Shown here piece by piece: positions 1 through 64,000 of a DNA stretch of 64,000 nucleotides. The notes below the pieces were generated by a model. The model made no database searches, was not told where the DNA came from, and worked only from the letters and a program-made list of their open reading frames with translations. The DNA comes from Sporichthya polymorpha DSM 43042 (GTDB lineage: Bacteria > Actinomycetota > Actinomycetes > Sporichthyales > Sporichthyaceae). Position 1 is the stretch's first letter. Every line of letters starts with the position of its first letter. Position numbers and translations under genes: made by a program. The DNA is taken from assembly GCF_000384115.1 (NCBI RefSeq), contig NZ_KB913029.1:1770907-1834906 (forward strand), in the 5' to 3' direction.

Positions 1-1
1 G

Positions 2-1522
2 ACCTGGATCTGGCCGCTGGTCGGGACCCCGGCCCGCGACGCTCACGGCGTCTTCCTCCCCGGCACCTCGAACGCCGAGCTCCTGCCCGGCGGCCGCCTG
101 GCGGACCTGGCGGTCGCGCCGGACCGGGTCCCGGTGACCTGGATGGTCGACCCGGAGCTGCTCGACAGCGCGGCGGCCCTGTCCGCCGAGCACGAGCGCC
201 AGGAGGGCCGGGGCACCACGACGCAGGAGGGTGACCCGGCGGCGGGCCGCTGGCTCGCCGACCTCAGGACCCGCCTCGCGAACACCCCGGTCGCCGCGCT
301 GCCCTACGCCGACCCCGACGTCGTCGCCCTGACCCGGCACGGCGACCCGGACGCGCTGGCGAAGGCCGTCGCCCGGTCCAAGGAGGTCACCGGTGCCCGG
401 CTCGGCCGCGAGTCGGACACCACCGTCGCCTGGCCGGCGGACGGGTTCGCCGACGCCAGGACGCTGGGGGCCCTGCGCCGGGCGGGCGCCAAGACCGTGG
501 TGCTCTCCAGCTCCGCGTTGATGCTCGCCACCGAGCGGACGTACACCCCGACCGGCCGCGCACGCATCGAGGCCGAGGACGGCTCACTCGAGGTTCTCGT
601 CGCCGACCAGGGGCTGATCGAGACGCTCTCGGTCGACTTCGGGGTGCCGGGCGCCGCCGCGCTCGCCGCTCAGCGGTTCCTCGCCGAGACCGCCCTGATC
701 ACCCTCGAGCGCCCGAACGCCGCGCGCACGATCCTGGTCGCGCCCCCCCGCCGGTGGGCCCCGCCGGCCGGCTGGTCCGCCGGGCTCCTCGACGCCGTCG
801 AGCGCACGCCGTGGGTCCGCACCGTCGGGCTCGCGTCGCTGTCCCGGACCCGGGTCCCGACCGAGTACGCCGGCGCGTCGCTGGTCTACCCGCCGTCCGC
901 GACCGCGGCGGAGCTCGCGGCGGCCCAGGTGGCCCGGATGGAGCAGGCCGCGGACGCCGCCGACGGCCTGGTGCGCCTGTTCGCCCGGCCCGGTGGGCTC
1001 GAGACGACCTACACCGGCGCGCTGTTCAGCGCGGTGTCGACGGCCTGGCGCACCAACCGCTCGGGCGGCCGGGACTACGCCCTCGCCGTGAGCGACCGCA
1101 TCTCCTCCGACATCGACCAGGTCCAGGTGATCGGCCGCGACCTGGTGACGCTCTCGAGCACGCGCGGCACGATCCCGCTGACGGTGTCGAACCAGCTCGA
1201 CCAGGCGATCCGGGTCCGCCCGGTGCTCCGCCCCCGGGTCGGCAGCCGCCTGAGCGTCACCAACCCCGACCTGATCACGATCGGCGCGGGCCGCAAGCAG
1301 ACCGTGCGCGTCCCGGCCGAGGCCTCCTCCAACGGCATCACCCAGGTCGACGTGCAGCTGCTCGACGCGGCCGGCAACCCGTTCGGGGACACCACCCAGT
1401 TGCGGGTCAACGTCACCAGCTTCGGCAAGGTGGGTCTGATCGTGCTGATCGCGGCGGGCAGCGTCCTGTTCGGGACGGCCATCCTGCGTAACGTCCGCCG
1501 GCTCCGGAGACCCGCCGCATGA
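2..1522 (+). CDS. DUF6049 family membrane-anchored protein (5'-partial)
   Basis: The reading frame is open from the first bases of the window, so the N-terminus and signal peptide lie upstream; about 506 codons are present. The C-terminus has one membrane helix (roughly VGLIVLIAAGSVLFGTAIL) followed by an arginine-rich cytosolic tail (RNVRRLRR), so most of the protein should be extracytoplasmic. The gene ends in an ATGA overlap with murJ, which implies translational coupling. A large exported protein directly upstream of murJ is the standard actinobacterial arrangement, and the sequence and position fit DUF6049. Its biochemical function is not known; a cell-envelope role is inferred only from the neighbours. 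Confidence 0.8.
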   Translation, partial: TWIWPLVGTPARDAHGVFLPGTSNAELLPGGRLADLAVAPDRVPVTWMVDPELLDSAAALSAEHERQEGRGTTTQEGDPAAGRWLADLRTRLANTPVAALPYADPDVVALTRHGDPDALAKAVARSKEVTGARLGRESDTTVAWPADGFADARTLGALRRAGAKTVVLSSSALMLATERTYTPTGRARIEAEDGSLEVLVADQGLIETLSVDFGVPGAAALAAQRFLAETALITLERPNAARTILVAPPRRWAPPAGWSAGLLDAVERTPWVRTVGLASLSRTRVPTEYAGASLVYPPSATAAELAAAQVARMEQAADAADGLVRLFARPGGLETTYTGALFSAVSTAWRTNRSGGRDYALAVSDRISSDIDQVQVIGRDLVTLSSTRGTIPLTVSNQLDQAIRVRPVLRPRVGSRLSVTNPDLITIGAGRKQTVRVPAEASSNGITQVDVQLLDAAGNPFGDTTQLRVNVTSFGKVGLIVLIAAGSVLFGTAILRNVRRLRRPAA

Positions 1523-3180
1523 GTTCAGCTCCGACCGATCCCCCCGGCCCCCCGGCCGAGCCGAGCATCACCCGCTCCAGCGCGGTGATGGCGGCCGGGA
1601 CCGTGCTGTCCCGGATCACCGGCTTCGGGCGCGACGTCGTCCTGACCTGGGCCATCGGCACCACCGCGTTCTCGGTGACCTACAACGTCGCGAACACCGT
1701 GCCGAACATCGTCTACATCCTGCTCGCCGGTGGCGTGCTCAACGCCGTGTTCGTCCCCCAGCTGGTGAAGGCCATGCGGGAGGACCCAGACGGCGGCAAG
1801 GCGTTCGCCGACCGCCTGATCACGGCGATCGGGCTCGTCCTGCTCGTCATCACGGTCGCCGCGGTGATCGCCGCGCCGCTGGTGATCTCGGCGTACGCCT
1901 ACGCCTTCACCCACGGCGAGGGGTCGGAGGCGAACTACGACGTCGCCGTCACCTTCGCCCGCTACCTGCTGCCGCAGATCTTCTTCTACGGCCTGCACGT
2001 GATGCTCGGGCAGGTGCTCAACGCCCGGGGCCGGTTCGGGCCGATGATGTTCGCCCCGATCCTGAACAACCTCGTCGTCATCGTCACCGGCGTGATGTTC
2101 CTGGTGATCACCGCCGGCGAGCACCCGAGCACCGAGACGATCAGCGACGGCGAGATGCGCCTGCTCGGCGTCGGCACCACGCTCGGCGTCATCGTGCAGG
2201 CCCTGGCCCTGCTCCCGTTCCTCAAGTCCTCGGGCTACCGGTACCGCCCCCGGTTCGACCTGCGCGGCACCGGCCTCGGCCAGGCCTACCGGCTCGCGAC
2301 CTGGACGCTCCTGTTCGTCCTGGTCAACCAGATCGCCTACCTCGTCGTGGTCCAGATCGCGACCGGGATCGAGGAGACGGCCGCCGCGGACGGGTACCCC
2401 GGCCGCGGTTTCACGCCGTACACGAAGGCGTACCTGATCATGCTGCTCCCGCACGCCGTGATCACGGTGTCGGTCGTGACGGCGCTGCTGCCCCGGATGG
2501 CCCGGGCGGTGACCGACGACCGGCTCGACGACGTCCGCACCGACCTGGCCGGCGGGATGAAGCTGACCGGTGCCGCGCTGATCCCGGCCGCGATCGCGTT
2601 CGTGGTGCTCGGCCCGAGCATGGCAGTCCTCGGCTTCGGCCACGGCAACACCTCGGTCGCCAACGCGGAGTACATCGGCTACGTCCTCGCCGGGTTCGCG
2701 GTGGCGCTGGTCCCCTTCTCGGTGCACCACCAGCTGCTGCGGGGGTTCTACGCGTTCTCCGACACCCGCACCCCGGTGAGCATCAACGTCTGGATCGCCG
2801 GGACGAACATCGCCCTCGCCCTCGCCTGCGTCGCGTTGCTGCCGGCCCGGTGGGTGGCGGTCGGGCTCGCGCTCAGCTACGCCGCGTCCTACGCGGTCGG
2901 CGTCCAGATCTCCGCCCGCAAGCTCGGGCGCTACCTCGGCCCGCTCGACGGCGGGGTGGTCCGGACCTACGAGCGGATGGCGCTGGCCGCGGTCCTGGCG
3001 GCGATCCCCGCGGTGGCCGTCGCCGAGATCGCCGACCAGATCTGGGGCACCGGCACCACCGCGGCCGCCGTCACCGTGATCGGCGGCGGCGGCGCGATGC
3101 TCGTCGCCTACCTGGCGATCACGATGCGCATGCGGATCACCGAGGTGACCCAGCTGCTGGGCCCGGTGCTCCGGCGCTGA
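1519..3180 (+). CDS. murJ: Lipid II flippase MurJ (MviN family)
   Basis: This 553-residue polytopic membrane protein should flip the lipid-linked peptidoglycan precursor (lipid II) across the plasma membrane. The N-terminal pattern SSAVMAAGTVLSRITGFGRD is typical of MurJ/MviN. Hydrophobic segments recur along the whole length, consistent with the family's 14-helix MOP fold. The ATG start overlaps the stop of the DUF6049 gene (ATGA). The next gene downstream encodes a membrane-anchored pseudokinase, as expected: in mycobacteria MviN carries a pseudokinase domain, whereas here, as in many other actinobacteria, the two are separate genes. The length is normal for a flippase without the fused regulatory domain. 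Confidence 0.95.
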   Translation: MSSAPTDPPGPPAEPSITRSSAVMAAGTVLSRITGFGRDVVLTWAIGTTAFSVTYNVANTVPNIVYILLAGGVLNAVFVPQLVKAMREDPDGGKAFADRLITAIGLVLLVITVAAVIAAPLVISAYAYAFTHGEGSEANYDVAVTFARYLLPQIFFYGLHVMLGQVLNARGRFGPMMFAPILNNLVVIVTGVMFLVITAGEHPSTETISDGEMRLLGVGTTLGVIVQALALLPFLKSSGYRYRPRFDLRGTGLGQAYRLATWTLLFVLVNQIAYLVVVQIATGIEETAAADGYPGRGFTPYTKAYLIMLLPHAVITVSVVTALLPRMARAVTDDRLDDVRTDLAGGMKLTGAALIPAAIAFVVLGPSMAVLGFGHGNTSVANAEYIGYVLAGFAVALVPFSVHHQLLRGFYAFSDTRTPVSINVWIAGTNIALALACVALLPARWVAVGLALSYAASYAVGVQISARKLGRYLGPLDGGVVRTYERMALAAVLAAIPAVAVAEIADQIWGTGTTAAAVTVIGGGGAMLVAYLAITMRMRITEVTQLLGPVLRR

Positions 3181-3330
3181 TCCGGCGCGGCTGACTTGTC
3201 CCCGGCTGGCGCGGTTCGGCTCCGGCCGCTCCGGCGAACGCCTAGCATGGCCGCGAGGGGCTGTTCGGGAACCCGGCGGGAACTGACGGCCGCTGCCGAC
3301 CTTGGCACGCCCGGTCAGGAGGACGGTGAG

Positions 3331-4794
3331 GTGGTCTCAGCCACCCCGGAGGTGGGAACACGCCTCGCCGACCGCTACCGCCTGCTGGAGTGCATCGAGA
3401 AGTCGGACGGTTTCTCCACCTGGCAGGCCACCGACGAGAAGCTGGCCCGGCCGGTCGGCATCCACATCCTCCCGAGCGACGCCGAGCTGACGCCCGCGGT
3501 GCTCGAGGCCGCCCAACTGGCCGCGACGGTCGACGACCCCCGCTTCCTCCGGGTGCTCGACGCGGTTCACCGGGAGCCGTACGCCTACGTCGTCCACGAG
3601 TGGTTGCCGGACGCGCACCCGCTCTCGACGGTGCTCGCCCACGGACCCCTCGACCCCGACGTCGCGCAGACGATGATCCGCGACGCGGCCGAGGCGCTGG
3701 CCGCCGCGCACGAGGCCGGCCTCGCCCACCTGCGCCTGCAGGCCGACACCGTCCTGGTCCTGCCGTCGGGGCACGTGAAGATCCTCGGCCTCTGCGTCGA
3801 GGCCGCCCTGCACTCCACGACCGCCGGCGACCCGGCCCGCTCGGACGCCCGAGGTCTGGGTCGCGTGCTCTACGCGGCGCTGACCGCGCGGTGGCCCGAG
3901 GGCGAGGCCTTCGGCCTGGCCGCGGCGCCCTTCGAGCACGGCGCGATCTGCACGCCGCGCCAGGTCCGCGCCGGCGTCCCGGACGCGATGGACGCGATCG
4001 TCGACCGGCTCTTGAACCCGACCCCCCGGGCCGGCACTCCGCTGCGCAGCCCCGGGGAACTGAGGGACACCCTCCACCAGTTGCCGCGGCCCCGACCGCC
4101 GGGCAGCGGGCCCTCGCCCGACACGACCGGCACCATGTCCGCCGTCGTCACCGGGATCCTCTCCCCGATGCCTACTCCGGACGGGTGGAAACCGTCCGCG
4201 GCGACCCGCGGGGCGCAGGTCGCGGTCATCGGGATGCTCGTCATCGGACTGGTCCTGCTCAGCTGGCAGCTCCTGCGCGCGCTGGCGCCGGAGAGCCTCG
4301 GGGGGCAGGCGAACACCCCGGAAGCGGCCGCACCGCTGGTCGCGATCCCGATCACCGCGACCCGCGACTTCGACCCGCCGCCCGGCAACGGATCCGAGAA
4401 CCCGCGGCAGGCCCGGCTGGCCGTCGACGACCGGCCGCGCACCGCCTGGCGCACCGTCGCCTACAACACCCGGGCGTTCGGCGGACTCAAGCCGGGCGTC
4501 GGTCTGGTCCTCGACCTCGGCGACGCCAGGACCGTCCGCCAGGTGAAGCTGCGGCTGCCCGACGAGGGGGCCTCGATCGAGATCCGGGCCGCGGCGCTGA
4601 CCGCGAACTCCGCGCCGTCGGCACTGTCCGCCTTCCGGGTCGCGGCGAGCACCGCGGCGGCCGCCCGGGAGGAGACGCTGCGCTTCGCCTCGGCCGTTCG
4701 CACCCGGTTCGTCCTGATCTGGATCACCCAGCTCCCGCCCGGTCCCGGCCCCACGTACAGGGGTGGGATCTCCGAGGTCTCGGTCAGCGGGTAA
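3331..4794 (+). CDS. Membrane-anchored pseudokinase linked to MurJ, with C-terminal discoidin-like domain
   Basis: The GTG start at 3331 is chosen because AGGAGG lies 8 bases upstream at 3317-3322; a longer frame upstream has no comparable site. The first ~250 residues follow a protein-kinase fold, but the catalytic motifs are lost: the beta-3 lysine position reads VGIHIL, the HRD loop reads HLRL, and the DFG motif reads ILGL. It should therefore bind rather than phosphorylate. One membrane helix (AVIGMLVIGLVLLSWQLL) is followed by an extracellular beta-rich region resembling a discoidin (F5/8 type C) fold. It is the separate equivalent of the mycobacterial MviN pseudokinase domain, which recruits FhaA after phosphorylation by PknB. 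A partner of that kind is inferred, not seen. Confidence 0.85.
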   Translation: MVSATPEVGTRLADRYRLLECIEKSDGFSTWQATDEKLARPVGIHILPSDAELTPAVLEAAQLAATVDDPRFLRVLDAVHREPYAYVVHEWLPDAHPLSTVLAHGPLDPDVAQTMIRDAAEALAAAHEAGLAHLRLQADTVLVLPSGHVKILGLCVEAALHSTTAGDPARSDARGLGRVLYAALTARWPEGEAFGLAAAPFEHGAICTPRQVRAGVPDAMDAIVDRLLNPTPRAGTPLRSPGELRDTLHQLPRPRPPGSGPSPDTTGTMSAVVTGILSPMPTPDGWKPSAATRGAQVAVIGMLVIGLVLLSWQLLRALAPESLGGQANTPEAAAPLVAIPITATRDFDPPPGNGSENPRQARLAVDDRPRTAWRTVAYNTRAFGGLKPGVGLVLDLGDARTVRQVKLRLPDEGASIEIRAAALTANSAPSALSAFRVAASTAAAAREETLRFASAVRTRFVLIWITQLPPGPGPTYRGGISEVSVSG

Positions 4795-4916
4795 GACTGC
4801 TGGTGGGACCGCGGGTGGGAGCCCTCCTACGCGGCCCGAGTACGGCTCCGTTCCAGATGTCCCGAGCCCGGAGGTTTCGTTGAGTACCGTTAGCCCGACG
4901 TGACACTCCACCATCG

Positions 4917-5687
4917 GTGCTGACATCGGCAGGGGGCCCCGGGCTCGTGCACAACCTGACCGAGGTCCCTGACCGGCTCCTCCTGGAACGGCATCGCGAG
5001 GGCGACCCAGACGCCTTCGGCGAGATCGTCCGCCGGCATCGGGACCGCATGTGGGCTGTCGCACTGCGCACGCTGGGCGACCCCGAGGAGGCGGCCGACG
5101 CCGTTCAGGACGCCCTGGTCTCGGCGTACCGCGCGGCCGAGGGCTTCCGCGGGGACTCCGCGATCACCACCTGGCTGCACCGGATCGTGGTCAACGCCTG
5201 CCTCGACCGGGCGCGGCGCAAGAACATCCGCAAGACCGTTCCCCTGCCGGACCAGCAGGAGGACGAGGAGCGGGGCGGCCGGGACGTCGCCGTCGCGGAG
5301 GACCCGACCGACGGCGCGGACCTCTCGATGGACATCGCCGCCGCCCTCGACACGCTCCCGCCGGACCAGCGCGCCGCGCTGGTCCTGGTCGATCTGCAGG
5401 GCTACCCCGTCGACGAGGCCGGAAAGATTCTCGGCGTCCCGACCGGCACCGTGAAGAGCCGCTGTGCGCGTGGCCGCGCTCGGCTGGTACCCCTTCTCGC
5501 CCATCTGCGCCAGGGCGGTGACCCACCCGGAGGACATTCCGGCCGGGAGGGGAACGAGAACGGCCCCGGCAACGTCGAAGGTGAGGTCAAGAACAAAGTC
5601 GTGCCCTTGCACCGGGGCGCGGCGAAAAGTTCGGGGGGACCGCCAGGCCAGTCCGGGCCGGCGGAGGGAGCGGACCGGCGGACATGA
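4917..5687 (+). CDS. sigM: ECF RNA polymerase sigma factor, SigM type
   Basis: This is an extracytoplasmic-function sigma factor. Region 2 runs from about residue 20 to 95 (DAFGEIVRRHRDRMW, then GDSAITTWLHRIVVNACLDRAR). Region 4 runs from about 135 to 195, with helix-turn-helix GKILGVPTGTVKSRCARGR. The tail of about 60 residues after region 4 is long and low in complexity. The GTG at 4917 is used; a second GTG at 4947 behind a G-rich stretch is an alternative that would remove ten residues. Position between the murJ/pseudokinase pair and trxBA, and the ATGA overlap with a zinc-type anti-sigma gene, match actinobacterial sigM-rsmA loci. It probably controls envelope or oxidative stress genes and is held inactive by the next gene product. 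Confidence 0.85.
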   Translation: MLTSAGGPGLVHNLTEVPDRLLLERHREGDPDAFGEIVRRHRDRMWAVALRTLGDPEEAADAVQDALVSAYRAAEGFRGDSAITTWLHRIVVNACLDRARRKNIRKTVPLPDQQEDEERGGRDVAVAEDPTDGADLSMDIAAALDTLPPDQRAALVLVDLQGYPVDEAGKILGVPTGTVKSRCARGRARLVPLLAHLRQGGDPPGGHSGREGNENGPGNVEGEVKNKVVPLHRGAAKSSGGPPGQSGPAEGADRRT

Positions 5688-7249
5688 ATACGCATGAGCA
5701 CCTGTCGATAGAGACCCTGGCGGATTACGCCGAGGGTCTCCTCGGCGACGCCGAATCCACGGCCGTCGCCGACCACCTCGCGAGCTGTGCCGACTGCACG
5801 GCGGAGGCCGATCTCCTGGTCTCGGTGAGCGCCATCCTTGCCGCCGACGACCCGGGGCCGATGCCCGAGCAGTACGCGGCCCGGATCGATGCCGCTCTCG
5901 CCGATCTGGCTGCCGCGGAGCCCGTGACTCCGAAGCGTGCCGGGACGACTCCACCGGGTAAGGGCACCGAGGGTGCTGCCGTCATCGATCTCGCCTCGCG
6001 CCGCCGCTTCGCCCCCGCGGCCCGCGTCACCTCCGTCGCCGCCAGCCTCGTCCTGCTGATCGGCGGCGTCGCCATCGGCATGCAGGCCCTGGACAACACC
6101 GACGCCGGCAACCCCGAGGACACGTTCGGAGCGCTCGAGGACATCAGCCCGAGCGCCGAGGCCACCAACTCCGCCCGGTACCTCGCCTACGCGCTCAGCG
6201 CGAAGGAGAAGCCGAAGGGCAAGAACGCCGAGCGCCGCAAGGACGGCTCGGTCGCGGACAAGCGCACCGGCGCGGTCTTCCTCAAGAGCGGCAAGGTCCT
6301 CTTCCCCGACGGCGTCGTCGTCGTGCCCAAGAAGAACGGCCAGACCGAGGTCCGCACCTACGACGTGCAGTCCGGCCGGTCGCGGTCGATCGCGACGTTC
6401 CGCGTCGACGAGCAGCCGGGCGATTCGCGTCCCACGGTGACCGCTCCGCCGCCGGAGAACACCCCGCAGGCGCCGGAGAACACCCCGCAGGCGACGCCCG
6501 AACCGACGCCCCAGGCCTCGGTGGCGAAGCCGTCCAACGGTCCGAACAAGATGTCGACGCTGGCGGAGCAGAGCGCCCAGAGCGACCCGTACGTCACCAA
6601 CTCGGGCGACACGTACAACCCGGACAACTTCGCCGCCAAGGTGCAGGCTTTGCTGCGCGATGCCGGGTACACCGCCGAGAGCGCGCCCGCGGGCTCGACC
6701 TCGAACTCGACCGACCAGGGCCGCGCGTCGTCCAAGGCCGTCCGCTCCGACACCGACTCCAGCACGGGCGCCGTCCCCGCGCGGGGTCCGGCACCGACCG
6801 AGCTCCAGGCGAAGGTCAAGCGCTGCGCCACCCAGCTCAAGCTCGGCGAGGTGCTGGCCGGCGACGCCGGGGTCTGGCGGGGTCAGAACGCCACGATCAT
6901 CGTCACGCGCAACGGCTCCGAGCCGAAGCAGGCGGTCGGTCACGTGGTCTACGGCGAGTGCACGAACGCTGCGCCGGCGACCGCGGCCGACGTGCAGTGG
7001 CAGATGCGGGTCGACTTCCCGTCCGCCCAGGCGGAGCCGGCTCCGACCTCGGACGGCAACTCGGGGTCGAACCAGGCGCCCACGAACTCGAACACCAACT
7101 CGAACACGAACACCGTCACGCCGTCGGTGAGGACGAGCAGCGCCCCGTCGGTGAACACGAGCACGGGAACCCCCGGGGTCAGCTCGTCCGTCGGCTCGTC
7201 GGTCGGCAATGCGCTGACGAACGGCCCGGCGACGTCCACGGAGCCGTGA
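5684..7249 (+). CDS. Zinc-finger transmembrane anti-sigma factor (partner of the SigM-type sigma)
   Basis: The N-terminus has the ZAS-type signature H31-x3-C35-x2-C38 (HLASCADC) inside a helical segment, the fold that clamps ECF sigma factors. One membrane helix spans about residues 113-136, leaving a large extracytoplasmic part. That part contains a proline-rich repeat (ENTPQAPENTPQATPEPTPQA, about 251-275) and a Ser/Thr/Asn-rich tail. At 521 residues it is much longer than most anti-sigma factors, so the exterior half may sense or bind the cell wall; that is inference. The start overlaps the sigma gene stop (ATGA), so the pair is co-translated. It is the positional equivalent of mycobacterial RsmA. 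Confidence 0.85.
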   Translation: MNTHEHLSIETLADYAEGLLGDAESTAVADHLASCADCTAEADLLVSVSAILAADDPGPMPEQYAARIDAALADLAAAEPVTPKRAGTTPPGKGTEGAAVIDLASRRRFAPAARVTSVAASLVLLIGGVAIGMQALDNTDAGNPEDTFGALEDISPSAEATNSARYLAYALSAKEKPKGKNAERRKDGSVADKRTGAVFLKSGKVLFPDGVVVVPKKNGQTEVRTYDVQSGRSRSIATFRVDEQPGDSRPTVTAPPPENTPQAPENTPQATPEPTPQASVAKPSNGPNKMSTLAEQSAQSDPYVTNSGDTYNPDNFAAKVQALLRDAGYTAESAPAGSTSNSTDQGRASSKAVRSDTDSSTGAVPARGPAPTELQAKVKRCATQLKLGEVLAGDAGVWRGQNATIIVTRNGSEPKQAVGHVVYGECTNAAPATAADVQWQMRVDFPSAQAEPAPTSDGNSGSNQAPTNSNTNSNTNTVTPSVRTSSAPSVNTSTGTPGVSSSVGSSVGNALTNGPATSTEP

Positions 7250-7259
7250 GCCGGGGGCG

Positions 7260-7285
7260 GGAATCCCCCGCCCCTAGGATCGGTT
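7260..7285 (+). promoter_or_regulatory. SigR/SigH-type promoter for trxBA
   Basis: GGAAT at 7260-7264 (GGGAAT counting the base before) is followed by exactly 18 bases and then GTT at 7283-7285. This is the consensus for the disulfide-stress sigma factor SigR (Streptomyces) / SigH (Mycobacterium), which is known to drive trxBA. It lies 66 bases before the trxB start. The sigma factor itself is not encoded in this window. Confidence 0.75.
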
Positions 7286-7291
7286 GAAGGC

Positions 7292-7318
7292 GGTGGACCC
7301 CGAGATCTGGGGTCCACC
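7292..7318. promoter_or_regulatory. Perfect 10-bp inverted repeat in the trxB leader
   Basis: Arms GGTGGACCCC (7292-7301) and GGGGTCCACC (7309-7318) flank the 7-base loop GAGATCT. It begins just downstream of the SigR-type promoter, so it lies at or just after the expected transcription start. It could be an RNA hairpin in the trxB leader or the terminator of the anti-sigma gene, although no T-tract follows. Confidence 0.5.
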
Positions 7319-7350
7319 CGCAAGACACCGATCTCGGCGAAAGGCCTGGC

Positions 7351-8316
7351 GTGACAGACGTGCGGAACGTGATCGTGATCGGCTCCGGGCCGGCCGGCTA
7401 CACCGCGGCGATCTACGCGGCGCGCGCGGACCTCAAGCCGCTCGTGTTCGAAGGTGCCGTCACGATGGGCGGCGCGCTCATGAACACCACCGAGGTCGAG
7501 AACTTCCCCGGCTTCGCGGAGGGTGTGCAGGGCCCCGACCTGATGACGGCCATGCGCGCGCAGGCGGAGCGCTTCGGCGCCGAGCTCGTGCCGGACGACG
7601 TCGTGGCGGTCGACCTGACCGGCGAGATCAAGAAGGTCTCGACGGCGACGGGCGAGTACTCCGCGCGGACCGTGATCATCGCGACCGGCTCCAAGTACAA
7701 GGAGCTCGGCCTGGAGAACGAGAAGCGGCTGTCCGGGCACGGCGTCTCGTGGTGCGCCACCTGTGACGGATTCTTCTTCCGCGACCAGGACATCGCCGTC
7801 GTCGGCGGTGGCGACTCCGCGATGGAGGAGGCGACCTTCCTCGCGCGGTTCGCCCGCTCGGTGACGGTCATCCACCGCCGCAACGAACTACGGGCGTCGA
7901 AGATCATGCAGCAGCGCGCGCTCGACAACCCGAAGATCACGTTCCTGCTCGAGCACGAGCCGATCGACATCCTCGGCGAGAGCAAGCTCTCCGGCGTGGT
8001 CGTCCGCAACACCCGAACCGGCGAGGAGTCCAAGCTCGAGGTCACCGGCCTGTTCGTCGCGATCGGCCACGAGCCCCGCTCGGAGCTGTTCGGTGGCCAG
8101 GTCGACCTCGACGCCGAGGGCTACGTGCTCGTCCAGCACCCCACCGCGAAGACCAACCTTCCCGGCGTGTTCGCCTGCGGCGACGTCGTCGACCACATCT
8201 ACCGCCAGGCGATCACCGCGGCCGGCACCGGCTGTGCCGCCGCGCTGGACGCCGAGCGCTTCCTCGCCGCCCTCGAGGGCAACGCCGGTCAGACCGGCGG
8301 GCTCGTGGAGGCCTGA
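7351..8316 (+). CDS. trxB: Thioredoxin reductase (NADPH)
   Basis: This FAD enzyme reduces thioredoxin with NADPH in the cytosol. Visible motifs are the FAD-binding [15 protein letters not shown] near the N-terminus, the redox-active disulfide C-A-T-C (WCATCDG, about residue 138), the NADPH-binding [12 protein letters not shown], and the C-terminal FAD motif [10 protein letters not shown]. The length of 321 residues is typical of low-molecular-weight bacterial TrxB. The start is GTG at 7351. It is transcribed with trxA 86 bases downstream. The upstream SigR-type promoter indicates induction by thiol oxidation, so the pair should restore protein thiols during disulfide stress. Confidence 0.97.
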
Positions 8317-8402
8317 CCCGTCCGCACAACCCGCTGGAATTCCCGCGAACTTCCCGCCAATCCCGCCGGCCATCCGACCGGCAACCGAACAGGAGAACCC
8401 TG

Positions 8403-8726
8403 ATGGGATCGATCGAAGCCGTCACCGACGACACCTTCGCGACTGACGTGCTCGCGTCCGAGGTACCCGTGCTCGTGGACTTCTGGGCACCGTGGTGCGG
8501 CCCCTGCCGCCAGGTCGCCCCGATTCTCGAGGAGATCGCGGCCGAGAACGCCGGCAAGATCCGCATCGTGAAGCTCAACGTCGACGAGAACCCGAAGACC
8601 GCGGCGAAGTACGGCGTCGTCTCGATCCCGACGATGAACGTCTACTCCGGCGGTGAGGTCGTCAAGCAGATCATCGGAGCGCGCCCGAAGCCGATGATCC
8701 TCAACGAGCTGGCGGCCTACGTCTGA
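8403..8726 (+). CDS. trxA: Thioredoxin
   Basis: This is a 107-residue thioredoxin with the canonical active site FWAPWCGPCRQ near residue 32 and the conserved cis-proline region VSIPTMNVY. It is reduced by the TrxB encoded immediately upstream and in turn reduces protein disulfides, ribonucleotide reductase and peroxiredoxins. An AGGAGAA ribosome-binding site sits just before the ATG. It is the last gene of the trxBA unit: a strong hairpin follows 30 bases after its stop codon. Nothing about its length or motifs is unusual. Confidence 0.97.
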   Translation: MGSIEAVTDDTFATDVLASEVPVLVDFWAPWCGPCRQVAPILEEIAAENAGKIRIVKLNVDENPKTAAKYGVVSIPTMNVYSGGEVVKQIIGARPKPMILNELAAYV

Positions 8727-8755
8727 GGCCGTTCGCGGTCTTTCACGCACGTCAC

Positions 8756-8785
8756 AACGCCCCGGGTCGGCGCGCCCGGGGCGTT
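8756..8785 (+). terminator. Hairpin terminator after trxA
   Basis: Perfect 11-bp arms AACGCCCCGGG (8756-8766) and CCCGGGGCGTT (8775-8785) enclose an 8-base loop, 30 bases after the trxA stop. There is no long T-tract, which is usual for GC-rich actinobacterial terminators. Confidence 0.75.
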
Positions 8786-8894
8786 CGCCTGACCCGGGCC
8801 GCCACACTGGCTACGCTCGGACGCTGGTCCTGTTTCTGTCCTGAATCTCTGTGCGGCAGCCGCCGCCGACCGTGGTGCGGAGGAGGCGAGCGCC

Positions 8895-10085
8895 TTGGAC
8901 AACTCGCGGCGTCACCCCGTGCTCCGGCTCGGGGACACCGGTCCCGCGGTGGCGGAGATCCGTCGCAAGCTCGTGATGCTGGGGCTCCTCCCCGACCCCG
9001 GTGAGGCCGTCCTCGACCCGGACGAGGCCGTCTTCGACGCGGCCTGCGACCGCGCGGTCCGGCACTTCCAGCAGCAGCGTGGGCTCAACGTGGACGGCCT
9101 CGTCGGCCGGGAGAGCGCGGAAGCCCTCGAAGAGGCCCGCTACCGGCTCGGGGACCGCGTCCTGTCCCACCAGGTCAGCCGGCTCCTCCGCGGCGACGAC
9201 GTGGCCGCCCTGCAGCGCCGGCTGCTCGACATGGGCTTCAACTGCGGCCGCGTGGACGGCATCTTCGGTGCCGACACCGCGCAGGCCCTTCGCGAGCTGC
9301 AGCGCAGCCTCGGCGTGACCCCGGACGGCACCTGCGGTCCGGAGACCTTCCGGGCGCTGGACCGGCTCGCGCGCACGGTCACGGGCGGCCATCACCAGAA
9401 CCTGCGCGAGGCCGAGGCGCTGGCCCGCTCCGGGCCCCGGCTCGGCGGCAAGGTCATCGTCATCGACCCCGGGCACGGCGGCCTCGACCACGGCAACGTG
9501 GCGAACGGCCTGACCGAGGCGAGCATCGTCGAGGACCTCGCCGCCCGCGTCGAGGGGCGCCTCACGGCCACCGGCGTCCAGGCGTACCTGACGCGCGCGA
9601 TCAGCGCCCGCCACTCCCGGCGGACCAACGTCGACGACGAGTCGCGCGCGATGTTCGCCAACGAGGCCCGCGCGGACCTGTTCATCTCCCTGCACGTCGA
9701 CTCGCACGCCAGTCCGCTGCCGAACGGCGTCGCCACGTACTACTTCGGGACCGACCGCTGGGGCCAGTCGAGCGCCACGGGTGAGCGGTTCGCCGAGCTC
9801 GTCCTGCGCGAGATCGTCGCTCGCACCGACCTGCTGAACTGCGGCACGCACGGCAAGACCTGGGACCTCCTGCGCCGCACCCGGATGCCGGCCGTGCGCC
9901 TCGACCTGGGTTATCTGACGAACCCGGGCGACGCCGCCCGCCTCGCCGACCCGTCGTTCCGCGACGTGGTCGCGGAGGCCATTCTCGTGGCCGTCCAGCG
10001 GCTCTACCTGCCCCCGGAGGACGACGCCCCGACCGGCGCGCTGCGGGTCGACAGCCTGTGGGCGGAGTCCGGCTCGCGCTCCTGA
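8895..10085 (+). CDS. cwlM: CwlM-like N-acetylmuramoyl-L-alanine amidase family protein
   Basis: The TTG start at 8895 is supported by AGGAGG at 8881-8886. Two peptidoglycan-binding repeats occupy about residues 10-80 and 95-160 (LRLGDTGPAVAEIRRKL; VAALQRRLLDMGFN). An Amidase_3 domain follows from about 185 with the zinc motif DPGHGG and SLHVDSHAS. No signal peptide is visible, so it should be cytosolic, as mycobacterial CwlM is. Where active enzymes usually have a catalytic glutamate near the C-terminus (VELGFLSN), this one reads LDLGYLTN, with Asp337. The gene lies in the syntenic trxBA-cwlM-parB locus. In Mycobacterium phosphorylated CwlM activates MurA; a regulatory role here is inferred from synteny and the altered residue. 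Confidence 0.85.
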   Translation: MDNSRRHPVLRLGDTGPAVAEIRRKLVMLGLLPDPGEAVLDPDEAVFDAACDRAVRHFQQQRGLNVDGLVGRESAEALEEARYRLGDRVLSHQVSRLLRGDDVAALQRRLLDMGFNCGRVDGIFGADTAQALRELQRSLGVTPDGTCGPETFRALDRLARTVTGGHHQNLREAEALARSGPRLGGKVIVIDPGHGGLDHGNVANGLTEASIVEDLAARVEGRLTATGVQAYLTRAISARHSRRTNVDDESRAMFANEARADLFISLHVDSHASPLPNGVATYYFGTDRWGQSSATGERFAELVLREIVARTDLLNCGTHGKTWDLLRRTRMPAVRLDLGYLTNPGDAARLADPSFRDVVAEAILVAVQRLYLPPEDDAPTGALRVDSLWAESGSRS

Positions 10086-10116
10086 TCCGGACGCGCGAAA
10101 CCCTTGTGACACAGGG

Positions 10117-10135
10117 ACACTGACGTGACGTCAGT
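10117..10135. terminator. Palindrome between convergent cwlM and GNAT genes
   Basis: CACTGACGTGACGTCAGTG is palindromic except for its central base. It lies 31 bases after the cwlM stop, in the gap between two convergent genes, so it may act as a bidirectional terminator. Closely similar palindromes recur at 51991-52007 and 59180-59194. Confidence 0.5.
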
Positions 10136-10208
10136 GACTCTCTGCGGCTGTCACCGAGCCGCTTCTGACGGGGCGTCGGTCGCGGTCCCTGGTTGATCTG
10201 ATGGCGCG

Positions 10209-10826
10209 TCAGACCGGTCGGAACGCCGGCTCCGGGGCCATGGATCCGAGGAGCCGCTCGAGGGCGACCTCGACGTCCTCCCGCCAACTCAGGGTGCTCT
10301 TGATCTCGAGCCGGAGCCGGGGGTAGCGGTGGTGCGGCCGGACGGTCTTGAAGCCGACGGCCAGGAGGTAGTCGGCGGGGACGAGGCAGCCGGGCTTGTC
10401 CCACTTCGCGTCGCCGAAGGCCTCGATCGCCTTGATGCCCCGGCGGACCAGGTCCTTGGCGACCCCCTGGATCAGCATCCGGCCCAGGCCCTGCCCGGAG
10501 AACTCGGGGAGCACGTGCGCGGTGGTGAGCAGGACGGCGTCGCCGCTGACCGGACTGGTGGGGAAGGCGACGGAGCGGGGGACGTACAGCGGCGGGGAGA
10601 AGACCGCGTAGCCGGCGGTCACACCGTCGACCTGGACGAGCTTGCCGCAGGAGCCCCACTCCAGGAGGGTCGCGGAGACCCAGGCCTCCTTCTCCAGTGC
10701 CGGGTCGCCCGCCTTCGCGGCACGTTCGGCCGCAACCGGGTCGAGCTCCCAGTACACGCAGCTCCGGCAGCGGACGGGCAGCTCGGCGAGGTTGTCGAGG
10801 GTGATGTTGACCAGACGGCGCGTCAT
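10209..10826 (-). CDS. GNAT family N-acetyltransferase
   Basis: This 205-residue protein has the acetyl-CoA-binding core of the GNAT superfamily, VLPEFSGQGLGRMLIQGVAKDLVRRG (shown in part: the Q/RxxGxG/A loop is QGLGRM). The ATG at 10826 is preferred; a TTG one codon earlier is also possible. The N-terminus contains CRSCVYWE, with two cysteines that could bind metal. It is convergent with cwlM and starts 7 bases downstream of parB's stop, so it may be transcribed with parAB. An acetyltransferase at this place is conserved in actinobacterial origin regions, but its substrate is unknown. Confidence 0.85.
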   Translation of the reverse strand: MTRRLVNITLDNLAELPVRCRSCVYWELDPVAAERAAKAGDPALEKEAWVSATLLEWGSCGKLVQVDGVTAGYAVFSPPLYVPRSVAFPTSPVSGDAVLLTTAHVLPEFSGQGLGRMLIQGVAKDLVRRGIKAIEAFGDAKWDKPGCLVPADYLLAVGFKTVRPHHRYPRLRLEIKSTLSWREDVEVALERLLGSMAPEPAFRPV

Positions 10827-10833
10827 CAACCGC

Positions 10834-11937
10834 TCACTCTCCGCGAAGCGACCCCAGCATCGTACCCGGGGACATCAGCCCCACAATGCGTTCGAGATCC
10901 TCGACCGAGGCGAACTCGACGACGATGCGGCCCTTGTTCTGCCCGAGCTGCACCTTCACGCGGGTGTCCCACCGGTCCCCCAGCGTGGCGGCGAGGTCGT
11001 CAAGCGCCGGGGCGGTGCGGCGGCCGGCGCGGACCTTGCGCGCCGGCTTGGGGCCCGCGTCCCCGAGCGAGATGAGCTCCTCGACGGTGCGGACCGAGAG
11101 ACCTTCGGCGACGATCCGGTTGGCGAGGTGCTCCTGCGCCGCCGCGTCGTCCAGCGCGAGCAGGGCCCGGGCGTGCCCGGCCGACAGCACCCCGGCGGCG
11201 ACGCGGCGCTGCACGGGCGGCGGCAGCTTGAGCAGCCGGAGCGTGTTGGAGATCTGCGGGCGGGACCGGCCGATCCGCGTCGCGAGCTCCTCGTGCGTGC
11301 ACTCGAAGTCCTGGAGGAGCTGGTCGTACGCCGCCGCCTCTTCGAGCGGGTTCAGCGCGGCCCGGTGCAGGTTCTCCAGCAGGGCGTCGACGAGCATCTT
11401 CTCGTCGTCGGTCTCGCGCACGATCGCGGGGATCGTCTCGAATCCGGCTGCCTGGGAGGCGCGCCAGCGCCGCTCCCCCATGATGAGCTCGTACTTCTCG
11501 TCACCGAGGGGCCGCACGACGATCGGTTGGAGCAGGCCCACCTCCTTGAGGGAGTGGATGAGCTCGTTGAGCTGCTCCTCCTCGAAGACGTGCCGCGGCT
11601 GCTTCGGGTTCGGCGTGATCGCGTCGAGCGGGAGCTCCGCGAAGTAGGCGCCCGCGACCAGGTTGTCCGGCTCGCTGTCGATCCATCCGGCCGGTGTGCT
11701 CGGCGCGCTCGAGCTGGGCCCGGGGGACTCCGCCCCAGCTGTCGGCTCCGGGTCCGAGGGCTCGTCCGGCACGGTCGTCGCGGGCGCTGCAGGGGACGCC
11801 GACGGCGCCAAGACCACGGTGGGAACCGGGGCGGTGGGGGCGTCCGGCTCGGACTCGGTGGGGCGAGGGGCGGCCGGAGCGCTGGTGGGAATCAGGGCTC
11901 CGAGTCCGCGGCCCAGTCCCCGGCGGCGGTCAGTCAC
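10834..11937 (-). CDS. parB: Chromosome-partitioning protein ParB
   Basis: ParB binds parS and spreads on DNA as a CTP-dependent clamp to load condensin and engage ParA. Visible features are a disordered Pro/Ala-rich N-terminal part (about residues 15-90), the CTP-binding motif [12 protein letters not shown], and the helix-turn-helix [21 protein letters not shown] that reads parS. The C-terminal dimerisation segment ends near residue 367. The start is GTG at 11937. A perfect parS site lies 28 bases upstream, between parB and parA, and three more lie in and around the parA leader. It is expressed after parA from the same strand. Confidence 0.97.
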
Positions 11938-11964
11938 GGCGTGCGTCCTTCGGTCGAGCGGTGG

Positions 11965-11978
11965 GTTTCACGTGAAAC
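11965..11978. promoter_or_regulatory. parS site 1 (parB-parA gap)
   Basis: Perfect 14-bp palindrome GTTTCACGTGAAAC, the bacterial ParB-binding consensus. It lies in the 62-base gap between parA and parB. Confidence 0.95.
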
Positions 11979-11999
11979 ACGCGTGGAGCGGGTGCGCGG

Positions 12000-12911
12000 T
12001 CAGACCGCCCCGGCGGCGGCTATCTCGCGGGCGGCTTCGAGATACGTCAGTGCGCCGGCCGAGCCCGGGTCGTACGTCATCACGGTCTGACCGTAGCTGG
12101 GGGCTTCGGAGATCCGGACCGAGCGGGGCACCGCGGTGCGGAGCACGATGTCCCCGAAGTGGGACCGCACCTCCTCCGCCACCTGCTGCGCGAGGCGGGT
12201 CCGGGAGTCGTACATCGTGAGCAGGATGGTCGAGACGTTCAGTTCAGGGTTCAGGTGGGCCTTGACCATGTCCACGTTGCGGAGCAACTGGCCGAGCCCC
12301 TCCAGCGCGTAGTACTCGCACTGGATCGGGATGAGCACCTCGCGGCTCGCAACGAGCGCATTGATGGTGAGGAGCCCGAGCGACGGCGGGCAGTCGATCA
12401 GGACGTAGTCGAGGTCCTCGGTGTAGGACTCGATCGCCTTGAGCAGCCGCGACTCCCGGGCCACCAGGGACACGAGCTCGATCTCCGCGCCGGCGAGGTC
12501 GATCGTGGCCGGCACACAGCTGAGCCCCGGCAGTCCCTCGACCTCCTGCACGCACTCCTTGATGCCGGCGCCGTCCACAAGGAGCTCGTAGGTGGACATC
12601 ACGCCGGAGTGGTGCGGGACACCGAGCGCGGTGGACGCGTTGCCCTGGGGATCGAGGTCGATGACCAGGACCTTGAGCCCGTGCATCGCCAGCGCCGCGG
12701 CGAGATTGACGGTCGTCGTGGTCTTCCCGACGCCGCCCTTCTGGTTCGCGACGACCATGACCCGCCGCCGGGCCGGCTTCGGCATCCGGGGCAGCGCGCC
12801 GCCGCGGATGGCCGCTGCGGTGCGTGCCTCGCTGGCGATCGGCAGATCCTGGTCCAGGGGATCGCGGGCCGCCGGTGCGGGCGTCCCGTAGACCGGGTCG
12901 TGCGACTGCAT
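12000..12911 (-). CDS. parA: Chromosome-partitioning ATPase ParA
   Basis: This Walker-type ATPase of about 303 residues forms DNA-bound dimers that pull ParB-parS complexes to segregate origins. The deviant Walker A box KGGVGKTTTTVNL and the motif LIDCPPSLGLLTINAL are intact. The ATG at 12911 is chosen because AGGAAAGGA lies just upstream. A longer open frame runs further back but crosses two parS palindromes, whose translation gives FHVK-like stretches, so it is unlikely to be coding. The N-terminal ~45 residues before the ATPase core are divergent, as in other actinobacteria. parA and parB are co-oriented and probably form one operon. Confidence 0.95.
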   Translation of the reverse strand: MQSHDPVYGTPAPAARDPLDQDLPIASEARTAAAIRGGALPRMPKPARRRVMVVANQKGGVGKTTTTVNLAAALAMHGLKVLVIDLDPQGNASTALGVPHHSGVMSTYELLVDGAGIKECVQEVEGLPGLSCVPATIDLAGAEIELVSLVARESRLLKAIESYTEDLDYVLIDCPPSLGLLTINALVASREVLIPIQCEYYALEGLGQLLRNVDMVKAHLNPELNVSTILLTMYDSRTRLAQQVAEEVRSHFGDIVLRTAVPRSVRISEAPSYGQTVMTYDPGSAGALTYLEAAREIAAAGAV

Positions 12912-12948
12912 ACCCGCGTCCTTTCCTGAAGTGCTCGCTTGTGGGGCC

Positions 12949-12962
12949 GTTTCACGTGAAAC
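12949..12962. promoter_or_regulatory. parS site 2 (parA leader)
   Basis: Perfect GTTTCACGTGAAAC palindrome 38 bases upstream of the parA start. Confidence 0.95.
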
Positions 12963-13000
12963 AGCGAACCGGGGAGCCGGGCCCACCGGCCCGACGACAT

Positions 13001-13014
13001 GTTTCACGTGAAAC
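13001..13014. promoter_or_regulatory. parS site 3 (parA leader)
   Basis: Perfect GTTTCACGTGAAAC palindrome between rsmG and parA. Its centre is 52 bases from that of site 2, about five helical turns. Confidence 0.95.
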
Positions 13015-13062
13015 TCTTTGGCGCTGATCTCAAGTTCTCCGGTACTTGTCGAGCTGTGTCCC

Positions 13063-13728
13063 TTACCGCGTCTTCGTTTCACGTGAAACAACGGCATCGA
13101 TGACAGTCGTCGGGTCCTCCGCCGGCCCGAGTGTCCGCACCTGGGGGTCAACCACCCCGAGCGCAGCGAGCCGGGGAAGCGCAGCGGCGAGTTCGTCCGC
13201 GGCGGACGAGCCCTTCAACACCAGCAGCCGGCCGCCGGGCCGCAGGAGCGGAACGGTCCAGCCGGCGAGCTTCTCCAGGGGAGCCACCGCGCGTGCGGTG
13301 ACGACGTCGAACGTTCCGAACAGATTCCGGGCGGCCTCGGCCCGGTCCCGGCGCACGGTGACGTTCGCCAGCCCGAGCTCCGCCACCGCTTCCCGCAGGA
13401 AGGTGGTCCGCCGCTCCATGGGCTCGATCAGGGTGACGGGCACATCCGGCCGCAGCAACGAGACGACCAGCCCCGGCAGCCCGGCCCCGGAACCCACGTC
13501 GGCGAGGTGCTCCCCCGCCCGCAGCTCCGGACCGAGCCGGCCGCAGTTGAGCAGATGGCGCTCCCACAGACGGGGCACCTCCCGCGGGCCGATCAGCCCC
13601 CGCTCCACACCGGCCGTCGCCAGCAGGTGCGTGAAGGCCTCCGCCACGGCCAACCGCTCGCCGAAGAGCTCGCGCGCCGCCTCCGGGGGCGACGGCGCGA
13701 GCTGGGCGACCGGTGGCCCGGCGCTCAC
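13063..13728 (-). CDS. rsmG: 16S rRNA (guanine-N7)-methyltransferase RsmG (GidB)
   Basis: RsmG methylates G527 of 16S rRNA with S-adenosylmethionine; loss of the enzyme gives low-level streptomycin resistance. The SAM-binding motif ADVGSGAGLPGLVVSLL (about residues 75-90) and the downstream VTARAVAPLEKL motif are present. At 221 residues it is of normal length. The GTG start overlaps the jag stop (GTGA). The last codons (VVSRETKTR) overlap a perfect parS palindrome at 13076-13089. It lies in the conserved jag-rsmG-parA order. Confidence 0.95.
   Translation of the reverse strand: MSAGPPVAQLAPSPPEAARELFGERLAVAEAFTHLLATAGVERGLIGPREVPRLWERHLLNCGRLGPELRAGEHLADVGSGAGLPGLVVSLLRPDVPVTLIEPMERRTTFLREAVAELGLANVTVRRDRAEAARNLFGTFDVVTARAVAPLEKLAGWTVPLLRPGGRLLVLKGSSAADELAAALPRLAALGVVDPQVRTLGPAEDPTTVIDAVVSRETKTR
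13076..13089. promoter_or_regulatory. parS site 4 (inside the rsmG 3' end)
   Basis: Perfect GTTTCACGTGAAAC palindrome inside the rsmG coding sequence. It is translated as V-S-R-E-T in the last ten residues of RsmG, so the methyltransferase tail carries a ParB-binding site. Confidence 0.95.
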
Positions 13729-14324
13729 GCGGGATGAACCACCACACGCCGGTTGGGCTCCTCGCCCTCCGACTCACTGCGCAGACCCGCGTCGGCGATC
13801 GCGTCGTGCACGATCTTCCGCTCGAACGGGGTCATCGGGGCCAGCTTCACGGACTTGCCGCTGGCCTGAACCTCCTCGGCCGACTTCCGGCCGAGCGCGG
13901 TCAGCTCCTCGCGCCGGGCTGCACGGTAGCCGCCGACGTCGAGCATCAGCCGGCTCCGCTCCCCGGTCGCGCGCAGGACCGCGAGGCGCGTGAGCTCCTG
14001 CAGCGCCTCCAGCACCTGGCCGTCCTTGCCGACGAGCTGCTTGAGGTCGGCACCGACGATCGAGACCGCCGCGCGGTCCCCCTCGACGTCCATGTCGATG
14101 TCGCCGTCCAGGTCGGCGATGTCGAGCAGACCCTCCAGGTAGTCCGCCGCGATCTCGCCCTCCTGCTCGAGCTCGGCCAGGCGAGCCTTCGAGGGCTTGC
14201 GGGGACCGCGGCGCTTCGCGCCGTCCCCCTCGCCGTTCTCGGTGGCGGCGTCGTTCGGGCCGTCGGTGCTCTCGACGTCGTCGCGGTCGAGGTCGTCGAC
14301 GGCGGGCTCTGCGGACTGACTCAC
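13725..14324 (-). CDS. jag: RNA-binding protein Jag/KhpB (KH and R3H domains)
   Basis: This 199-residue RNA-binding protein carries a KH-like domain (around residues 70-150; VGKDGQVLEALQELTRLAV) and a C-terminal R3H domain (LAPMTPFERKIVHDAIADAG, ending in EPNRRVVVHP). The N-terminal 60 residues are acidic and low in complexity. The GTG start at 14324 is chosen because AAGGAG lies ten bases upstream; a longer frame to 14366 has no such site. It sits between yidC and rsmG, its usual place. The homologue KhpB acts with KhpA on mRNAs linked to cell elongation and division; the RNA targets in this organism are unknown. Confidence 0.93.
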   Translation of the reverse strand: MSQSAEPAVDDLDRDDVESTDGPNDAATENGEGDGAKRRGPRKPSKARLAELEQEGEIAADYLEGLLDIADLDGDIDMDVEGDRAAVSIVGADLKQLVGKDGQVLEALQELTRLAVLRATGERSRLMLDVGGYRAARREELTALGRKSAEEVQASGKSVKLAPMTPFERKIVHDAIADAGLRSESEGEEPNRRVVVHPA

Positions 14325-14396
14325 CGCGTGGATCTCCTTCGTGGTCGGCGGGCGACCGGTCCGCACACGGGGCGCGGTCCGATCGACCTGGTGGTG

Positions 14397-15392
14397 CTAA
14401 CGCTTCTTCGAACCGGCGCGCTTGCTCTTGGGCTGGCGCTGCGGTTGTTGCCGGACACCGGGCGTCCCGTTGGCGGCCGCCTTCTTCGCCGGCTGCGGAC
14501 CGCGCGCCCGCACGGGCGCGGACGGGCCCGAGGGCGTCGATGACGGACCGTCAGAATCATCGGACGGGCTGGTCACAGCCTCGTCGGGGCGCTTCTTGCC
14601 CTTCTTCTCCTGCCGTTTGAGCATGGCGTCGTGCGCCTTGCTGCCGACGGCGGGCATGCGCCGGATGACGTACATCTGCTGGCCCATCGACCAGAAGTTC
14701 GAGACCAGCCAGTAGAGCAGGACGCCGACGGGGAAGTTGATCCCGAACACCGCGAACATGATCGGGAACAGGTACATCATGACCTTCTGCTGACGCATGA
14801 AGGGCGAAGCTTCCATCGCGCTGGCCGGCATGTTCTTCGTCATCAGCTGGCGCTGCGTGTAGAACTGCGACCCGCTCATCGCGAGGATCATGATGACCGT
14901 GACGATCTGAACGGTCAGGGAGTCGGCGCCCATGAACTTCTCGTCCAGGCCGGCGCCGAGGAACACCGCGTCCCGGGCACTGCGGACGTCCTCGAGGTCG
15001 AGCACGCCGATGGCCTGCTCCTTGGAGACCTTGTTCAGCACCTGGTAGAGCGCGAAGAAGATCGGCGCCTGCGCGAGGATCGGGAAGCAGCTGGCCAACG
15101 GGTTGGTGTTGTGCTCCTTGTAGAGCTTCATCAGCTCCTGGGAGGTCCGCTCCCGGTCACCCTTGTACCGCTGCTGGATCTTCTTGATCTCCGGCTGCAG
15201 CTGCTGCATCGCCCGCATCGACTTGATCTGCTTCACGAACAGCGGGATCAGCAGGATGCGGATCAGGACGACGAGGCACACGATCGCCAGGCACCACGAC
15301 CAGCTCGGGCTCAGGCCGAGGCTGTCGAACCCGGTGTGGAACGTCAGAATGATCCACGAAACGGCGTCGTACAGCGGTTCGAAGATCTTCAC
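14397..15392 (-). CDS. yidC: Membrane protein insertase YidC/Oxa1
   Basis: YidC inserts membrane proteins, alone or with SecYEG. The 331-residue protein has the five-helix Oxa1 core: an amphipathic N-terminal segment, helix [19 protein letters not shown] with the conserved arginine in the substrate groove, a coiled hairpin ([20 protein letters not shown]), and later helices around [17 protein letters not shown] and [20 protein letters not shown]. The C-terminus is a basic low-complexity tail (KRAGSKKR) likely to touch the ribosome. The GTG start at 15392 overlaps the yidD stop as GTGA, so the two are translationally coupled. Confidence 0.97.
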
Positions 15393-15652
15393 CGGGTGAC
15401 TCCCTGGACTGACTGTGAACTGCGAAATCTACGCGAACGCGGTTCGGGCACGAAGTCCAGCCCACCGGCGTTCCAGGGGTTGCACCGGACGATGCGACGG
15501 GCCGTCAACCAGCCACCACGCAACGTGCCGTGCGCGCGGAACGCCTCGTACCCGTAGTGCGAGCACGAGGGGTAGAACCGGCAGACCGGGCCGAGCCAGG
15601 CGCTGACCGTCCACTGGTAGAGCCGGATCAGGCCCATGAACAGGTATTTCAT
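15389..15652 (-). CDS. yidD: Membrane protein insertion efficiency factor YidD
   Basis: This is an 87-residue YidD (DUF37) protein with the family signature of conserved cysteines and prolines: [15 protein letters not shown], followed by RRIVRCNPW and GGLDFVP. It is a small amphipathic peripheral membrane protein reported to assist YidC-dependent insertion. It lies between rnpA and yidC, the universal bacterial order, 10 bases from rnpA and with a GTGA overlap with yidC. The arginine-rich C-terminal tail beyond VPEP is divergent. Confidence 0.95.
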
Positions 15653-15662
15653 CGCCCGGACC

Positions 15663-16022
15663 TCATCGCCGCGACCGCAGCCGGGCCAAGCCGGCGTCGA
15701 GCTCGGCCCCGAGCTCCGCAGAGCTGGCGGCCGCGGCCGACGGGAGCGCCCGGATGACGAGGATCGAACCGGGCGAGAGGGCGTCCAGGCGGGGCCGGAC
15801 CACCTCGCGCAGCCGGCGTTTGACGCGATTGCGCGTCACCGCGGGTCCCACCGTCTTCCCGACGACGAGCCCGACACGGGGCGGCAGCGGCAGGGCCCGC
15901 CCGGCCGGCGCCGCGGATTCCCGCAGGTGCAGGACCAGCGCGGAACGGCCGACGCGACGGCCACCGCGTACGGCGGCAGCGAAGTCCGGGGCGCGGCGCA
16001 GCCGGTTCCCGGCGGGGAGCAT
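15663..16022 (-). CDS. rnpA: Ribonuclease P protein component
   Basis: The protein subunit of RNase P, which with the rnpB RNA matures tRNA 5' ends. It is 119 residues long with the diagnostic RNR motif ([13 protein letters not shown], about residues 61-73) that contacts the catalytic RNA. It starts with ATG at 16022, 9 bases after rpmH, and lies in the conserved rpmH-rnpA-yidD-yidC cluster. No rnpB RNA was recognised in the window. Confidence 0.96.
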
Positions 16023-16031
16023 GGTCCGCGA

Positions 16032-16169
16032 TCAGGCGGAAAGGCGCGCGCGGCCCTTGGCTCGGCGCGCGGTCAGGATCGCCCGGCCGGCGCGGGTCCG
16101 CATGCGCAGCCGGAAACCGTGCGTCTTGGCGCGACGGCGGTTGTTCGGCTGGAAGGTGCGCTTGCTCAC
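16032..16169 (-). CDS. rpmH: Large-subunit ribosomal protein bL34
   Basis: A 45-residue, highly basic bL34 beginning [19 protein letters not shown], the invariant family sequence. The GTG at 16169 is the start, with AGGAG a few bases upstream; the open frame extends further but that part is the upstream leader. It is the first gene of the rnpA-yidD-yidC-jag-rsmG unit, read away from dnaA. Its promoter must lie in the 251-base spacer shared with dnaA. Confidence 0.97.
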
Positions 16170-16420
16170 GAGGACACTCCTGCTGGGTCTGGGGTCGCGA
16201 CGGGCACCGGCGGGCGCGCGTAGTTCCACGCCACCGCGAGCGCGACCTGGACACGGTACGCACCCCCCTCGCGGACGGTCAAACCGGCCGGTGCGCACAC
16301 TCGTCCCCAGGGTGTGGATCGGTCTGTGGACGAGGCTCGGCAGGCCTTGCACGAACCGACATAATCCACCAGATCCCCCCACAACCGGGGATCGATGTCG
16401 AACCGCTGAAGGGCGCTGAC
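16170..16420. promoter_or_regulatory. rpmH-dnaA divergent spacer with DnaA-box-like sites
   Basis: This 251-base spacer must hold the divergent promoters of rpmH and dnaA. DnaA-box-like nonamers are TGTGGATCG (16313-16321) and TGTGGACGA (16325-16333), each a near match to the actinobacterial box TGTGGACAA. The pair would allow DnaA to control its own gene. A possible -10 element CATAAT lies just after TTGCACGAACCGA. No other structure stands out. Confidence 0.6.
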
Positions 16421-17851
16421 GTGACGGACCACGATCCGAACCTGACCCAGCTCTGGAACCGCGCCCTGCTCGACCCCACCCTCGCCGACCTGCCGCAGAA
16501 TCACCGGGCCTTTCTGCGCCTGACCAGGCCGATCGCGCTGGTCGAGGGCACCGCGGTGCTCGCCGCGCCGACCGAGTTCGCCCGCGACATCATCGAGACC
16601 CGCATGCGGGAGCAGCTCACCGCGGCGCTGGCGCGCGAGTCCGGCCAGGACGTGCGCATCGCGGTGACCGTCGACGAGGGCGCGAACGTCGACGCCGCCC
16701 CCGGCACCGCCGACGACGAGGACTGGGACGAGGGCGGCGAGGGCGACCGCGTCGCCGGCGGTGACCTCAGCGACCCCCCGGGCGTCCGGCTGGCGGAGGT
16801 CAACACCGACACCGACGCCCGGCTGAATCCCAAGTACGTCTTCGAACGGTTCGTCACGGGCTCGAGCAACCGGTTCGCGCACGCCGCGGCGGTCGCTGCG
16901 GCCGAGGCGCCGGCCAAGGCCTACAACCCGCTGTTCATCTACGGCGACTCCGGCCTCGGCAAGACCCACCTGCTCCACGCCGTCGGGCACTACACCTCGG
17001 GGCTGTTCCGCGGACTGAGGGTCCGTTATGTCAGCTCGGAGGAGTTCACGAACGACTTCATCAACGCGATCCGTGACGGTCGGGCAGAAAGTTTCCGGGC
17101 CCGCTACCGCAACGTCGACGTCCTGCTCATCGACGACATCCAGTTCCTGGAGAACAAGGAGCAGACGCAGGAGGAGTTCTTCCACACGTTCAACACGCTC
17201 CACAACTCCTCGAAGCAGATCGTCATCACCTCCGACCGGCCGCCGAAGCAGCTGGTCACGCTGGAGGACCGCCTCCGCAACCGGTTCGAGTGGGGCCTGA
17301 TCACCGACGTCCAGCCGCCCGAACTCGAGACCCGGATCGCGATCCTGCGGAAGAAGGCCGCGCAGGAGGGCCTGGACGCTCCCCCGGAGGTCCTGGAGTA
17401 CATCGCCGGCAAGGTCTCGGCGAACATCCGCGAGCTCGAGGGCGCGCTCATCCGCGTCACCGCGTTCGCGAGCCTGAACAAGCAGGTCGTCGACCTCTCG
17501 CTCGCCGAGATCGTCCTCAAGGATCTGATTCCGGATCACACCGGCCCGGAGATCTCGCTCGCGACGATCATGGCCCAGACCGCGCAGTACTTCGGCATCT
17601 CGATCGACGACCTCTGTGGGCAGTCCCGTTCGCGCGTCCTCGTGACGGCCCGCCAGATCGCGATGTACCTGTGCCGCGAGCTCACCGAGATGTCCCTGCC
17701 GAAGATCGGCCAGGCCTTCGGCGGCCGCGACCACACCACGGTGATGCACGCCGAGCGCAAGATCCGCCAGCTCATGGCCGAGCGTCGCTCCGTCTACAGC
17801 CAGGTCACCGAGCTGACGAACCGGATCAAGCAGCAGACCCGCAACGCCTGA
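16421..17851 (+). CDS. dnaA: Chromosomal replication initiator protein DnaA
   Basis: DnaA binds oriC boxes and melts the origin in its ATP form. The 476-residue protein has domain I at about 1-80, an acidic linker ([11 protein letters not shown]), and the AAA+ domain from [21 protein letters not shown], with Walker [14 protein letters not shown] and Walker [13 protein letters not shown]. The C-terminal DNA-binding domain carries the signature [15 protein letters not shown]. The linker is short compared with Streptomyces DnaA. The GTG at 16421 is the annotated start. It reads toward dnaN across the oriC spacer and away from rpmH. Confidence 0.98.
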
Positions 17852-18384
17852 GCACCGGCGGGCGCCGTCCCCGGGCGGCTGTGCCGAGCCTGAGGGTCGC
17901 CTTTGTCACCAACCCACAGGTGTGTACAACCCTGTGGATGCTGAAAAGTGTCTAAGAGAGTGACCGTTCGGCGTTTGTCGACCGCTCGGTGTGGATGGCC
18001 GGTGAACGATCCGGGGACGAGGCTGTGCATCGAACGTGGGGACGAATCGCACGATTCCGGCTCGAGCGCTCGAACGGTTCGTTCGTGCACGGCCCGCCCA
18101 CCGGCTGTTCACAGGGCCCGTGGACGCCGGCCCCTCGCTGACCTGGGCAGATGCGGCTGTCCACACAATCCACCGCTCCTAAGAAGAACGACTACTTCTC
18201 GATCTCCGGAGAATGGACACGACAAGCCTGGAACCGGGAGCATCTGGGGAGATCCTCGCCTGTCAGACTTGCGCGCTATGACGTACCGGCGGGCCGTCCG
18301 GTTCCAGCCTCGGGTCGCGAAGTCCGCGAGGTCTGACAACGGGGTTGTACCCGGGTTCGCCCGGACTAGTGGAGGCGGTGACCG
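17852..18384. other. Origin of replication (oriC), dnaA-dnaN spacer
   Basis: This 533-base gene-free spacer is where actinobacterial oriC lies. DnaA-box-like nonamers, none a perfect match to TTGTCCACA or its complement, are TGTGTACAA (17921-17929), TGTGGATGC (17933-17941), TGTGGATGG (17990-17998), CTGTTCACA (18105-18113) and CTGTCCACA (18157-18165). The relatively less GC-rich stretch around 18178-18202, just after the last box, is a possible unwinding site. The box number is lower than the roughly 19 known for Streptomyces. The dnaN promoter must also lie here. Confidence 0.8.
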
Positions 18385-19509
18385 GTGAAATTCCGGGTCG
18401 AACGTGACGTTCTGGCCGAGGCGGTCGCGTGGACCGCCCGGAGTCTTCCGGTCCGTCCGCCGGTGGCGGTCCTGGCCGGCCTGATGTTGTCGGCGGACGA
18501 GAACGGGCTGGCGTTGTCCGGCTTCGACTACGAGGTGTCCGCCCGGGCCGAGGTCTCGGCCGACATCTCCGCCGAGGGTCGGGCGCTCGTGTCCGGCCGG
18601 TTGCTGGCCGACATCTGCAAGAGCCTGCCCAACAAGCCGGTCGATCTCGCCGTCGAGGGCACGAAGGTCAACCTTGTCTGCGGCAGCGCGCGATTCAGCC
18701 TGCTGACGCTCCCGGTCGAGGACTACCCGACGCTGCCGGACATGCCGACCCGCTCCGGCACGGTGCCGGCCGACGTGTTCGCGCACGCGGTCGCCCAGGT
18801 CGCGGTCGCGGCCGGCCGGGACGACACGCTTCCGATCCTCACCGGCATCCGGATCGAGATCGAGGGCGACACGGTGACCCTCGCGGCCACCGACCGCTAC
18901 CGCCTGGCGATCCGCGAGTTTGCGTGGAAGCCGGAGCAGCCCGGCACCTCCGCACAGGCGCTGGTCCCGGCCAAGACGCTGGCCGACACGGCCAAGTCGA
19001 TGAACGGCGAGGTCGAACTCGCGCTCTCGGCCGGCGCCGCCGGTGAGGGTCTGGTCGGTCTGGCCAGCAGCGGTCGGCGCACCACGTCGCGCCTGCTCGA
19101 GGGGGATTTCCCCAAGTACCGGTCGCTGCTGCCGTCGGAGTCGCTCTCGTACGCGACCGTCGAGACCGCCCCGTTCCTCGAGGCCGTCCGTCGCGTGTCG
19201 CTGGTCGCCGAACGGAACACCCCGGTCCGCTTGTCGTTCGCCGCCGGCGAGCTGGTGCTCGAGGCGGGTTCGGGTGACGAGGCGTCGGCGTCCGAGGCGC
19301 TCGAGGCGCGCCTGGACGGGCCGGACATCGCGATCGCGTTCAACCCGACCTACCTGCTCGACGGTCTGGGCGCGCTCGACACCTCCCACGCCCGGCTCGC
19401 GTTCACCACCTCGACCAAGCCGGCCGTCATCACCGGCTCCACCGGCGACGGAGGCGCGGAGAGCAGCGAGTACCGTCACCTGCTCATGCCGGTCCGTCTC
19501 TCCGGGTAA
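18385..19509 (+). CDS. dnaN: DNA polymerase III beta sliding clamp
   Basis: The 374-residue clamp forms a ring dimer that tethers polymerase III. It starts with GTG (VKFRVERDVLAEAVAWTARSL) and contains the three repeated clamp domains. Recognisable segments are GRLLADICKSLP, TLPILTGIRIEIEG, ATDRYRLAIREF and the C-terminal YRHLLMPVRL, whose last residues form the partner-binding pocket. It follows oriC and precedes gnd by 65 bases, the standard actinobacterial order. Confidence 0.97.
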   Translation: MKFRVERDVLAEAVAWTARSLPVRPPVAVLAGLMLSADENGLALSGFDYEVSARAEVSADISAEGRALVSGRLLADICKSLPNKPVDLAVEGTKVNLVCGSARFSLLTLPVEDYPTLPDMPTRSGTVPADVFAHAVAQVAVAAGRDDTLPILTGIRIEIEGDTVTLAATDRYRLAIREFAWKPEQPGTSAQALVPAKTLADTAKSMNGEVELALSAGAAGEGLVGLASSGRRTTSRLLEGDFPKYRSLLPSESLSYATVETAPFLEAVRRVSLVAERNTPVRLSFAAGELVLEAGSGDEASASEALEARLDGPDIAIAFNPTYLLDGLGALDTSHARLAFTTSTKPAVITGSTGDGGAESSEYRHLLMPVRLSG

Positions 19510-19574
19510 TTGCACGAGCGGACCGGGAGCCCCTCGGGGGCAGTGCGTACGGACGACGGACGGGACACAGGTAC

Positions 19575-20510
19575 ATGCAGATCGGGATGGTCGGGCTGGG
19601 CCGCATGGGCGGCAACATGTCCGAGCGGCTTCGCGCCGCCGGGCACGAGGTCGTGGGATTCGATCACGACGCGACCAAGTCCGACGTCGGGGACCTGAAG
19701 GCGCTGGTCGACGCGCTGGCCGCGCCCCGCGCGGTGTGGGTGATGGTCCCGCACGGCAGCCCGACGACCGCCACCGTCCACACGCTCGCCGAGCTGCTCT
19801 CCCCCGGCGACGTCGTGATCGACGGCGGCAACTCCCGCTGGACCGACGACCTCGAGCACGCGAACCACCTCGGCGACCGCGGCATCGGGTTCGTCGACGT
19901 GGGTGTCTCCGGCGGTGTGTGGGGCCGGACCAACGGCTACGCGCTGATGGTCGGCGGCGCCGACCCGGACGTCGAGCGGCTGATGCCGATCTTCGCCGCG
20001 CTCAAGCCCGAGGGCGAGTTCGGATTCGTCCACGCCGGCGGGGTCGGCGCGGGTCACTTCACGAAGATGGTCCACAACGGCATCGAGTACGGCCTGATGC
20101 AGGCCTACGCCGAGGGCTACGAGCTGCTCGCCGCGTCCGACGTCGTCACCGACGTCCCCGCGGTGATCAAGTCCTGGCGCAAGGGCACGGTCATCCAGTC
20201 CTGGCTGCTCGACCTGCTCGACCGGGCGCTCGAGGCGGACGACGACCTCTCCGAGCTGCGCGGCTACGCGCAGGACTCCGGCGAGGGCCGCTGGACCGTC
20301 GAGGCCGCGATCGACCACGCCGTCCCGCTGCCCGTGATCACCGCCGCGCTGTTCGCGCGGTTCGGGTCGCGGCAGGACGACTCCCCCGCGATGAAGGTGA
20401 TCGCCGCGCTGCGCAACCAGTTCGGCGGCCACGCGGTCACCTCGGCCGCCGGCTCGGTCGAGAAGGGCGCCGACGCGCCCGGCGCGGACGTCACTCCGCC
20501 GGTCGGCTGA
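19575..20510 (+). CDS. gnd: 6-phosphogluconate dehydrogenase, decarboxylating (short form)
   Basis: It oxidises 6-phosphogluconate to ribulose 5-phosphate and CO2, feeding the pentose phosphate pathway. The Rossmann motif GLGRMGGNM is at residues 7-15, and substrate and catalytic residues are visible in [10 protein letters not shown] and [14 protein letters not shown] (Lys, His, Asn, Glu). At 311 residues it is the short, often NAD-preferring class rather than the ~480-residue NADP enzyme. The C-terminus has an extra low-complexity tail. The gene lies between dnaN and recF, as in Streptomyces and relatives; there is no obvious functional link with replication. Confidence 0.95.
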
Positions 20511-20598
20511 ACGAATCGCCACGACGGCCGCCGGAATCGGACGTCCGACACTCCGCACCGGTCTCGCCCGGCCGGGCGCCGGGACGGACAATGAGGGT

Positions 20599-21735
20599 GT
20601 GTACCTCGATTCGCTGGCGTTGACGGACTTCCGGTCCTACGCCGCCGCGGAGATCGAGTTGGTGCCCGGCGCCTGCGCGTTCATCGGGTTCAACGGCCAG
20701 GGAAAGACAAATCTGGTCGAGGCGATCGGCTATCTCGCCACCCTCGGCAGCCACCGCGCCGCCGGCGACGCGCCGCTGGTGCGCCTCGGTGCGGAGCGCG
20801 CCATCGTGCGGGCGGGGATCGTCCGGGACGACCGCCGTGCGCTGGTCGAACTGGAGATTCGCCCGGGCAGGACGAACCGGGCCCGGATCAACCGCGCGGA
20901 CGTGCCGCGCCCCCGTGAGGTGCTCGGCCTGCTGCGCACCGTGTTGTTCGCCCCCGAGGACCTGGCGATCGTCAAGGGCGACCCCTCCGAACGGCGTCGG
21001 TTCCTCGACGAACTGCTCACCGTGCAGTCCCCGCGCATGGCCGGCGTCCGGGCGGACTACGACCGGGTCCTCAAGCAGCGGAACGCGCTGCTCAAGACCG
21101 CCGGCGCGACCGTGCGCTCGGGCAAGGGCGACCTGCGGACGCTCGAGGTGTGGGACTCGCACCTCGCGACCGCCGGCGCCGACCTGCTCGCCGCCCGCTT
21201 GCGGCTGGTCGCGGCGCTCGAGCCGCTGGTCGCGAAGGCCTACGACGAGGTCAGCTCGGGCGGGGGGCCCGCGACCATGAGTTACAAGAGTTCGCTCGGC
21301 CCGGAGATCGAGCTCGGCGCCGACCGGGATCTGCTCTCCGCCCAGCTGCTCGAGGCGATCTCCGCGGCGCGGTCGCAGGAGCTCGACCGGGGGATCTCGC
21401 TGGTCGGACCGCACCGCGACGACCTCGTGCTCAACCTCGGCCCGCTCCCCGCGCGCGGCTACGCGAGCCACGGGGAGTCGTGGTCGTACGCGCTCGCGCT
21501 GCGCCTGGCGTCCTACGAACTGCTGCGCGAGACCGGGGCGTCCGGGATGGACCCGGTTCTGATCCTCGATGACGTGTTCGCCGAGCTCGACGCGCAGCGG
21601 CGCGCGCGCCTCGCCGAGCTCGTCGGCCGTGCGGAGCAGGTGCTGATCACCGCCGCGGTGCCCGGCGACGTCCCCGAGGAGCTCTCCGGCGCCCGGTACG
21701 ACGTGATGGCCGGCGAGGTGCGCCGTGTCTGCTGA
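20599..21735 (+). CDS. recF: DNA replication and repair protein RecF
   Basis: RecF is an SMC-like ATPase that helps load RecA at gaps with RecO and RecR. The 378-residue protein starts with GTG. It has Walker [15 protein letters not shown] (about residue 31), the actinobacterial signature motif [17 protein letters not shown], and Walker [14 protein letters not shown]. It overlaps the following DciA-type gene by 11 bases. The order dnaN-gnd-recF-DciA-gyrB-gyrA is a replication and repair block conserved in the phylum. Confidence 0.97.
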
Positions 21736-22279
21736 CGTGCCGGTCTCCCCCGAATCCCCGGACCCGCCGGCCGGGCTCCCTCCCGGCGCCCGCGCCGGGA
21801 CGTCGGGCATCGACCTGGCCCGGGCCGCGCTCGCGGAGGCGCGCGCCGCCGCGCGGGAGCGGGCGCGCACCCCGGGTGCGCGCAGCGCACCCCGCCGGGC
21901 CGAGCGCCGGACGGGTGGGTCGCGCGATCCCCAGCTGATCTCCGACGCGCTCGCCGGCCTGATCGCCGAACGCGGCTGGGAGGTCCCCGCCGCGATGGGC
22001 AACGCGATGGATCGCTGGGCCGAGATCGTGGGCTCGGACATCGCGGCCCACGCCGAACCGGTCTCCTACGAGGATTCCGTGCTGATCGTCCGGGCGTCGT
22101 CCACAGCCTGGGCGACCCAGTTGCGCCTGCTCGCGCCCGACATCGTGCGGCGCCTGAACACGGAGCTCGGGCACGGCTCCGTGCTGCGGATCGACGTCAA
22201 GGGTCCCACCGGTCCCAGCTGGCGCAAGGGCCGCTTGCGGGTCCAGGACGGGCGCGGTCCACGGGACACCTACGGCTGA
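21725..22279 (+). CDS. DciA family protein (DUF721), probable replicative helicase loader factor
   Basis: The 184-residue protein has an alanine/arginine-rich N-terminal half and a C-terminal DUF721 core (about 85-160: [51 protein letters not shown]). DUF721 proteins are DciA homologues, which act on the replicative helicase DnaB in bacteria lacking DnaC/DnaI. Actinobacterial members lie between recF and gyrB exactly as here. The GTG start overlaps recF by 11 bases, so it is translationally coupled. Direct helicase loading in this organism is inferred from the family. Confidence 0.88.
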
Positions 22280-22293
22280 GCCGAACCGGGAAC

Positions 22294-22317
22294 CCCCAGG
22301 TTTTTCCACACCTGGGG
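22294..22317 (+). terminator. Hairpin after the DciA gene, with an embedded DnaA-box-like loop
   Basis: Perfect 8-bp arms CCCCAGGT (22294-22301) and ACCTGGGG (22310-22317) lie 15 bases after the stop codon. The loop reads TTTTCCAC and overlaps TTTTCCACA (22302-22310), one base from a DnaA box. It is a likely terminator in the 262-base recF block-gyrB gap, which also contains the gyrB promoter. A C-rich/G-rich repeat around 22375-22391 is a second, weaker hairpin. Confidence 0.55.
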
Positions 22318-22364
22318 ACAACTTCCTGGGTATAGACCGTACGTTTTCGCACCGCCCGTCCTGA

Positions 22365-27207
<4,843 letters not shown>

Positions 27208-27210
27208 GCC

Positions 27211-28086
27211 ATGAGCTCGAAGGAAGGCCGCGGGGGTCTGTCCCGCTTCGGCATCGGACGGGGTGGGTCCGACGCCGACAAGAACGGCGGGGACGACGGC
27301 GCTTCCGAGTCCAAGTCCGAGTCCAAGAAGTCGAAGGTCGAGGCGAAGGCCGCGACGGTGACTGCCGACAAGCGCAAGACCGAGCCCGAGATCGTGGCCG
27401 CTCCGGCCGTCACCGACGGTGAGGTCCTGACGCCGGCGGAGCCGGTCAGCGTCCCGGCCTCGGCGAACGGCAGCGCGAGCGCGCCGGTCAACGCCTCGGC
27501 GTCCGCCAATGGCGGTTCGTCCGGTTCGTCCGCGCCGGCGAAGACCGCGTCCGCCGTGGTGGACGCGCCCCCGGCGAAGCCGGTCAAGAAGGTCCCGCTC
27601 GCCCCCTCCCGCGCCGGCTCTGCGCGCGAGAAGGCGGAGCCGCTGAAGTCTGATGCCCCGATCCCCCGCTCGCGGCTCGGCCGGACCAAGAGCAGCGACG
27701 CGCTCCGCGCCCCGCGCGTGCGCCGCGCTCGCCTGAAGATCGCCAACATCGACCCGTGGTCGGTGATGAAGGTCTCGTTCCTGTTCTCGGTCGCGCTCGG
27801 CGTGATCCTGCTTGTCGCGGTCGCCCTGCTCTGGCTGCTGCTGGACTTCATGGGCTTCTTCTCGACCGTCGCGAGCACCGTCGACGACATCAGCGGCGAG
27901 GAGGGCTCGTCCGGCTTCGACGTCGTCGCGTTCTTCTCCCTGCCCCGCGTGCTGGGCATGGCCACGATCGTGGCGCTGGTCGACATCGTCATGATCACGG
28001 CCCTCACCACGCTGGCCGCGTACCTGTACAACATCTCCACCGACCTTGTCGGCGGCGTCGAGGTCACCCTCGCCGAAGAGGAGTAG
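27211..28086 (+). CDS. DUF3566 transmembrane protein
   Basis: The 291-residue protein has a long basic, Ala/Pro-rich disordered N-terminal half (about 1-180) and a C-terminal DUF3566 domain with two membrane helices (VSFLFSVALGVILLVAVALL and MATIVALVDIVMITALTTL). It follows gyrA by 3 bases and precedes tRNA-Ile, a fixed position across actinobacteria. The mycobacterial homologue of this locus, CwsA-like in place, has been linked to cell-wall growth and division. Such a role is only suggested for this protein. Confidence 0.85.
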   Translation: MSSKEGRGGLSRFGIGRGGSDADKNGGDDGASESKSESKKSKVEAKAATVTADKRKTEPEIVAAPAVTDGEVLTPAEPVSVPASANGSASAPVNASASANGGSSGSSAPAKTASAVVDAPPAKPVKKVPLAPSRAGSAREKAEPLKSDAPIPRSRLGRTKSSDALRAPRVRRARLKIANIDPWSVMKVSFLFSVALGVILLVAVALLWLLLDFMGFFSTVASTVDDISGEEGSSGFDVVAFFSLPRVLGMATIVALVDIVMITALTTLAAYLYNISTDLVGGVEVTLAEEE

Positions 28087-28098
28087 TCAGACCTGTCT

Positions 28099-28135
28099 CG
28101 AAGGCCTCACCCGATCCGATTGGGTGGGGCCTTCG
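28099..28135 (+). terminator. Hairpin terminator of the gyrBA-DUF3566 unit
   Basis: Fourteen-base arms CGAAGGCCTCACCC (28099-28112) and GGGTGGGGCCTTCG (28122-28135) pair throughout with one wobble, around a 9-base loop. It lies 13 bases after the DUF3566 stop and ahead of tRNA-Ile. Confidence 0.8.
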
Positions 28136-28162
28136 ACGTTGGGGTATCTTTCTCCGGTCTCC

Positions 28163-28237
28163 GGGCCTATAGCTCAGCTTGGTTAGAGCGCTTCCCTGAT
28201 AAGGAAGAGGTCGATGGTTCAAGTCCATCTAGGCCCA
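28163..28237 (+). tRNA. tRNA-Ile (GAT anticodon)
   Basis: A 75-nt tRNA with acceptor arms GGGCCTA/TAGGCCC, anticodon stem CTTCC/GGAAG around loop CTGATAA (anticodon GAT), and T-loop GGTTCAAGTCC. CCA is not encoded. The last nine bases are part of a 15-bp direct repeat found again at 32725-32739. Confidence 0.97.
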
Positions 28238-28363
28238 CCCCTGACCTGCGGTTCCGTCCCTGGAACGAGCACAGCGCCTACGAGGACGCGGCACGCGATC
28301 GACGAGACTCGGCCGAAGAGGGCATCACCCTTGGAACTTCACCGTTCTGGGCGAGGCGGCGGC

Positions 28364-29623
28364 TCAGCGACGGGCCTCCGCGCGGTCTGCGGAAACGAGC
28401 AGCACCGCGGTCAGCAGCGCGCAGGCGGCGACTGCGGCGAAGGTGGGCCCGTAGCCGGCTGACGAAATGAGGGCACCGGCCGACACCGGAGCTACGACTC
28501 GGCCCGCGTTGAGCACGAGGGTTTGGAGTCCGGACACCGAGGCGAAGATCGGCCGGGCGACGTAAGTGCCGAGCAGGGCCGGCCGGGCGATGGACATGAC
28601 GCCGAAACCGGCTCCGAAGAGCAGCACGAACGCGGCTGCGTTGAGCGGGTGGGGGAAGGCGAACAGGGCGGCGACGCCGAGTGCTTGGCCGCCCACCATG
28701 GCGGCGGCGGTGCGGCCCATCCCGAAACGTTGGGCGAAGCGGCTGAACATGACCCGTCCGGCGACCTGGAGAGCGCCGAGCATGCCTGCGGCTGTGGCGG
28801 CGGCCCCGGCGCTGAAGCCGTCGTCGCGCAGGTAGGAGACGAGGTGGACCGCGACGACGGTGATCGCGACGGTTTCCAGGAACACCGCCGCGGTCAGCAG
28901 CCGGACCGCGGCATCACGCCAGGCTGTGCGGGCGTCGGAGGGTCGGCTGATGGCGGCGGCGACAGCGGCCGCATCGAGGGAGCGCGCCTGTTCGAGCGAC
29001 GTGCCGTCCACGCGCAGGCTGAGGTCGGCGGGAGCGCGGCGGAGCACGACGTAGTGCGGGATCGCGCAGCTTCCGACGAGCAGGCCCAGGGTGAAGACGG
29101 CATCGCGCCAGCCGAAGGCAGCGACCAGCGTTTGCGACAGCGGCAGGAACACGGTGGAGGAGAACCCGGCGACGACGGTGAGGGTGAGGAGGGCGGTGTG
29201 CCGGTCGCGCTCAAACCAGGTGTTGATAACCGCGAACGCCGGTTCGTACAGGACCGCGGCCCCGGCCAGGCCCATCCCGACGAACGCGAGATACATCTGC
29301 GGAAGGTTGGTCGCTCGCGACCACGCCAACACCGAGACTCCGGCCAGCAGACTCCCCGCGGTCATCAGTCCACGGGCGCCGTGACGGTCGAGCCACCACC
29401 CTGCCGGGACGGCGGCGAGGCCGGTGATGGCCAGACTCAGTGTGAGTGCACCGGAGAGCTGCGCGGTGCCGGCGCCGAAGTCCTCGCGCATCGGCGCCAG
29501 CATCACCGCGAAGGAGTAGAACAAGGCGCCGTAACTGATGGTCTCGGTGACGGCCAGGGCCCAGACCATGCGCCAGCCGGGATAGTCGCGCCGCCGCGGG
29601 CGCGTCGTCCGGGACGAGCTCAT
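28364..29623 (-). CDS. MFS transporter, candidate arsenical exporter
   Basis: This 419-residue protein has about twelve hydrophobic helices and major-facilitator features, including DRHGARGLM in the first cytosolic loop. It resembles OxlT/CynX-type MFS permeases. The ATG at 29623 overlaps the stop of the flavoprotein gene (ATGA), so the two are translationally coupled. It sits in an operon divergent from an arsR gene with a shared operator. Export of an arsenic species, or of an oxidised product of the flavoprotein, is inferred only from context. It is not ArsB or Acr3, the usual arsenite pumps, neither of which is seen in the island. Confidence 0.75.
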   Translation of the reverse strand: MSSSRTTRPRRRDYPGWRMVWALAVTETISYGALFYSFAVMLAPMREDFGAGTAQLSGALTLSLAITGLAAVPAGWWLDRHGARGLMTAGSLLAGVSVLAWSRATNLPQMYLAFVGMGLAGAAVLYEPAFAVINTWFERDRHTALLTLTVVAGFSSTVFLPLSQTLVAAFGWRDAVFTLGLLVGSCAIPHYVVLRRAPADLSLRVDGTSLEQARSLDAAAVAAAISRPSDARTAWRDAAVRLLTAAVFLETVAITVVAVHLVSYLRDDGFSAGAAATAAGMLGALQVAGRVMFSRFAQRFGMGRTAAAMVGGQALGVAALFAFPHPLNAAAFVLLFGAGFGVMSIARPALLGTYVARPIFASVSGLQTLVLNAGRVVAPVSAGALISSAGYGPTFAAVAACALLTAVLLVSADRAEARR

Positions 29624-31104
29624 CCGGTGCAGCATCCCCCACGCGTCGGCGCCGCTGCCTCGCGGACGAGTTCGGCGACCTGACCGCCACCGGCGACGCC
29701 GGTCGAGAACCCTTGCGCGGCGAGGCCGGTCGAGAACCCTTGCGCGGCGAGGCCGACCGGTCGGGCGCGGTGAGCGCCGGGGGGCACGGTGAGCTCGTCC
29801 AGGGCCGGGGTGCTGCCGCAGCAGCCGTCCCCGGTGCCCGCGGTGTCCTCGCCGCGGTCGTTGACCGAGCAGACCCCGGTCTCGGGCAGCTCGAGATGCA
29901 CGGCATCGGCGGCCTCGAGGTCCCCGGCAATCGCGGCGACGACACTGCGGACCTGCTCGTTCCCGGTCGTGATCAGGAAGGTGGGTGCACGTCCGTAGGA
30001 CTTCATGCCGACGACGTAGAAGCCGGGCTCGGGGTGAGCCAGGTCGCGGTGCCCATGCGGGGGCACCGTGCCGCAGGAGTGATAGGCCGGGTCGATCAGC
30101 GGGGCGAGCGCGCGCGGTGCTTCCAGGCCGGGGTGCAGGTCGAGCTGGAGTTCGCGGAGCAGGTCGAGGTCGGGCCGGAAACCGGTCGCCGCGGCGACGT
30201 TGTGCACGCCCTCGATGCGTTGGCCGTCGGTGCTGACGACGCTGACGCACTCCTCGCCCACCTCGACCCGTCCGGCCGTGAACCCGGTCACGAGTTCTAC
30301 TGCGCCGGACTCGACGAGCGCGCGCAGGTCGGTGCCGAGCTGACCGCGGGCGCTGAGCTGGTCGGCCTCGCCACCGCCGTAAGCCTTTCCTGGGGCGGGT
30401 CGGCGGATCGCCCAGACGATGCTGGTGCCGGGCTCGTCCTGCGCGAGGCGCGCGAGGTTGAGCAGCGTGTTGGCGGCGGAGTGGCCCGCGCCGACGACCA
30501 GGGTCCGGCGCCCGGCGAACCGAGACCGCTGCCAGCCGAGGACGTCGGGCAGCGGCCCGACCAGATGTGCCGCGGCGTCTTCCTCACCGTGCGCGGGCAG
30601 TCCCGCGCCCAGCGGGTTCGGCTGGCCCCACGTCCCGGACGCGTCGAGAACGGCGCGCGCCCGGACATCGATCGTGGATCCGTCGTCGCGCCGGACGCGC
30701 AGGACGAACGGCCGGTCGGCCCGGCCAATCGCTTTGGCCTTGTCCAGACCGTCACGGCTGATCGCCACGACGCGATGCCCCGTCTGCACGTGCGGCGCGA
30801 GCGCGGCGGCGAGCGGTTCGAGGTAGTGCGCAACCAGCTCCCCGCCGGTGGGCGGGATGTTTGTGGCCGGTATCGCCCACCCGGCCGCGGTCAGGATCTC
30901 GGCAGCCGCGGCATCGACGATCCACCGCCACGGCGTGAAAGTGCGGATGTGAGCCCACGACCGGACCGCGGCCCCGACCGAAGGCCCGCTTTCAAGGACG
31001 ACGTAGGGCAGCCTTCGGCGGGCGAGGTGCGCGGCCGCGGCCAGGCCCACCGGCCCAGCACCGATCACGGCGACGGGAACGCCGGCGTTGCTCGCTGTAG
31101 TCAC
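29620..31104 (-). CDS. FAD/NAD(P)-dependent flavoprotein (ArsO-like monooxygenase/oxidoreductase)
   Basis: The 494-residue protein starts with GTG at 31104. It has an N-terminal FAD-binding motif VIGAGPVGLAAAAHLARR, a second dinucleotide motif VVGAGHSAANTLL near residue 205, and a C-terminal ATGFRP-type segment, as in flavin monooxygenases. Similar flavoproteins (ArsO) occur in ars operons, where they may oxidise organoarsenicals or arsenite. It shares a divergent operator region with arsR and is coupled to the MFS gene. Its C-terminus carries a perfect 27-bp tandem duplication (29701-29754, encoding GLAAQGFST twice), a possible recent slippage event that keeps the frame. Substrate unknown. 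Confidence 0.75.
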   Translation of the reverse strand: MTTASNAGVPVAVIGAGPVGLAAAAHLARRRLPYVVLESGPSVGAAVRSWAHIRTFTPWRWIVDAAAAEILTAAGWAIPATNIPPTGGELVAHYLEPLAAALAPHVQTGHRVVAISRDGLDKAKAIGRADRPFVLRVRRDDGSTIDVRARAVLDASGTWGQPNPLGAGLPAHGEEDAAAHLVGPLPDVLGWQRSRFAGRRTLVVGAGHSAANTLLNLARLAQDEPGTSIVWAIRRPAPGKAYGGGEADQLSARGQLGTDLRALVESGAVELVTGFTAGRVEVGEECVSVVSTDGQRIEGVHNVAAATGFRPDLDLLRELQLDLHPGLEAPRALAPLIDPAYHSCGTVPPHGHRDLAHPEPGFYVVGMKSYGRAPTFLITTGNEQVRSVVAAIAGDLEAADAVHLELPETGVCSVNDRGEDTAGTGDGCCGSTPALDELTVPPGAHRARPVGLAAQGFSTGLAAQGFSTGVAGGGQVAELVREAAAPTRGGCCTG

Positions 31105-31125
31105 TGGAAACCCCCTAGGACCATT

Positions 31126-31192
31126 CTTCGACGAATATCGAAGGACCGCCAGCGTGGCGCCGAAGCTAGACGTTCGTCAAGTAGTTACTTGA
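31126..31192. promoter_or_regulatory. Divergent ars operator region with two palindromes
   Basis: The 118-base gap between the flavoprotein and arsR starts contains CTTCGA-N6-TCGAAG (31126-31143) and the perfect palindrome TCAAGTA-GT-TACTTGA (31177-31192). A further ATTCATCGAAGAT follows at about 31194. They are AT-richer than the surroundings and are well placed for ArsR to repress both directions. Confidence 0.7.
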
Positions 31193-31222
31193 TATTCATC
31201 GAAGATCGCGTACCCTGGCTTC

Positions 31223-31579
31223 GTGCCCAAGGCTCTGCCCGTCCTCGACACCACCGCAGCTGTGTGCTGCGCGCCGCTGGCCGCGGGCGTCGTCGATGCC
31301 GACGCGGCGCTGGAAATCGCCCTGCGGATGAAGGCGCTCGCGGACCCGGTGCGCGTGCAGTTGATGAGTCTGCTGATCGCCGAGCGGGAAACCGGGGTCT
31401 GCACCTGCGACCTCGCGCCGGCCGTCGGGGTCTCCGAGGCGACGGTCAGCCACCACCTCAAGCAACTGCGCGACGCGGGATTGATCGAGGGGACGAAGAA
31501 GGGCACGAACACCTGGTACCGACCGCGGCTGGACAACCTTGGCGCGCTCTGCCGGATCATCGACCCGAACTGCTGCTGA
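31223..31579 (+). CDS. arsR: ArsR/SmtB family metalloid-responsive repressor
   Basis: This 118-residue winged-helix repressor starts with GTG at 31223. The recognition region reads VSEATVSHHLKQLRDAGLIE. Cysteines are placed for As(III) sensing: Cys15-Cys16 near the N-terminus, Cys60 and Cys62 in VCTCDL, and a terminal Cys-Cys. The adjacent pair at exactly 15/16 matches the arsenite site described for Corynebacterium glutamicum ArsR (Cys15, Cys16, Cys55) rather than the CxC site of E. coli ArsR. It should release the divergent operator when it binds arsenite or antimonite. It is followed directly by aquaporin and ArsC genes. Confidence 0.9.
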   Translation: MPKALPVLDTTAAVCCAPLAAGVVDADAALEIALRMKALADPVRVQLMSLLIAERETGVCTCDLAPAVGVSEATVSHHLKQLRDAGLIEGTKKGTNTWYRPRLDNLGALCRIIDPNCC

Positions 31580-31580
31580 G

Positions 31581-32282
31581 GTGGACCTGCTCGCACGCAA
31601 AGCGTTCGCGGAGTTCCTCGGCGGCGCCCTGCTCGCCGCGACCGTCGTCGGGTCCGGAATCGCCGCCACGCGGCTGACCGAGGACGTCGCGCTGCAATTG
31701 CTGACCAACGCGGTCATCACCGGTGCCGTGCTGGTCGCGCTGATCCTCGCCCTCGGCCCGGTCTCCGCGGCGTTCAATCCGGTGGTGACGCTGGTGGAGC
31801 GGGGGCTGGGCGCGATCGACAACCGCTGCACGGCCGCGCTCCTCACGGCGCAGGTGGCCGGGTGCTGCGTCGGGGTCGTGATCGCGAACCTGATGTTCGA
31901 CCTGTCCGCGGTCGACATCAGCAGCCGCGACCGCAGCGACGCGCACCTCCTGCTCTCCGAAGTCGTGGCAACGTTCGGTCTGGTGGTCGTGATCTTCGGC
32001 GTCGTCCGCGCCGGCCGCAGTGCGTCGGTCGCCTACGCCGTCGGCGGCTACATCACCGCCGCGTACTGGTTCACCTCCAGCACCAGCTTCGCCAACCCGG
32101 CCATCACCGTCGGCCGGATGCTCAGCGACACCTTCGCCGGCATCGAACCCGCGAGCGTCCCCGGCTTCGTCGGTGCACAAGTCCTCGGCGGTGCACTCGC
32201 CCTTGGCGCGGTGCTTGCGCTCTACCCCAACACGCGCCGGGTCGCCGCCGACCTCGTCGAAGCCGCGGAGAACCCGTCATGA
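31581..32282 (+). CDS. MIP family channel (aquaglyceroporin) of the ars operon
   Basis: This is a 233-residue six-helix channel starting with GTG one base after the arsR stop. The two pore half-helices carry NPV at residues 66-68 (FNPVVTL) and NPA at 172-174 (FANPAITVGR); the arginine after the second box (Arg179) is the selectivity-filter residue. The valine in the first box is a deviation from NPA. Aquaglyceroporins pass As(OH)3, and in Sinorhizobium meliloti AqpS works with ArsC: arsenate is reduced inside and arsenite leaves through the channel. The same pairing, with an ATGA overlap with arsC, is present here. Confidence 0.85.
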   Translation: MDLLARKAFAEFLGGALLAATVVGSGIAATRLTEDVALQLLTNAVITGAVLVALILALGPVSAAFNPVVTLVERGLGAIDNRCTAALLTAQVAGCCVGVVIANLMFDLSAVDISSRDRSDAHLLLSEVVATFGLVVVIFGVVRAGRSASVAYAVGGYITAAYWFTSSTSFANPAITVGRMLSDTFAGIEPASVPGFVGAQVLGGALALGAVLALYPNTRRVAADLVEAAENPS

Positions 32283-32683
32283 CCGACATCCCCGTCGTCC
32301 TCTACGCCTGCATCCACAACGGCGGCCGCAGCCTCGCGGCCAAGGTCCTCACCGAGCACTACGGCGCCGGCCGCGTCGAGGCTCGCTCCGCCGGGAGCGA
32401 GCCAGGTGAGTCCCTCAACCCCCTTGTCGTCCAGGTGCTGCATGAGCGTGGCCTCAGCACGGAAGGCGAACGACCGAAGCTGCTCACCACCGACGGCGTG
32501 GCCGAAGCAGACGTCGTCGTCACCATGGGGTGCGGCGAGACCTGCCCGATCTTCCCCGGCAAGCGCTATGAGGACTGGGAACTCGACGACCCCAAGGGCC
32601 AGGACCTTGACACCGTCCGCCGCATCGTCGACGAAGTCGACGCCCACGTCCGCAGACTGCTCGGCGAGCTCGGCGCGGACTGA
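32279..32683 (+). CDS. arsC: Arsenate reductase, low-molecular-weight phosphatase type
   Basis: The 134-residue enzyme has the CX5R phosphatase loop CIHNGGRS (Cys11 to Arg17) and two more cysteines in MGCGETCP (Cys85, Cys89), then the LDDP motif. It should reduce arsenate to arsenite with a thiol cofactor; thioredoxin or mycothiol are both possible in actinobacteria, and the sequence alone does not decide. It overlaps the aquaporin stop (ATGA), so the channel and reductase are made together. With ArsR it forms a compact plus-strand operon. Confidence 0.88.
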   Translation: MTDIPVVLYACIHNGGRSLAAKVLTEHYGAGRVEARSAGSEPGESLNPLVVQVLHERGLSTEGERPKLLTTDGVAEADVVVTMGCGETCPIFPGKRYEDWELDDPKGQDLDTVRRIVDEVDAHVRRLLGELGAD

Positions 32684-32752
32684 CCCAGCCGACGGCAACC
32701 GTGACGGCGACCGGGCCGGACCGACTAGGCCCACCCCTGCTTCACCCGCCGC

Positions 32753-33655
32753 TCAGGGGCGCGGCTGCACGTCGAGCACGTGCTGGGGATTCGGGCGCTC
32801 GCCCTGGGAGTAGTCGCCGAACGGCGCGTCCCGGCGCGCGACGGCGGCTGAGGCGCCCTCCTGCTCCGCGAGGCGGATGAACTCGAGCGCGTCCGGGGTG
32901 TTCCGGAGCATCCCGTCGAGCATCGTCCCGAGCAGTTGGGTGCTCCCGAGGCCCATGTTCATGTAGGCCTGGTTGACGACCGTCTTCATCGCGGTGAGCT
33001 GGGACTGCGGGATGGTGACGAGGCGGTCGGCGAGGGCGAAGACCGTCTCCTCGAGCCGCTCGAACGGGACGGCGTCGTTGACCAGGCCGAGGGCCTTGGC
33101 CTCGACCCCGGACAGGGCCCGGCCGGTGAGCGCCAGCTCCTTCGCGTGGGCCAGCCCGAGGCGGTAGATCCACATGCCGGCGAGGTGGCAGCCCCACATC
33201 CGGGAGTACGGCGTCCCGATCCGGGCGTCCTCGCTCATCACCACGATGTCGGCGCACAGGGCGAGCTCGCTCCCGCCGCCGACGCACCAGCCGTGGACCG
33301 CCGCGATCACCGGCTTGGGGCTGTGCCACAGGCTCATGAACTTCGGGACGAACCCGAGCGTCGGCGAGCTGTTGGTGATGAGCTCCTTGCCCGGGTCCCA
33401 CTTGCCGTCGGTGTAGAGCACCTCGTCCCACTGGTGGAACCCGTCGCCGAAGTCGAAGCCGGCGCAGAACGCGCGCCCGGCACCGCGCAGGACGATCACC
33501 TTCACCGCGCGGTCCCGGGCGGCCAGGTTGACCGCCGCCTCGATCTCGTCGGGCATCGGCGGAACGATCGTGTTGAGCTCGTCGGGACGGTTCAAGGTGA
33601 TCGTGGCAACGGGGCCGTCCGTCGCATAGACGAGGGTTTCGAACTGGTTTGCCAT
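32753..33655 (-). CDS. Enoyl-CoA hydratase/isomerase (crotonase) family protein
   Basis: The 300-residue crotonase-fold protein has the oxyanion-hole segments GAGRAFCAGFDFGDG and HGWCVGGGSELALCADIVV. It is longer than the standard ~260-residue hydratase and has an insertion around residues 75-105. After the second motif it reads ARIGTPYSRMWG, without the glutamate usual in true hydratases, so the exact reaction is unclear. It is the first gene to the right of the arsenic island and is read toward it. Fatty-acid or aromatic acyl-CoA metabolism is likely. Confidence 0.85.
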   Translation of the reverse strand: MANQFETLVYATDGPVATITLNRPDELNTIVPPMPDEIEAAVNLAARDRAVKVIVLRGAGRAFCAGFDFGDGFHQWDEVLYTDGKWDPGKELITNSSPTLGFVPKFMSLWHSPKPVIAAVHGWCVGGGSELALCADIVVMSEDARIGTPYSRMWGCHLAGMWIYRLGLAHAKELALTGRALSGVEAKALGLVNDAVPFERLEETVFALADRLVTIPQSQLTAMKTVVNQAYMNMGLGSTQLLGTMLDGMLRNTPDALEFIRLAEQEGASAAVARRDAPFGDYSQGERPNPQHVLDVQPRP

Positions 33656-33751
33656 GATCGGCTCCGGGACTCGCGGGACGTCGAAACCCTGACGTTACGG
33701 GGTTCCCGACGCACGGTTGCGCCGCACGAGGCAGGATGGAGCTAACAGACC

Positions 33752-33763
33752 TACCGTTCGGTA
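33752..33763. promoter_or_regulatory. Candidate TetR-type operator
   Basis: TACCG-TT-CGGTA is a perfect inverted repeat in the 125-base gap between the divergent crotonase and SRPBCC genes, 18 bases before the SRPBCC start. The form is typical of TetR-family operators of lipid metabolism. No TetR gene is adjacent. Confidence 0.5.
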
Positions 33764-33780
33764 ACAGAGGAAGCCCGCCC

Positions 33781-34173
33781 ATGACCTCGGTGCGAGTCCA
33801 TACCCGTATCGCCGCTCCGGCGGACGTCGTCTGGAAGGTCGTCAGCGACGCCGCCGCCGTCGCGTCCTGGGTACCCGCGATCGCGCGCTCGTCGGCCAGC
33901 GGGTCGACCCGGCAGTACGAGATCCACAACGGGCCGGTGATTCACGAGGAGATCGTCACCAACGACCAGGTTCTCCGCCGGTTCCAGCACTCGATCCGCT
34001 CGGGCCTGCCGATCGAGGCGCACCTGGCCACGATCGACGTCCTCGACGACCGCGACGGTTCCCTGGTCGTCTACGGCGCCGACGTCGAACCCCAGGCTGC
34101 CGCCTCGATGATGGCCGGGCTGATGTCGGAGGCCCTCGACGGGCTCCGGCGCTTCGTCGAGGCCGGCGCCTGA
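33781..34173 (+). CDS. SRPBCC family (START-like) small-molecule-binding protein
   Basis: The 130-residue protein begins TSVRVHTRIAAPADVVWKVVSD, the typical first strand and helix of the SRPBCC/polyketide-cyclase fold, and ends with the long C-terminal helix (MMAGLMSEALDGLRRFVEAG). The ATG at 33781 gives a start right at the first strand. An in-frame start at 33736 would cross the candidate operator. It is divergent from the crotonase gene and may share regulation with it. Ligand unknown. Confidence 0.8.
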   Translation: MTSVRVHTRIAAPADVVWKVVSDAAAVASWVPAIARSSASGSTRQYEIHNGPVIHEEIVTNDQVLRRFQHSIRSGLPIEAHLATIDVLDDRDGSLVVYGADVEPQAAASMMAGLMSEALDGLRRFVEAGA

Positions 34174-34256
34174 CGCAGCGTGGTGCAGGTCACGCCGACC
34201 GATCCCCCGTGCGTTAGCCTGGCGCCCTCTCCATCGATCGAAGGCGAGGAAACGAC

Positions 34257-34376
34257 GTGAAGAAGCTCGTGCTGGCCGCGCTCGCAGCGGCCGGGGGTGC
34301 GCTGGCGTTCAAGAAGCTGAAGGCCGGCAAGGCGGAGCAGGACCTGTGGGCCGAGGCCACCGACCCGGTGCGCTGA
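34257..34376 (+). CDS. DLW-39 family protein
   Basis: This 39-residue protein starts with GTG at 34257 behind GGCGAGGAA. It has a hydrophobic alanine-rich N-terminal helix, a KKLKAGK stretch, and the family-defining D-L-W motif followed by AEATDPVR. DLW-39 proteins are named for that motif and the 39-residue length. They are found near gyrA and tRNA-Ile/Ala in actinobacteria, exactly as here. The function is unknown. The gene is easily missed because of its size. Confidence 0.9.
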   Translation: MKKLVLAALAAAGGALAFKKLKAGKAEQDLWAEATDPVR

Positions 34377-34516
34377 CGCTCCACCGACGCTGACGCCCTC
34401 GCCCGGTCCGGGCGGGGGCGTTCGCATCTTCTGCGGGTGTCTGCGCCCATCCGCCCGGGCTGATAGCCGCGGCGCGCCGCAGAAGTTGAGGCGCTAGCCT
34501 GAACCCCGCGCATCCC

Positions 34517-34589
34517 GGGGACGTAGCTCAACTGGCAGAGCACTGCCTTTGCAAGGCAGGGGTTAGGGGTTCAAGTCCCCTCGTCTCCA
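34517..34589 (+). tRNA. tRNA-Ala (TGC anticodon)
   Basis: A 73-nt tRNA with acceptor arms GGGGACG/CGTCTCC, anticodon stem CTGCC/GGCAG around TTTGCAA (anticodon TGC), and T-loop GGTTCAAGTCC. CCA is not encoded. From the anticodon loop onward it is the left attachment site of an integrated element. Its 3' part is copied at 45719 and, degenerately, at 50511. Confidence 0.97.
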
Positions 34590-34603
34590 CCGCGGTTCAC
34601 CTG
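34548..34603. repeat. attL: 56-bp direct repeat inside tRNA-Ala
   Basis: Bases 34548-34591 (44 bp, from TTTGCAAGG in the anticodon loop to CTCCACC) match 45719-45762 perfectly. After one mismatch, CGGTTCACCTG (34593-34603) matches 45764-45774. The copy on this side leaves the tRNA intact. Confidence 0.93.
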
Positions 34604-34651
34604 TACAAACGCCTGTAATTTCACGGGCCCGGCCCGGCGTTTCGGCCCCAT

Positions 34652-34672
34652 GATTGCCAACTTGGTTGCCTA
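34652..34672. repeat. Candidate integrase arm sites, left end
   Basis: GATTGCCAA (34652-34660) and GGTTGCCTA (34664-34672) resemble the paired GGTTGCCAAG sites at 45604-45624 near the other end. They lie between attL and the integrase gene, as arm-type binding sites do. Confidence 0.4.
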
Positions 34673-34724
34673 ATCCGCAGTCAGGCTGGGGCCGTGGGTC
34701 CCCCTTCGCGACGATCTGGGCCGC

Positions 34725-35882
34725 TCAGCTGGGTGAGCCGAGCGCCCGATCCATGGCTTCAGCGGCAGCACGTAGCCGCTCGTCCAGAACGTGGGTGTAG
34801 GTGTCCATCGTCAACCGGATCGTGGAGTGCCCGAGGACCTCCATGACGGTCCGGTGGTCGACGCCGTGGGCGATCAGGAACGTCGCGCAGGCATGCCGGA
34901 GATCGTGCATCCGCAGCCAGTCGAGGTCAGCGCTGGCGCGCAGAAGTTCGAATCGCCGGTTCACGTTGCGAGGCTCCATCGGCGTACCCAGCGTCGAGGC
35001 GAACACCAGGCCGTTGTCCTGCCAGGCGGGCCCAGCCGCGAGGCGCTCGGCGGCTTGCCGGGCGCGCTGCCGTTCGAACGCGGGCACCGCGACGGCGGGG
35101 ATTGGGAGGACCCGGCGGGACCGGTGCGTCTTAGGTTCCACGATGCGTAGTGATCCGCCGGCCCGTTGCACGGCTTGCCGGACGTGCAGCACCCGGTTGT
35201 CGAGGTCGACATCCGACCACCTCAGCCCGAGAATCTCGCCGCGCCGCAGGCCGAGGGTCAGGGCCACCACGAGGACCCCTTCGAGGCGGTTGCTGGCTGC
35301 TGCCGTGAGGAGGCGTTTCGCCTCCTCGACGGTGAGCACCCGGCGTTCCGGCTTGGCGAGGCTCGGTGAGCGCGCGGCCTTCGCAGCGTTGCGTGCGATC
35401 AGGTCGAGGCGTTCGGCGTCCGAGAGAGCGGAGCGCAACACGGCGTGGATCTTCACAACCGTCGCCGGAGCGACCACCTCGGCGCGGGCGGCCAGGAACA
35501 ACTGCACATCGCGAGGCCTGAGCTTGTCGAGCCGGATCTGCCCGAGGCCCGGCTTGATGTGGCTGTCGATCGCGATGCGATATCGGTCGAGAGTGCTGGG
35601 CCGGGTGCCGTCGAGAGCCTTGATGTCGGTCATCCACTCGTCGAGCCAGGCGGCCAAGGTGCGCGGCGGCGCGGCGATGTCGACCCCTTTGTCCTGGGCG
35701 CCGCGCAGCTGCCGCAGCTTCGCGACGACTTCTGCCTTGGTCGCGCCGGTGACGATCGGCCGCCGGCGTTTGCCGTCGATCCAGCCGAGGTCGAGCATCC
35801 CGACCCACCGCCCGTCGCGCGCGCGACGGTAAATGCTGCCCTCGCCGTGAGCGCGCCGGCGTGACGTGCCGTCCGTCGTCAT
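34725..35882 (-). CDS. int: Tyrosine recombinase integrase
   Basis: The 385-residue site-specific recombinase has an N-terminal arm-binding segment, a core-binding SAM-like domain (about 65-155), and the catalytic domain. Catalytic residues are Arg in LGLRRGEILGL, His-x-x-Arg in MHDLRHACATFL, His in EVLGHSTIRLT, and the tyrosine nucleophile in MDTYTHV. It reads toward attL, whose edge is 120 bases from its stop, and should catalyse integration into tRNA-Ala. The ATG overlaps the excisionase stop (ATGA). All catalytic residues are intact, so it should be functional. Confidence 0.95.
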   Translation of the reverse strand: MTTDGTSRRRAHGEGSIYRRARDGRWVGMLDLGWIDGKRRRPIVTGATKAEVVAKLRQLRGAQDKGVDIAAPPRTLAAWLDEWMTDIKALDGTRPSTLDRYRIAIDSHIKPGLGQIRLDKLRPRDVQLFLAARAEVVAPATVVKIHAVLRSALSDAERLDLIARNAAKAARSPSLAKPERRVLTVEEAKRLLTAAASNRLEGVLVVALTLGLRRGEILGLRWSDVDLDNRVLHVRQAVQRAGGSLRIVEPKTHRSRRVLPIPAVAVPAFERQRARQAAERLAAGPAWQDNGLVFASTLGTPMEPRNVNRRFELLRASADLDWLRMHDLRHACATFLIAHGVDHRTVMEVLGHSTIRLTMDTYTHVLDERLRAAAEAMDRALGSPS

Positions 35883-36118
35883 GACTCCTCCGAACCGAGG
35901 TTGTTCACGAAATCGTCGAGATGCGTCACGGGGACTCTTCGGAGCCGGCCGATGGTCACGGATCCCAGTCGGCCGGACGCCATCAGCTCGTACACCTTGG
36001 TGCGCCCGATCCCCAGAGCGTGCGCCACCTCCTCGGCCGTGAGCAATAGCTTGTCCCGCTGCCTGGGGATAACAGCTCGTTGTCCAGAGGTGCTGGCGTG
36101 GGATTGTGCTGCTGTCAT
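35879..36118 (-). CDS. xis: Excisionase / helix-turn-helix DNA-binding protein
   Basis: The ATG at 36118 is chosen because GGGGAGG lies just upstream, giving a 79-residue protein. The C-terminal part is a MerR-like excise helix-turn-helix (LLTAEEVAHALGIGRTKVYELM, then the wing GRLRRVPVTHLDDFV), as in Xis/AlpA-type directionality factors. It overlaps integrase by four bases. It should bend DNA at the arm sites and favour excision. A longer frame upstream is low-complexity and unlikely. Confidence 0.88.
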   Translation of the reverse strand: MTAAQSHASTSGQRAVIPRQRDKLLLTAEEVAHALGIGRTKVYELMASGRLGSVTIGRLRRVPVTHLDDFVNNLGSEES

Positions 36119-36155
36119 GGTCGGCCTCCCCTTCTTGGTGCTGCGGTCGTGTGAG

Positions 36156-39100
36156 CTATCGACCCGGGGCTTCGTGCCCGAGCGACGGTGGCGGTGGTGT
36201 GAGACGTGGATATCGGCGTGGCGGGGGCGGGCCGATGGCGCCCGGCGCTGTCCGGTCGGCGCGGTCGAGGGCGAGGAGGTGCTCGGCGTATCGGCGTTGG
36301 AGTTCGGTCGTGGCGGCGACCGGCGCACAGGTGCGCGCCAGGATCCCGGCCGCGATCTGACGTCCCGTCACTGGCGCGGTGGGGTCAGTGTGGTGCCACT
36401 CGCCGCTGGTGGTGTCGGTCGCCAGGTAGGCGTGGTTGGCGTGCCGGCCGCGGGTCATTCCGACGTAGAACGCTTCCCGGCTGATGCCGGGTCCGGTGAT
36501 GACGTGCGCGGTGTCGGCGGTGGCGCCTTGGGCGCGGTGGATGGTGGCGGCGTAGCCGAGCTCGACGTGGTCGCGGACGTAGTCCGCGGGCAGCCGCACC
36601 GCGCCGAAGGGGATCCCATCACTCCTGTCGACGGCGCCGGTGATGGGGGAGGCGTCGAGGGATCCGTCGGGGTGGGCGGCGTGCACGTGCCAGCGGTCAC
36701 CGTTGCGGACCCATTCACCGTTGGGCTTGGTGAGGCGGCGGTTGTTGCGGCGGGTGACGATTTCGTCCCCAACTCCGGCGCTGGTGGCGTCGTGCAGGGC
36801 GACCTGGCTGCGGGGGTCGACCGCGCCGGCGCGGATCCGGTCGGCGCGGGCGCGGGCGTTGAGCGCGGTGACGGTGTCTCGGTCGGGGGCGAGCAGCAGG
36901 CTGTGTCGGCCAGCCGCGGTGTCGGAGGCCCAGGCGCGGTAGGCCTTCTCGAGCATGGCTTCGGTGGGGCCGTCGTGCAGGCGCCCGTGGGCGGTGTAGG
37001 TGTCCAGGCAGGCCGGGTCCCCGAGGCGGAGCCGGCGGGTGGCGGCGGCTTCCCAGTCCTGACTGAACCTGTGCAGCTGCTCGAGCTCGACGGCGTGGCC
37101 TTGCTCGACCAGCAGCGCGAACGCGCCGCCGGTTTCGACCGCGCCGAGCTGGAGCGGGTCCCCGACCAGGACCACCTTTGCCCCGGCCCTGCCCGCATGG
37201 GTGATGAGCAGGTCCAGGTCGGTGGTGGCGGCCATCGCGGCCTCGTCGACGATGACCAGCTGCCCGGCCTGCAGTCGCCAGTACGTCTGGTGGGGTCCGC
37301 TCGCGTGGTCGTCGCGTCGGGTTTCGTGAGCCCACTTGGCGAGGGTGTCGGCGCCGACGTGCAGCGACGCACCCAGGGCGAGGGCGGCGGTGGCCGAGGG
37401 GGCCAGCGCGATGACGGTGCCGGAGCCGTGGGTGAGTTCCCACGCCGCCCGTAGCGCGAACAGGGCATGGGTCTTGCCGGTCCCGGCCGGCCCGACCAAG
37501 ACCTCGACCCGGCGCCCGGAGGTCGCGATCGTGGCCGCGGCGCGGGCTTGGTCGGCGGACAGCCCCGGGACGCCCGGCATCTTCCGGGCGGAGGCGACCT
37601 TGATCGGGCGCGGGTCCGCGACCGGAGCGGAGAACTCGGTGTGCGCGGCCAGCAGCCGGGCCTCGGCGGCCAGGATCTCCCAGGTCGTGTAGGCCGGCTC
37701 GGGCGCATCCGCGCGACGACCCACCCCGGTGCCGCCGCCGGCGCCGACAACGGTGCCGATAGCGGTGATGTCGGAGGAGGACGTGAGTGCCGGGCTGGCC
37801 GGGTTCGTATCGCGGTGCAGTCCGGCCGCGTTGGCCGGCGGGTCCAACGCGACGCATCGCTCCAGCGCGGCCGCGACCACCCGGTCCAGGACCGTCATTC
37901 GTGCCGCTGGGTCGGGCAGGCGCAACGCGCGGGTGACCCGGGCGGCCTCGGCGAGCACGTTCGTGCCGGTCCAGGTGGCACGCCGGGCCGCCACTGCGGC
38001 GATCGTGGCGTCGGCGTAGCGGTCCAACAGCCTTTCGGGCACGCCGGGATCGTCCGCAGCCCCAGTTGACCGGATCCTTGCCCGCCCGGTTGTCCCGGTT
38101 GCCCACCCGGTTACCCCGCTTGCCCGTCCGCTTGCCCACGGGTTATTCGCGCTGGTCAGGGGCCGGTCCACCCCGCCGGCAACCCTCGGGGAAACCGCCG
38201 TGTGGATGGCTGGGGCAATCGCGGTGTCAAGCATCGTGTCAACCGGTCGGCCGGTGACGGCCTCGGCGGTGGCCCGCCACCGGGCCCGCAGTTCCGGCAG
38301 TGGCGTGAGGTGCTTGTCCGGGCGGGTGGCCAGGGTGGCCTGCTGGCGCAGCCGCAACACCTCGACCCGGTCCGGCTCGCGGCCATGGGTCTCGGTGAAC
38401 GCGGCCACCAGGGCCTGGGTGTGCGCGCCGATCGCCTGCGAGCGGGAACTGAACGCGGCGATCAGCGCATCCGGGATGCCAGCGATCTCGAACGCCGGGG
38501 TGCGCCGCGGCCCCCGGTCCCGGTAGCCGAACCTGACCCCGAGGCGGGCGTGGAGCAGGTCGGCCAAGACGCTGTCATAGATCTCGCTACAGGCGACGGC
38601 CGCGGCGAACAGGACTTGGCCGTCGACGGCGCGCCACTTCCCGTCCGGGCCTTGGACCTTGTTCGCGATCACGAGGTGGGTGTGCAGGTTCGGGTCCCCG
38701 GCACGGGTGTCCCAATGATCAAAGGCGGCGGCGATCGCGCCCTGGGCGGGGACGCGGATCTTTGACCCGGCCCCGGTGCGGGTGTGCAGGAACCGCTCCT
38801 CCACCACCTGAAGCACGGCATCGACGGCGTCGTGATGCGCCTGCTCCACGGCGTGGGCGAGCTCGGGATCGGCGAGCGCCCACAACACCGACACCGACTT
38901 GGGCACGGTGAAGGTGAAGTCGAACCCCGCCACGGCCGAGCGTTGCGGCTTGGCCTGCTCCTGGGCCTCGATCGCGGCGACCGCCGCCGTCCGCTCCGGG
39001 TCCGTGAGGTCCGCCGGCAGCCGCCCGACCCGTTCGGTGATCCGCTCCGCCACGGTCTTGAAGCGGGGATAAGCCAGTCCGAGCGGTTCGTCGGTGACCG

Positions 39101-39350
39101 GGTTCCGGCCGGTGCCGAACAACCGGCCGATTGCCTCCTCCGTGACCACCGCCCCGGGGCGCAGGCCGCTGCCGTCGCCGGCGCCGATGCCCGGCAGGCC
39201 GGCACCGGTCCAGCGGCCGGGCGGCAGCCCGGTCGCGGTGTAGTACGCCGTGAGCGACTGCCCCGGGCCCGGGCGGGCGTCCCCGGCGGCGGTGTGCCGG
39301 GTCAGGTAGCGGTAGCCCGCTCCCGCCGACAGCCGCGAGATCGACATCAC
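36156..39350 (-). CDS. MobF-family relaxase with C-terminal RecD-like helicase (TrwC/TraA type)
   Basis: This 1064-residue conjugative nickase-helicase starts at GTG 39350 or ATG 39347. The N-terminal relaxase has tyrosines in GAGYRYLTRH for strand cleavage and the metal-binding histidines in DPNLHTHLVIANK. The C-terminal half is a superfamily-1 helicase with Walker A VGPAGTGKTHALF, Walker B LVIVDEAAM, and late motifs around YAATIHRAQGATADT. It should nick the element's oriT and unwind one strand for transfer through a helper's machinery. A 95-residue gene upstream overlaps it as GTGA. It ends 38 bases before the excisionase start. Confidence 0.92.
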   Translation of the reverse strand: MMSISRLSAGAGYRYLTRHTAAGDARPGPGQSLTAYYTATGLPPGRWTGAGLPGIGAGDGSGLRPGAVVTEEAIGRLFGTGRNPVTDEPLGLAYPRFKTVAERITERVGRLPADLTDPERTAAVAAIEAQEQAKPQRSAVAGFDFTFTVPKSVSVLWALADPELAHAVEQAHHDAVDAVLQVVEERFLHTRTGAGSKIRVPAQGAIAAAFDHWDTRAGDPNLHTHLVIANKVQGPDGKWRAVDGQVLFAAAVACSEIYDSVLADLLHARLGVRFGYRDRGPRRTPAFEIAGIPDALIAAFSSRSQAIGAHTQALVAAFTETHGREPDRVEVLRLRQQATLATRPDKHLTPLPELRARWRATAEAVTGRPVDTMLDTAIAPAIHTAVSPRVAGGVDRPLTSANNPWASGRASGVTGWATGTTGRARIRSTGAADDPGVPERLLDRYADATIAAVAARRATWTGTNVLAEAARVTRALRLPDPAARMTVLDRVVAAALERCVALDPPANAAGLHRDTNPASPALTSSSDITAIGTVVGAGGGTGVGRRADAPEPAYTTWEILAAEARLLAAHTEFSAPVADPRPIKVASARKMPGVPGLSADQARAAATIATSGRRVEVLVGPAGTGKTHALFALRAAWELTHGSGTVIALAPSATAALALGASLHVGADTLAKWAHETRRDDHASGPHQTYWRLQAGQLVIVDEAAMAATTDLDLLITHAGRAGAKVVLVGDPLQLGAVETGGAFALLVEQGHAVELEQLHRFSQDWEAAATRRLRLGDPACLDTYTAHGRLHDGPTEAMLEKAYRAWASDTAAGRHSLLLAPDRDTVTALNARARADRIRAGAVDPRSQVALHDATSAGVGDEIVTRRNNRRLTKPNGEWVRNGDRWHVHAAHPDGSLDASPITGAVDRSDGIPFGAVRLPADYVRDHVELGYAATIHRAQGATADTAHVITGPGISREAFYVGMTRGRHANHAYLATDTTSGEWHHTDPTAPVTGRQIAAGILARTCAPVAATTELQRRYAEHLLALDRADRTAPGAIGPPPPRRYPRLTPPPPSLGHEAPGR

Positions 39351-39634
39351 CGCGGCATCACCGCCCCGCCGCCCCCGTCATCGCCGAGCCCGACGACGGG
39401 CTGGCGATCGCCGCGCGGAACGCAGAAGGAGACCTGCACACCCCTGATGAGGGTGCGCAGGGCCACCCAAACTCGGGTCCGCGATCGGCGTCGCTGCAGC
39501 CACACACCCCTATGTGGGCGTCTTGAGGCCTCCACATCGACGCGACCGCCTGCGACGCCGATGACGAGCCCGTCGCGAAGCAGGTCCACGCGGTACCTGT
39601 GGTCGAGAACGGGGAGCAGATCGACGACCTTCAC
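39347..39634 (-). CDS. Small protein translationally coupled to the relaxase
   Basis: This is a 95-residue protein of unknown family starting at GTG 39634 behind GGGAG. Its stop overlaps the relaxase start (GTGA at 39347-39350), which argues that it is translated. The first half (VDLLPVLDHRYRVDLLRDGLV) looks folded and the middle is arginine-rich (WLQRRRSRTRVWVALRTL), which would suit DNA binding. A relaxosome accessory role, such as oriT recognition, is a guess from position. Codon use is mixed, so a chance frame is not excluded. Confidence 0.5.
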   Translation of the reverse strand: MKVVDLLPVLDHRYRVDLLRDGLVIGVAGGRVDVEASRRPHRGVWLQRRRSRTRVWVALRTLIRGVQVSFCVPRGDRQPVVGLGDDGGGGAVMPR

Positions 39635-40605
39635 GCACTCCCTGTGTGCGCGTTTGGCGCCAGATCGAGCAGGCGGCGGCGCGCGGGCTCGGGACGAGCA
39701 AGAGGAGTGCTGCGGTTTAGCCTTTCGGTCTTGGCCTTCGGTTTGGCCTTGGAATCTGGCCGTTGGCTTTGGCCTTGCGTCTAGCGCTTCTGATTAGACG
39801 TCAGTTCAGAGACAGCCGCCGATGTTCGACCGGGGCCAGGCCTGTCCGGGTCAGTTCGTGACAGTCCATCAGCTTGAGGACGATCGGCGGTCGCCGAACA
39901 CCGGCGGGCAGCTCGGCGAGGCGGCGGACCGACGCCGCTCGTGATCAGCTGCAGGGTAGGCGGATAGCCCCCACGGCAGGATGGTCGCGGCAACTGCCGC
40001 CCAAGACCGGCGATCCGACGTCGGTCGATAAGACCGTCGACGGAACGCGCCGCTCCAGCGGTCAGGCTGGAGATCGCTCCCGTGGTCCCGACTGGGCTCA
40101 GCGCTACCTCTCCGGCCGCCGACGGGATGCCGGTCGTCGCTGACCTCTACCCGAACCTAACGTCCAGCGCGGTGTCGCGCGCCAGGTGACCCGACACAAG
40201 CTCTCGACCGCCGTCATTGATCTCGACCCCCAGCGGCCGGCTGGGGATGTAGTTGAGCACATCCGCGGGGGGCGTGCCCTTCCAGAGGACGCCAGCCGGC
40301 TGGCCTCCGCCTTCCCAGGGTCGCGAGGGCGAAGGTCCTGCCCACAACGGACGAAGGCCCCGGGCCTCAAGGTCGAAAGACATCACCGGGACGGGCTCTC
40401 ATCCTGAAGCTGGCTCGATTCCTCGGCCATTCGGTGGAGGAGTCCCCAGACCTTCGGACGGAAAGCGCGCTCGAGCGCAACCCGCTATCCGGGTGATGCA
40501 TCAAAGCCGCAGACCGGCCTGCCCAGGCACGAAGGCGTCGGGGAACATCCGCGCCACATCTGGCTCCACAGGCGGCGATCAACCAAGTCACTTAGGAGGT
40601 AAGCG
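39635..40605. other. Gene-poor 0.97-kb stretch of the element; possible oriT region
   Basis: No gene with good support is seen. At 39719-39779 the sequence is a run of imperfect direct repeats built on TTGGCCTT, directly upstream of the relaxase unit, where an origin of transfer is often found. The promoter of the plus-strand cargo operon must be in the right-hand part. The sequence is visibly less biased in base composition than neighbouring coding DNA. Confidence 0.4.
40147..40386 (-). CDS. Doubtful small hypothetical protein
   Basis: A 79-codon frame with no recognised family. The C-terminal half (VLNYIPSRPLGVEINDGGRELVSG) looks protein-like and has a reasonable third-position GC bias, but the start has no clear ribosome-binding site and the N-terminal half is proline/glycine-rich. 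It may be a remnant or a chance frame. Confidence 0.25.
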   Translation of the reverse strand: MMSFDLEARGLRPLWAGPSPSRPWEGGGQPAGVLWKGTPPADVLNYIPSRPLGVEINDGGRELVSGHLARDTALDVRFG

Positions 40606-41085
40606 ATGCAACATTCACGCAAGGTCGCCGTCATCGCAGGAGCGGCGGCCCTTGCCGTCCTCGGCGGCGCCGGCGCTGCGACCGCGGCACAGAAGCTGAC
40701 CGGCCAGGACTGCTCCCAGGAGTACTTCTTCAACGGACAGGGCATCGAGCAGGCTGGCTACCGGTGCGCGCAGGCCCGGATCAACTACTCGTCGTACAGC
40801 GCGGTCCTTTGGGAGATCAGTTCTTACGACATCCAGTACACGGTTTCGCCGGGTCTGCAGTACGGGGCCCGCAACGACGAGAATATCTACAAGGTCGCCA
40901 CCGGCTTCAGCAGCGGGACCAAGGAGTGGAAGTCGCCCGACTCGGGTGACGCCAACGTCGGCTGGTTCAACCGCAACGTTCCCAACGCCAAGACCTACAA
41001 GGGTCAGACGTCGGTTCAGATTGACGCCTACGCGGACAAGGAAGGTCCGGACCCGCGCCTCGACCTGGACACCGCGACCTGGTAA
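40606..41085 (+). CDS. Small secreted protein, first gene of the cargo operon
   Basis: The 159-residue protein has a strong ribosome-binding site (TTAGGAGG) and a clear signal peptide: basic MQHSRK, hydrophobic core VAVIAGAAALAVLGGAGA, cleavage near ATAA-Q. The mature part (about 131 residues) has two cysteines (36 and 54), many tyrosines and asparagines, and no recognised domain; it looks like a beta-rich exported effector. It is followed after 12 bases by an exported protein and then an ABC transporter. A bacteriocin-like or cell-surface role is plausible from context, but no family match is claimed. Confidence 0.8.
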   Translation: MQHSRKVAVIAGAAALAVLGGAGAATAAQKLTGQDCSQEYFFNGQGIEQAGYRCAQARINYSSYSAVLWEISSYDIQYTVSPGLQYGARNDENIYKVATGFSSGTKEWKSPDSGDANVGWFNRNVPNAKTYKGQTSVQIDAYADKEGPDPRLDLDTATW

Positions 41086-41097
41086 CAATCGTGGTTC

Positions 41098-42282
41098 ATG
41101 GGCGCAGGAGCACGGAACGAGGGCGATAGCGCCGCGTTCCGGCTTGCCGTGGCGGCGACGCTAGGACTGGCAGTCCTCGTCGCCGCCAGCAAGCCTTCTG
41201 CCGGTTCGACCGCTCCACCACTCGACAGTTCGGCGGCGCAAGAAGGGCCGGCTCCGTTCGCGGCGCTCGTCGACGACACCGGAGCCGTGGTTCTTCGTGC
41301 CAGCGGGTCCGGGACGGTTGAAGCGATCGGGATTCGCCGAGATGGCACCCGTAAACCCTGGAAGCTGATACTTGAGGCTGGCGAGCTTCCCCTGGGTTGT
41401 GTCACGTGCCCGGACGTGCTCGTGGCTGACGCAAAAGGCGCGCTTTCTGTCGTGCGCGACGCCGTCCGTGAGCCCGTCCAGATCTCGGAACCCTTGAGTC
41501 TCGCAGCGGGGGCGCCGGGCGCGGCGTTCGTACCGGACGCCACCGTCCTTGCCACGGACTCTCCTTCTGGTGCGCTACGGCTACGGCTACTCGGCTCGGC
41601 CGGGCTTTCGGCCGACGACCTTGAGACCGCCCCCGTCGCCACGTTGCCCCTCACCACCTACCAGCAGCGGTACTCAGCGATGGCGGTGACCACCGGCGGG
41701 CGGGCTGTGGCCATTTCGCGGGTCAGCGCCCTTCGCGCGGGCGAGCTGCGGCTGGTTCAGGTTGACGGGCCTGACGTCGCTGCCGATGCTGTTGAGCCCG
41801 CCTGGGTTTCCGATCTGGAGTCCGTCACCGAGGCGGCGGCTTGCATCTCTGATGACGGCAGCGACGTTGCCTTTGTCATCCCAGGTCAACTGGGCGCCAA
41901 GGTCCTCCGCGGAGGTTTCGGCGGCAAGCTCCGCTCGGTTTCTGTTCCCGATCTGCGCCGGCCCTCGGGCTGCATTGTCAGCAACGGCAAGTTCGCCACG
42001 GTCTGGTCCGAAGGCGGGCCCGAGTCCCCGCTCAGCCACGTCACGAGACTGTCCGCCAGCGGCGCGGTATCGACCACGAAGCTGCCGGAAGGAATCGTGG
42101 CCACAGAGTTCTGCACACGAACGGGAGCCCTACTGGCACAGAGCGAGGCGGGTGCACAACTCCTGCCCGTCAGCGGCGCATCGATCGATTTACCCGAGGC
42201 GAGAATCTCGGGGTGCACGCCAGCCGGCACCGCGTGGTTCGTACGGGGGAATGGGGTGTCGTGGGTGAAAAGCGTGAACTAG
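41098..42282 (+). CDS. Exported or membrane-anchored protein of unknown function, possibly beta-propeller-like
   Basis: The 394-residue protein has one N-terminal hydrophobic helix (FRLAVAATLGLAVLVAAS), a signal peptide or anchor. The exterior part has repeated short strand-turn patterns with Asp/Gly turns (VLVADAKGALSV, VAFVIPGQLGAKVL, KFATVWSEGG), suggesting a beta-propeller-like fold, and several cysteine pairs including CVTC. No known family is recognised. It overlaps the ABC ATPase start by 22 bases, which ties it to the transporter. It may be a surface partner or receptor of the small secreted protein; that is inference. Confidence 0.75.
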   Translation: MGAGARNEGDSAAFRLAVAATLGLAVLVAASKPSAGSTAPPLDSSAAQEGPAPFAALVDDTGAVVLRASGSGTVEAIGIRRDGTRKPWKLILEAGELPLGCVTCPDVLVADAKGALSVVRDAVREPVQISEPLSLAAGAPGAAFVPDATVLATDSPSGALRLRLLGSAGLSADDLETAPVATLPLTTYQQRYSAMAVTTGGRAVAISRVSALRAGELRLVQVDGPDVAADAVEPAWVSDLESVTEAAACISDDGSDVAFVIPGQLGAKVLRGGFGGKLRSVSVPDLRRPSGCIVSNGKFATVWSEGGPESPLSHVTRLSASGAVSTTKLPEGIVATEFCTRTGALLAQSEAGAQLLPVSGASIDLPEARISGCTPAGTAWFVRGNGVSWVKSVN

Positions 42283-42989
42283 ATCCGGTCATCGAAGGAC
42301 AGCGAGCCCTGCTCTCCGATTCTCCGGTTGGCCCCCGAGACGGGGCGATCAGCCCACCACTCACGGCGCGGGGACTAACCCTGAGAGTCGGCAAGCGCCA
42401 CCTGGGCCCGTTCGACATCGATGTCTCGAACGGCGAGAGCGTCGCCCTGCTGGGATCTAATGGGTCAGGGAAGACCACTGCAATCCGCCTCGTCCTAGGA
42501 TTGGTCCGAGCCTCCACTGGACGCTCCATAGTCTTCGGACGCGAAGTCTCGCCCCTGTCACCACCGACGTCCGTCGGCTACGTACCCGACAAGGCCGAGT
42601 TCTTCGATTGGCTCGACGCGGCCGGCAACCTACGGCCATTCGCCCCGAATCGCGAGACCGTCTCGGCTTTGTTGGAACGCGTGGGTTTGTCGGATGCTGG
42701 TTCACGGGCCGTGCGCAAGTTCTCGCGGGGTATGCGTCAACGTTTGGCTCTCGCTCGTGCTCTGGCTGGAGAACCCCGGTTCTTAGTCCTCGATGAGCCG
42801 ACTATTGCTCTGGACCAGGACGGAGTCTCCCTCCTCGTAGCTATCCTGTCGGAGCGTCACGCCGGGGGGCTCGCCACATTGACCGCAACCCACGACCGCG
42901 AGTTCCTGGCCCGGCTGCCAGCTCGGGTGATCCAAGTGCAGTCCGGTAGGACTCTCAGCGCTGAGACGCCCGACGGGCCTGGGATATGA
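42261..42989 (+). CDS. ABC transporter ATP-binding protein (ABC-2 type)
   Basis: The GTG at 42261 follows GGGGGAATGG and gives 242 residues. Motifs are Walker A LLGSNGSGKTTAIRL, a Q-loop region VGYVPDK where the usual glutamine is replaced, signature FSRGMRQRLALARAL (the form common in ABC-2 and antibiotic-export ATPases), Walker B FLVLDEPT, and H-loop ATHD. It is coupled to the next gene by ATGA. Together with the two membrane proteins downstream it should form an exporter or an immunity pump energised by ATP. Confidence 0.9.
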   Translation: MGEKRELDPVIEGQRALLSDSPVGPRDGAISPPLTARGLTLRVGKRHLGPFDIDVSNGESVALLGSNGSGKTTAIRLVLGLVRASTGRSIVFGREVSPLSPPTSVGYVPDKAEFFDWLDAAGNLRPFAPNRETVSALLERVGLSDAGSRAVRKFSRGMRQRLALARALAGEPRFLVLDEPTIALDQDGVSLLVAILSERHAGGLATLTATHDREFLARLPARVIQVQSGRTLSAETPDGPGI

Positions 42990-44257
42990 ACCAAGCAAGG
43001 CGCCTCGGGTTGCCATCGCGCGCTGAGTATGCCGCTGTGCTCAACCGCCCGCTGGTTCGAATCTTGATCTTCGCAACCTTCGCCGGTTGTGTGCTCGACG
43101 CCGCGTCGGCTGGCGGCACGGCCCCCCCAGGAGTAGGCGGGAGTGTCGTAAGTACCGTCTCGGCCAACCTGACCTACGGTTTGCTCGGCGCCATGTTCGC
43201 GGGCCTGGTCGCCGCGGCGGGCCACGAGGTGGTGGCTGACGCGTGGCACTCGTCCGGGGTGGGCATCCGCCAACGCGTCGCCAGCTGCATCTGGCTCGCA
43301 GCCTCACTCGGCATCGCGGCCCGTGCGCTCACCGTCTTCGCGGTCGCGATTGGTGGACTCTTCGACGGTCTTCGACGGAAGCTGCACTGGGGATCAACCG
43401 TTCCGATCGATCACGGTCAACTTCTCCAGGCACAGGCGCGATTGCTCGGGTGCTACATCCTCGCCGCGGTTCTCGGCGCCTTGCTCGCGCTTGCGATCCG
43501 CTCCTTCACCGCGTCGATCCTGACCGTTGCTGCGATGAGCGCCCTCTACCTGCCGGTAACTGGTGCGTTAGCGGAGCGAGCGAGTTCGCTGCTTGAGGTC
43601 CTGCCGTGGCTTCCTTTTGGCTCGCTGCGCGGAACACTGACCGGCAACGGGGGCATCTTCGGCGCAAGAGGTGTTGAGCCGAGCCGTATCAGCACCGAAA
43701 GTGCTTTGCTGCTGTTCGTCGTCTGGCTGCTCGCTCTCGCCGCCCTCGCGATTCGTAGCGGAGTTTCCGGCGACGGGGTGCGCATCCTGGCGGGCGCTTC
43801 CCCGATCGCGGCTGGAGTGGGTGTCGCGGTCTTTGCCGGCCTCGTCATCCCGAAAGCGATCGCCGACGACGTGCCCTGGCAGTGGCGCCCCGCCTGGCGG
43901 CACGCACACGACGCGGGGTGGGATTCGCGCCAGGTCGCGAGTCGATGGGCGGAACTGACCAAGGAGGGAAGGGCGGACCAGACTGAGGAGTTGTTTGCGC
44001 CCAGCTTTGAGGCGAGTGCCGCTCCGCCGGATGCCGCCGAAGTCCTGAGGCTTGCGACCTCGATCGAAGTCGAGCCGACCTCGTCCATGCTGTTCCCGAC
44101 AATCACGAACCTCTGGGTTCGATTCGCCTCGCCATTTCAGACCGGCAATGTCCGCGCGACGGGAGCCTCCTTCCAGATCGTTTTCGAACAAGTCGGTGAG
44201 CGCTGGCTGATCCAAGCGATCGCCGGACCGACGCTGGAAGCGACGATCGCGCCATGA
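42986..44257 (+). CDS. Multi-spanning membrane protein, probable ABC permease with C-terminal soluble domain
   Basis: This is a 423-residue protein with about six to eight hydrophobic segments up to residue ~295 (for example LLGCYILAAVLGALLALAI and IAAGVGVAVFAGLVI). A soluble C-terminal domain of about 125 residues, rich in acidic and aromatic positions, ends in a strand pattern (SFQIVFEQVGERWLIQAIAG) recalling NTF2-like folds. It starts in an ATGA overlap with the ATPase gene and ends in another with the next membrane gene. The family was not recognised. A permease role is inferred from coupling to the ATPase. Confidence 0.75.
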   Translation: MNQARRLGLPSRAEYAAVLNRPLVRILIFATFAGCVLDAASAGGTAPPGVGGSVVSTVSANLTYGLLGAMFAGLVAAAGHEVVADAWHSSGVGIRQRVASCIWLAASLGIAARALTVFAVAIGGLFDGLRRKLHWGSTVPIDHGQLLQAQARLLGCYILAAVLGALLALAIRSFTASILTVAAMSALYLPVTGALAERASSLLEVLPWLPFGSLRGTLTGNGGIFGARGVEPSRISTESALLLFVVWLLALAALAIRSGVSGDGVRILAGASPIAAGVGVAVFAGLVIPKAIADDVPWQWRPAWRHAHDAGWDSRQVASRWAELTKEGRADQTEELFAPSFEASAAPPDAAEVLRLATSIEVEPTSSMLFPTITNLWVRFASPFQTGNVRATGASFQIVFEQVGERWLIQAIAGPTLEATIAP

Positions 44258-45051
44258 GGTCGACGGCCGCGATGAGTAAGCCACAGGTTCGGTTGCCCGT
44301 CGCGATCGTGCAGTCTGCCCGCAACCCCATTTCGCGAGTTCTCGTCGCTATTGGGATCGCGCTCGGCGGTCTTGGGGCTACCTATCCGACGGGATTCCTG
44401 GGCGAGCCTCGGGCTCCAGGACTGGTCGCCGGCGCGGCGCTGGGGTTGGTAGGCGCGCTGGTCGCATCCCCTCTTTGGGCAGTGGTGTTGGGAGCAAATG
44501 CAGCCGCTTCTGGGGGTACATCCGGCTTTCGGGCGGTGGCACATGCCCAGGGTCGGTCGCAGGTTCACGTGAGAGCCGCCGAGTTCCGTACCGCCGTTGG
44601 ACAAGTCGGCTTGTGCGCACTGGCTGGAAGCGTGGGGGGCGCGATCAGCGCACTTGCGCAACGCAGCTCGCTTGAACCACCGACAGGCGTCGCGGCTCAT
44701 TCGCCGAGCGCATCGGCGTTCGTGGCGGCCGTTGCGTTGGGAATTGCGGCTGCCGCACTCGGCTACCCGCTCGGTGTCGCGGCAACGCGCACCCTGACGG
44801 CCGTCCTGCTCTACTTCGCGGTGCTTGCCGTGGGTGGCCTATTGCTGGGCGCGGCCTACTACGCCCCTGGGCTGGGCGCCGTCGCCAGCGCCTCACCGGC
44901 GGGCATTCTGGTCACCATGGCCCGTTCCGAGATTCTCGCGCCCCAGTTCACGACTGAACTCAAACCGCTTGTGGCGTACGTTGCGGCCGCCGTATGGGGT
45001 TTGGTGCTGCTCTCCACCGCCGCCTGGCAGATCGCCCGGCGAGTCGACTAA
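44254..45051 (+). CDS. Multi-spanning membrane protein, probable second ABC permease
   Basis: The 265-residue protein has about six hydrophobic helices (ISRVLVAIGIALGGLGATYP, AALGLVGALVASPLWAVVLGA, FVAAVALGIAAAALGYPLGV, VLLYFAVLAVGGLLLGAAYY, and a last helix before IARRVD). It starts in an ATGA overlap and is followed after 15 bases by a lipoprotein gene. The helix count and position suit an ABC-2-type membrane subunit pairing with the previous gene product as a heterodimer. No family is recognised. Confidence 0.75.
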   Translation: MRSTAAMSKPQVRLPVAIVQSARNPISRVLVAIGIALGGLGATYPTGFLGEPRAPGLVAGAALGLVGALVASPLWAVVLGANAAASGGTSGFRAVAHAQGRSQVHVRAAEFRTAVGQVGLCALAGSVGGAISALAQRSSLEPPTGVAAHSPSASAFVAAVALGIAAAALGYPLGVAATRTLTAVLLYFAVLAVGGLLLGAAYYAPGLGAVASASPAGILVTMARSEILAPQFTTELKPLVAYVAAAVWGLVLLSTAAWQIARRVD

Positions 45052-45066
45052 GGAGGACCGATTCCA

Positions 45067-45453
45067 ATGACGTGCAGGCGCGTTCCTGCTCTGGCCCTTG
45101 TGGTCTTGCTCGCGCTGACTGCTTGCGGCGACTCCGACTCCACCCCAGAGCCCGCTGCGCGGCCCACCTTCGCCCCGGGCGCTGTTCCTGCGGAGATGAA
45201 GCCGGCGTGCGGGAATCCAGCGGGGAAGGTCACACTCAAGAAGAACGCGCTCCCACTCACGATTGCTCAGGCGGACTGTGACCTCCGGGGAGTGCTCATC
45301 ACCTGGCGGGAAGGTTCGGAGCGGGTGCCTGGCGGGGATCCACGTACTGCAACGGAGTGCACCTCGGCAGCAGGAGACTGTCCGTCGATTGCCGTGGATG
45401 CGCTTGGCACGGTGCAGATCACGCGAGCAGGCGACAGCTCGGCACGGGACTAG
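45067..45453 (+). CDS. Lipoprotein, last gene of the cargo operon
   Basis: The 128-residue protein has a strong site (AAGGAGG) and a lipoprotein signal: MTCRRVPALALVVLLALTAC, with lipobox LTAC and Cys20 as the lipidated residue. The mature part has further cysteines that could form disulfides (CGNPAG, DCDLRG, ECTSAAGDC). No family is recognised. In an operon that also encodes a secreted protein and an ABC system, a surface lipoprotein could bind the secreted product or protect the producer; this is inference. Confidence 0.8.
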   Translation: MTCRRVPALALVVLLALTACGDSDSTPEPAARPTFAPGAVPAEMKPACGNPAGKVTLKKNALPLTIAQADCDLRGVLITWREGSERVPGGDPRTATECTSAAGDCPSIAVDALGTVQITRAGDSSARD

Positions 45454-45718
45454 GCTAAGCGGAAGTGCAGTGCAGAGGGTATCGACCGAGCCTCGCCAGT
45501 GATCATGGCCTGAGTGGCGCGGACACGCCGACCGTGGTGGGCGGCATTCGGCCCTGGGCTCTGGCGCACGGAGCGGTGGTGCAGGGGCCCCAACCGCCGC
45601 GCTGGTTGCCAAGCGGTTGCCAAGGAGGCGGACGTAAACGGACGCCAACAACCCGGAAGCACCTTGGCGCACGCACTCCGGGCGGCTGGTCGGACCCCCA
45701 CGGACATGCCGCGGCGAT
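45454..45718. other. Non-coding right end of the element with paired arm-type repeats
   Basis: No gene is seen in these 265 bases. GGTTGCCAAG occurs twice in direct orientation, 11 bases apart (45604-45613 and 45615-45624), about 95 bases from the right attachment site. These match the left-end sites and may bind integrase or excisionase. Confidence 0.45.
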
Positions 45719-45774
45719 TTTGCAAGGCAGGGGTTAGGGGTTCAAGTCCCCTCGTCTCCACCACGGTTCACCTG
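45719..45774. repeat. attR: copy of the tRNA-Ala 3' half
   Basis: It matches 34548-34603 at 55 of 56 positions. The 5' half of the tRNA is absent, so this is not a tRNA gene. It is also the left boundary of a second, decayed element. Confidence 0.92.
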
Positions 45775-45787
45775 CGGGAACGTAGTT

Positions 45788-45818
45788 CGCAGTACCCGTA
45801 AAAAAATTACGGACTGCG
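45788..45818. repeat. Interrupted inverted repeat beside attR
   Basis: CGCAGT (45788-45793) and CCGTAA (45796-45801) pair with ACTGCG (45813-45818) and TTACGG (45807-45812) around the loop AAAAA, with two unpaired bases on the left. It lies between attR and the broken integrase. It could be a terminator, a promoter operator or a recombinase-binding site. Confidence 0.5.
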
Positions 45819-45846
45819 AGTCTGACTGCGTGTTACGGTCCCGGCC

Positions 45847-47124
45847 ATGTCGGCCTCCTCGCAGCCTCGCCGCCCCGAACGCTCCCTGCGCAGGCGCGGG
45901 AACTCGTGGCAGGCCTCGTTGTTTGTCAACGACGCCGACCCCGCTGACCGGTCGCCGGCGCTCCGCGATCGAGACGCACCCGACCCAGGCCCTGGCACGC
46001 AAGGCGCTGAACCGGATGCGCGCCGAGCGTGACGCCGACCGGATCGCCCGGACCAACGGTTCGTTCTCGGTCGCCCTGGCCGAGTGGCTCCAGGTCCAGG
46101 AGCTCGAAGAGACGACGCGTCGCTCGTACGAGGCCTACGTCCGCAACCACATCGGGCCCGTACTCGGCGACGTGCCGCTCTCGAGGCTGACCCCGCGGCT
46201 GCTGGAGCGCTTCGACGCCGACCTCCGGCTTTGCCGGGGCGCATTGCCGGCCCGGGGAGGAACGCCGCGACCACCGGGTGGCCGGCGAACATGAGTGCGA
46301 GGTCACCCTGCACAAGCGGCCCCCGGGCCGGCTGTCGGCCGGGGTCGAGCATTCCTGTGCTTCGGCGGGTTGCGTGGTGCGGTCCTGCCCGCCGCACTCG
46401 TGCCGGCCGATGGCCAACGCGACGATCAACCGGATCCACTTCATCATCAGCGGCACCCTCGCGGCCGCGGTGCGGTGGGGCTGGATTGCGACCAACCCGG
46501 CCTCGGTGGCCAAGAAGCCACGGGTGCCCGCGCCGCAGCCGAACCCGCCGACCTCCGAGCAGGCCGCCCGGATCCTCGCGGCGGCCTGGGAGGTCGACGT
46601 CGACTGGGGCACCCTCGTGTGGCTGGTGATGGTGACCGGGCTGCGTCGCGGCGAGCTGCTCGCGCTGAAGTGGTCCGACGTCGACTTCGACACCGAGACC
46701 CTGGTCGTCCGCCGCGGCATCGTGAAAGTGGGCAGCCGGGTTATCGAGAAGGACACCAAGACCCACCGGATGCGCCGGATTGCGTTGGACGCGGAGACGA
46801 TGAGGTGCTCCAGGAACACCGGGCCCCCTGGGACGTCCAAGCGATTGAACTTCGGTTGGACGCATTGGACGAGTCGTACCTCTTCTCGTACAAGCCTGAT
46901 CAGTCGGAGCCGTACGACCCCAGCGGCGTCACCCACCGGTACTCGCGCATGTGCGCCGGCCTCGGGATAAACACCCACCTCCACGCCCTGCGCCACTACT
47001 CGGCGACGGAGGTGTCACGACCCTGCGGGTCTACGCGGCCTTTGTTGCGGAGTCCGACCGACGAGCGGCGGAGATTCTCGGTAGTCGGATGGAACGTCCA
47101 AAGTGGCCCGGACAAAAGCAGTAA
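45847..47124 (+). pseudogene. Tyrosine integrase, disrupted by frameshifts and a deletion
   Basis: Conserved pieces lie in order in different frames. They are the N-terminus RSLRRRGNSWQASLFV (from 45847), then ALARKALNRMRAERDADRIA and the core-binding domain (about 45956-46240), then INRIHFIISGTLAAAVRWGW and TGLRRGELLALKWSDV with the catalytic arginine (about 46420-46800). Next come LHALRHYSATE with the His/Arg pair (about 46978-47010), and finally TTLRVYAAFVAE with the tyrosine and its natural stop at 47122-47124. At least three frame changes are needed, and the segment carrying the second histidine (GH motif) is missing between the last two pieces. It cannot make an active enzyme. It differs from the intact integrase at 34725. 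Confidence 0.9.
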
Positions 47125-47187
47125 CCCCGGTGATGTGCGCAAGCGCAGGGATCGTTCCGGGGTCTTCACCAACGAGGATGATCGCCG

Positions 47188-47835
47188 TTGAGCGCATTGT
47201 CAAACGACCGGCCCAGCGCTGTGGAGATCGCCCGCTGGTGCTCCGTCGAGCGGTTCCGCCCGTACCTGAGGGCGGCAGGCGACCACGACGCGGCCCTCGC
47301 GCTGTACGAGTGGAACATCGCCGTGGCCGGCGCGTTCTACGAGCTCATCGGTGTAATCGAGGTGCTGCTCCGGAACACCATCCACGCCCGGCTCGCTGCG
47401 TGGCATCGACGCGCTGGGCGTCCCGGCGCGTGGTTCGACCACCCCGCAACCGGCCTGTCACCTCAGGCGGTGCTCGACGTCGCGAAGGCGCGATCCCGGC
47501 TCCGCGCCACGGAAACCGAGGGGCGGATCATCGCGGAGCTCCCGTTTGGGTTTTGGCGATTTCTGCTCGAGCGCCGACACCAGGCGCAGCTCTGGCCGCA
47601 GCTCCGGCCCGCCTTTCCGCATCTTCCCGATGGTCGTCGCCATGTGCTGCGCAACGATGTCGTCGCGCTTCACGCCCTGAGGAATCGGATCGCGCACTAC
47701 GAGCCCATCCACACGATGAACCTCGTCGAAAGCCACCGGTGCGCGCTCCGGATTGCCGGCTACATCGAGCCGTCCGCGCAGAAGTGGGCAGGTGGCCTTT
47801 CCCGGGTTGACCAGGTGATCGTCGCGCGTCCTTGA
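47188..47835 (+). CDS. Abi-like protein (Abi_2 type, HEPN fold), candidate phage-defence factor
   Basis: The 215-residue protein starts at TTG 47188, with a weak GAGG upstream. It matches the Abi-like family in RFRPYLRAAGDHDAALALYEWN and AGAFYELIGVIEVLLRNTIHARL, and has the HEPN ribonuclease motif Arg-x4-His in LRNRIAHYEP near residue 170. Proteins of this class act in abortive infection, cleaving RNA after phage entry. It lies alone between the broken integrase and toxin-antitoxin remnants in the decayed element. The frame is intact, so it may still be expressed; promoter and trigger are unknown. Confidence 0.8.
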   Translation: MSALSNDRPSAVEIARWCSVERFRPYLRAAGDHDAALALYEWNIAVAGAFYELIGVIEVLLRNTIHARLAAWHRRAGRPGAWFDHPATGLSPQAVLDVAKARSRLRATETEGRIIAELPFGFWRFLLERRHQAQLWPQLRPAFPHLPDGRRHVLRNDVVALHALRNRIAHYEPIHTMNLVESHRCALRIAGYIEPSAQKWAGGLSRVDQVIVARP

Positions 47836-48065
47836 CGCGGCCCCGACGAACCCAACTCCGGGTGGCGGAGCCGGCCGGCGCGGGGCTCGCTTCGCTCACG
47901 CCCGGGAAGACCCGCGCACCCGCCTCTTGGGTCGCCTCCTGAACGTTGGGGCGGCCGGGCTGGGTGCGGTCGCAGAAGAGAGCGGGGTCGACGACATCGG
48001 CCAGCACCGAGCCCCGCCGTCGCATCGGCGTCCCCACGTCCGTTCACATCCGGTGACGGAACGGA

Positions 48066-48084
48066 CAGCCTGCTTCGCAGGCTG
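48066..48084. terminator. Hairpin between the Abi gene and the TA remnants
   Basis: Perfect 8-bp arms CAGCCTGC (48066-48073) and GCAGGCTG (48077-48084) around TTC. The 289 bases between the Abi stop and 48125 hold no other recognisable feature. Confidence 0.45.
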
Positions 48085-48124
48085 AAGAAGCCAAGATCGA
48101 ACACACCTAGGCATCAAGATCTGA

Positions 48125-48415
48125 TGGACCATCGAGGTAGTCCAGATTCGTCGCGCAACGTGTTCGTGGGCGAGTCCCGGACATCCGGAGTACCGCGACG
48201 CCTTCGACCGCGATTACCGCGCTGCCCTCGACCAGGCCGCCGAGTCGCTGGACCTGGCTCCGGTGATGGACGCAGTGGAGAACTGGCGGTTGCGCTCTTG
48301 GGTCACCCGCGATCCCGCTGAACATCGCCGGGTCGTTCGCCGTGCCGCCGAGCTCCTGACCGGCGTCGTGCCACCGGAGGATGAGCCGGTCGCGGTTACC
48401 GAGGCGCGGCTGTAG
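48125..48415 (+). pseudogene. DUF6247-type antitoxin lacking a start (truncated)
   Basis: The frame is open from 48125 but has no ATG, GTG or TTG before the conserved part. From 48185 it encodes PEYRDAFDRDYRAALDQAAE, then SLDLAPVMDAVENWRLRSWV and EHRRVVRRAAELLTG, ending PEDEPVAVTEARL at TAG 48415. This resembles DUF6247 antitoxin-like proteins encoded just upstream of RelE/ParE-like toxins in actinobacteria. The N-terminus looks lost by deletion or frameshift. A toxin-like gene follows after 8 bases. The family assignment is from memory of the pattern and would need a profile search. Confidence 0.6.
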
Positions 48416-48423
48416 CGCTGCCG

Positions 48424-48777
48424 GTGCACCGGGTTGACGTCGGCAATGACGTCCAAGAGCAGATCGACGCATTGCCAGTCGAGGCGCTGAACGCGTTCGC
48501 CGAATTGCGGGTGGTACTGCAGACGGCACCGTGGAGCGGGCGGCCCTCCAACCCTGACAATCCAAACGGCGCGGTCCGGCTGTACGTCTTCGCCGGCGCC
48601 GGGTTAGCCAGGTACCTCGTCTCGGAGCATCACGGCCTCGGTGAACTCATCGACGGTGGTCGGTGGGGCGGCGATCCGGCCGCAACGTCATCTGGCCAAG
48701 AGCCACATGCCGAGTTGTCCACGCCCGAGGACGAACCGGTCGCGGTGACCGAAGCCCGTCGCTACCCGCCGTCCTAG
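48424..48777 (+). CDS. RelE/ParE-like toxin with an antitoxin-like C-terminal tail (probably chimeric)
   Basis: The 117-codon frame starts at GTG 48424. The first ~75 residues look like an actinobacterial RelE/ParE-type toxin (QIDALPVEALNAFAELRVVL, TAPWSGRPSNPDNPNGAVR, LARYLVSEH). After about residue 75 it diverges, and the end reads TPEDEPVAVTEARR, the same twelve residues (PEDEPVAVTEAR) that end the antitoxin remnant just upstream. The gene therefore appears to be a fusion of a toxin front and an antitoxin tail, left by recombination between tandem modules. Its stop codon lies inside the CTAG duplicated by the neighbouring insertion sequence. It is probably inactive. Confidence 0.6.
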   Translation: MHRVDVGNDVQEQIDALPVEALNAFAELRVVLQTAPWSGRPSNPDNPNGAVRLYVFAGAGLARYLVSEHHGLGELIDGGRWGGDPAATSSGQEPHAELSTPEDEPVAVTEARRYPPS

Positions 48778-50402
48778 CCTCGATCTTTCGTGACCAGCCG
48801 GTTCCCAGCGAGCGGGTAGTCGATGGCGTTGGTCGGAGTCCTGGGCACTGTTGTCCGCCGGCGTTGTGTTCGCCGGTTCTCCGGGGTGTTCGTCGCGACG
48901 GGATCTGGGTTCAGGTCAGGGCGGTCAGTCGTTGGTGGCCGCCGGTGATCAGATCGGCCCAGGGCCATCGGGAGTTCAGGCGCAGGGTGCGCCGACGGCC
49001 GGTGGTGATCACGCGGGCGGCGACGCTGAGCAGGCGTAGTCGAAGACGTTTGGGTTCCCAGCGGCGGGCCGCGTGGGTGGGCCAGGCCAGCAGCTGGGTC
49101 CAGACCAACAGCTCGGTGGCCAGCTGGGCGAGTTCGAGCCAGAGCTCGTTCTTGGTGAACGAGTGCAAGGGCAGGTTGGTGGCGCCGGTGTCTTTCAGCG
49201 TCCGGACGCGGTCCTCGGCCCGGGCCCGTAACCGGTGTCGGACTTCGAGATCGGCCAGACGAGAGCCGCGGGTGTTGGTGGCGAACACAGTGATGCGCCA
49301 GCCGTCCGCGTCGGTGATCCGCAGCTGCGCACCGACGTGGGGCTCCTCGCGACGGGCGATCACCCGCATGCCGGGCGGCCATCCGGTGAAGGAGGCCGGC
49401 AGCCAGCGGGTCAGTTCGGCGACCTGCGCGCCCGGGCGCGGGCACCCGTCAGCATCGAGGGCGGCGCGCCAAGCCTGGCGTGGTAGGACCGCGAGGGCAT
49501 CGAGCACCGGTTGACGGGCGGCGATCCCGACCGAGAACTCCAGGCCGAGCTCATGCACGTGGTTCAGCAAGTCCTTGACCCCGCCCGCGCTATCGGCGCG
49601 CACCAGCACCCCGCCCCGCACCGCTTCGGGCAGTTGGGCGAGTGCGGCATCGAGGACTGCGATCTGATCGGCGGCGTTGTTGGCATTCGCACTGCCGGGG
49701 CGCAGCAGCGCGGCCAACGGCTCGCCGGTTCCGGTCGGGCCGTGATCGGCGAAGGCCAGGAGCGGGTGGAACCCGAACCCGCGCTTGAAGGTCGGCGCCG
49801 CTCCTTCCTTCTCCGAATGCGCCCCGACCAGCGTGGCGTCCAGATCCAGCACCGGGCGGTCCTGACCAGCCCACGGATCGACCCGTGACCACACCCACGC
49901 CCGGGCCTGCGCGCGGGCGGCACGGATCGCGCCGAGTGTGGCTTTGGCCGTGTCCGGATCTGCGGCCAGGGTTTCGATAAGTCGGCTGACCGTCGGGTCC
50001 GAAGCCACCGGGCCGAACAGCTCCGGCTGCGCGCGCACCAACGCCAGATCGGCCAGACAGTCCCCACCCAACGCGATCGCGACCACCAGATCGAGCACCG
50101 TCTTGCCTGGGTCGTGCACCGCCCGGTGCGCCCGCCACGGCGCCAACCCCCGGGACAGGGCACCGGCCAAGCCGCTGACCACCGCGGTCTTCAAAAGCAA
50201 CGCCCCACCCGCTGAAGAGATCAGCGACTCGCCGCCAGCCTCAACACGGGGCACAGAACGAACCCGGCTACCCTTCACCTACGGAGTGCCTTCCGGCTCG
50301 GCGATCTTGGACCTTCGACAAGCCCAGAATCCCGTGCCAGACAGGCACTTCCGTGTTTAACGCGCCGAACTCAACCGCTCACACGCGAAATGTCGAGGCT
50401 AG
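48774..50402. mobile_element. IS1380-family insertion sequence with CTAG target duplication
   Basis: The element spans 48778-50398 (1621 bp) and is flanked on both sides by CTAG (48774-48777 and 50399-50402). Its ends are imperfect inverted repeats: CCTCGATCTTTCGTG on the left and, reading inward from the right, CCTCGACATTTCGCG (12 of 15 identical). It carries one transposase gene on the minus strand. Removing it restores a stop codon directly followed by a GTG start of a toxin fragment. Confidence 0.88.
48911..50278 (-). CDS. IS1380-family transposase
   Basis: The 455-residue DDE transposase starts with GTG or ATG near 50278 and fills most of the insertion sequence. Features of the IS1380 group are VLDLDATLVGAHSEKEGAA with the first acidic residues, ADHGPTGTGEPLAALLRPGSA, VLVRADSAGGVKDL with the second aspartate, and a C-terminal ARAEDRVRTLKDTG with the likely glutamate, followed by ELAQLATELLVWTQL. 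No frameshift is seen, so the element may be active. Genes on either side are the remnants it separated. Confidence 0.9.
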   Translation of the reverse strand: MKGSRVRSVPRVEAGGESLISSAGGALLLKTAVVSGLAGALSRGLAPWRAHRAVHDPGKTVLDLVVAIALGGDCLADLALVRAQPELFGPVASDPTVSRLIETLAADPDTAKATLGAIRAARAQARAWVWSRVDPWAGQDRPVLDLDATLVGAHSEKEGAAPTFKRGFGFHPLLAFADHGPTGTGEPLAALLRPGSANANNAADQIAVLDAALAQLPEAVRGGVLVRADSAGGVKDLLNHVHELGLEFSVGIAARQPVLDALAVLPRQAWRAALDADGCPRPGAQVAELTRWLPASFTGWPPGMRVIARREEPHVGAQLRITDADGWRITVFATNTRGSRLADLEVRHRLRARAEDRVRTLKDTGATNLPLHSFTKNELWLELAQLATELLVWTQLLAWPTHAARRWEPKRLRLRLLSVAARVITTGRRRTLRLNSRWPWADLITGGHQRLTALT

Positions 50403-50501
50403 GTGTACCGGGTCGAGCAGACCAGCGCCGGGTTCGCCGTCTACCTGATCCTGGAACAGCAGCGGTGCGTCGAGATCCTCGAGGTCGTGTGGCCGGCCTG
50501 A
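50403..50501 (+). pseudogene. Second RelE/ParE-like toxin, internally deleted
   Basis: A 32-codon frame begins at GTG immediately after the insertion-sequence target site. VYRVEQT resembles the usual toxin start and AVYLILEQQRCVEILEVVWPA resembles the usual toxin end, with the ~50 central residues missing. Without the insertion its GTG would directly abut the TAG of the chimeric gene at 48424. It cannot fold as a whole toxin. It is a remnant of a tandem toxin-antitoxin locus. Confidence 0.6.
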
Positions 50502-50510
50502 CGCCAAGCC

Positions 50511-50544
50511 GGGGTTAGGGGTTCAAGTCCCCCCGTCTCCACCA
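50511..50544. repeat. Third, degenerate copy of the tRNA-Ala 3' end
   Basis: The sequence matches 22 bases of the T-arm and variable loop (GGGGTTAGGGGTTCAAGTCC and two more), then after one T-to-C change CGTCTCCACCA. It lacks the anticodon loop part. It marks the right edge of the decayed second element and so the end of the accessory block. Confidence 0.85.
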
Positions 50545-50609
50545 CCCTCAGGTCCCCCGGCGGGCCGCGCGGGCCGCTAGGGTCGCGGGGCGAGGACGGG
50601 AGGAACGCG

Positions 50610-51995
50610 GTGTCCGCACGACTGTCCAGTGGCCATCCCCGGTTGGACCAGGTGCTCGGTGGGGGCATCTGGAACGACGCGCTGACGATGATCACCGGGG
50701 ATCCGGGGACGGGGAAGACGCTCCTCGCCCAGCAGATCGTGTTCGCGAACGCGACTCCGGAACGCCCCTCGCTCTACGTCTCCACGGTCTCCGAGCCGAT
50801 GGAGAAAATCCTCCGCTACGGCCGAAGCCTGTCGTTCTTCGACGAGGACGCCATCGGCAAGTACGCCTTCTACGAGGACCTCGGCGGGGTGCTCGACGAG
50901 CGCGGGCTGCCGGCGTTCGTCGAGCGGCTCGAGGCGGTGATCGCCCAGCACCGGCCCGCGCTGATCGTCATCGACAGCTTCAAGGCGCTGCACGCGTTCG
51001 CGCAGGAGCCCAGTGACTTCCGTTGGTTCCTGCACGACATCGCGGCCCGGCTCTCCGCGACCGGCGCCGCCGCGCTGTGGGTCGGGGAGTACAACGCGGA
51101 AGAGATCAGCCGCGAACCCGAATTCGCGGTCGCCGACGCGATCATCTCGCTCACGTCATCCATGACCTCCGAGCGCCAGATGCGGATGCTGCAGGTCATG
51201 AAGCTGCGGGGCAGCGACTTCATGTCGGGCCAGCACGGCTACCGCCTGTCGGCCGACGGCCTGCACGTCTTCCCCCGCCTGGCCGACGTGCCGGACCGGG
51301 CGGAGTACGAAGTCAGCGCCGAGCGCCTGACCTCCGGCATCTCGGTGCTCGACTCGATGACCGGCGGCTACTGGCCCGGCTCCTCGACACTCGCCGCCGG
51401 GCCGTCGGGTGTCGGCAAGACGGTGCTCGGCCTGAGCTTCATCGTCGCCGGCGCCGACGCCGGCGAACGCGGCCTGATCGCCACGCTGCAGGAGAACCCG
51501 ACGCAGCTCGCGCGCGCCGCATCCGGATTCGGCTGGGATCTGTCACACCCTCAGATCGAGGTGCTCTACCGCTCGTCGGTCGACCTCTACGTCGACGAGT
51601 GGGTCCACACGGTGTTGGACACCGTCGAGCGGACCGGTGTCAGCCGGCTGATGGTGGACAGCCTGGGCGACCTCGCCCACGCCTCGCCCGATCCCATCCG
51701 GTTCCGCGAGTACGTCTACTCCTTCGTCCAGCGGTGTGCGACCCGCGGCGTCAGCGTCTTCCTGACGATGGAGGTGCCGGACCTGTTCCACCTCAACCGG
51801 CTCTCCGAGCTCGGTGTCTCCAACATGAGCGACAACGTGATTCTGCTGCAGTACGTGCGGGCGGAGTCGAAGATCAAGCGCGCTGTCACCGTGCTGAAGA
51901 CGCGCGCGAGCGCGCACGAGCCCGAGGTGCGCCGCTACCGGATCACACACCGTGGCATCGAGGTCGGGGGCCCGATGGAGGCCTACGAGACCTGA
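50610..51995 (+). CDS. KaiC-like two-domain ATPase
   Basis: The 461-residue protein starts with GTG 50610 behind GGGAGGAA. It has two RecA/KaiC-type domains: the first with Walker A TGDPGTGKTLLAQQI and Walker B ALIVIDSFKAL, the second (from about residue 235) with AGPSGVGKTVLGLSF and RLMVDSLGDL. Cyanobacterial KaiC has the same tandem layout, but kaiA and kaiB are absent here. It converges with a three-gene signalling operon (histidine kinase, REC-HATPase, SpoIIE phosphatase), with 19 bases between the stops. KaiC-like ATPases often sit beside sensor kinases; a role as ATP-driven signalling switch is inferred. Confidence 0.88.
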   Translation: MSARLSSGHPRLDQVLGGGIWNDALTMITGDPGTGKTLLAQQIVFANATPERPSLYVSTVSEPMEKILRYGRSLSFFDEDAIGKYAFYEDLGGVLDERGLPAFVERLEAVIAQHRPALIVIDSFKALHAFAQEPSDFRWFLHDIAARLSATGAAALWVGEYNAEEISREPEFAVADAIISLTSSMTSERQMRMLQVMKLRGSDFMSGQHGYRLSADGLHVFPRLADVPDRAEYEVSAERLTSGISVLDSMTGGYWPGSSTLAAGPSGVGKTVLGLSFIVAGADAGERGLIATLQENPTQLARAASGFGWDLSHPQIEVLYRSSVDLYVDEWVHTVLDTVERTGVSRLMVDSLGDLAHASPDPIRFREYVYSFVQRCATRGVSVFLTMEVPDLFHLNRLSELGVSNMSDNVILLQYVRAESKIKRAVTVLKTRASAHEPEVRRYRITHRGIEVGGPMEAYET

Positions 51996-52007
51996 CGTCA
52001 CGTCAGG
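51991..52007. terminator. Palindrome at the convergent ends of the KaiC-like and SpoIIE genes
   Basis: CCTGACGT-C-ACGTCAGG is a perfect palindrome with 8-bp arms. It contains the stop codon of the KaiC-like gene and lies in the 19-base gap before the SpoIIE gene's stop, so it may end transcripts from both sides. Confidence 0.55.
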
Positions 52008-52014
52008 GCTGGGA

Positions 52015-52821
52015 TCAGCTCGGCGGGACGCGCAGCGCGAGGATCGCGATGTCGTCCCGAGCGCTCGTGCCGGCGAAGCGCAGGACCTCGTCGAGCAGGA
52101 TGCCCGCCGTCTCGGTCGCCGACAGACCGGCAGATGCCGCGAGGATCTCCTCGGTTCGCCGTTCGCCGAACTGCTCGTCGCCGTCGCGCGCCTCGGTGAC
52201 CCCGTCGGTGAACGCGACGATCATGTCGCCGCGCCGCAGCTGGACGGTCTCCTCCAACAACCGGATGTCGGCGAACAGCCCGAGCAGCGACCCCGGCAGG
52301 CCGACACGCTCGATGGTCCCGTCCGCCCGAACCACGAAGGGCTGGAGGTGACCCGCGGTGCATACCGTCAGGCGGACCCCGTCGACAATGCGGGTCACTC
52401 GGGCGACAACCACCGTGCAGAACCGCTCGTCGATGTCGTGGCCGAGCATCGTGTCGTTCAGGCGCCGGAGGATCTGCACGGGTGACCGCAGGTCGGGCGC
52501 GACCGCGCGGATCGTGTGGCGGGCGATCGAGGTGATCGCCGCCGCCTCCGCGCCCTTGCCGCACACGTCGCCCAGCGCCAGGACGAGATCATCACCGCGG
52601 CCGACCCCGAAGACGTCGTAGAAGTCGCCGCTGACGTCCTGGCCCTCCCGCGACGGGTGGAACACCCCGCACAGGTCCAGCCCCTCCGGCGTCGGGAGCA
52701 CCGGGGGCAGCAGGCTCCGCTGCAGCGTCCGCGCGATCTGGGCGAAGCGGGCGTTGCTCGCCGTCAGTTCCTCGAGGAGCTCGGCGGTCTCGAGCGCCGA
52801 CAGATGCTCTGATCCGCTCAC
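52015..52821 (-). CDS. SpoIIE/RsbU-type PP2C serine phosphatase
   Basis: The GTG at 52821 overlaps the stop of the upstream gene (GTGA) and gives 268 residues. A short N-terminal coiled segment (ALETAELLEELTASNARFAQIARTLQ) leads into the PP2C-type domain with metal-binding aspartates in SGDFYDVF and LALGDVCGKGAEAAA, and later FTDGVTEARD and ARDDIAILAL. Such phosphatases dephosphorylate anti-sigma-factor antagonists in partner-switching systems. No STAS antagonist is encoded nearby. The preceding gene product carries an RsbW-like ATPase, so the three genes could form a phospho-relay to an unlinked sigma factor. Confidence 0.9.
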   Translation of the reverse strand: MSGSEHLSALETAELLEELTASNARFAQIARTLQRSLLPPVLPTPEGLDLCGVFHPSREGQDVSGDFYDVFGVGRGDDLVLALGDVCGKGAEAAAITSIARHTIRAVAPDLRSPVQILRRLNDTMLGHDIDERFCTVVVARVTRIVDGVRLTVCTAGHLQPFVVRADGTIERVGLPGSLLGLFADIRLLEETVQLRRGDMIVAFTDGVTEARDGDEQFGERRTEEILAASAGLSATETAGILLDEVLRFAGTSARDDIAILALRVPPS

Positions 52822-53597
52822 GGCTCCGGCACCACCGCGTCGCGGGTCACCTCGGCCCAGACCACCTTGCCGCCGTCGGGCAGCGGCTCCATGCCCCACG
52901 CCGAGGTCAGCGCGTTGACCAGGTACAGGCCGCGGCCGCCCTCGCGGGTCGAACTCGCGTGCCGGGGTTCGGGTGCGCCCGTGCCTGCGTCGGTGACCGC
53001 GACGCGCAGCACGTCCGGCAGCAGCGAGAGGCGGAGCTCCCCCGGCGACGGGGCGTGCGTGATCGCGTTCGTGACGAGTTCGCTGACCACGATCACCGAG
53101 TCCCCGTAGAGCTCGGTGACCTCCCAGTCGGTCAGTGTCTGGAACAGGAACCGCCGCGCGGCCGCGACGCAGCGCAGCTGCGGCTCGAGGGGGAACTGCG
53201 CCTGCCGACGCGACTCCTGGCGGCCGACCGATTCCAGCAGCTTGATCAGGTACTCGAGGTCGGTGTGCTTGAGGACGAAGCCGGCCGCGTGCTCGACGAG
53301 CCAGGCCCGATCGACGGTCTCGAGCCCGGAGAAGATGACGACCTTGGTCTCCGGGACCGAGGCCCGGATCTGGATCAGCACCTCCTGGCCGGCGATGTCC
53401 GGCAGTCCGAGGTCGAGCACGACGACGTCCGGCCGCAGCGAGCGGGCGAGCGCCACCGCCTCGGTGCCGTTGTCCGCCTCACCCACGACCTCGAATCCGC
53501 CGTGCGTGCGAAGGGAGATCCGCAACAGCCGCCGAATGTCCGGGGCGTCGTCGACCAGGACGACCCGGATGAGTGAGGGCGTTTCAGAAAGGTTCAC
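52818..53597 (-). CDS. Response regulator fused to an RsbW-like HATPase
   Basis: The 259-residue protein has an N-terminal receiver domain (RVVLVDDAPDIRRLL, phosphoacceptor Asp in VVVLDLGLPD, conserved Lys in FVLKHTD) and, from about residue 135, a HATPase of the anti-sigma kinase type (VVSELVTNAITHAPS, VTDAGTGAPEP, GGRGLYLVNALTSAWG). It lacks a histidine phosphotransfer domain, so the ATPase should act as a serine kinase or a binding switch. The GTG start overlaps the histidine kinase gene and its stop overlaps the SpoIIE gene, both as GTGA. A receiver controlling a partner-switch kinase is an uncommon fusion. Confidence 0.88.
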   Translation of the reverse strand: MNLSETPSLIRVVLVDDAPDIRRLLRISLRTHGGFEVVGEADNGTEAVALARSLRPDVVVLDLGLPDIAGQEVLIQIRASVPETKVVIFSGLETVDRAWLVEHAAGFVLKHTDLEYLIKLLESVGRQESRRQAQFPLEPQLRCVAAARRFLFQTLTDWEVTELYGDSVIVVSELVTNAITHAPSPGELRLSLLPDVLRVAVTDAGTGAPEPRHASSTREGGRGLYLVNALTSAWGMEPLPDGGKVVWAEVTRDAVVPEP

Positions 53598-55528
53598 GCG
53601 CTCGGCCGCTCCGCCTCGGCCAGAAGTTCTGCCGCGTCGGGACCGGCGGGCGGGGGACCGTCGGCGCGGGGGAGTGCGAGGACGAAGGCCCCGGACGGCC
53701 GGTCCGCGGTCGGCGGCTCGTACCGCGCCTCGCCCCCATGGGCCCGGGCCAGTTCCCGCACGATGAACAGACCGAGACCCGTCCCGGTGCGACGCTGACC
53801 GGTGGCGAACCGTTGGAACAGCTGCGTCCGCTGCGCGGTGGGGACCCCGGCCCCGGCGTCGCTCACACAGATCTCGACGCCGTCCGCGGTGGCCACGGCC
53901 GTCACCTGCACGGGGGGCTTCCCGTGCCGCACAGCGTTGTCGATGAGGTTGTCAACCGCCTGGGCGATGCGGTCGGTGTCCACGTCGACGACGAGGTCCG
54001 GCGGGACGGCCATGGTGATGCGCGCACCCGGGTTCGAGCCCTGGGCGCGGGAGACAGCGGCGGCGAGCAGCGGCGCGAGCTCGGTCGTGCTGACCCGGAA
54101 CTCGACGGTGCCCGACTGCAGCCTCGACGCGGTGAGCAGGTCGTCGAGCAGACGTCGCAGCCGCAGCGCGCTGCTCCCCATGGATTCGAAGAGCTCCGCG
54201 CGGTCGGTCTCGGCGAGCTCGTCGAAGTGCTCGGACAGCAGCTTCGCCGACCCACCGAGCACGCTGACCGGCGTGCGGAGCTCATGAGCCGTGACGGCCA
54301 GGAAGTCGGCCTGCTGGTCGGCGGCGGTTTTCAGCTTCCGGTTCATCGACGCGAGGTTGTTCAGCATCTCCTGACGCTCCGTCATGTCTCGCGTCACCTT
54401 GGTGAAGCCGATGTGCCGGCCGTCGGCGTCGTGCACCGCGGTGATGACGACGTTCGCCCAGAAGCGGGAGCCGTCCTTCCGGAGGCGCCAGCCCTCCTCC
54501 TCGTAGCGTCCGTCGCGGATCGCCCACTCGAGCTCGCGTTCGGGGTGCTGCGACTCCTGTTGTTCCCGCGGGTAGAAGGTCCGGAAGTGCCGGCCGACGA
54601 TCTCCTCGGCGGTGTACCCCTTGATCCGCTGCGCCCCGACGTTCCAGCTCGCGATGATGCCGTCGGTGGTGAGCATGAAGATCGCGTAGTCCTGCACGGC
54701 GTCGACGAGGAGCCGGAAGCGCTCTTCGCTGCGGCGCAGTTCCTCCTCCGTCCCGCGCTGCGCGGTGACGTCCTGCATCTGAAGGAATACGTACAGCGGG
54801 CGGCTTTGAGAGTCGCGCACGCTGACGAACGTGGCGACGACACTGCGCTCGCCGCCGACCAGGTCGTGCTCGACGCGGACGACGTCCTCGCCGTTCAGGA
54901 TCCGGCGCAGGGGTTCGGCGGCGAGGTCCGCACCGGCGAGGGTGTCGTACCGCAGTCCGACGAGGTCCTCCACCGGGCGACCGACGAGGTCGGCGAGCGT
55001 CCCGTTCACCCGCACGAGATGCCCACTCAGCGTCATCGTCGCCATACCGATCGCAGCGTCCTCGAAGACCTCGCGGAACCGCTCGAGATGCTCGGTGAGG
55101 ACGGCGGCGTCGAGTCGCTCGGCCCGCGCCGCGAAGGAGGGGGAGACCGGCAGCGGACCGGTGGACACCGCATCGAGCAAGGTCTCCACCAAGTCGGTCG
55201 GGGACGCGGACTTCTCGAGGAAGGCGATCGCGCCGAGGGCACGGGCGCGATCGGCCAGACCTTGTTCGGCAAACCCCGTGAACATGACCACGCGGCTGGT
55301 GGGGCAAACCTCCCGGATCCTGGGAAGGGCCTGGAGTCCGTCCATCCGCGGCATGGAGACGTCGAGGAGGACGAGATCCGGTTGCAGTTCGGCCACGACG
55401 CTCACCGCCGCGGCACCGTCCGCCGCCTCGCCGACGACCGTCAACCGGTCCGACACCTCGAGCACGGTCCGTACCAGAGCGCGCACCTCGGGTGCGTCGT
55501 CGACCACGACGACACTCGGCAGGACCAT
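53594..55528 (-). CDS. Hybrid sensor: REC-PAS-PAS-histidine kinase
   Basis: The 644-residue protein begins with a receiver domain (VVVVDDAPEVRAL, phosphoacceptor Asp in LVLLDVSMPRMDG). Two PAS domains follow: about 160-285 (AIGMATMTLSGHLVRVNGTL) and 290-410 (VQDYAIFMLTTDGIIASWN, with the PAC end ITAVHDADGRHIGFTKVTRDMTE). The HisKA H-box VTAHELRTPV and HATPase boxes DNLIDNAVRHG and GTGLGLFIVRELARAHGG come last. No membrane helix is seen, so it senses a cytosolic signal such as redox or a ligand. It starts the operon, and its likely phosphate target is the receiver of the next gene product. Confidence 0.93.
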   Translation of the reverse strand: MVLPSVVVVDDAPEVRALVRTVLEVSDRLTVVGEAADGAAAVSVVAELQPDLVLLDVSMPRMDGLQALPRIREVCPTSRVVMFTGFAEQGLADRARALGAIAFLEKSASPTDLVETLLDAVSTGPLPVSPSFAARAERLDAAVLTEHLERFREVFEDAAIGMATMTLSGHLVRVNGTLADLVGRPVEDLVGLRYDTLAGADLAAEPLRRILNGEDVVRVEHDLVGGERSVVATFVSVRDSQSRPLYVFLQMQDVTAQRGTEEELRRSEERFRLLVDAVQDYAIFMLTTDGIIASWNVGAQRIKGYTAEEIVGRHFRTFYPREQQESQHPERELEWAIRDGRYEEEGWRLRKDGSRFWANVVITAVHDADGRHIGFTKVTRDMTERQEMLNNLASMNRKLKTAADQQADFLAVTAHELRTPVSVLGGSAKLLSEHFDELAETDRAELFESMGSSALRLRRLLDDLLTASRLQSGTVEFRVSTTELAPLLAAAVSRAQGSNPGARITMAVPPDLVVDVDTDRIAQAVDNLIDNAVRHGKPPVQVTAVATADGVEICVSDAGAGVPTAQRTQLFQRFATGQRRTGTGLGLFIVRELARAHGGEARYEPPTADRPSGAFVLALPRADGPPPAGPDAAELLAEAERPSA

Positions 55529-55580
55529 GCCGCGGAACGTACCCGTGTGGAGGGGGGTGTATCCCGCCCCGCCCCGCTGT

Positions 55581-56360
55581 TCAGCTCCCGGTCAGGCGTT
55601 CCACGAGCGGGAGCAGGGCCGTCGGGTCGGCCACGTGGGCGCTGTGCCCCAGTCCGGACAGGATGACCGGCTCCGCGACGAGCTCCGCCAGGTGCTCCCG
55701 TGGGGACATCGGATCGCCCTCGCCGGCGGCGAGCGTGGCGGGAATTCCCCGGGCCGCCGTGGTCGCCAGCCACCCCGTCATGTCGGGGGCGCCGACCGTC
55801 AGCACACGCAGGTCGAACCCGAGCCGCCAGGCGTCGCGGACCTGGTGGACCAGGGAGTCGACCTCCGGCGCCTCGAGGGGGAACAGTCCCGCGACGCCCG
55901 CGGCCTTCACCGCGCGCTCGGCCGCCTCGTCCCGCGTCGCGCACACCTGCGCCCCGCGGGCGGCGAATGCCTGCGCGCCCGCGAGTTCCTGCTCGCTCCA
56001 GCGCACCTTGATCCCGACGCCGACGACGCCGGTCACGGTGACACCGAAGTCGCCGGCCGCGAGCGCGAGCCCGATCGCGCCGCCGAGCGAGTGACCCAGG
56101 ACGGCGACCCGGGCACCGGGGTCGAGGACGCCGGCCGCGGCAGCCGCGAGGGACTCATAGGTGTACTCGCCCGCGGGGTCCGGACCCGAGCGGCCGTGGC
56201 CGGGCAGGTCGGGGGCGACCCACGACCCGGGCCAGACCTTCGCGAGGTGTTCGGCCAGCGGGTTCCACAGGGCGGCGGACCCTCCCATGCCGTGCAGCAG
56301 AAGGAGGGTGGGGGCGCCGGACCCACCGCGGTCGACGTGGAGTGCGGAAGGCGTCGTCAC
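55581..56360 (-). CDS. Alpha/beta hydrolase
   Basis: From GTG 56360 the protein has 259 residues with the alpha/beta-hydrolase fold: oxyanion segment [17 protein letters not shown], nucleophile elbow [15 protein letters not shown] with the catalytic serine, and the catalytic histidine in [11 protein letters not shown]. No signal peptide is seen. The upstream frame is open further but reads through the Fur-type operator of the divergent gene, so the longer start is rejected. Substrate unknown; proximity to furA-katG does not indicate one. Confidence 0.88.
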
Positions 56361-56427
56361 GGATCCGATCCTGCCAAATCGGACCGACCGACGGGACGGT
56401 GTGAGGTCGGCCGCGCCGCGCGGAGAA

Positions 56428-56446
56428 TTCTTGACTGTTTCAAGAA
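56428..56446. promoter_or_regulatory. Fur-type operator of furA-katG
   Basis: TTCTTGA-CTGTT-TCAAGAA is a perfect inverted repeat with 7-bp arms, ending 20 bases before the furA start. Actinobacterial FurA regulates its own operon from a site of this kind in the furA leader. Confidence 0.8.
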
Positions 56447-56466
56447 AAGCGACAAGACTCGGCCAC

Positions 56467-59158
<2,692 letters not shown>

Positions 59159-59179
59159 TCTGCCGAAGTCCGATCAGAA

Positions 59180-59228
59180 CTGACGTAGCGTCAGGAGAAG
59201 GGCCCCTGGGTAATCCCCAGGGGCCCTT
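59180..59228 (+). terminator. Two hairpins after katG
   Basis: CTGACG-TAG-CGTCAG (59180-59194) is followed by a perfect 13-bp stem AAGGGCCCCTGGG / CCCAGGGGCCCTT around TAATC (59198-59228). The second is a strong terminator that can serve katG and the convergent gene ending at 59242. Confidence 0.85.
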
Positions 59229-59241
59229 CGCGTTGCGGAGG

Positions 59242-59916
59242 TCAGCCGCGGCCGGCCTTGGCGTCGCCCGTGACGGTGACGCCGGCGGCGAAGGCAGCCA
59301 TCTGCTCGTCGGTGAACTCCCGGGTGTCGGGCCACTGGACGACGAGGTTGTTGCCCTTCGCGTCGGTCCAGTGCAGCTGGCCGTAGCCGTCGCCCATCCG
59401 GCTCAGGACGCCCGTGCGGTCGCCGACGGCGATCTCGCTGCCCTCGTACGGACCCGACGCGTCCTGCGACTCGAGCATGACCGCGATCTTGCCCTTGAAC
59501 ACGTCGAGCGAGGGGTCGGCGCCGGACGGCGGGACGACCAGCAGCACGTACTCGTTGACGCCCTGCAGCTTCCAGCCGTCCGGGATCGTCTCGACCGAGA
59601 AGCCCTCGGGCTGCCGGCCGGAGTACGCCACGAACTGGATCGCGGAGGTGGTGTCGGTGCCGAGCTCCACCGCCGGCGCCGCGACGGCGGGCGAAGCGGG
59701 GGTCGAGGAGCCGTCGAACGCGCCCGTGCTCGCGACGACGAGGCCGCCGACGACTGCGAGGGCGAGGGTGCCGTTGGTGACGAGCGTGAGGCGACGGCGG
59801 CGCAGCGCCGAGTGACCACGGGTCAGGTCACCGGCGACGTCGGCCTCGCGCGCCGGGCGCGGGGGGCCGGCCACGGAGTCGAGCATCGAACGCAGTTCGG
59901 AGTGGGGCTGGTTCAT
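59242..59916 (-). CDS. Single-pass membrane protein, putative regulator of the adjacent sigma factor
   Basis: The 224-residue protein has an N-terminal cytosolic part of about 45 residues (SELRSMLDSVA ... LRRRR), one membrane helix (LVTNGTLALAVVGGLVVAS) and an exterior domain of about 150 residues. Its start overlaps the sigma gene stop by four bases, as anti-sigma genes usually do. It has no zinc motif. Regulation of the SigE-family sigma factor is inferred from topology and coupling. Confidence 0.7.
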   Translation of the reverse strand: MNQPHSELRSMLDSVAGPPRPAREADVAGDLTRGHSALRRRRLTLVTNGTLALAVVGGLVVASTGAFDGSSTPASPAVAAPAVELGTDTTSAIQFVAYSGRQPEGFSVETIPDGWKLQGVNEYVLLVVPPSGADPSLDVFKGKIAVMLESQDASGPYEGSEIAVGDRTGVLSRMGDGYGQLHWTDAKGNNLVVQWPDTREFTDEQMAAFAAGVTVTGDAKAGRG

Positions 59917-60425
59917 CGGGATCCTCCGGCAGGAAGAAAGTGGGGTTCGAGAAGTTCGCGGAGCTTGGCGACCCCCCGGGACGCCTGGCTCTTGACGGTG
60001 CCGGCGCGGCAGCCCATGGCGGCGGCCGCGGTCTCGGCATCCAGGTCCATCCAGTGCACGAGGACCACGGCGGCCCGCATGCGTGCGGGCAGGGCGGCGA
60101 GCGCGACCTGTATCCGGGAGTCCGCGAGTTCGGGGTCAGCGGGCGCCGGGTACTCGGGGAGCGCGTCGGTCAGGCTCTCCGGGCGCCGCTTGCGCCGTCG
60201 GCTCTCGTCGATCACGGCGTGGACGAGCGTGCGGTGCAGGTACGCGTCGCGGGTCATCGGCCGCACACGCGGCCAGGCGACGTAGAGCTTGGTGAGCGCG
60301 ATCTGGACGAGGTCCTCGGCCAGGTGGCCGTCCCCCGCGGCCAGCAGGGTGGCGGTCCGGACCAGGGCGGGACGGCGGTTCTGCACGTACGCCCGGAACT
60401 CCTCGTCGCGCCGATCAACTTTCAT
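59913..60425 (-). CDS. SigE-family ECF RNA polymerase sigma factor
   Basis: The ATG at 60425 (behind GGAAGG) gives 170 residues beginning MKVDRRDEEFRAYV. It has region 2 (PALVRTATLLAAGDGHLAEDLVQIALTKLYVAWPRV) and region 4 (LAALPARMRAAVVLVHWMDL, AAAAMGCRAGTVKSQASRGVAKLRELL), the pattern of the actinobacterial SigE family of short sigma factors. A longer frame upstream reads into a 12-bp tandem repeat and is rejected. It is coupled to a single-pass membrane protein gene. Its regulon is unknown; nearby peptidase and surface genes are only possible targets. Confidence 0.9.
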   Translation of the reverse strand: MKVDRRDEEFRAYVQNRRPALVRTATLLAAGDGHLAEDLVQIALTKLYVAWPRVRPMTRDAYLHRTLVHAVIDESRRRKRRPESLTDALPEYPAPADPELADSRIQVALAALPARMRAAVVLVHWMDLDAETAAAAMGCRAGTVKSQASRGVAKLRELLEPHFLPAGGSR

Positions 60426-60488
60426 CCGTGGGGCCTTCCGGTCGGCGGGTCGTGCCCTTACTACGCCGGGGAGGGCCGATTCCGTTGC

Positions 60489-60527
60489 ATCCCGATCCAC
60501 ATCCCGATCCACATCCCGATCCACATC
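60489..60527. repeat. Twelve-bp tandem repeat (ATCCCGATCCAC, 3.25 copies)
   Basis: The unit repeats perfectly three times and then breaks off. It lies between the divergent sigma gene and the gene at 60578, where both promoters should be. As a multiple of three, it is in frame if translated. It may be slippage-prone or bind a regulator. Confidence 0.8.
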
Positions 60528-60577
60528 TCGTTCATCGTGGCGCGACCCGAACGGCCGCGGCTGGCTAATGTGAAGAT

Positions 60578-60958
60578 GTGGAGGAGAACAACGCGCGCCG
60601 GATGGTGGACCAGCTTCGGGAGCGCGGCATCAACGCGCAGATGCACATCAGCTCCACGGGGCGGTACGGCTACGGCATCCGGATCAACCTGCCCGACGGC
60701 CGCGAGGCGAACTGGGACACCGACGGCACCGCCGGCCTGGAGGCCCAGGTGATGCGGAACGGGATGTTGGTCGGGTTCGTCCCGAAGATCGACGGTTCCG
60801 AGGACTTCACCGACGACCAGATTCTCGATGCGATCGCCCGCACCGACTACGACAAGCCCATCGCGACCCAGCGCAAGACGGCCCCGCCGCCCGCGCCCCC
60901 GCTGCGGCGCGAGGGCGGCGTGTTCCGCCGGTTCCTCGGCGGCTTCCGCGAGCACTGA
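60578..60958 (+). CDS. Hypothetical protein with beta-rich N-terminal domain
   Basis: This 126-residue protein from GTG 60578 has no recognised family. The first ~65 residues look folded (MVDQLRERGINAQMHISSTG, YGYGIRINLPDGREANWDTD), followed by FVPKIDGSEDFTDDQILDAIARTDYD and a Pro/Arg-rich tail with FRRFLGGFREH. There is no signal peptide or membrane helix. It is divergent from the sigma factor gene, and a cupin gene follows 46 bases on. Function unknown. Confidence 0.75.
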   Translation: MEENNARRMVDQLRERGINAQMHISSTGRYGYGIRINLPDGREANWDTDGTAGLEAQVMRNGMLVGFVPKIDGSEDFTDDQILDAIARTDYDKPIATQRKTAPPPAPPLRREGGVFRRFLGGFREH

Positions 60959-61004
60959 GCTGTCACGGGCCCGTCACCGGCCCCGACGGGGGTAGCGTCC
61001 GGAC

Positions 61005-61418
61005 ATGACCAGTCCCTACAACGCCCCCAGCGGCTCGACCGCCCGCGGTCCCGAGTCCTGGTTCCGGGGCGACGTCTTCGTCGACTCGCTCGTGGCCGGC
61101 GACAACACCCCCGGATCGATCGCGATGCTCAAGGTCCGCTTCGCGCCCGGTGCGCGCACGCACTGGCACAGTCACCCGGCCGGCCAGGCGCTGCACGTGG
61201 TCGACGGCGTCGGCCGCACGCAGGACCGCGGCGGCCCGGTGCGGGAGATCCGCAACGGCGACTCCGTCGACGTCCGACCCGGCGTGTGGCACTGGCACGG
61301 CGCCGGCCCCGACACATTTATGACCCACATCGCCGTCCAGATCGGCGACCACGACGGGGTCTACACGGTCTGGGGGGACCCGGTCACCGACGAGGAGTAC
61401 CTGGGCCGACTGCCCTAG
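61005..61418 (+). CDS. Cupin-domain protein
   Basis: The 137-residue protein has the two cupin motifs: ARTHWHSHPAGQALHVVDG with metal-ligand histidines, and GDSVDVRPGVWHWHGA with the last histidine. It resembles small single-domain cupins related to carboxymuconolactone decarboxylase-associated or TM1287-type proteins. It should bind a divalent metal. Its stop overlaps that of the convergent peptidase gene by four bases. Substrate unknown. Confidence 0.9.
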   Translation: MTSPYNAPSGSTARGPESWFRGDVFVDSLVAGDNTPGSIAMLKVRFAPGARTHWHSHPAGQALHVVDGVGRTQDRGGPVREIRNGDSVDVRPGVWHWHGAGPDTFMTHIAVQIGDHDGVYTVWGDPVTDEEYLGRLP

Positions 61419-62488
61419 CGCCGCCACCACCAGTCGTCGTCGTCCCCGCCGTCCCCGTCGCCGCCCCCGCCGTCCCCGGGCTCGGGGTCGGGCAGGGCGA
61501 CGATCCGACGGATCGTCACGTCGACCGCACCGCTGTTGTTCTTCGGGGTGCCGTCGGTGAGCGAGTACCGGATCGCGTCGGTGCCGCGGGGCGTCAGCGT
61601 CGCGGTGTAGGTGTGGTTGACGGTGTTGCAGCCGTTCAGCGACGGCACCGTCGGGGTGAGGTTCCAGACGTTGGACAGGCGCAGGCCCTCCTTGCGGACC
61701 CATTGGCCACTCTTGGTCTTCTGGCAGGCCGCGTCGGCCACCTGGAAGTCCTTCGGCCCGTGGCGCCAGGTGCCGGACGCGGTCACCGTGTACAGCAGCC
61801 CGTTGCCGAGGAGCTTGCCGCCGTACTTCTGACCTTGGTTCGCCTTGACCTTGAACCGCCACGGCTTGGTGAGGCTGTCGTAGAGCGGCAGCGGCGGACC
61901 CATCTCGCTCGCGACGTTGCCGGTCCAGAACGAGGTCTTCTTGTACGCGCCGGCCCAGCCGAACGAGAAGTGGACGTGGTCCTGGTGGCAGGACGTCTTG
62001 CCGGAGCAGGAGTACGGGCCCCACTCACCGGAGTAGGAGCGCCACATCTTCTTGTTCCAGATGATGTACATGACCCCGAGGCGGCGGGCGTTCGCGAACT
62101 CGTTGCCGAACTGATCGGGCTTGAGCAGCCAGTTGAGCAGGCTCTCCGCCTTCTTGCGTTCCTTCTTGTTCCAGACGCGCACGCCCCAGTCCCAGGCACG
62201 GCCGTCGGCGTGCTCGCTGGTGTGGCTCGACGAGCACGACCGGACCTCGCTGGCCGAGCGGGTGCCCTTGTAGTTCTTGAGCACCATCGTGCGGAACGCC
62301 TTCACCCCCGGTTGCATGTTCTTCTTGCACAGGAACTGCGCCTGGTAGCTGGCGGGCGCCTCGATCGCGGGGCCGGTGAGCCGGCTCTTCGGCATCGCGG
62401 CGTCGGCGGTCGGCGAGGAGACACCGACGGCGGCGGAGAGGGCTACAGCCAGGGCGGAAAGGCGGAGTGCGGTCGTACGGGAGCGCAT
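61415..62488 (-). CDS. Secreted M15-like (VanY-type) peptidase
   Basis: The 357-residue protein has a signal peptide (MRSRTTALRLSALAVALSAAVG, cleaved near ADAA). Zinc-site residues of the M15/D-Ala-D-Ala carboxypeptidase type are visible in SSSHTSEHADGRAWDWGV (His and Asp) and HQDHVHFSF (His-x-His). Four or more cysteines suggest disulfides. After about residue 210 a second domain follows, and the C-terminus is a Gly/Asp-rich stretch ending WWWRR. It probably trims cell-wall peptide stems or resembles the ARB_07466-like domain group. It is convergent with the cupin gene. Confidence 0.8.
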   Translation of the reverse strand: MRSRTTALRLSALAVALSAAVGVSSPTADAAMPKSRLTGPAIEAPASYQAQFLCKKNMQPGVKAFRTMVLKNYKGTRSASEVRSCSSSHTSEHADGRAWDWGVRVWNKKERKKAESLLNWLLKPDQFGNEFANARRLGVMYIIWNKKMWRSYSGEWGPYSCSGKTSCHQDHVHFSFGWAGAYKKTSFWTGNVASEMGPPLPLYDSLTKPWRFKVKANQGQKYGGKLLGNGLLYTVTASGTWRHGPKDFQVADAACQKTKSGQWVRKEGLRLSNVWNLTPTVPSLNGCNTVNHTYTATLTPRGTDAIRYSLTDGTPKNNSGAVDVTIRRIVALPDPEPGDGGGGDGDGGDDDDWWWRR

Positions 62489-62591
62489 GCGGAAACATCC
62501 CTCCTGGCCGCAGGGGAGGGCCCGGCTGCGGTCAGCGAACGTGAGCGGGTGGCCGGCGATCCGGCCGCGTCATCGGCGGGAGCAGCGGGCG

Positions 62592-63128
62592 TCAGTCGTC
62601 GTCGCTGCCGTGGTCGTCGGCGAATCCGGGCGCCTCGGCCTGCACCCGGTTCGCGGTCCACGCGTCTCCGGCGCGGACGCCCTTCGCGCGCACCTTGTCC
62701 CCGGGCTGGAAGTCCGTCAGGGACGCGGCGGCGTCGTTGCGGCGGACCCGGGCTCCGTCGGCGACGGTGACCGTGAGCTCCTGGCCACGGACCGCCTTCA
62801 GCTTGCCGCCGTGCACGCGGAAGGTGACGGTCCCCGCCTCGGCGTCCACCGCGGTCAGGCGTCCGCCCAGGTTGAACTTCGCCTTCGCCCGGGGCTTCTT
62901 GTCCTTCTTGTCCTTGCCCTTCTGCTTCTTCTTGCCCTTGCCGTCGGACTTGCCGCGGTCGGACTTGTCCCGGCCGGACTCGCCGGGCTTGCGGTCATCG
63001 TCACCGTGCTTGGCGACGTGGACGGCGCCGGTCGGGCCGGCCGTCGCCGCGGAGGTTCCCGCCGGGACGGCGGGCAGAGCAAGGGCGAGCGCAAGGACGG
63101 CTGCTCGCGACCAGGTACGTCCGCTCAT
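62592..63128 (-). CDS. Secreted DUF5666-type protein
   Basis: The 178-residue protein has a signal peptide (MSGRTWSRAAVLALALALPAVPAG), a highly charged Lys/Asp/Gly linker (about 40-80: KSDGKGKKKQKGKDKKDKK) and a C-terminal OB-like DUF5666 domain (GGRLTAVDAEAGTVTFRVHG, DFQPGDKVRAKG). It ends in an acidic tail. Its role is unknown; an envelope location is clear from the signal peptide. It precedes the peptidase gene on the same strand by 103 bases. No structured RNA was recognised in that gap. Confidence 0.78.
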   Translation of the reverse strand: MSGRTWSRAAVLALALALPAVPAGTSAATAGPTGAVHVAKHGDDDRKPGESGRDKSDRGKSDGKGKKKQKGKDKKDKKPRAKAKFNLGGRLTAVDAEAGTVTFRVHGGKLKAVRGQELTVTVADGARVRRNDAAASLTDFQPGDKVRAKGVRAGDAWTANRVQAEAPGFADDHGSDDD

Positions 63129-63206
63129 GAGGGGGCTCCGAACTGCTGGCGGGTGAGGACTCGCAGCAGATGTCGTCGCGACACGCCGTGAACTTGAGTT
63201 CGACTT

Positions 63207-64000
63207 TCAGTCGAAGTCGAGATCGAGGGCGCCCTCGTCCTCGCGAATGCGCAGAGTGCGCCGTTCGCGAAGTCCGCGCACCGCGACGTGATGCTGGATC
63301 GGTGTGACGGCGAGCACGGCGTCGACCATGCGCGCGAGGAACTGCGGAGCGGCGACGTCCTCGGGCACGGCCTCGTGCACGATGCGAACGTGGCTGTCGG
63401 CGGCGTCCCAGTCGACGAGGACCAGACCGGTCGCGGTGTACCCGTTCCCCGCCCCGACCCCGACGGGCAGGTCGCGAAGTTTGCGCATCATGTCCACCGT
63501 GCGCTCGAAGGCGTCCGGCTCGGTCCGCAGCACCGTGGCGCGCTGGACGAAGAAGAACCCGACGGCGGCGAGCGGATAACGGGCGCGCAGGTTGCCGGCG
63601 TCGCCGTACGCCTCCTCGAACCGGTTCGGCAGGTTCTTGCCGAACCCGGACACCTGGCTCTTCGTGCTGATCAGCAGTTCGGGGCCGCGGTCCCAGCGGG
63701 AGATGAGGACGTCGACCTGCTTCTCGTACGCCCGCCCGAGCACCCGCGCCGAGGTCGGCGCGATCGAGGGCATCTTGAGGATGCGCTCGCGCAGTTCGTC
63801 GGCGAGCTTCACCGGCAGCCGGTTCAGCAGCTCGGCGACCTCGCGGGGCAGGATGCGCGGCTGCCCGGCCCGGGGCCAGACCTCGTCGGCGCCGAATCCG
63901 GCGCGCCGCAGCTCGTGGGCGAGCCAGGCGTCGACGGCGAGGGCGAACCGGCCGGTCGACGGCGCCGAGCCTTCACGGACCGGGACCGAGAGCAGCTGCT
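63207..64000 (-). CDS. Conserved protein of unknown function (5' end beyond the window)
   Basis: The minus-strand frame is open to the last base of the window, giving at least 264 codons. The visible part includes LLNRLPVKLADELRERIL, SARVLGRAYEKQVDVLISRW, LLISTKSQVSGFGKNLPNRFEEAYGD and AVGFFFVQRATVL. The pattern of a basic and acidic core with GPELLISTKSQ recalls restriction-endonuclease-like folds (D/E ... T/SxK), so a nuclease or DNA-binding role is possible. No family is recognised. An internal GTG at 63812 could be misread as the start, but the frame clearly continues upstream. Confidence 0.65.
   Translation of the reverse strand, partial: QLLSVPVREGSAPSTGRFALAVDAWLAHELRRAGFGADEVWPRAGQPRILPREVAELLNRLPVKLADELRERILKMPSIAPTSARVLGRAYEKQVDVLISRWDRGPELLISTKSQVSGFGKNLPNRFEEAYGDAGNLRARYPLAAVGFFFVQRATVLRTEPDAFERTVDMMRKLRDLPVGVGAGNGYTATGLVLVDWDAADSHVRIVHEAVPEDVAAPQFLARMVDAVLAVTPIQHHVAVRGLRERRTLRIREDEGALDLDFD

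Follow-up and report, generated by a model that had tools for sequence, protein, structure and literature searches.

An unnamed, conserved secreted-protein/ABC-transporter operon carried by a mobilisable element of Sporichthya polymorpha

Results

A tRNA-Ala element with a single six-gene cargo

The window (the whole stretch of DNA that was analysed, 64,000 nucleotides from Sporichthya polymorpha DSM 43042) contains an 11.2-kb element integrated in a tRNA-Ala (TGC) gene, which ARAGORN places at 34517..34591 on the forward strand. The element is framed by 56-bp direct repeats found as a repeat family: attL (34548..34603, forward strand) is the 3' end of the tRNA gene, and attR (45719..45774, forward strand), a 98% copy of 34548-34603, doubles as the attL of a second, decayed element lying in tandem downstream (45774 to ~50543). 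In G003, which belongs to the same genus, DNA that matches the window from 50556 onwards begins 66 bp after the tRNA gene, and both elements are missing: the site is empty in G003, and the window holds two tandem insertions. The downstream att copy and the tRNA 3' end at the empty site are 100% identical over 46 bp.

The transfer genes of the element lie on the reverse strand. An intact tyrosine integrase of 385 aa (34725..35882) was recognised as an ORF with motifs read by eye; PADLOC, the sole family scan applied to it, returned no match. Next to it lies an excisionase-like (xis-like) HTH_17 protein (35879..36118), identified by PF12728 (3.9e-11) on the longer ORF 35879-36328; its start is probably an internal ATG, judging from the sequence. 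The MobF/TrwC relaxase-helicase (36156..39350) matched PF08751 at 9.6e-87 and NF041492 with 257.5 bits, above cutoff. The att repeats, integrase and above-cutoff MobF relaxase by which a mobilisable element is recognised are all present and, as the initial annotation had proposed, the six-gene operon is the sole cargo. About 1.25 kb 5' of its first gene was read as non-coding.

The operon occupies 4.8 kb (40606-45453) and consists of six intact, co-directional ORFs, g1 to g6, encoding proteins of 159, 394, 242, 423, 265 and 128 aa. The junctions, in order, measure +12, -22, -4, -4 and +15 bases; g3 and g4 overlap in an ATGA, as do g4 and g5. This spacing bears out the tightly packed gene set first described. 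Pfam, NCBIfam and PHROGs name only one operon product, the ATPase g3, and PADLOC gave ATPase-type matches only. The set as a whole was previously unnamed, as first claimed; the further claim that no member belongs to a known family holds for five of the proteins and fails for the ATPase (PF00005, 2.6e-26, above cutoff). No operon protein matched an importer or conjugation family, and no match was found to a nutrient importer or conjugation/exclusion module, the kind of match that had been named as evidence against a bacteriocin-like function.

Proteins encoded by the operon

The first gene, g1 (40606..41085, forward strand), encodes a secreted protein and putative effector, with a strong AGGAGG site ahead of a signal-peptide-like N-terminus. 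No bacteriocin or toxin family in Pfam or NCBIfam matched it, a match to ArdcN (E 0.031) stayed below cutoff, and direct searches of plasmids and phages gave no convincing relative. The AlphaFold model, built on two alignment rows, is unusable (pLDDT 40). The second gene, g2 (41098..42282, forward strand), encodes an exported or TM-anchored, beta-rich protein with a single hydrophobic segment at its N-terminus (residues 12-30); by eye, its sequence may be propeller-like. It matched no NosD family model in Pfam or NCBIfam, and direct search of plasmids and 396 genomes of the phylum gave no convincing relative; a match in G623 (E 9e-4) was lost on recheck.

The ABC ATPase g3 (42261..42989, forward strand) is of exporter type and has intact motifs: Walker A GSNGSGKT, signature FSRGMRQ and Walker B LVLDEPT. 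An upstream GTG at 42213 is likewise open. The lantibiotic-protection model TIGR03740 matched g3 at 6.3e-24 with 84.9 bits, far from its cutoff of 309.75, and the closest ATPase of solved structure is NosF (E 5.2e-31). LanFEG ATPases carry a glutamate at the Q-loop (the E-loop); two related operons described below (L106 and L113) have GAMIEEPRFY, including IEEP, at this place, and the window and a third relative (L015) have D.

Two unlike permeases follow. The first, g4 (42986..44257, forward strand), is predicted to be N-in with ~7 TM segments and its last ~120 residues outside. AF2 modelled most of residues 310-420 within the C-terminal part (~300-423) at pLDDT ~80, and the structure matches listed for residues 296-423 are mostly NTF2/cystatin-like, the best with a middling Z of 8.6. 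The model of this domain is fairly confident and supports an NTF2/cystatin-like fold, a statement about fold and not function; the TM part was mostly modelled at pLDDT <50 and is unreliable. The second permease, g5 (44254..45051, forward strand), has 6-7 hydrophobic segments. The sole permease-family signal in the whole set is a weak ABC-2 match of the g5 homologue in L015 (E 0.066). The last gene, g6 (45067..45453, forward strand), encodes a lipoprotein with the lipobox LTAC and a GGAGG site.

A five-gene core shared across two classes

We found four copies of the operon, in three genomes from two classes of Actinomycetota, one of them cut by a contig end. The closest relative, L015, comes from a peat-bog (fen) Actinomycetota MAG and was found by an ATPase-based scan (52% in the best segment); among the direct searches, only the ATPase query reached it. 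All of g1 to g5 are present there in the same order and with similar junctions, at identities to the window of 45, 29, 48, 32 and 33%. A g4 profile revealed two divergent copies in G444, a genome of the window's phylum and a different class. The copy on contig C268 (L106) begins inside g2 and comprises the end of a g2-like gene, the ATPase, g4 and g5; that on contig C213 (L113) is complete and is headed by a 141-aa secreted protein. G757 duplicates G444 in both contigs and coordinates, and the two were counted as one.

The gene order g1-g5 is kept in every complete copy. The ATPase is 48-52% identical to L015 and 35-37% to L106/L113, and hhalign supports homology of g4 (E 1.1e-7) and g5 (E 4.7e-9) to the L106/L113 pair. 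The g1 counterpart of L113 is assigned by position and character, and the g2 counterparts of L113 and L106 by position: hhalign of g1 and g2 against L113/L106 gave E ~0.005 with a probability of 7%, so that the likeness is essentially positional. A shuffle test for g1 gave z 8.2 for the window against L113 and z 0.9 for L015 against L113. The initial annotation had proposed checking whether the six genes travel together; five of them do, and no counterpart of g6 adjoins g5 in L015, L106 or L113. Since g1-g5 recur in the relatives and g6 was seen only in the window, the conserved core comprises g1-g5, g6 is accessory, and the lipoprotein drops out of the conserved set in which the initial annotation had given it a part in self-protection.

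Further searches recovered few copies. With g4 as a single-sequence query, which distant forms would escape, 394 genomes of the window's class yielded only the window's copy; with the g4 profile, 396 genomes of the phylum yielded the window and G444, and otherwise unsupported weak matches. Among 125 genomes of the class of L015, only its own genome and G444 were positive, and none of 120 relatives of G444 has the operon. Direct search with g4 alone against genome contigs and plasmids gave no convincing relative, and profiles of g1, g3 and g4 found nothing in viral contigs. Six weak g4 matches (L099, L100 and L102-L105) were set aside because the short flanking stretches contained no neighbouring gene in their support, and two more (L116/L117) are chance matches over a DnaE-like gene in another reading frame.

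Discussion

The operon is real, conserved, mobile in this genome and unnamed, and its layout resembles that of known cassettes pairing a secreted protein with an ABC transporter. Lantibiotic producers carry a LanFEG pump that removes their own lantibiotic and a LanI protein that binds it, the plan being a lipoprotein beside a pump of one ATPase and two unlike permeases (PMC5786555). Like NisFEG/NisI, for example, the operon has one ATPase, two unlike multi-TM permeases in series and an adjoining lipoprotein; at the Q-loop, two of the related operons carry IEEP, the window and L015 a D. The exporter-type ATPase and the paired permeases are in line with the proposal that the ABC part is of the immunity or export type. 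Unlike LanFEG and LanI loci, the operon lacks lantibiotic precursor and modification genes, its g1 is a Sec-secreted protein of ~130 residues, g2 is additional, g6 is not conserved and the ATPase misses the TIGR03740 cutoff. LanFEG permeases have about six TM helices, whereas g4 has a seventh together with the NTF2-like domain and g5 has 6-7 segments.

A second parallel is the lactococcin 972 cluster (lcn972-orf2-orf3), in which a secreted protein is followed by an ABC pair and which helps plasmid maintenance (PMC4055356). Here too the secreted protein comes first and the ABC genes next (in the window, L015 and L113), and the operon, like lactococcin 972, sits on a mobile replicon (PMC4055356). 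The transporter layout is nevertheless different and g2 is extra. Lactococcin 972 family models in Pfam and NCBIfam did not match g1 at E up to 1, those in Pfam did not match its counterparts in L015 and L113 either, and the cognate bacteriocin-associated integral membrane protein models (Pfam, NCBIfam) matched neither g4 nor g5. To our knowledge, lantibiotic and lactococcin 972 clusters have no counterpart of g2. A trio on Streptomyces linear plasmids (L014, L109 and L110) comprises one or more secreted proteins of ~115 aa, an ATPase and a 727-aa FtsX-like permease; it likewise places a small secreted protein directly 5' of the ABC pair, and the L014 ATPase is 35% identical to g3. Its secreted protein is however not recognisably g1-like, and with one large FtsX-like permease the trio lacks both the g2 and the second permease of our operon. 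Judged by the failure of the curated models, the operon belongs to neither the LanFEG nor the lactococcin 972 family.

As the best single explanation, we propose that the operon encodes a bacteriocin-like effector together with an ABC system that protects the producer from it; this is not established, and we put its probability at a little under one half (about 0.45). It is suggested by the secreted g1 heading the operon in both complete relatives and the preserved g1-g5 order, by the exporter type of the ATPase with its TIGR03740 similarity (far below cutoff) and the IEEP of two relatives, by the three parallels in layout, and by a very sparsely distributed operon being the element's only cargo. 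On this model, mature g1 (~130 residues) would be secreted through Sec and act at the envelope of neighbouring cells, and g3-g4-g5, a pump of one ATPase and two unlike permeases, would clear it from the membrane of the producing cell. Capture of g1 at the surface, in a LanI-like manner, might fall to the anchored g2 and to the NTF2-like domain that g4 is predicted to expose, joined in this element only by g6, and the element would gain by protecting recipients and leaving cells that lose it exposed. The sequences show the genes, the order in which they are conserved, where the proteins are predicted to sit relative to the membrane, and the mobile vehicle; the toxicity of g1, its role as the pump's substrate and the roles of g2, the NTF2-like domain and g6 are what we infer. 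Several observations speak against the proposal: g1 has no bacteriocin or toxin family and no known toxin fold, the substrates of LanFEG are short peptides and not 130-residue proteins, g2 is without a counterpart, and g6 is not conserved. The strongest ground for caution is the conservation of g1 in L015, which at 45% is near that of the ATPase (48%) and above that of g2, g4 and g5; arms-race effectors usually evolve fast, and such conservation would be unusual for one.

The same conservation favours the main and serious rival, which we consider possible but less likely than the proposal. Here g2-g5 would form an ABC complex that serves g1 at the cell surface, using ATP for its maturation, folding, loading or release, or for those of a lipid or cofactor bound to it; g1 would then be no toxin but a surface protein with a structural, adhesive or enzyme-like role. 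The analogy would be the NosDFY-L copper/sulfur machinery, which also combines an outside protein, an ATPase, a permease and a lipoprotein (NosL) and whose NosF is the nearest ATPase of solved structure; g2 and the NTF2-like domain would moreover be oversized outside parts for a simple pump. Against this, similarity to NosF is shared by a broad type of ATPases, NosD models did not match g2, the surroundings of the operon showed no gene for nitrous oxide reductase, and g1 has its own signal peptide and therefore does not need ABC export. CprABC-type resistance pumps share the plan of one ATPase and two permeases (PMC5786555), and resistance is a common load of mobile elements, so the pump might instead guard against foreign membrane-active compounds, with g1 as sensor, decoy or shield. 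We consider this unlikely: a fixed secreted partner is atypical for resistance pumps, and no two-component regulator was recognised among the ORFs read next to any copy.

The position of the operon beside the MobF relaxase, and the NTF2-like folds known in TraM and VirB8-like transfer proteins, could point to a surface or entry-exclusion module serving the element's own conjugation. The fold is very common and its Z middling, however, no exclusion or transfer family was matched, and neither a relaxase nor an integrase was read beside the operon at the three related loci (two on short contigs), which makes this reading highly improbable. Least credible of all is a nutrient importer, for which the ABC transporter and lipoprotein might speak: the ATPase resembles those of exporters, permease models gave nothing beyond the weak ABC-2 match, no substrate-binding-protein family was matched, and the lipoprotein is missing from the relatives.

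A core that is conserved across classes and absent, save for its ATPase, from Pfam, NCBIfam, PHROGs and PADLOC will be missed by annotation pipelines. If g1 is indeed an effector with its own pump, the operon would give Actinomycetota, a phylum rich in secondary metabolites, a further type of protein bacteriocin, one whose pump bears unusual outside domains. More tentatively, it may represent a new class of Actinomycetota bacteriocin/self-protection cassette spread by mobile elements, in which a secreted, folded effector of ~130 residues would be handled by an ABC complex that has two outside capture parts (the anchored g2 and the permease-borne NTF2-like domain). At 4.8 kb, the operon could readily be tested in a laboratory actinobacterium.

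The very sparse distribution agrees with horizontal transfer, as expected of mobile cargo. The cargo probably came from a source other than that of the element's transfer genes, since its third-position GC (0.68-0.75 for g2-g6 and 0.85 for g1) lies below that of the relaxase (0.89) and of a resident gene (0.93).

The tRNA-Ala insertion array and its neighbouring gene

The operon-bearing element is followed in tandem by a second, decayed element (window 45774-50543), which carries a broken integrase (45847-47191), an Abi_2/PD-T4-5-like protein (47188-47835; PADLOC 9.2e-9) and a probable IS transposase recognised by eye (48911-50278), and which is terminated by a partial att copy near 50505-50543. 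Immediately after this insertion array lies a KaiC-like ATPase gene, assigned by sequence look (50610-51995), and at the empty site of a same-genus genome (G003) the KaiC-like ATPase gene is the neighbour of tRNA-Ala. In another genome of the genus, G004, the same tRNA-Ala has an adjacent integrase resembling that of the second element, at 80% DNA identity (locus L010, contig C171, 4654-19903). An additional att-like repeat lies 15 kb distant in L010, with intervening ORFs that resemble glutaminyl-tRNA synthetase and acyl-CoA metabolism genes; a Fic-like ORF is also present.

Related and similarly arranged loci

In G444, from a different class of the phylum, the complete related operon (L113) is followed by a gene for an exported protein of 667 aa, part of which is CarboxypepD_reg/Ig-like (L113 2303-4306, minus strand), and then by an ORF judged by eye to be a DDE-type transposase. 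An unnamed trio was repeatedly seen on Streptomyces plasmids (L014, L109 and L110), consisting of a ~115-aa secreted protein, duplicated in one case, an ATPase and a 727-aa FtsX-like permease. From copy to copy, the ATPases share ~57% identity and the secreted proteins 34-41%.
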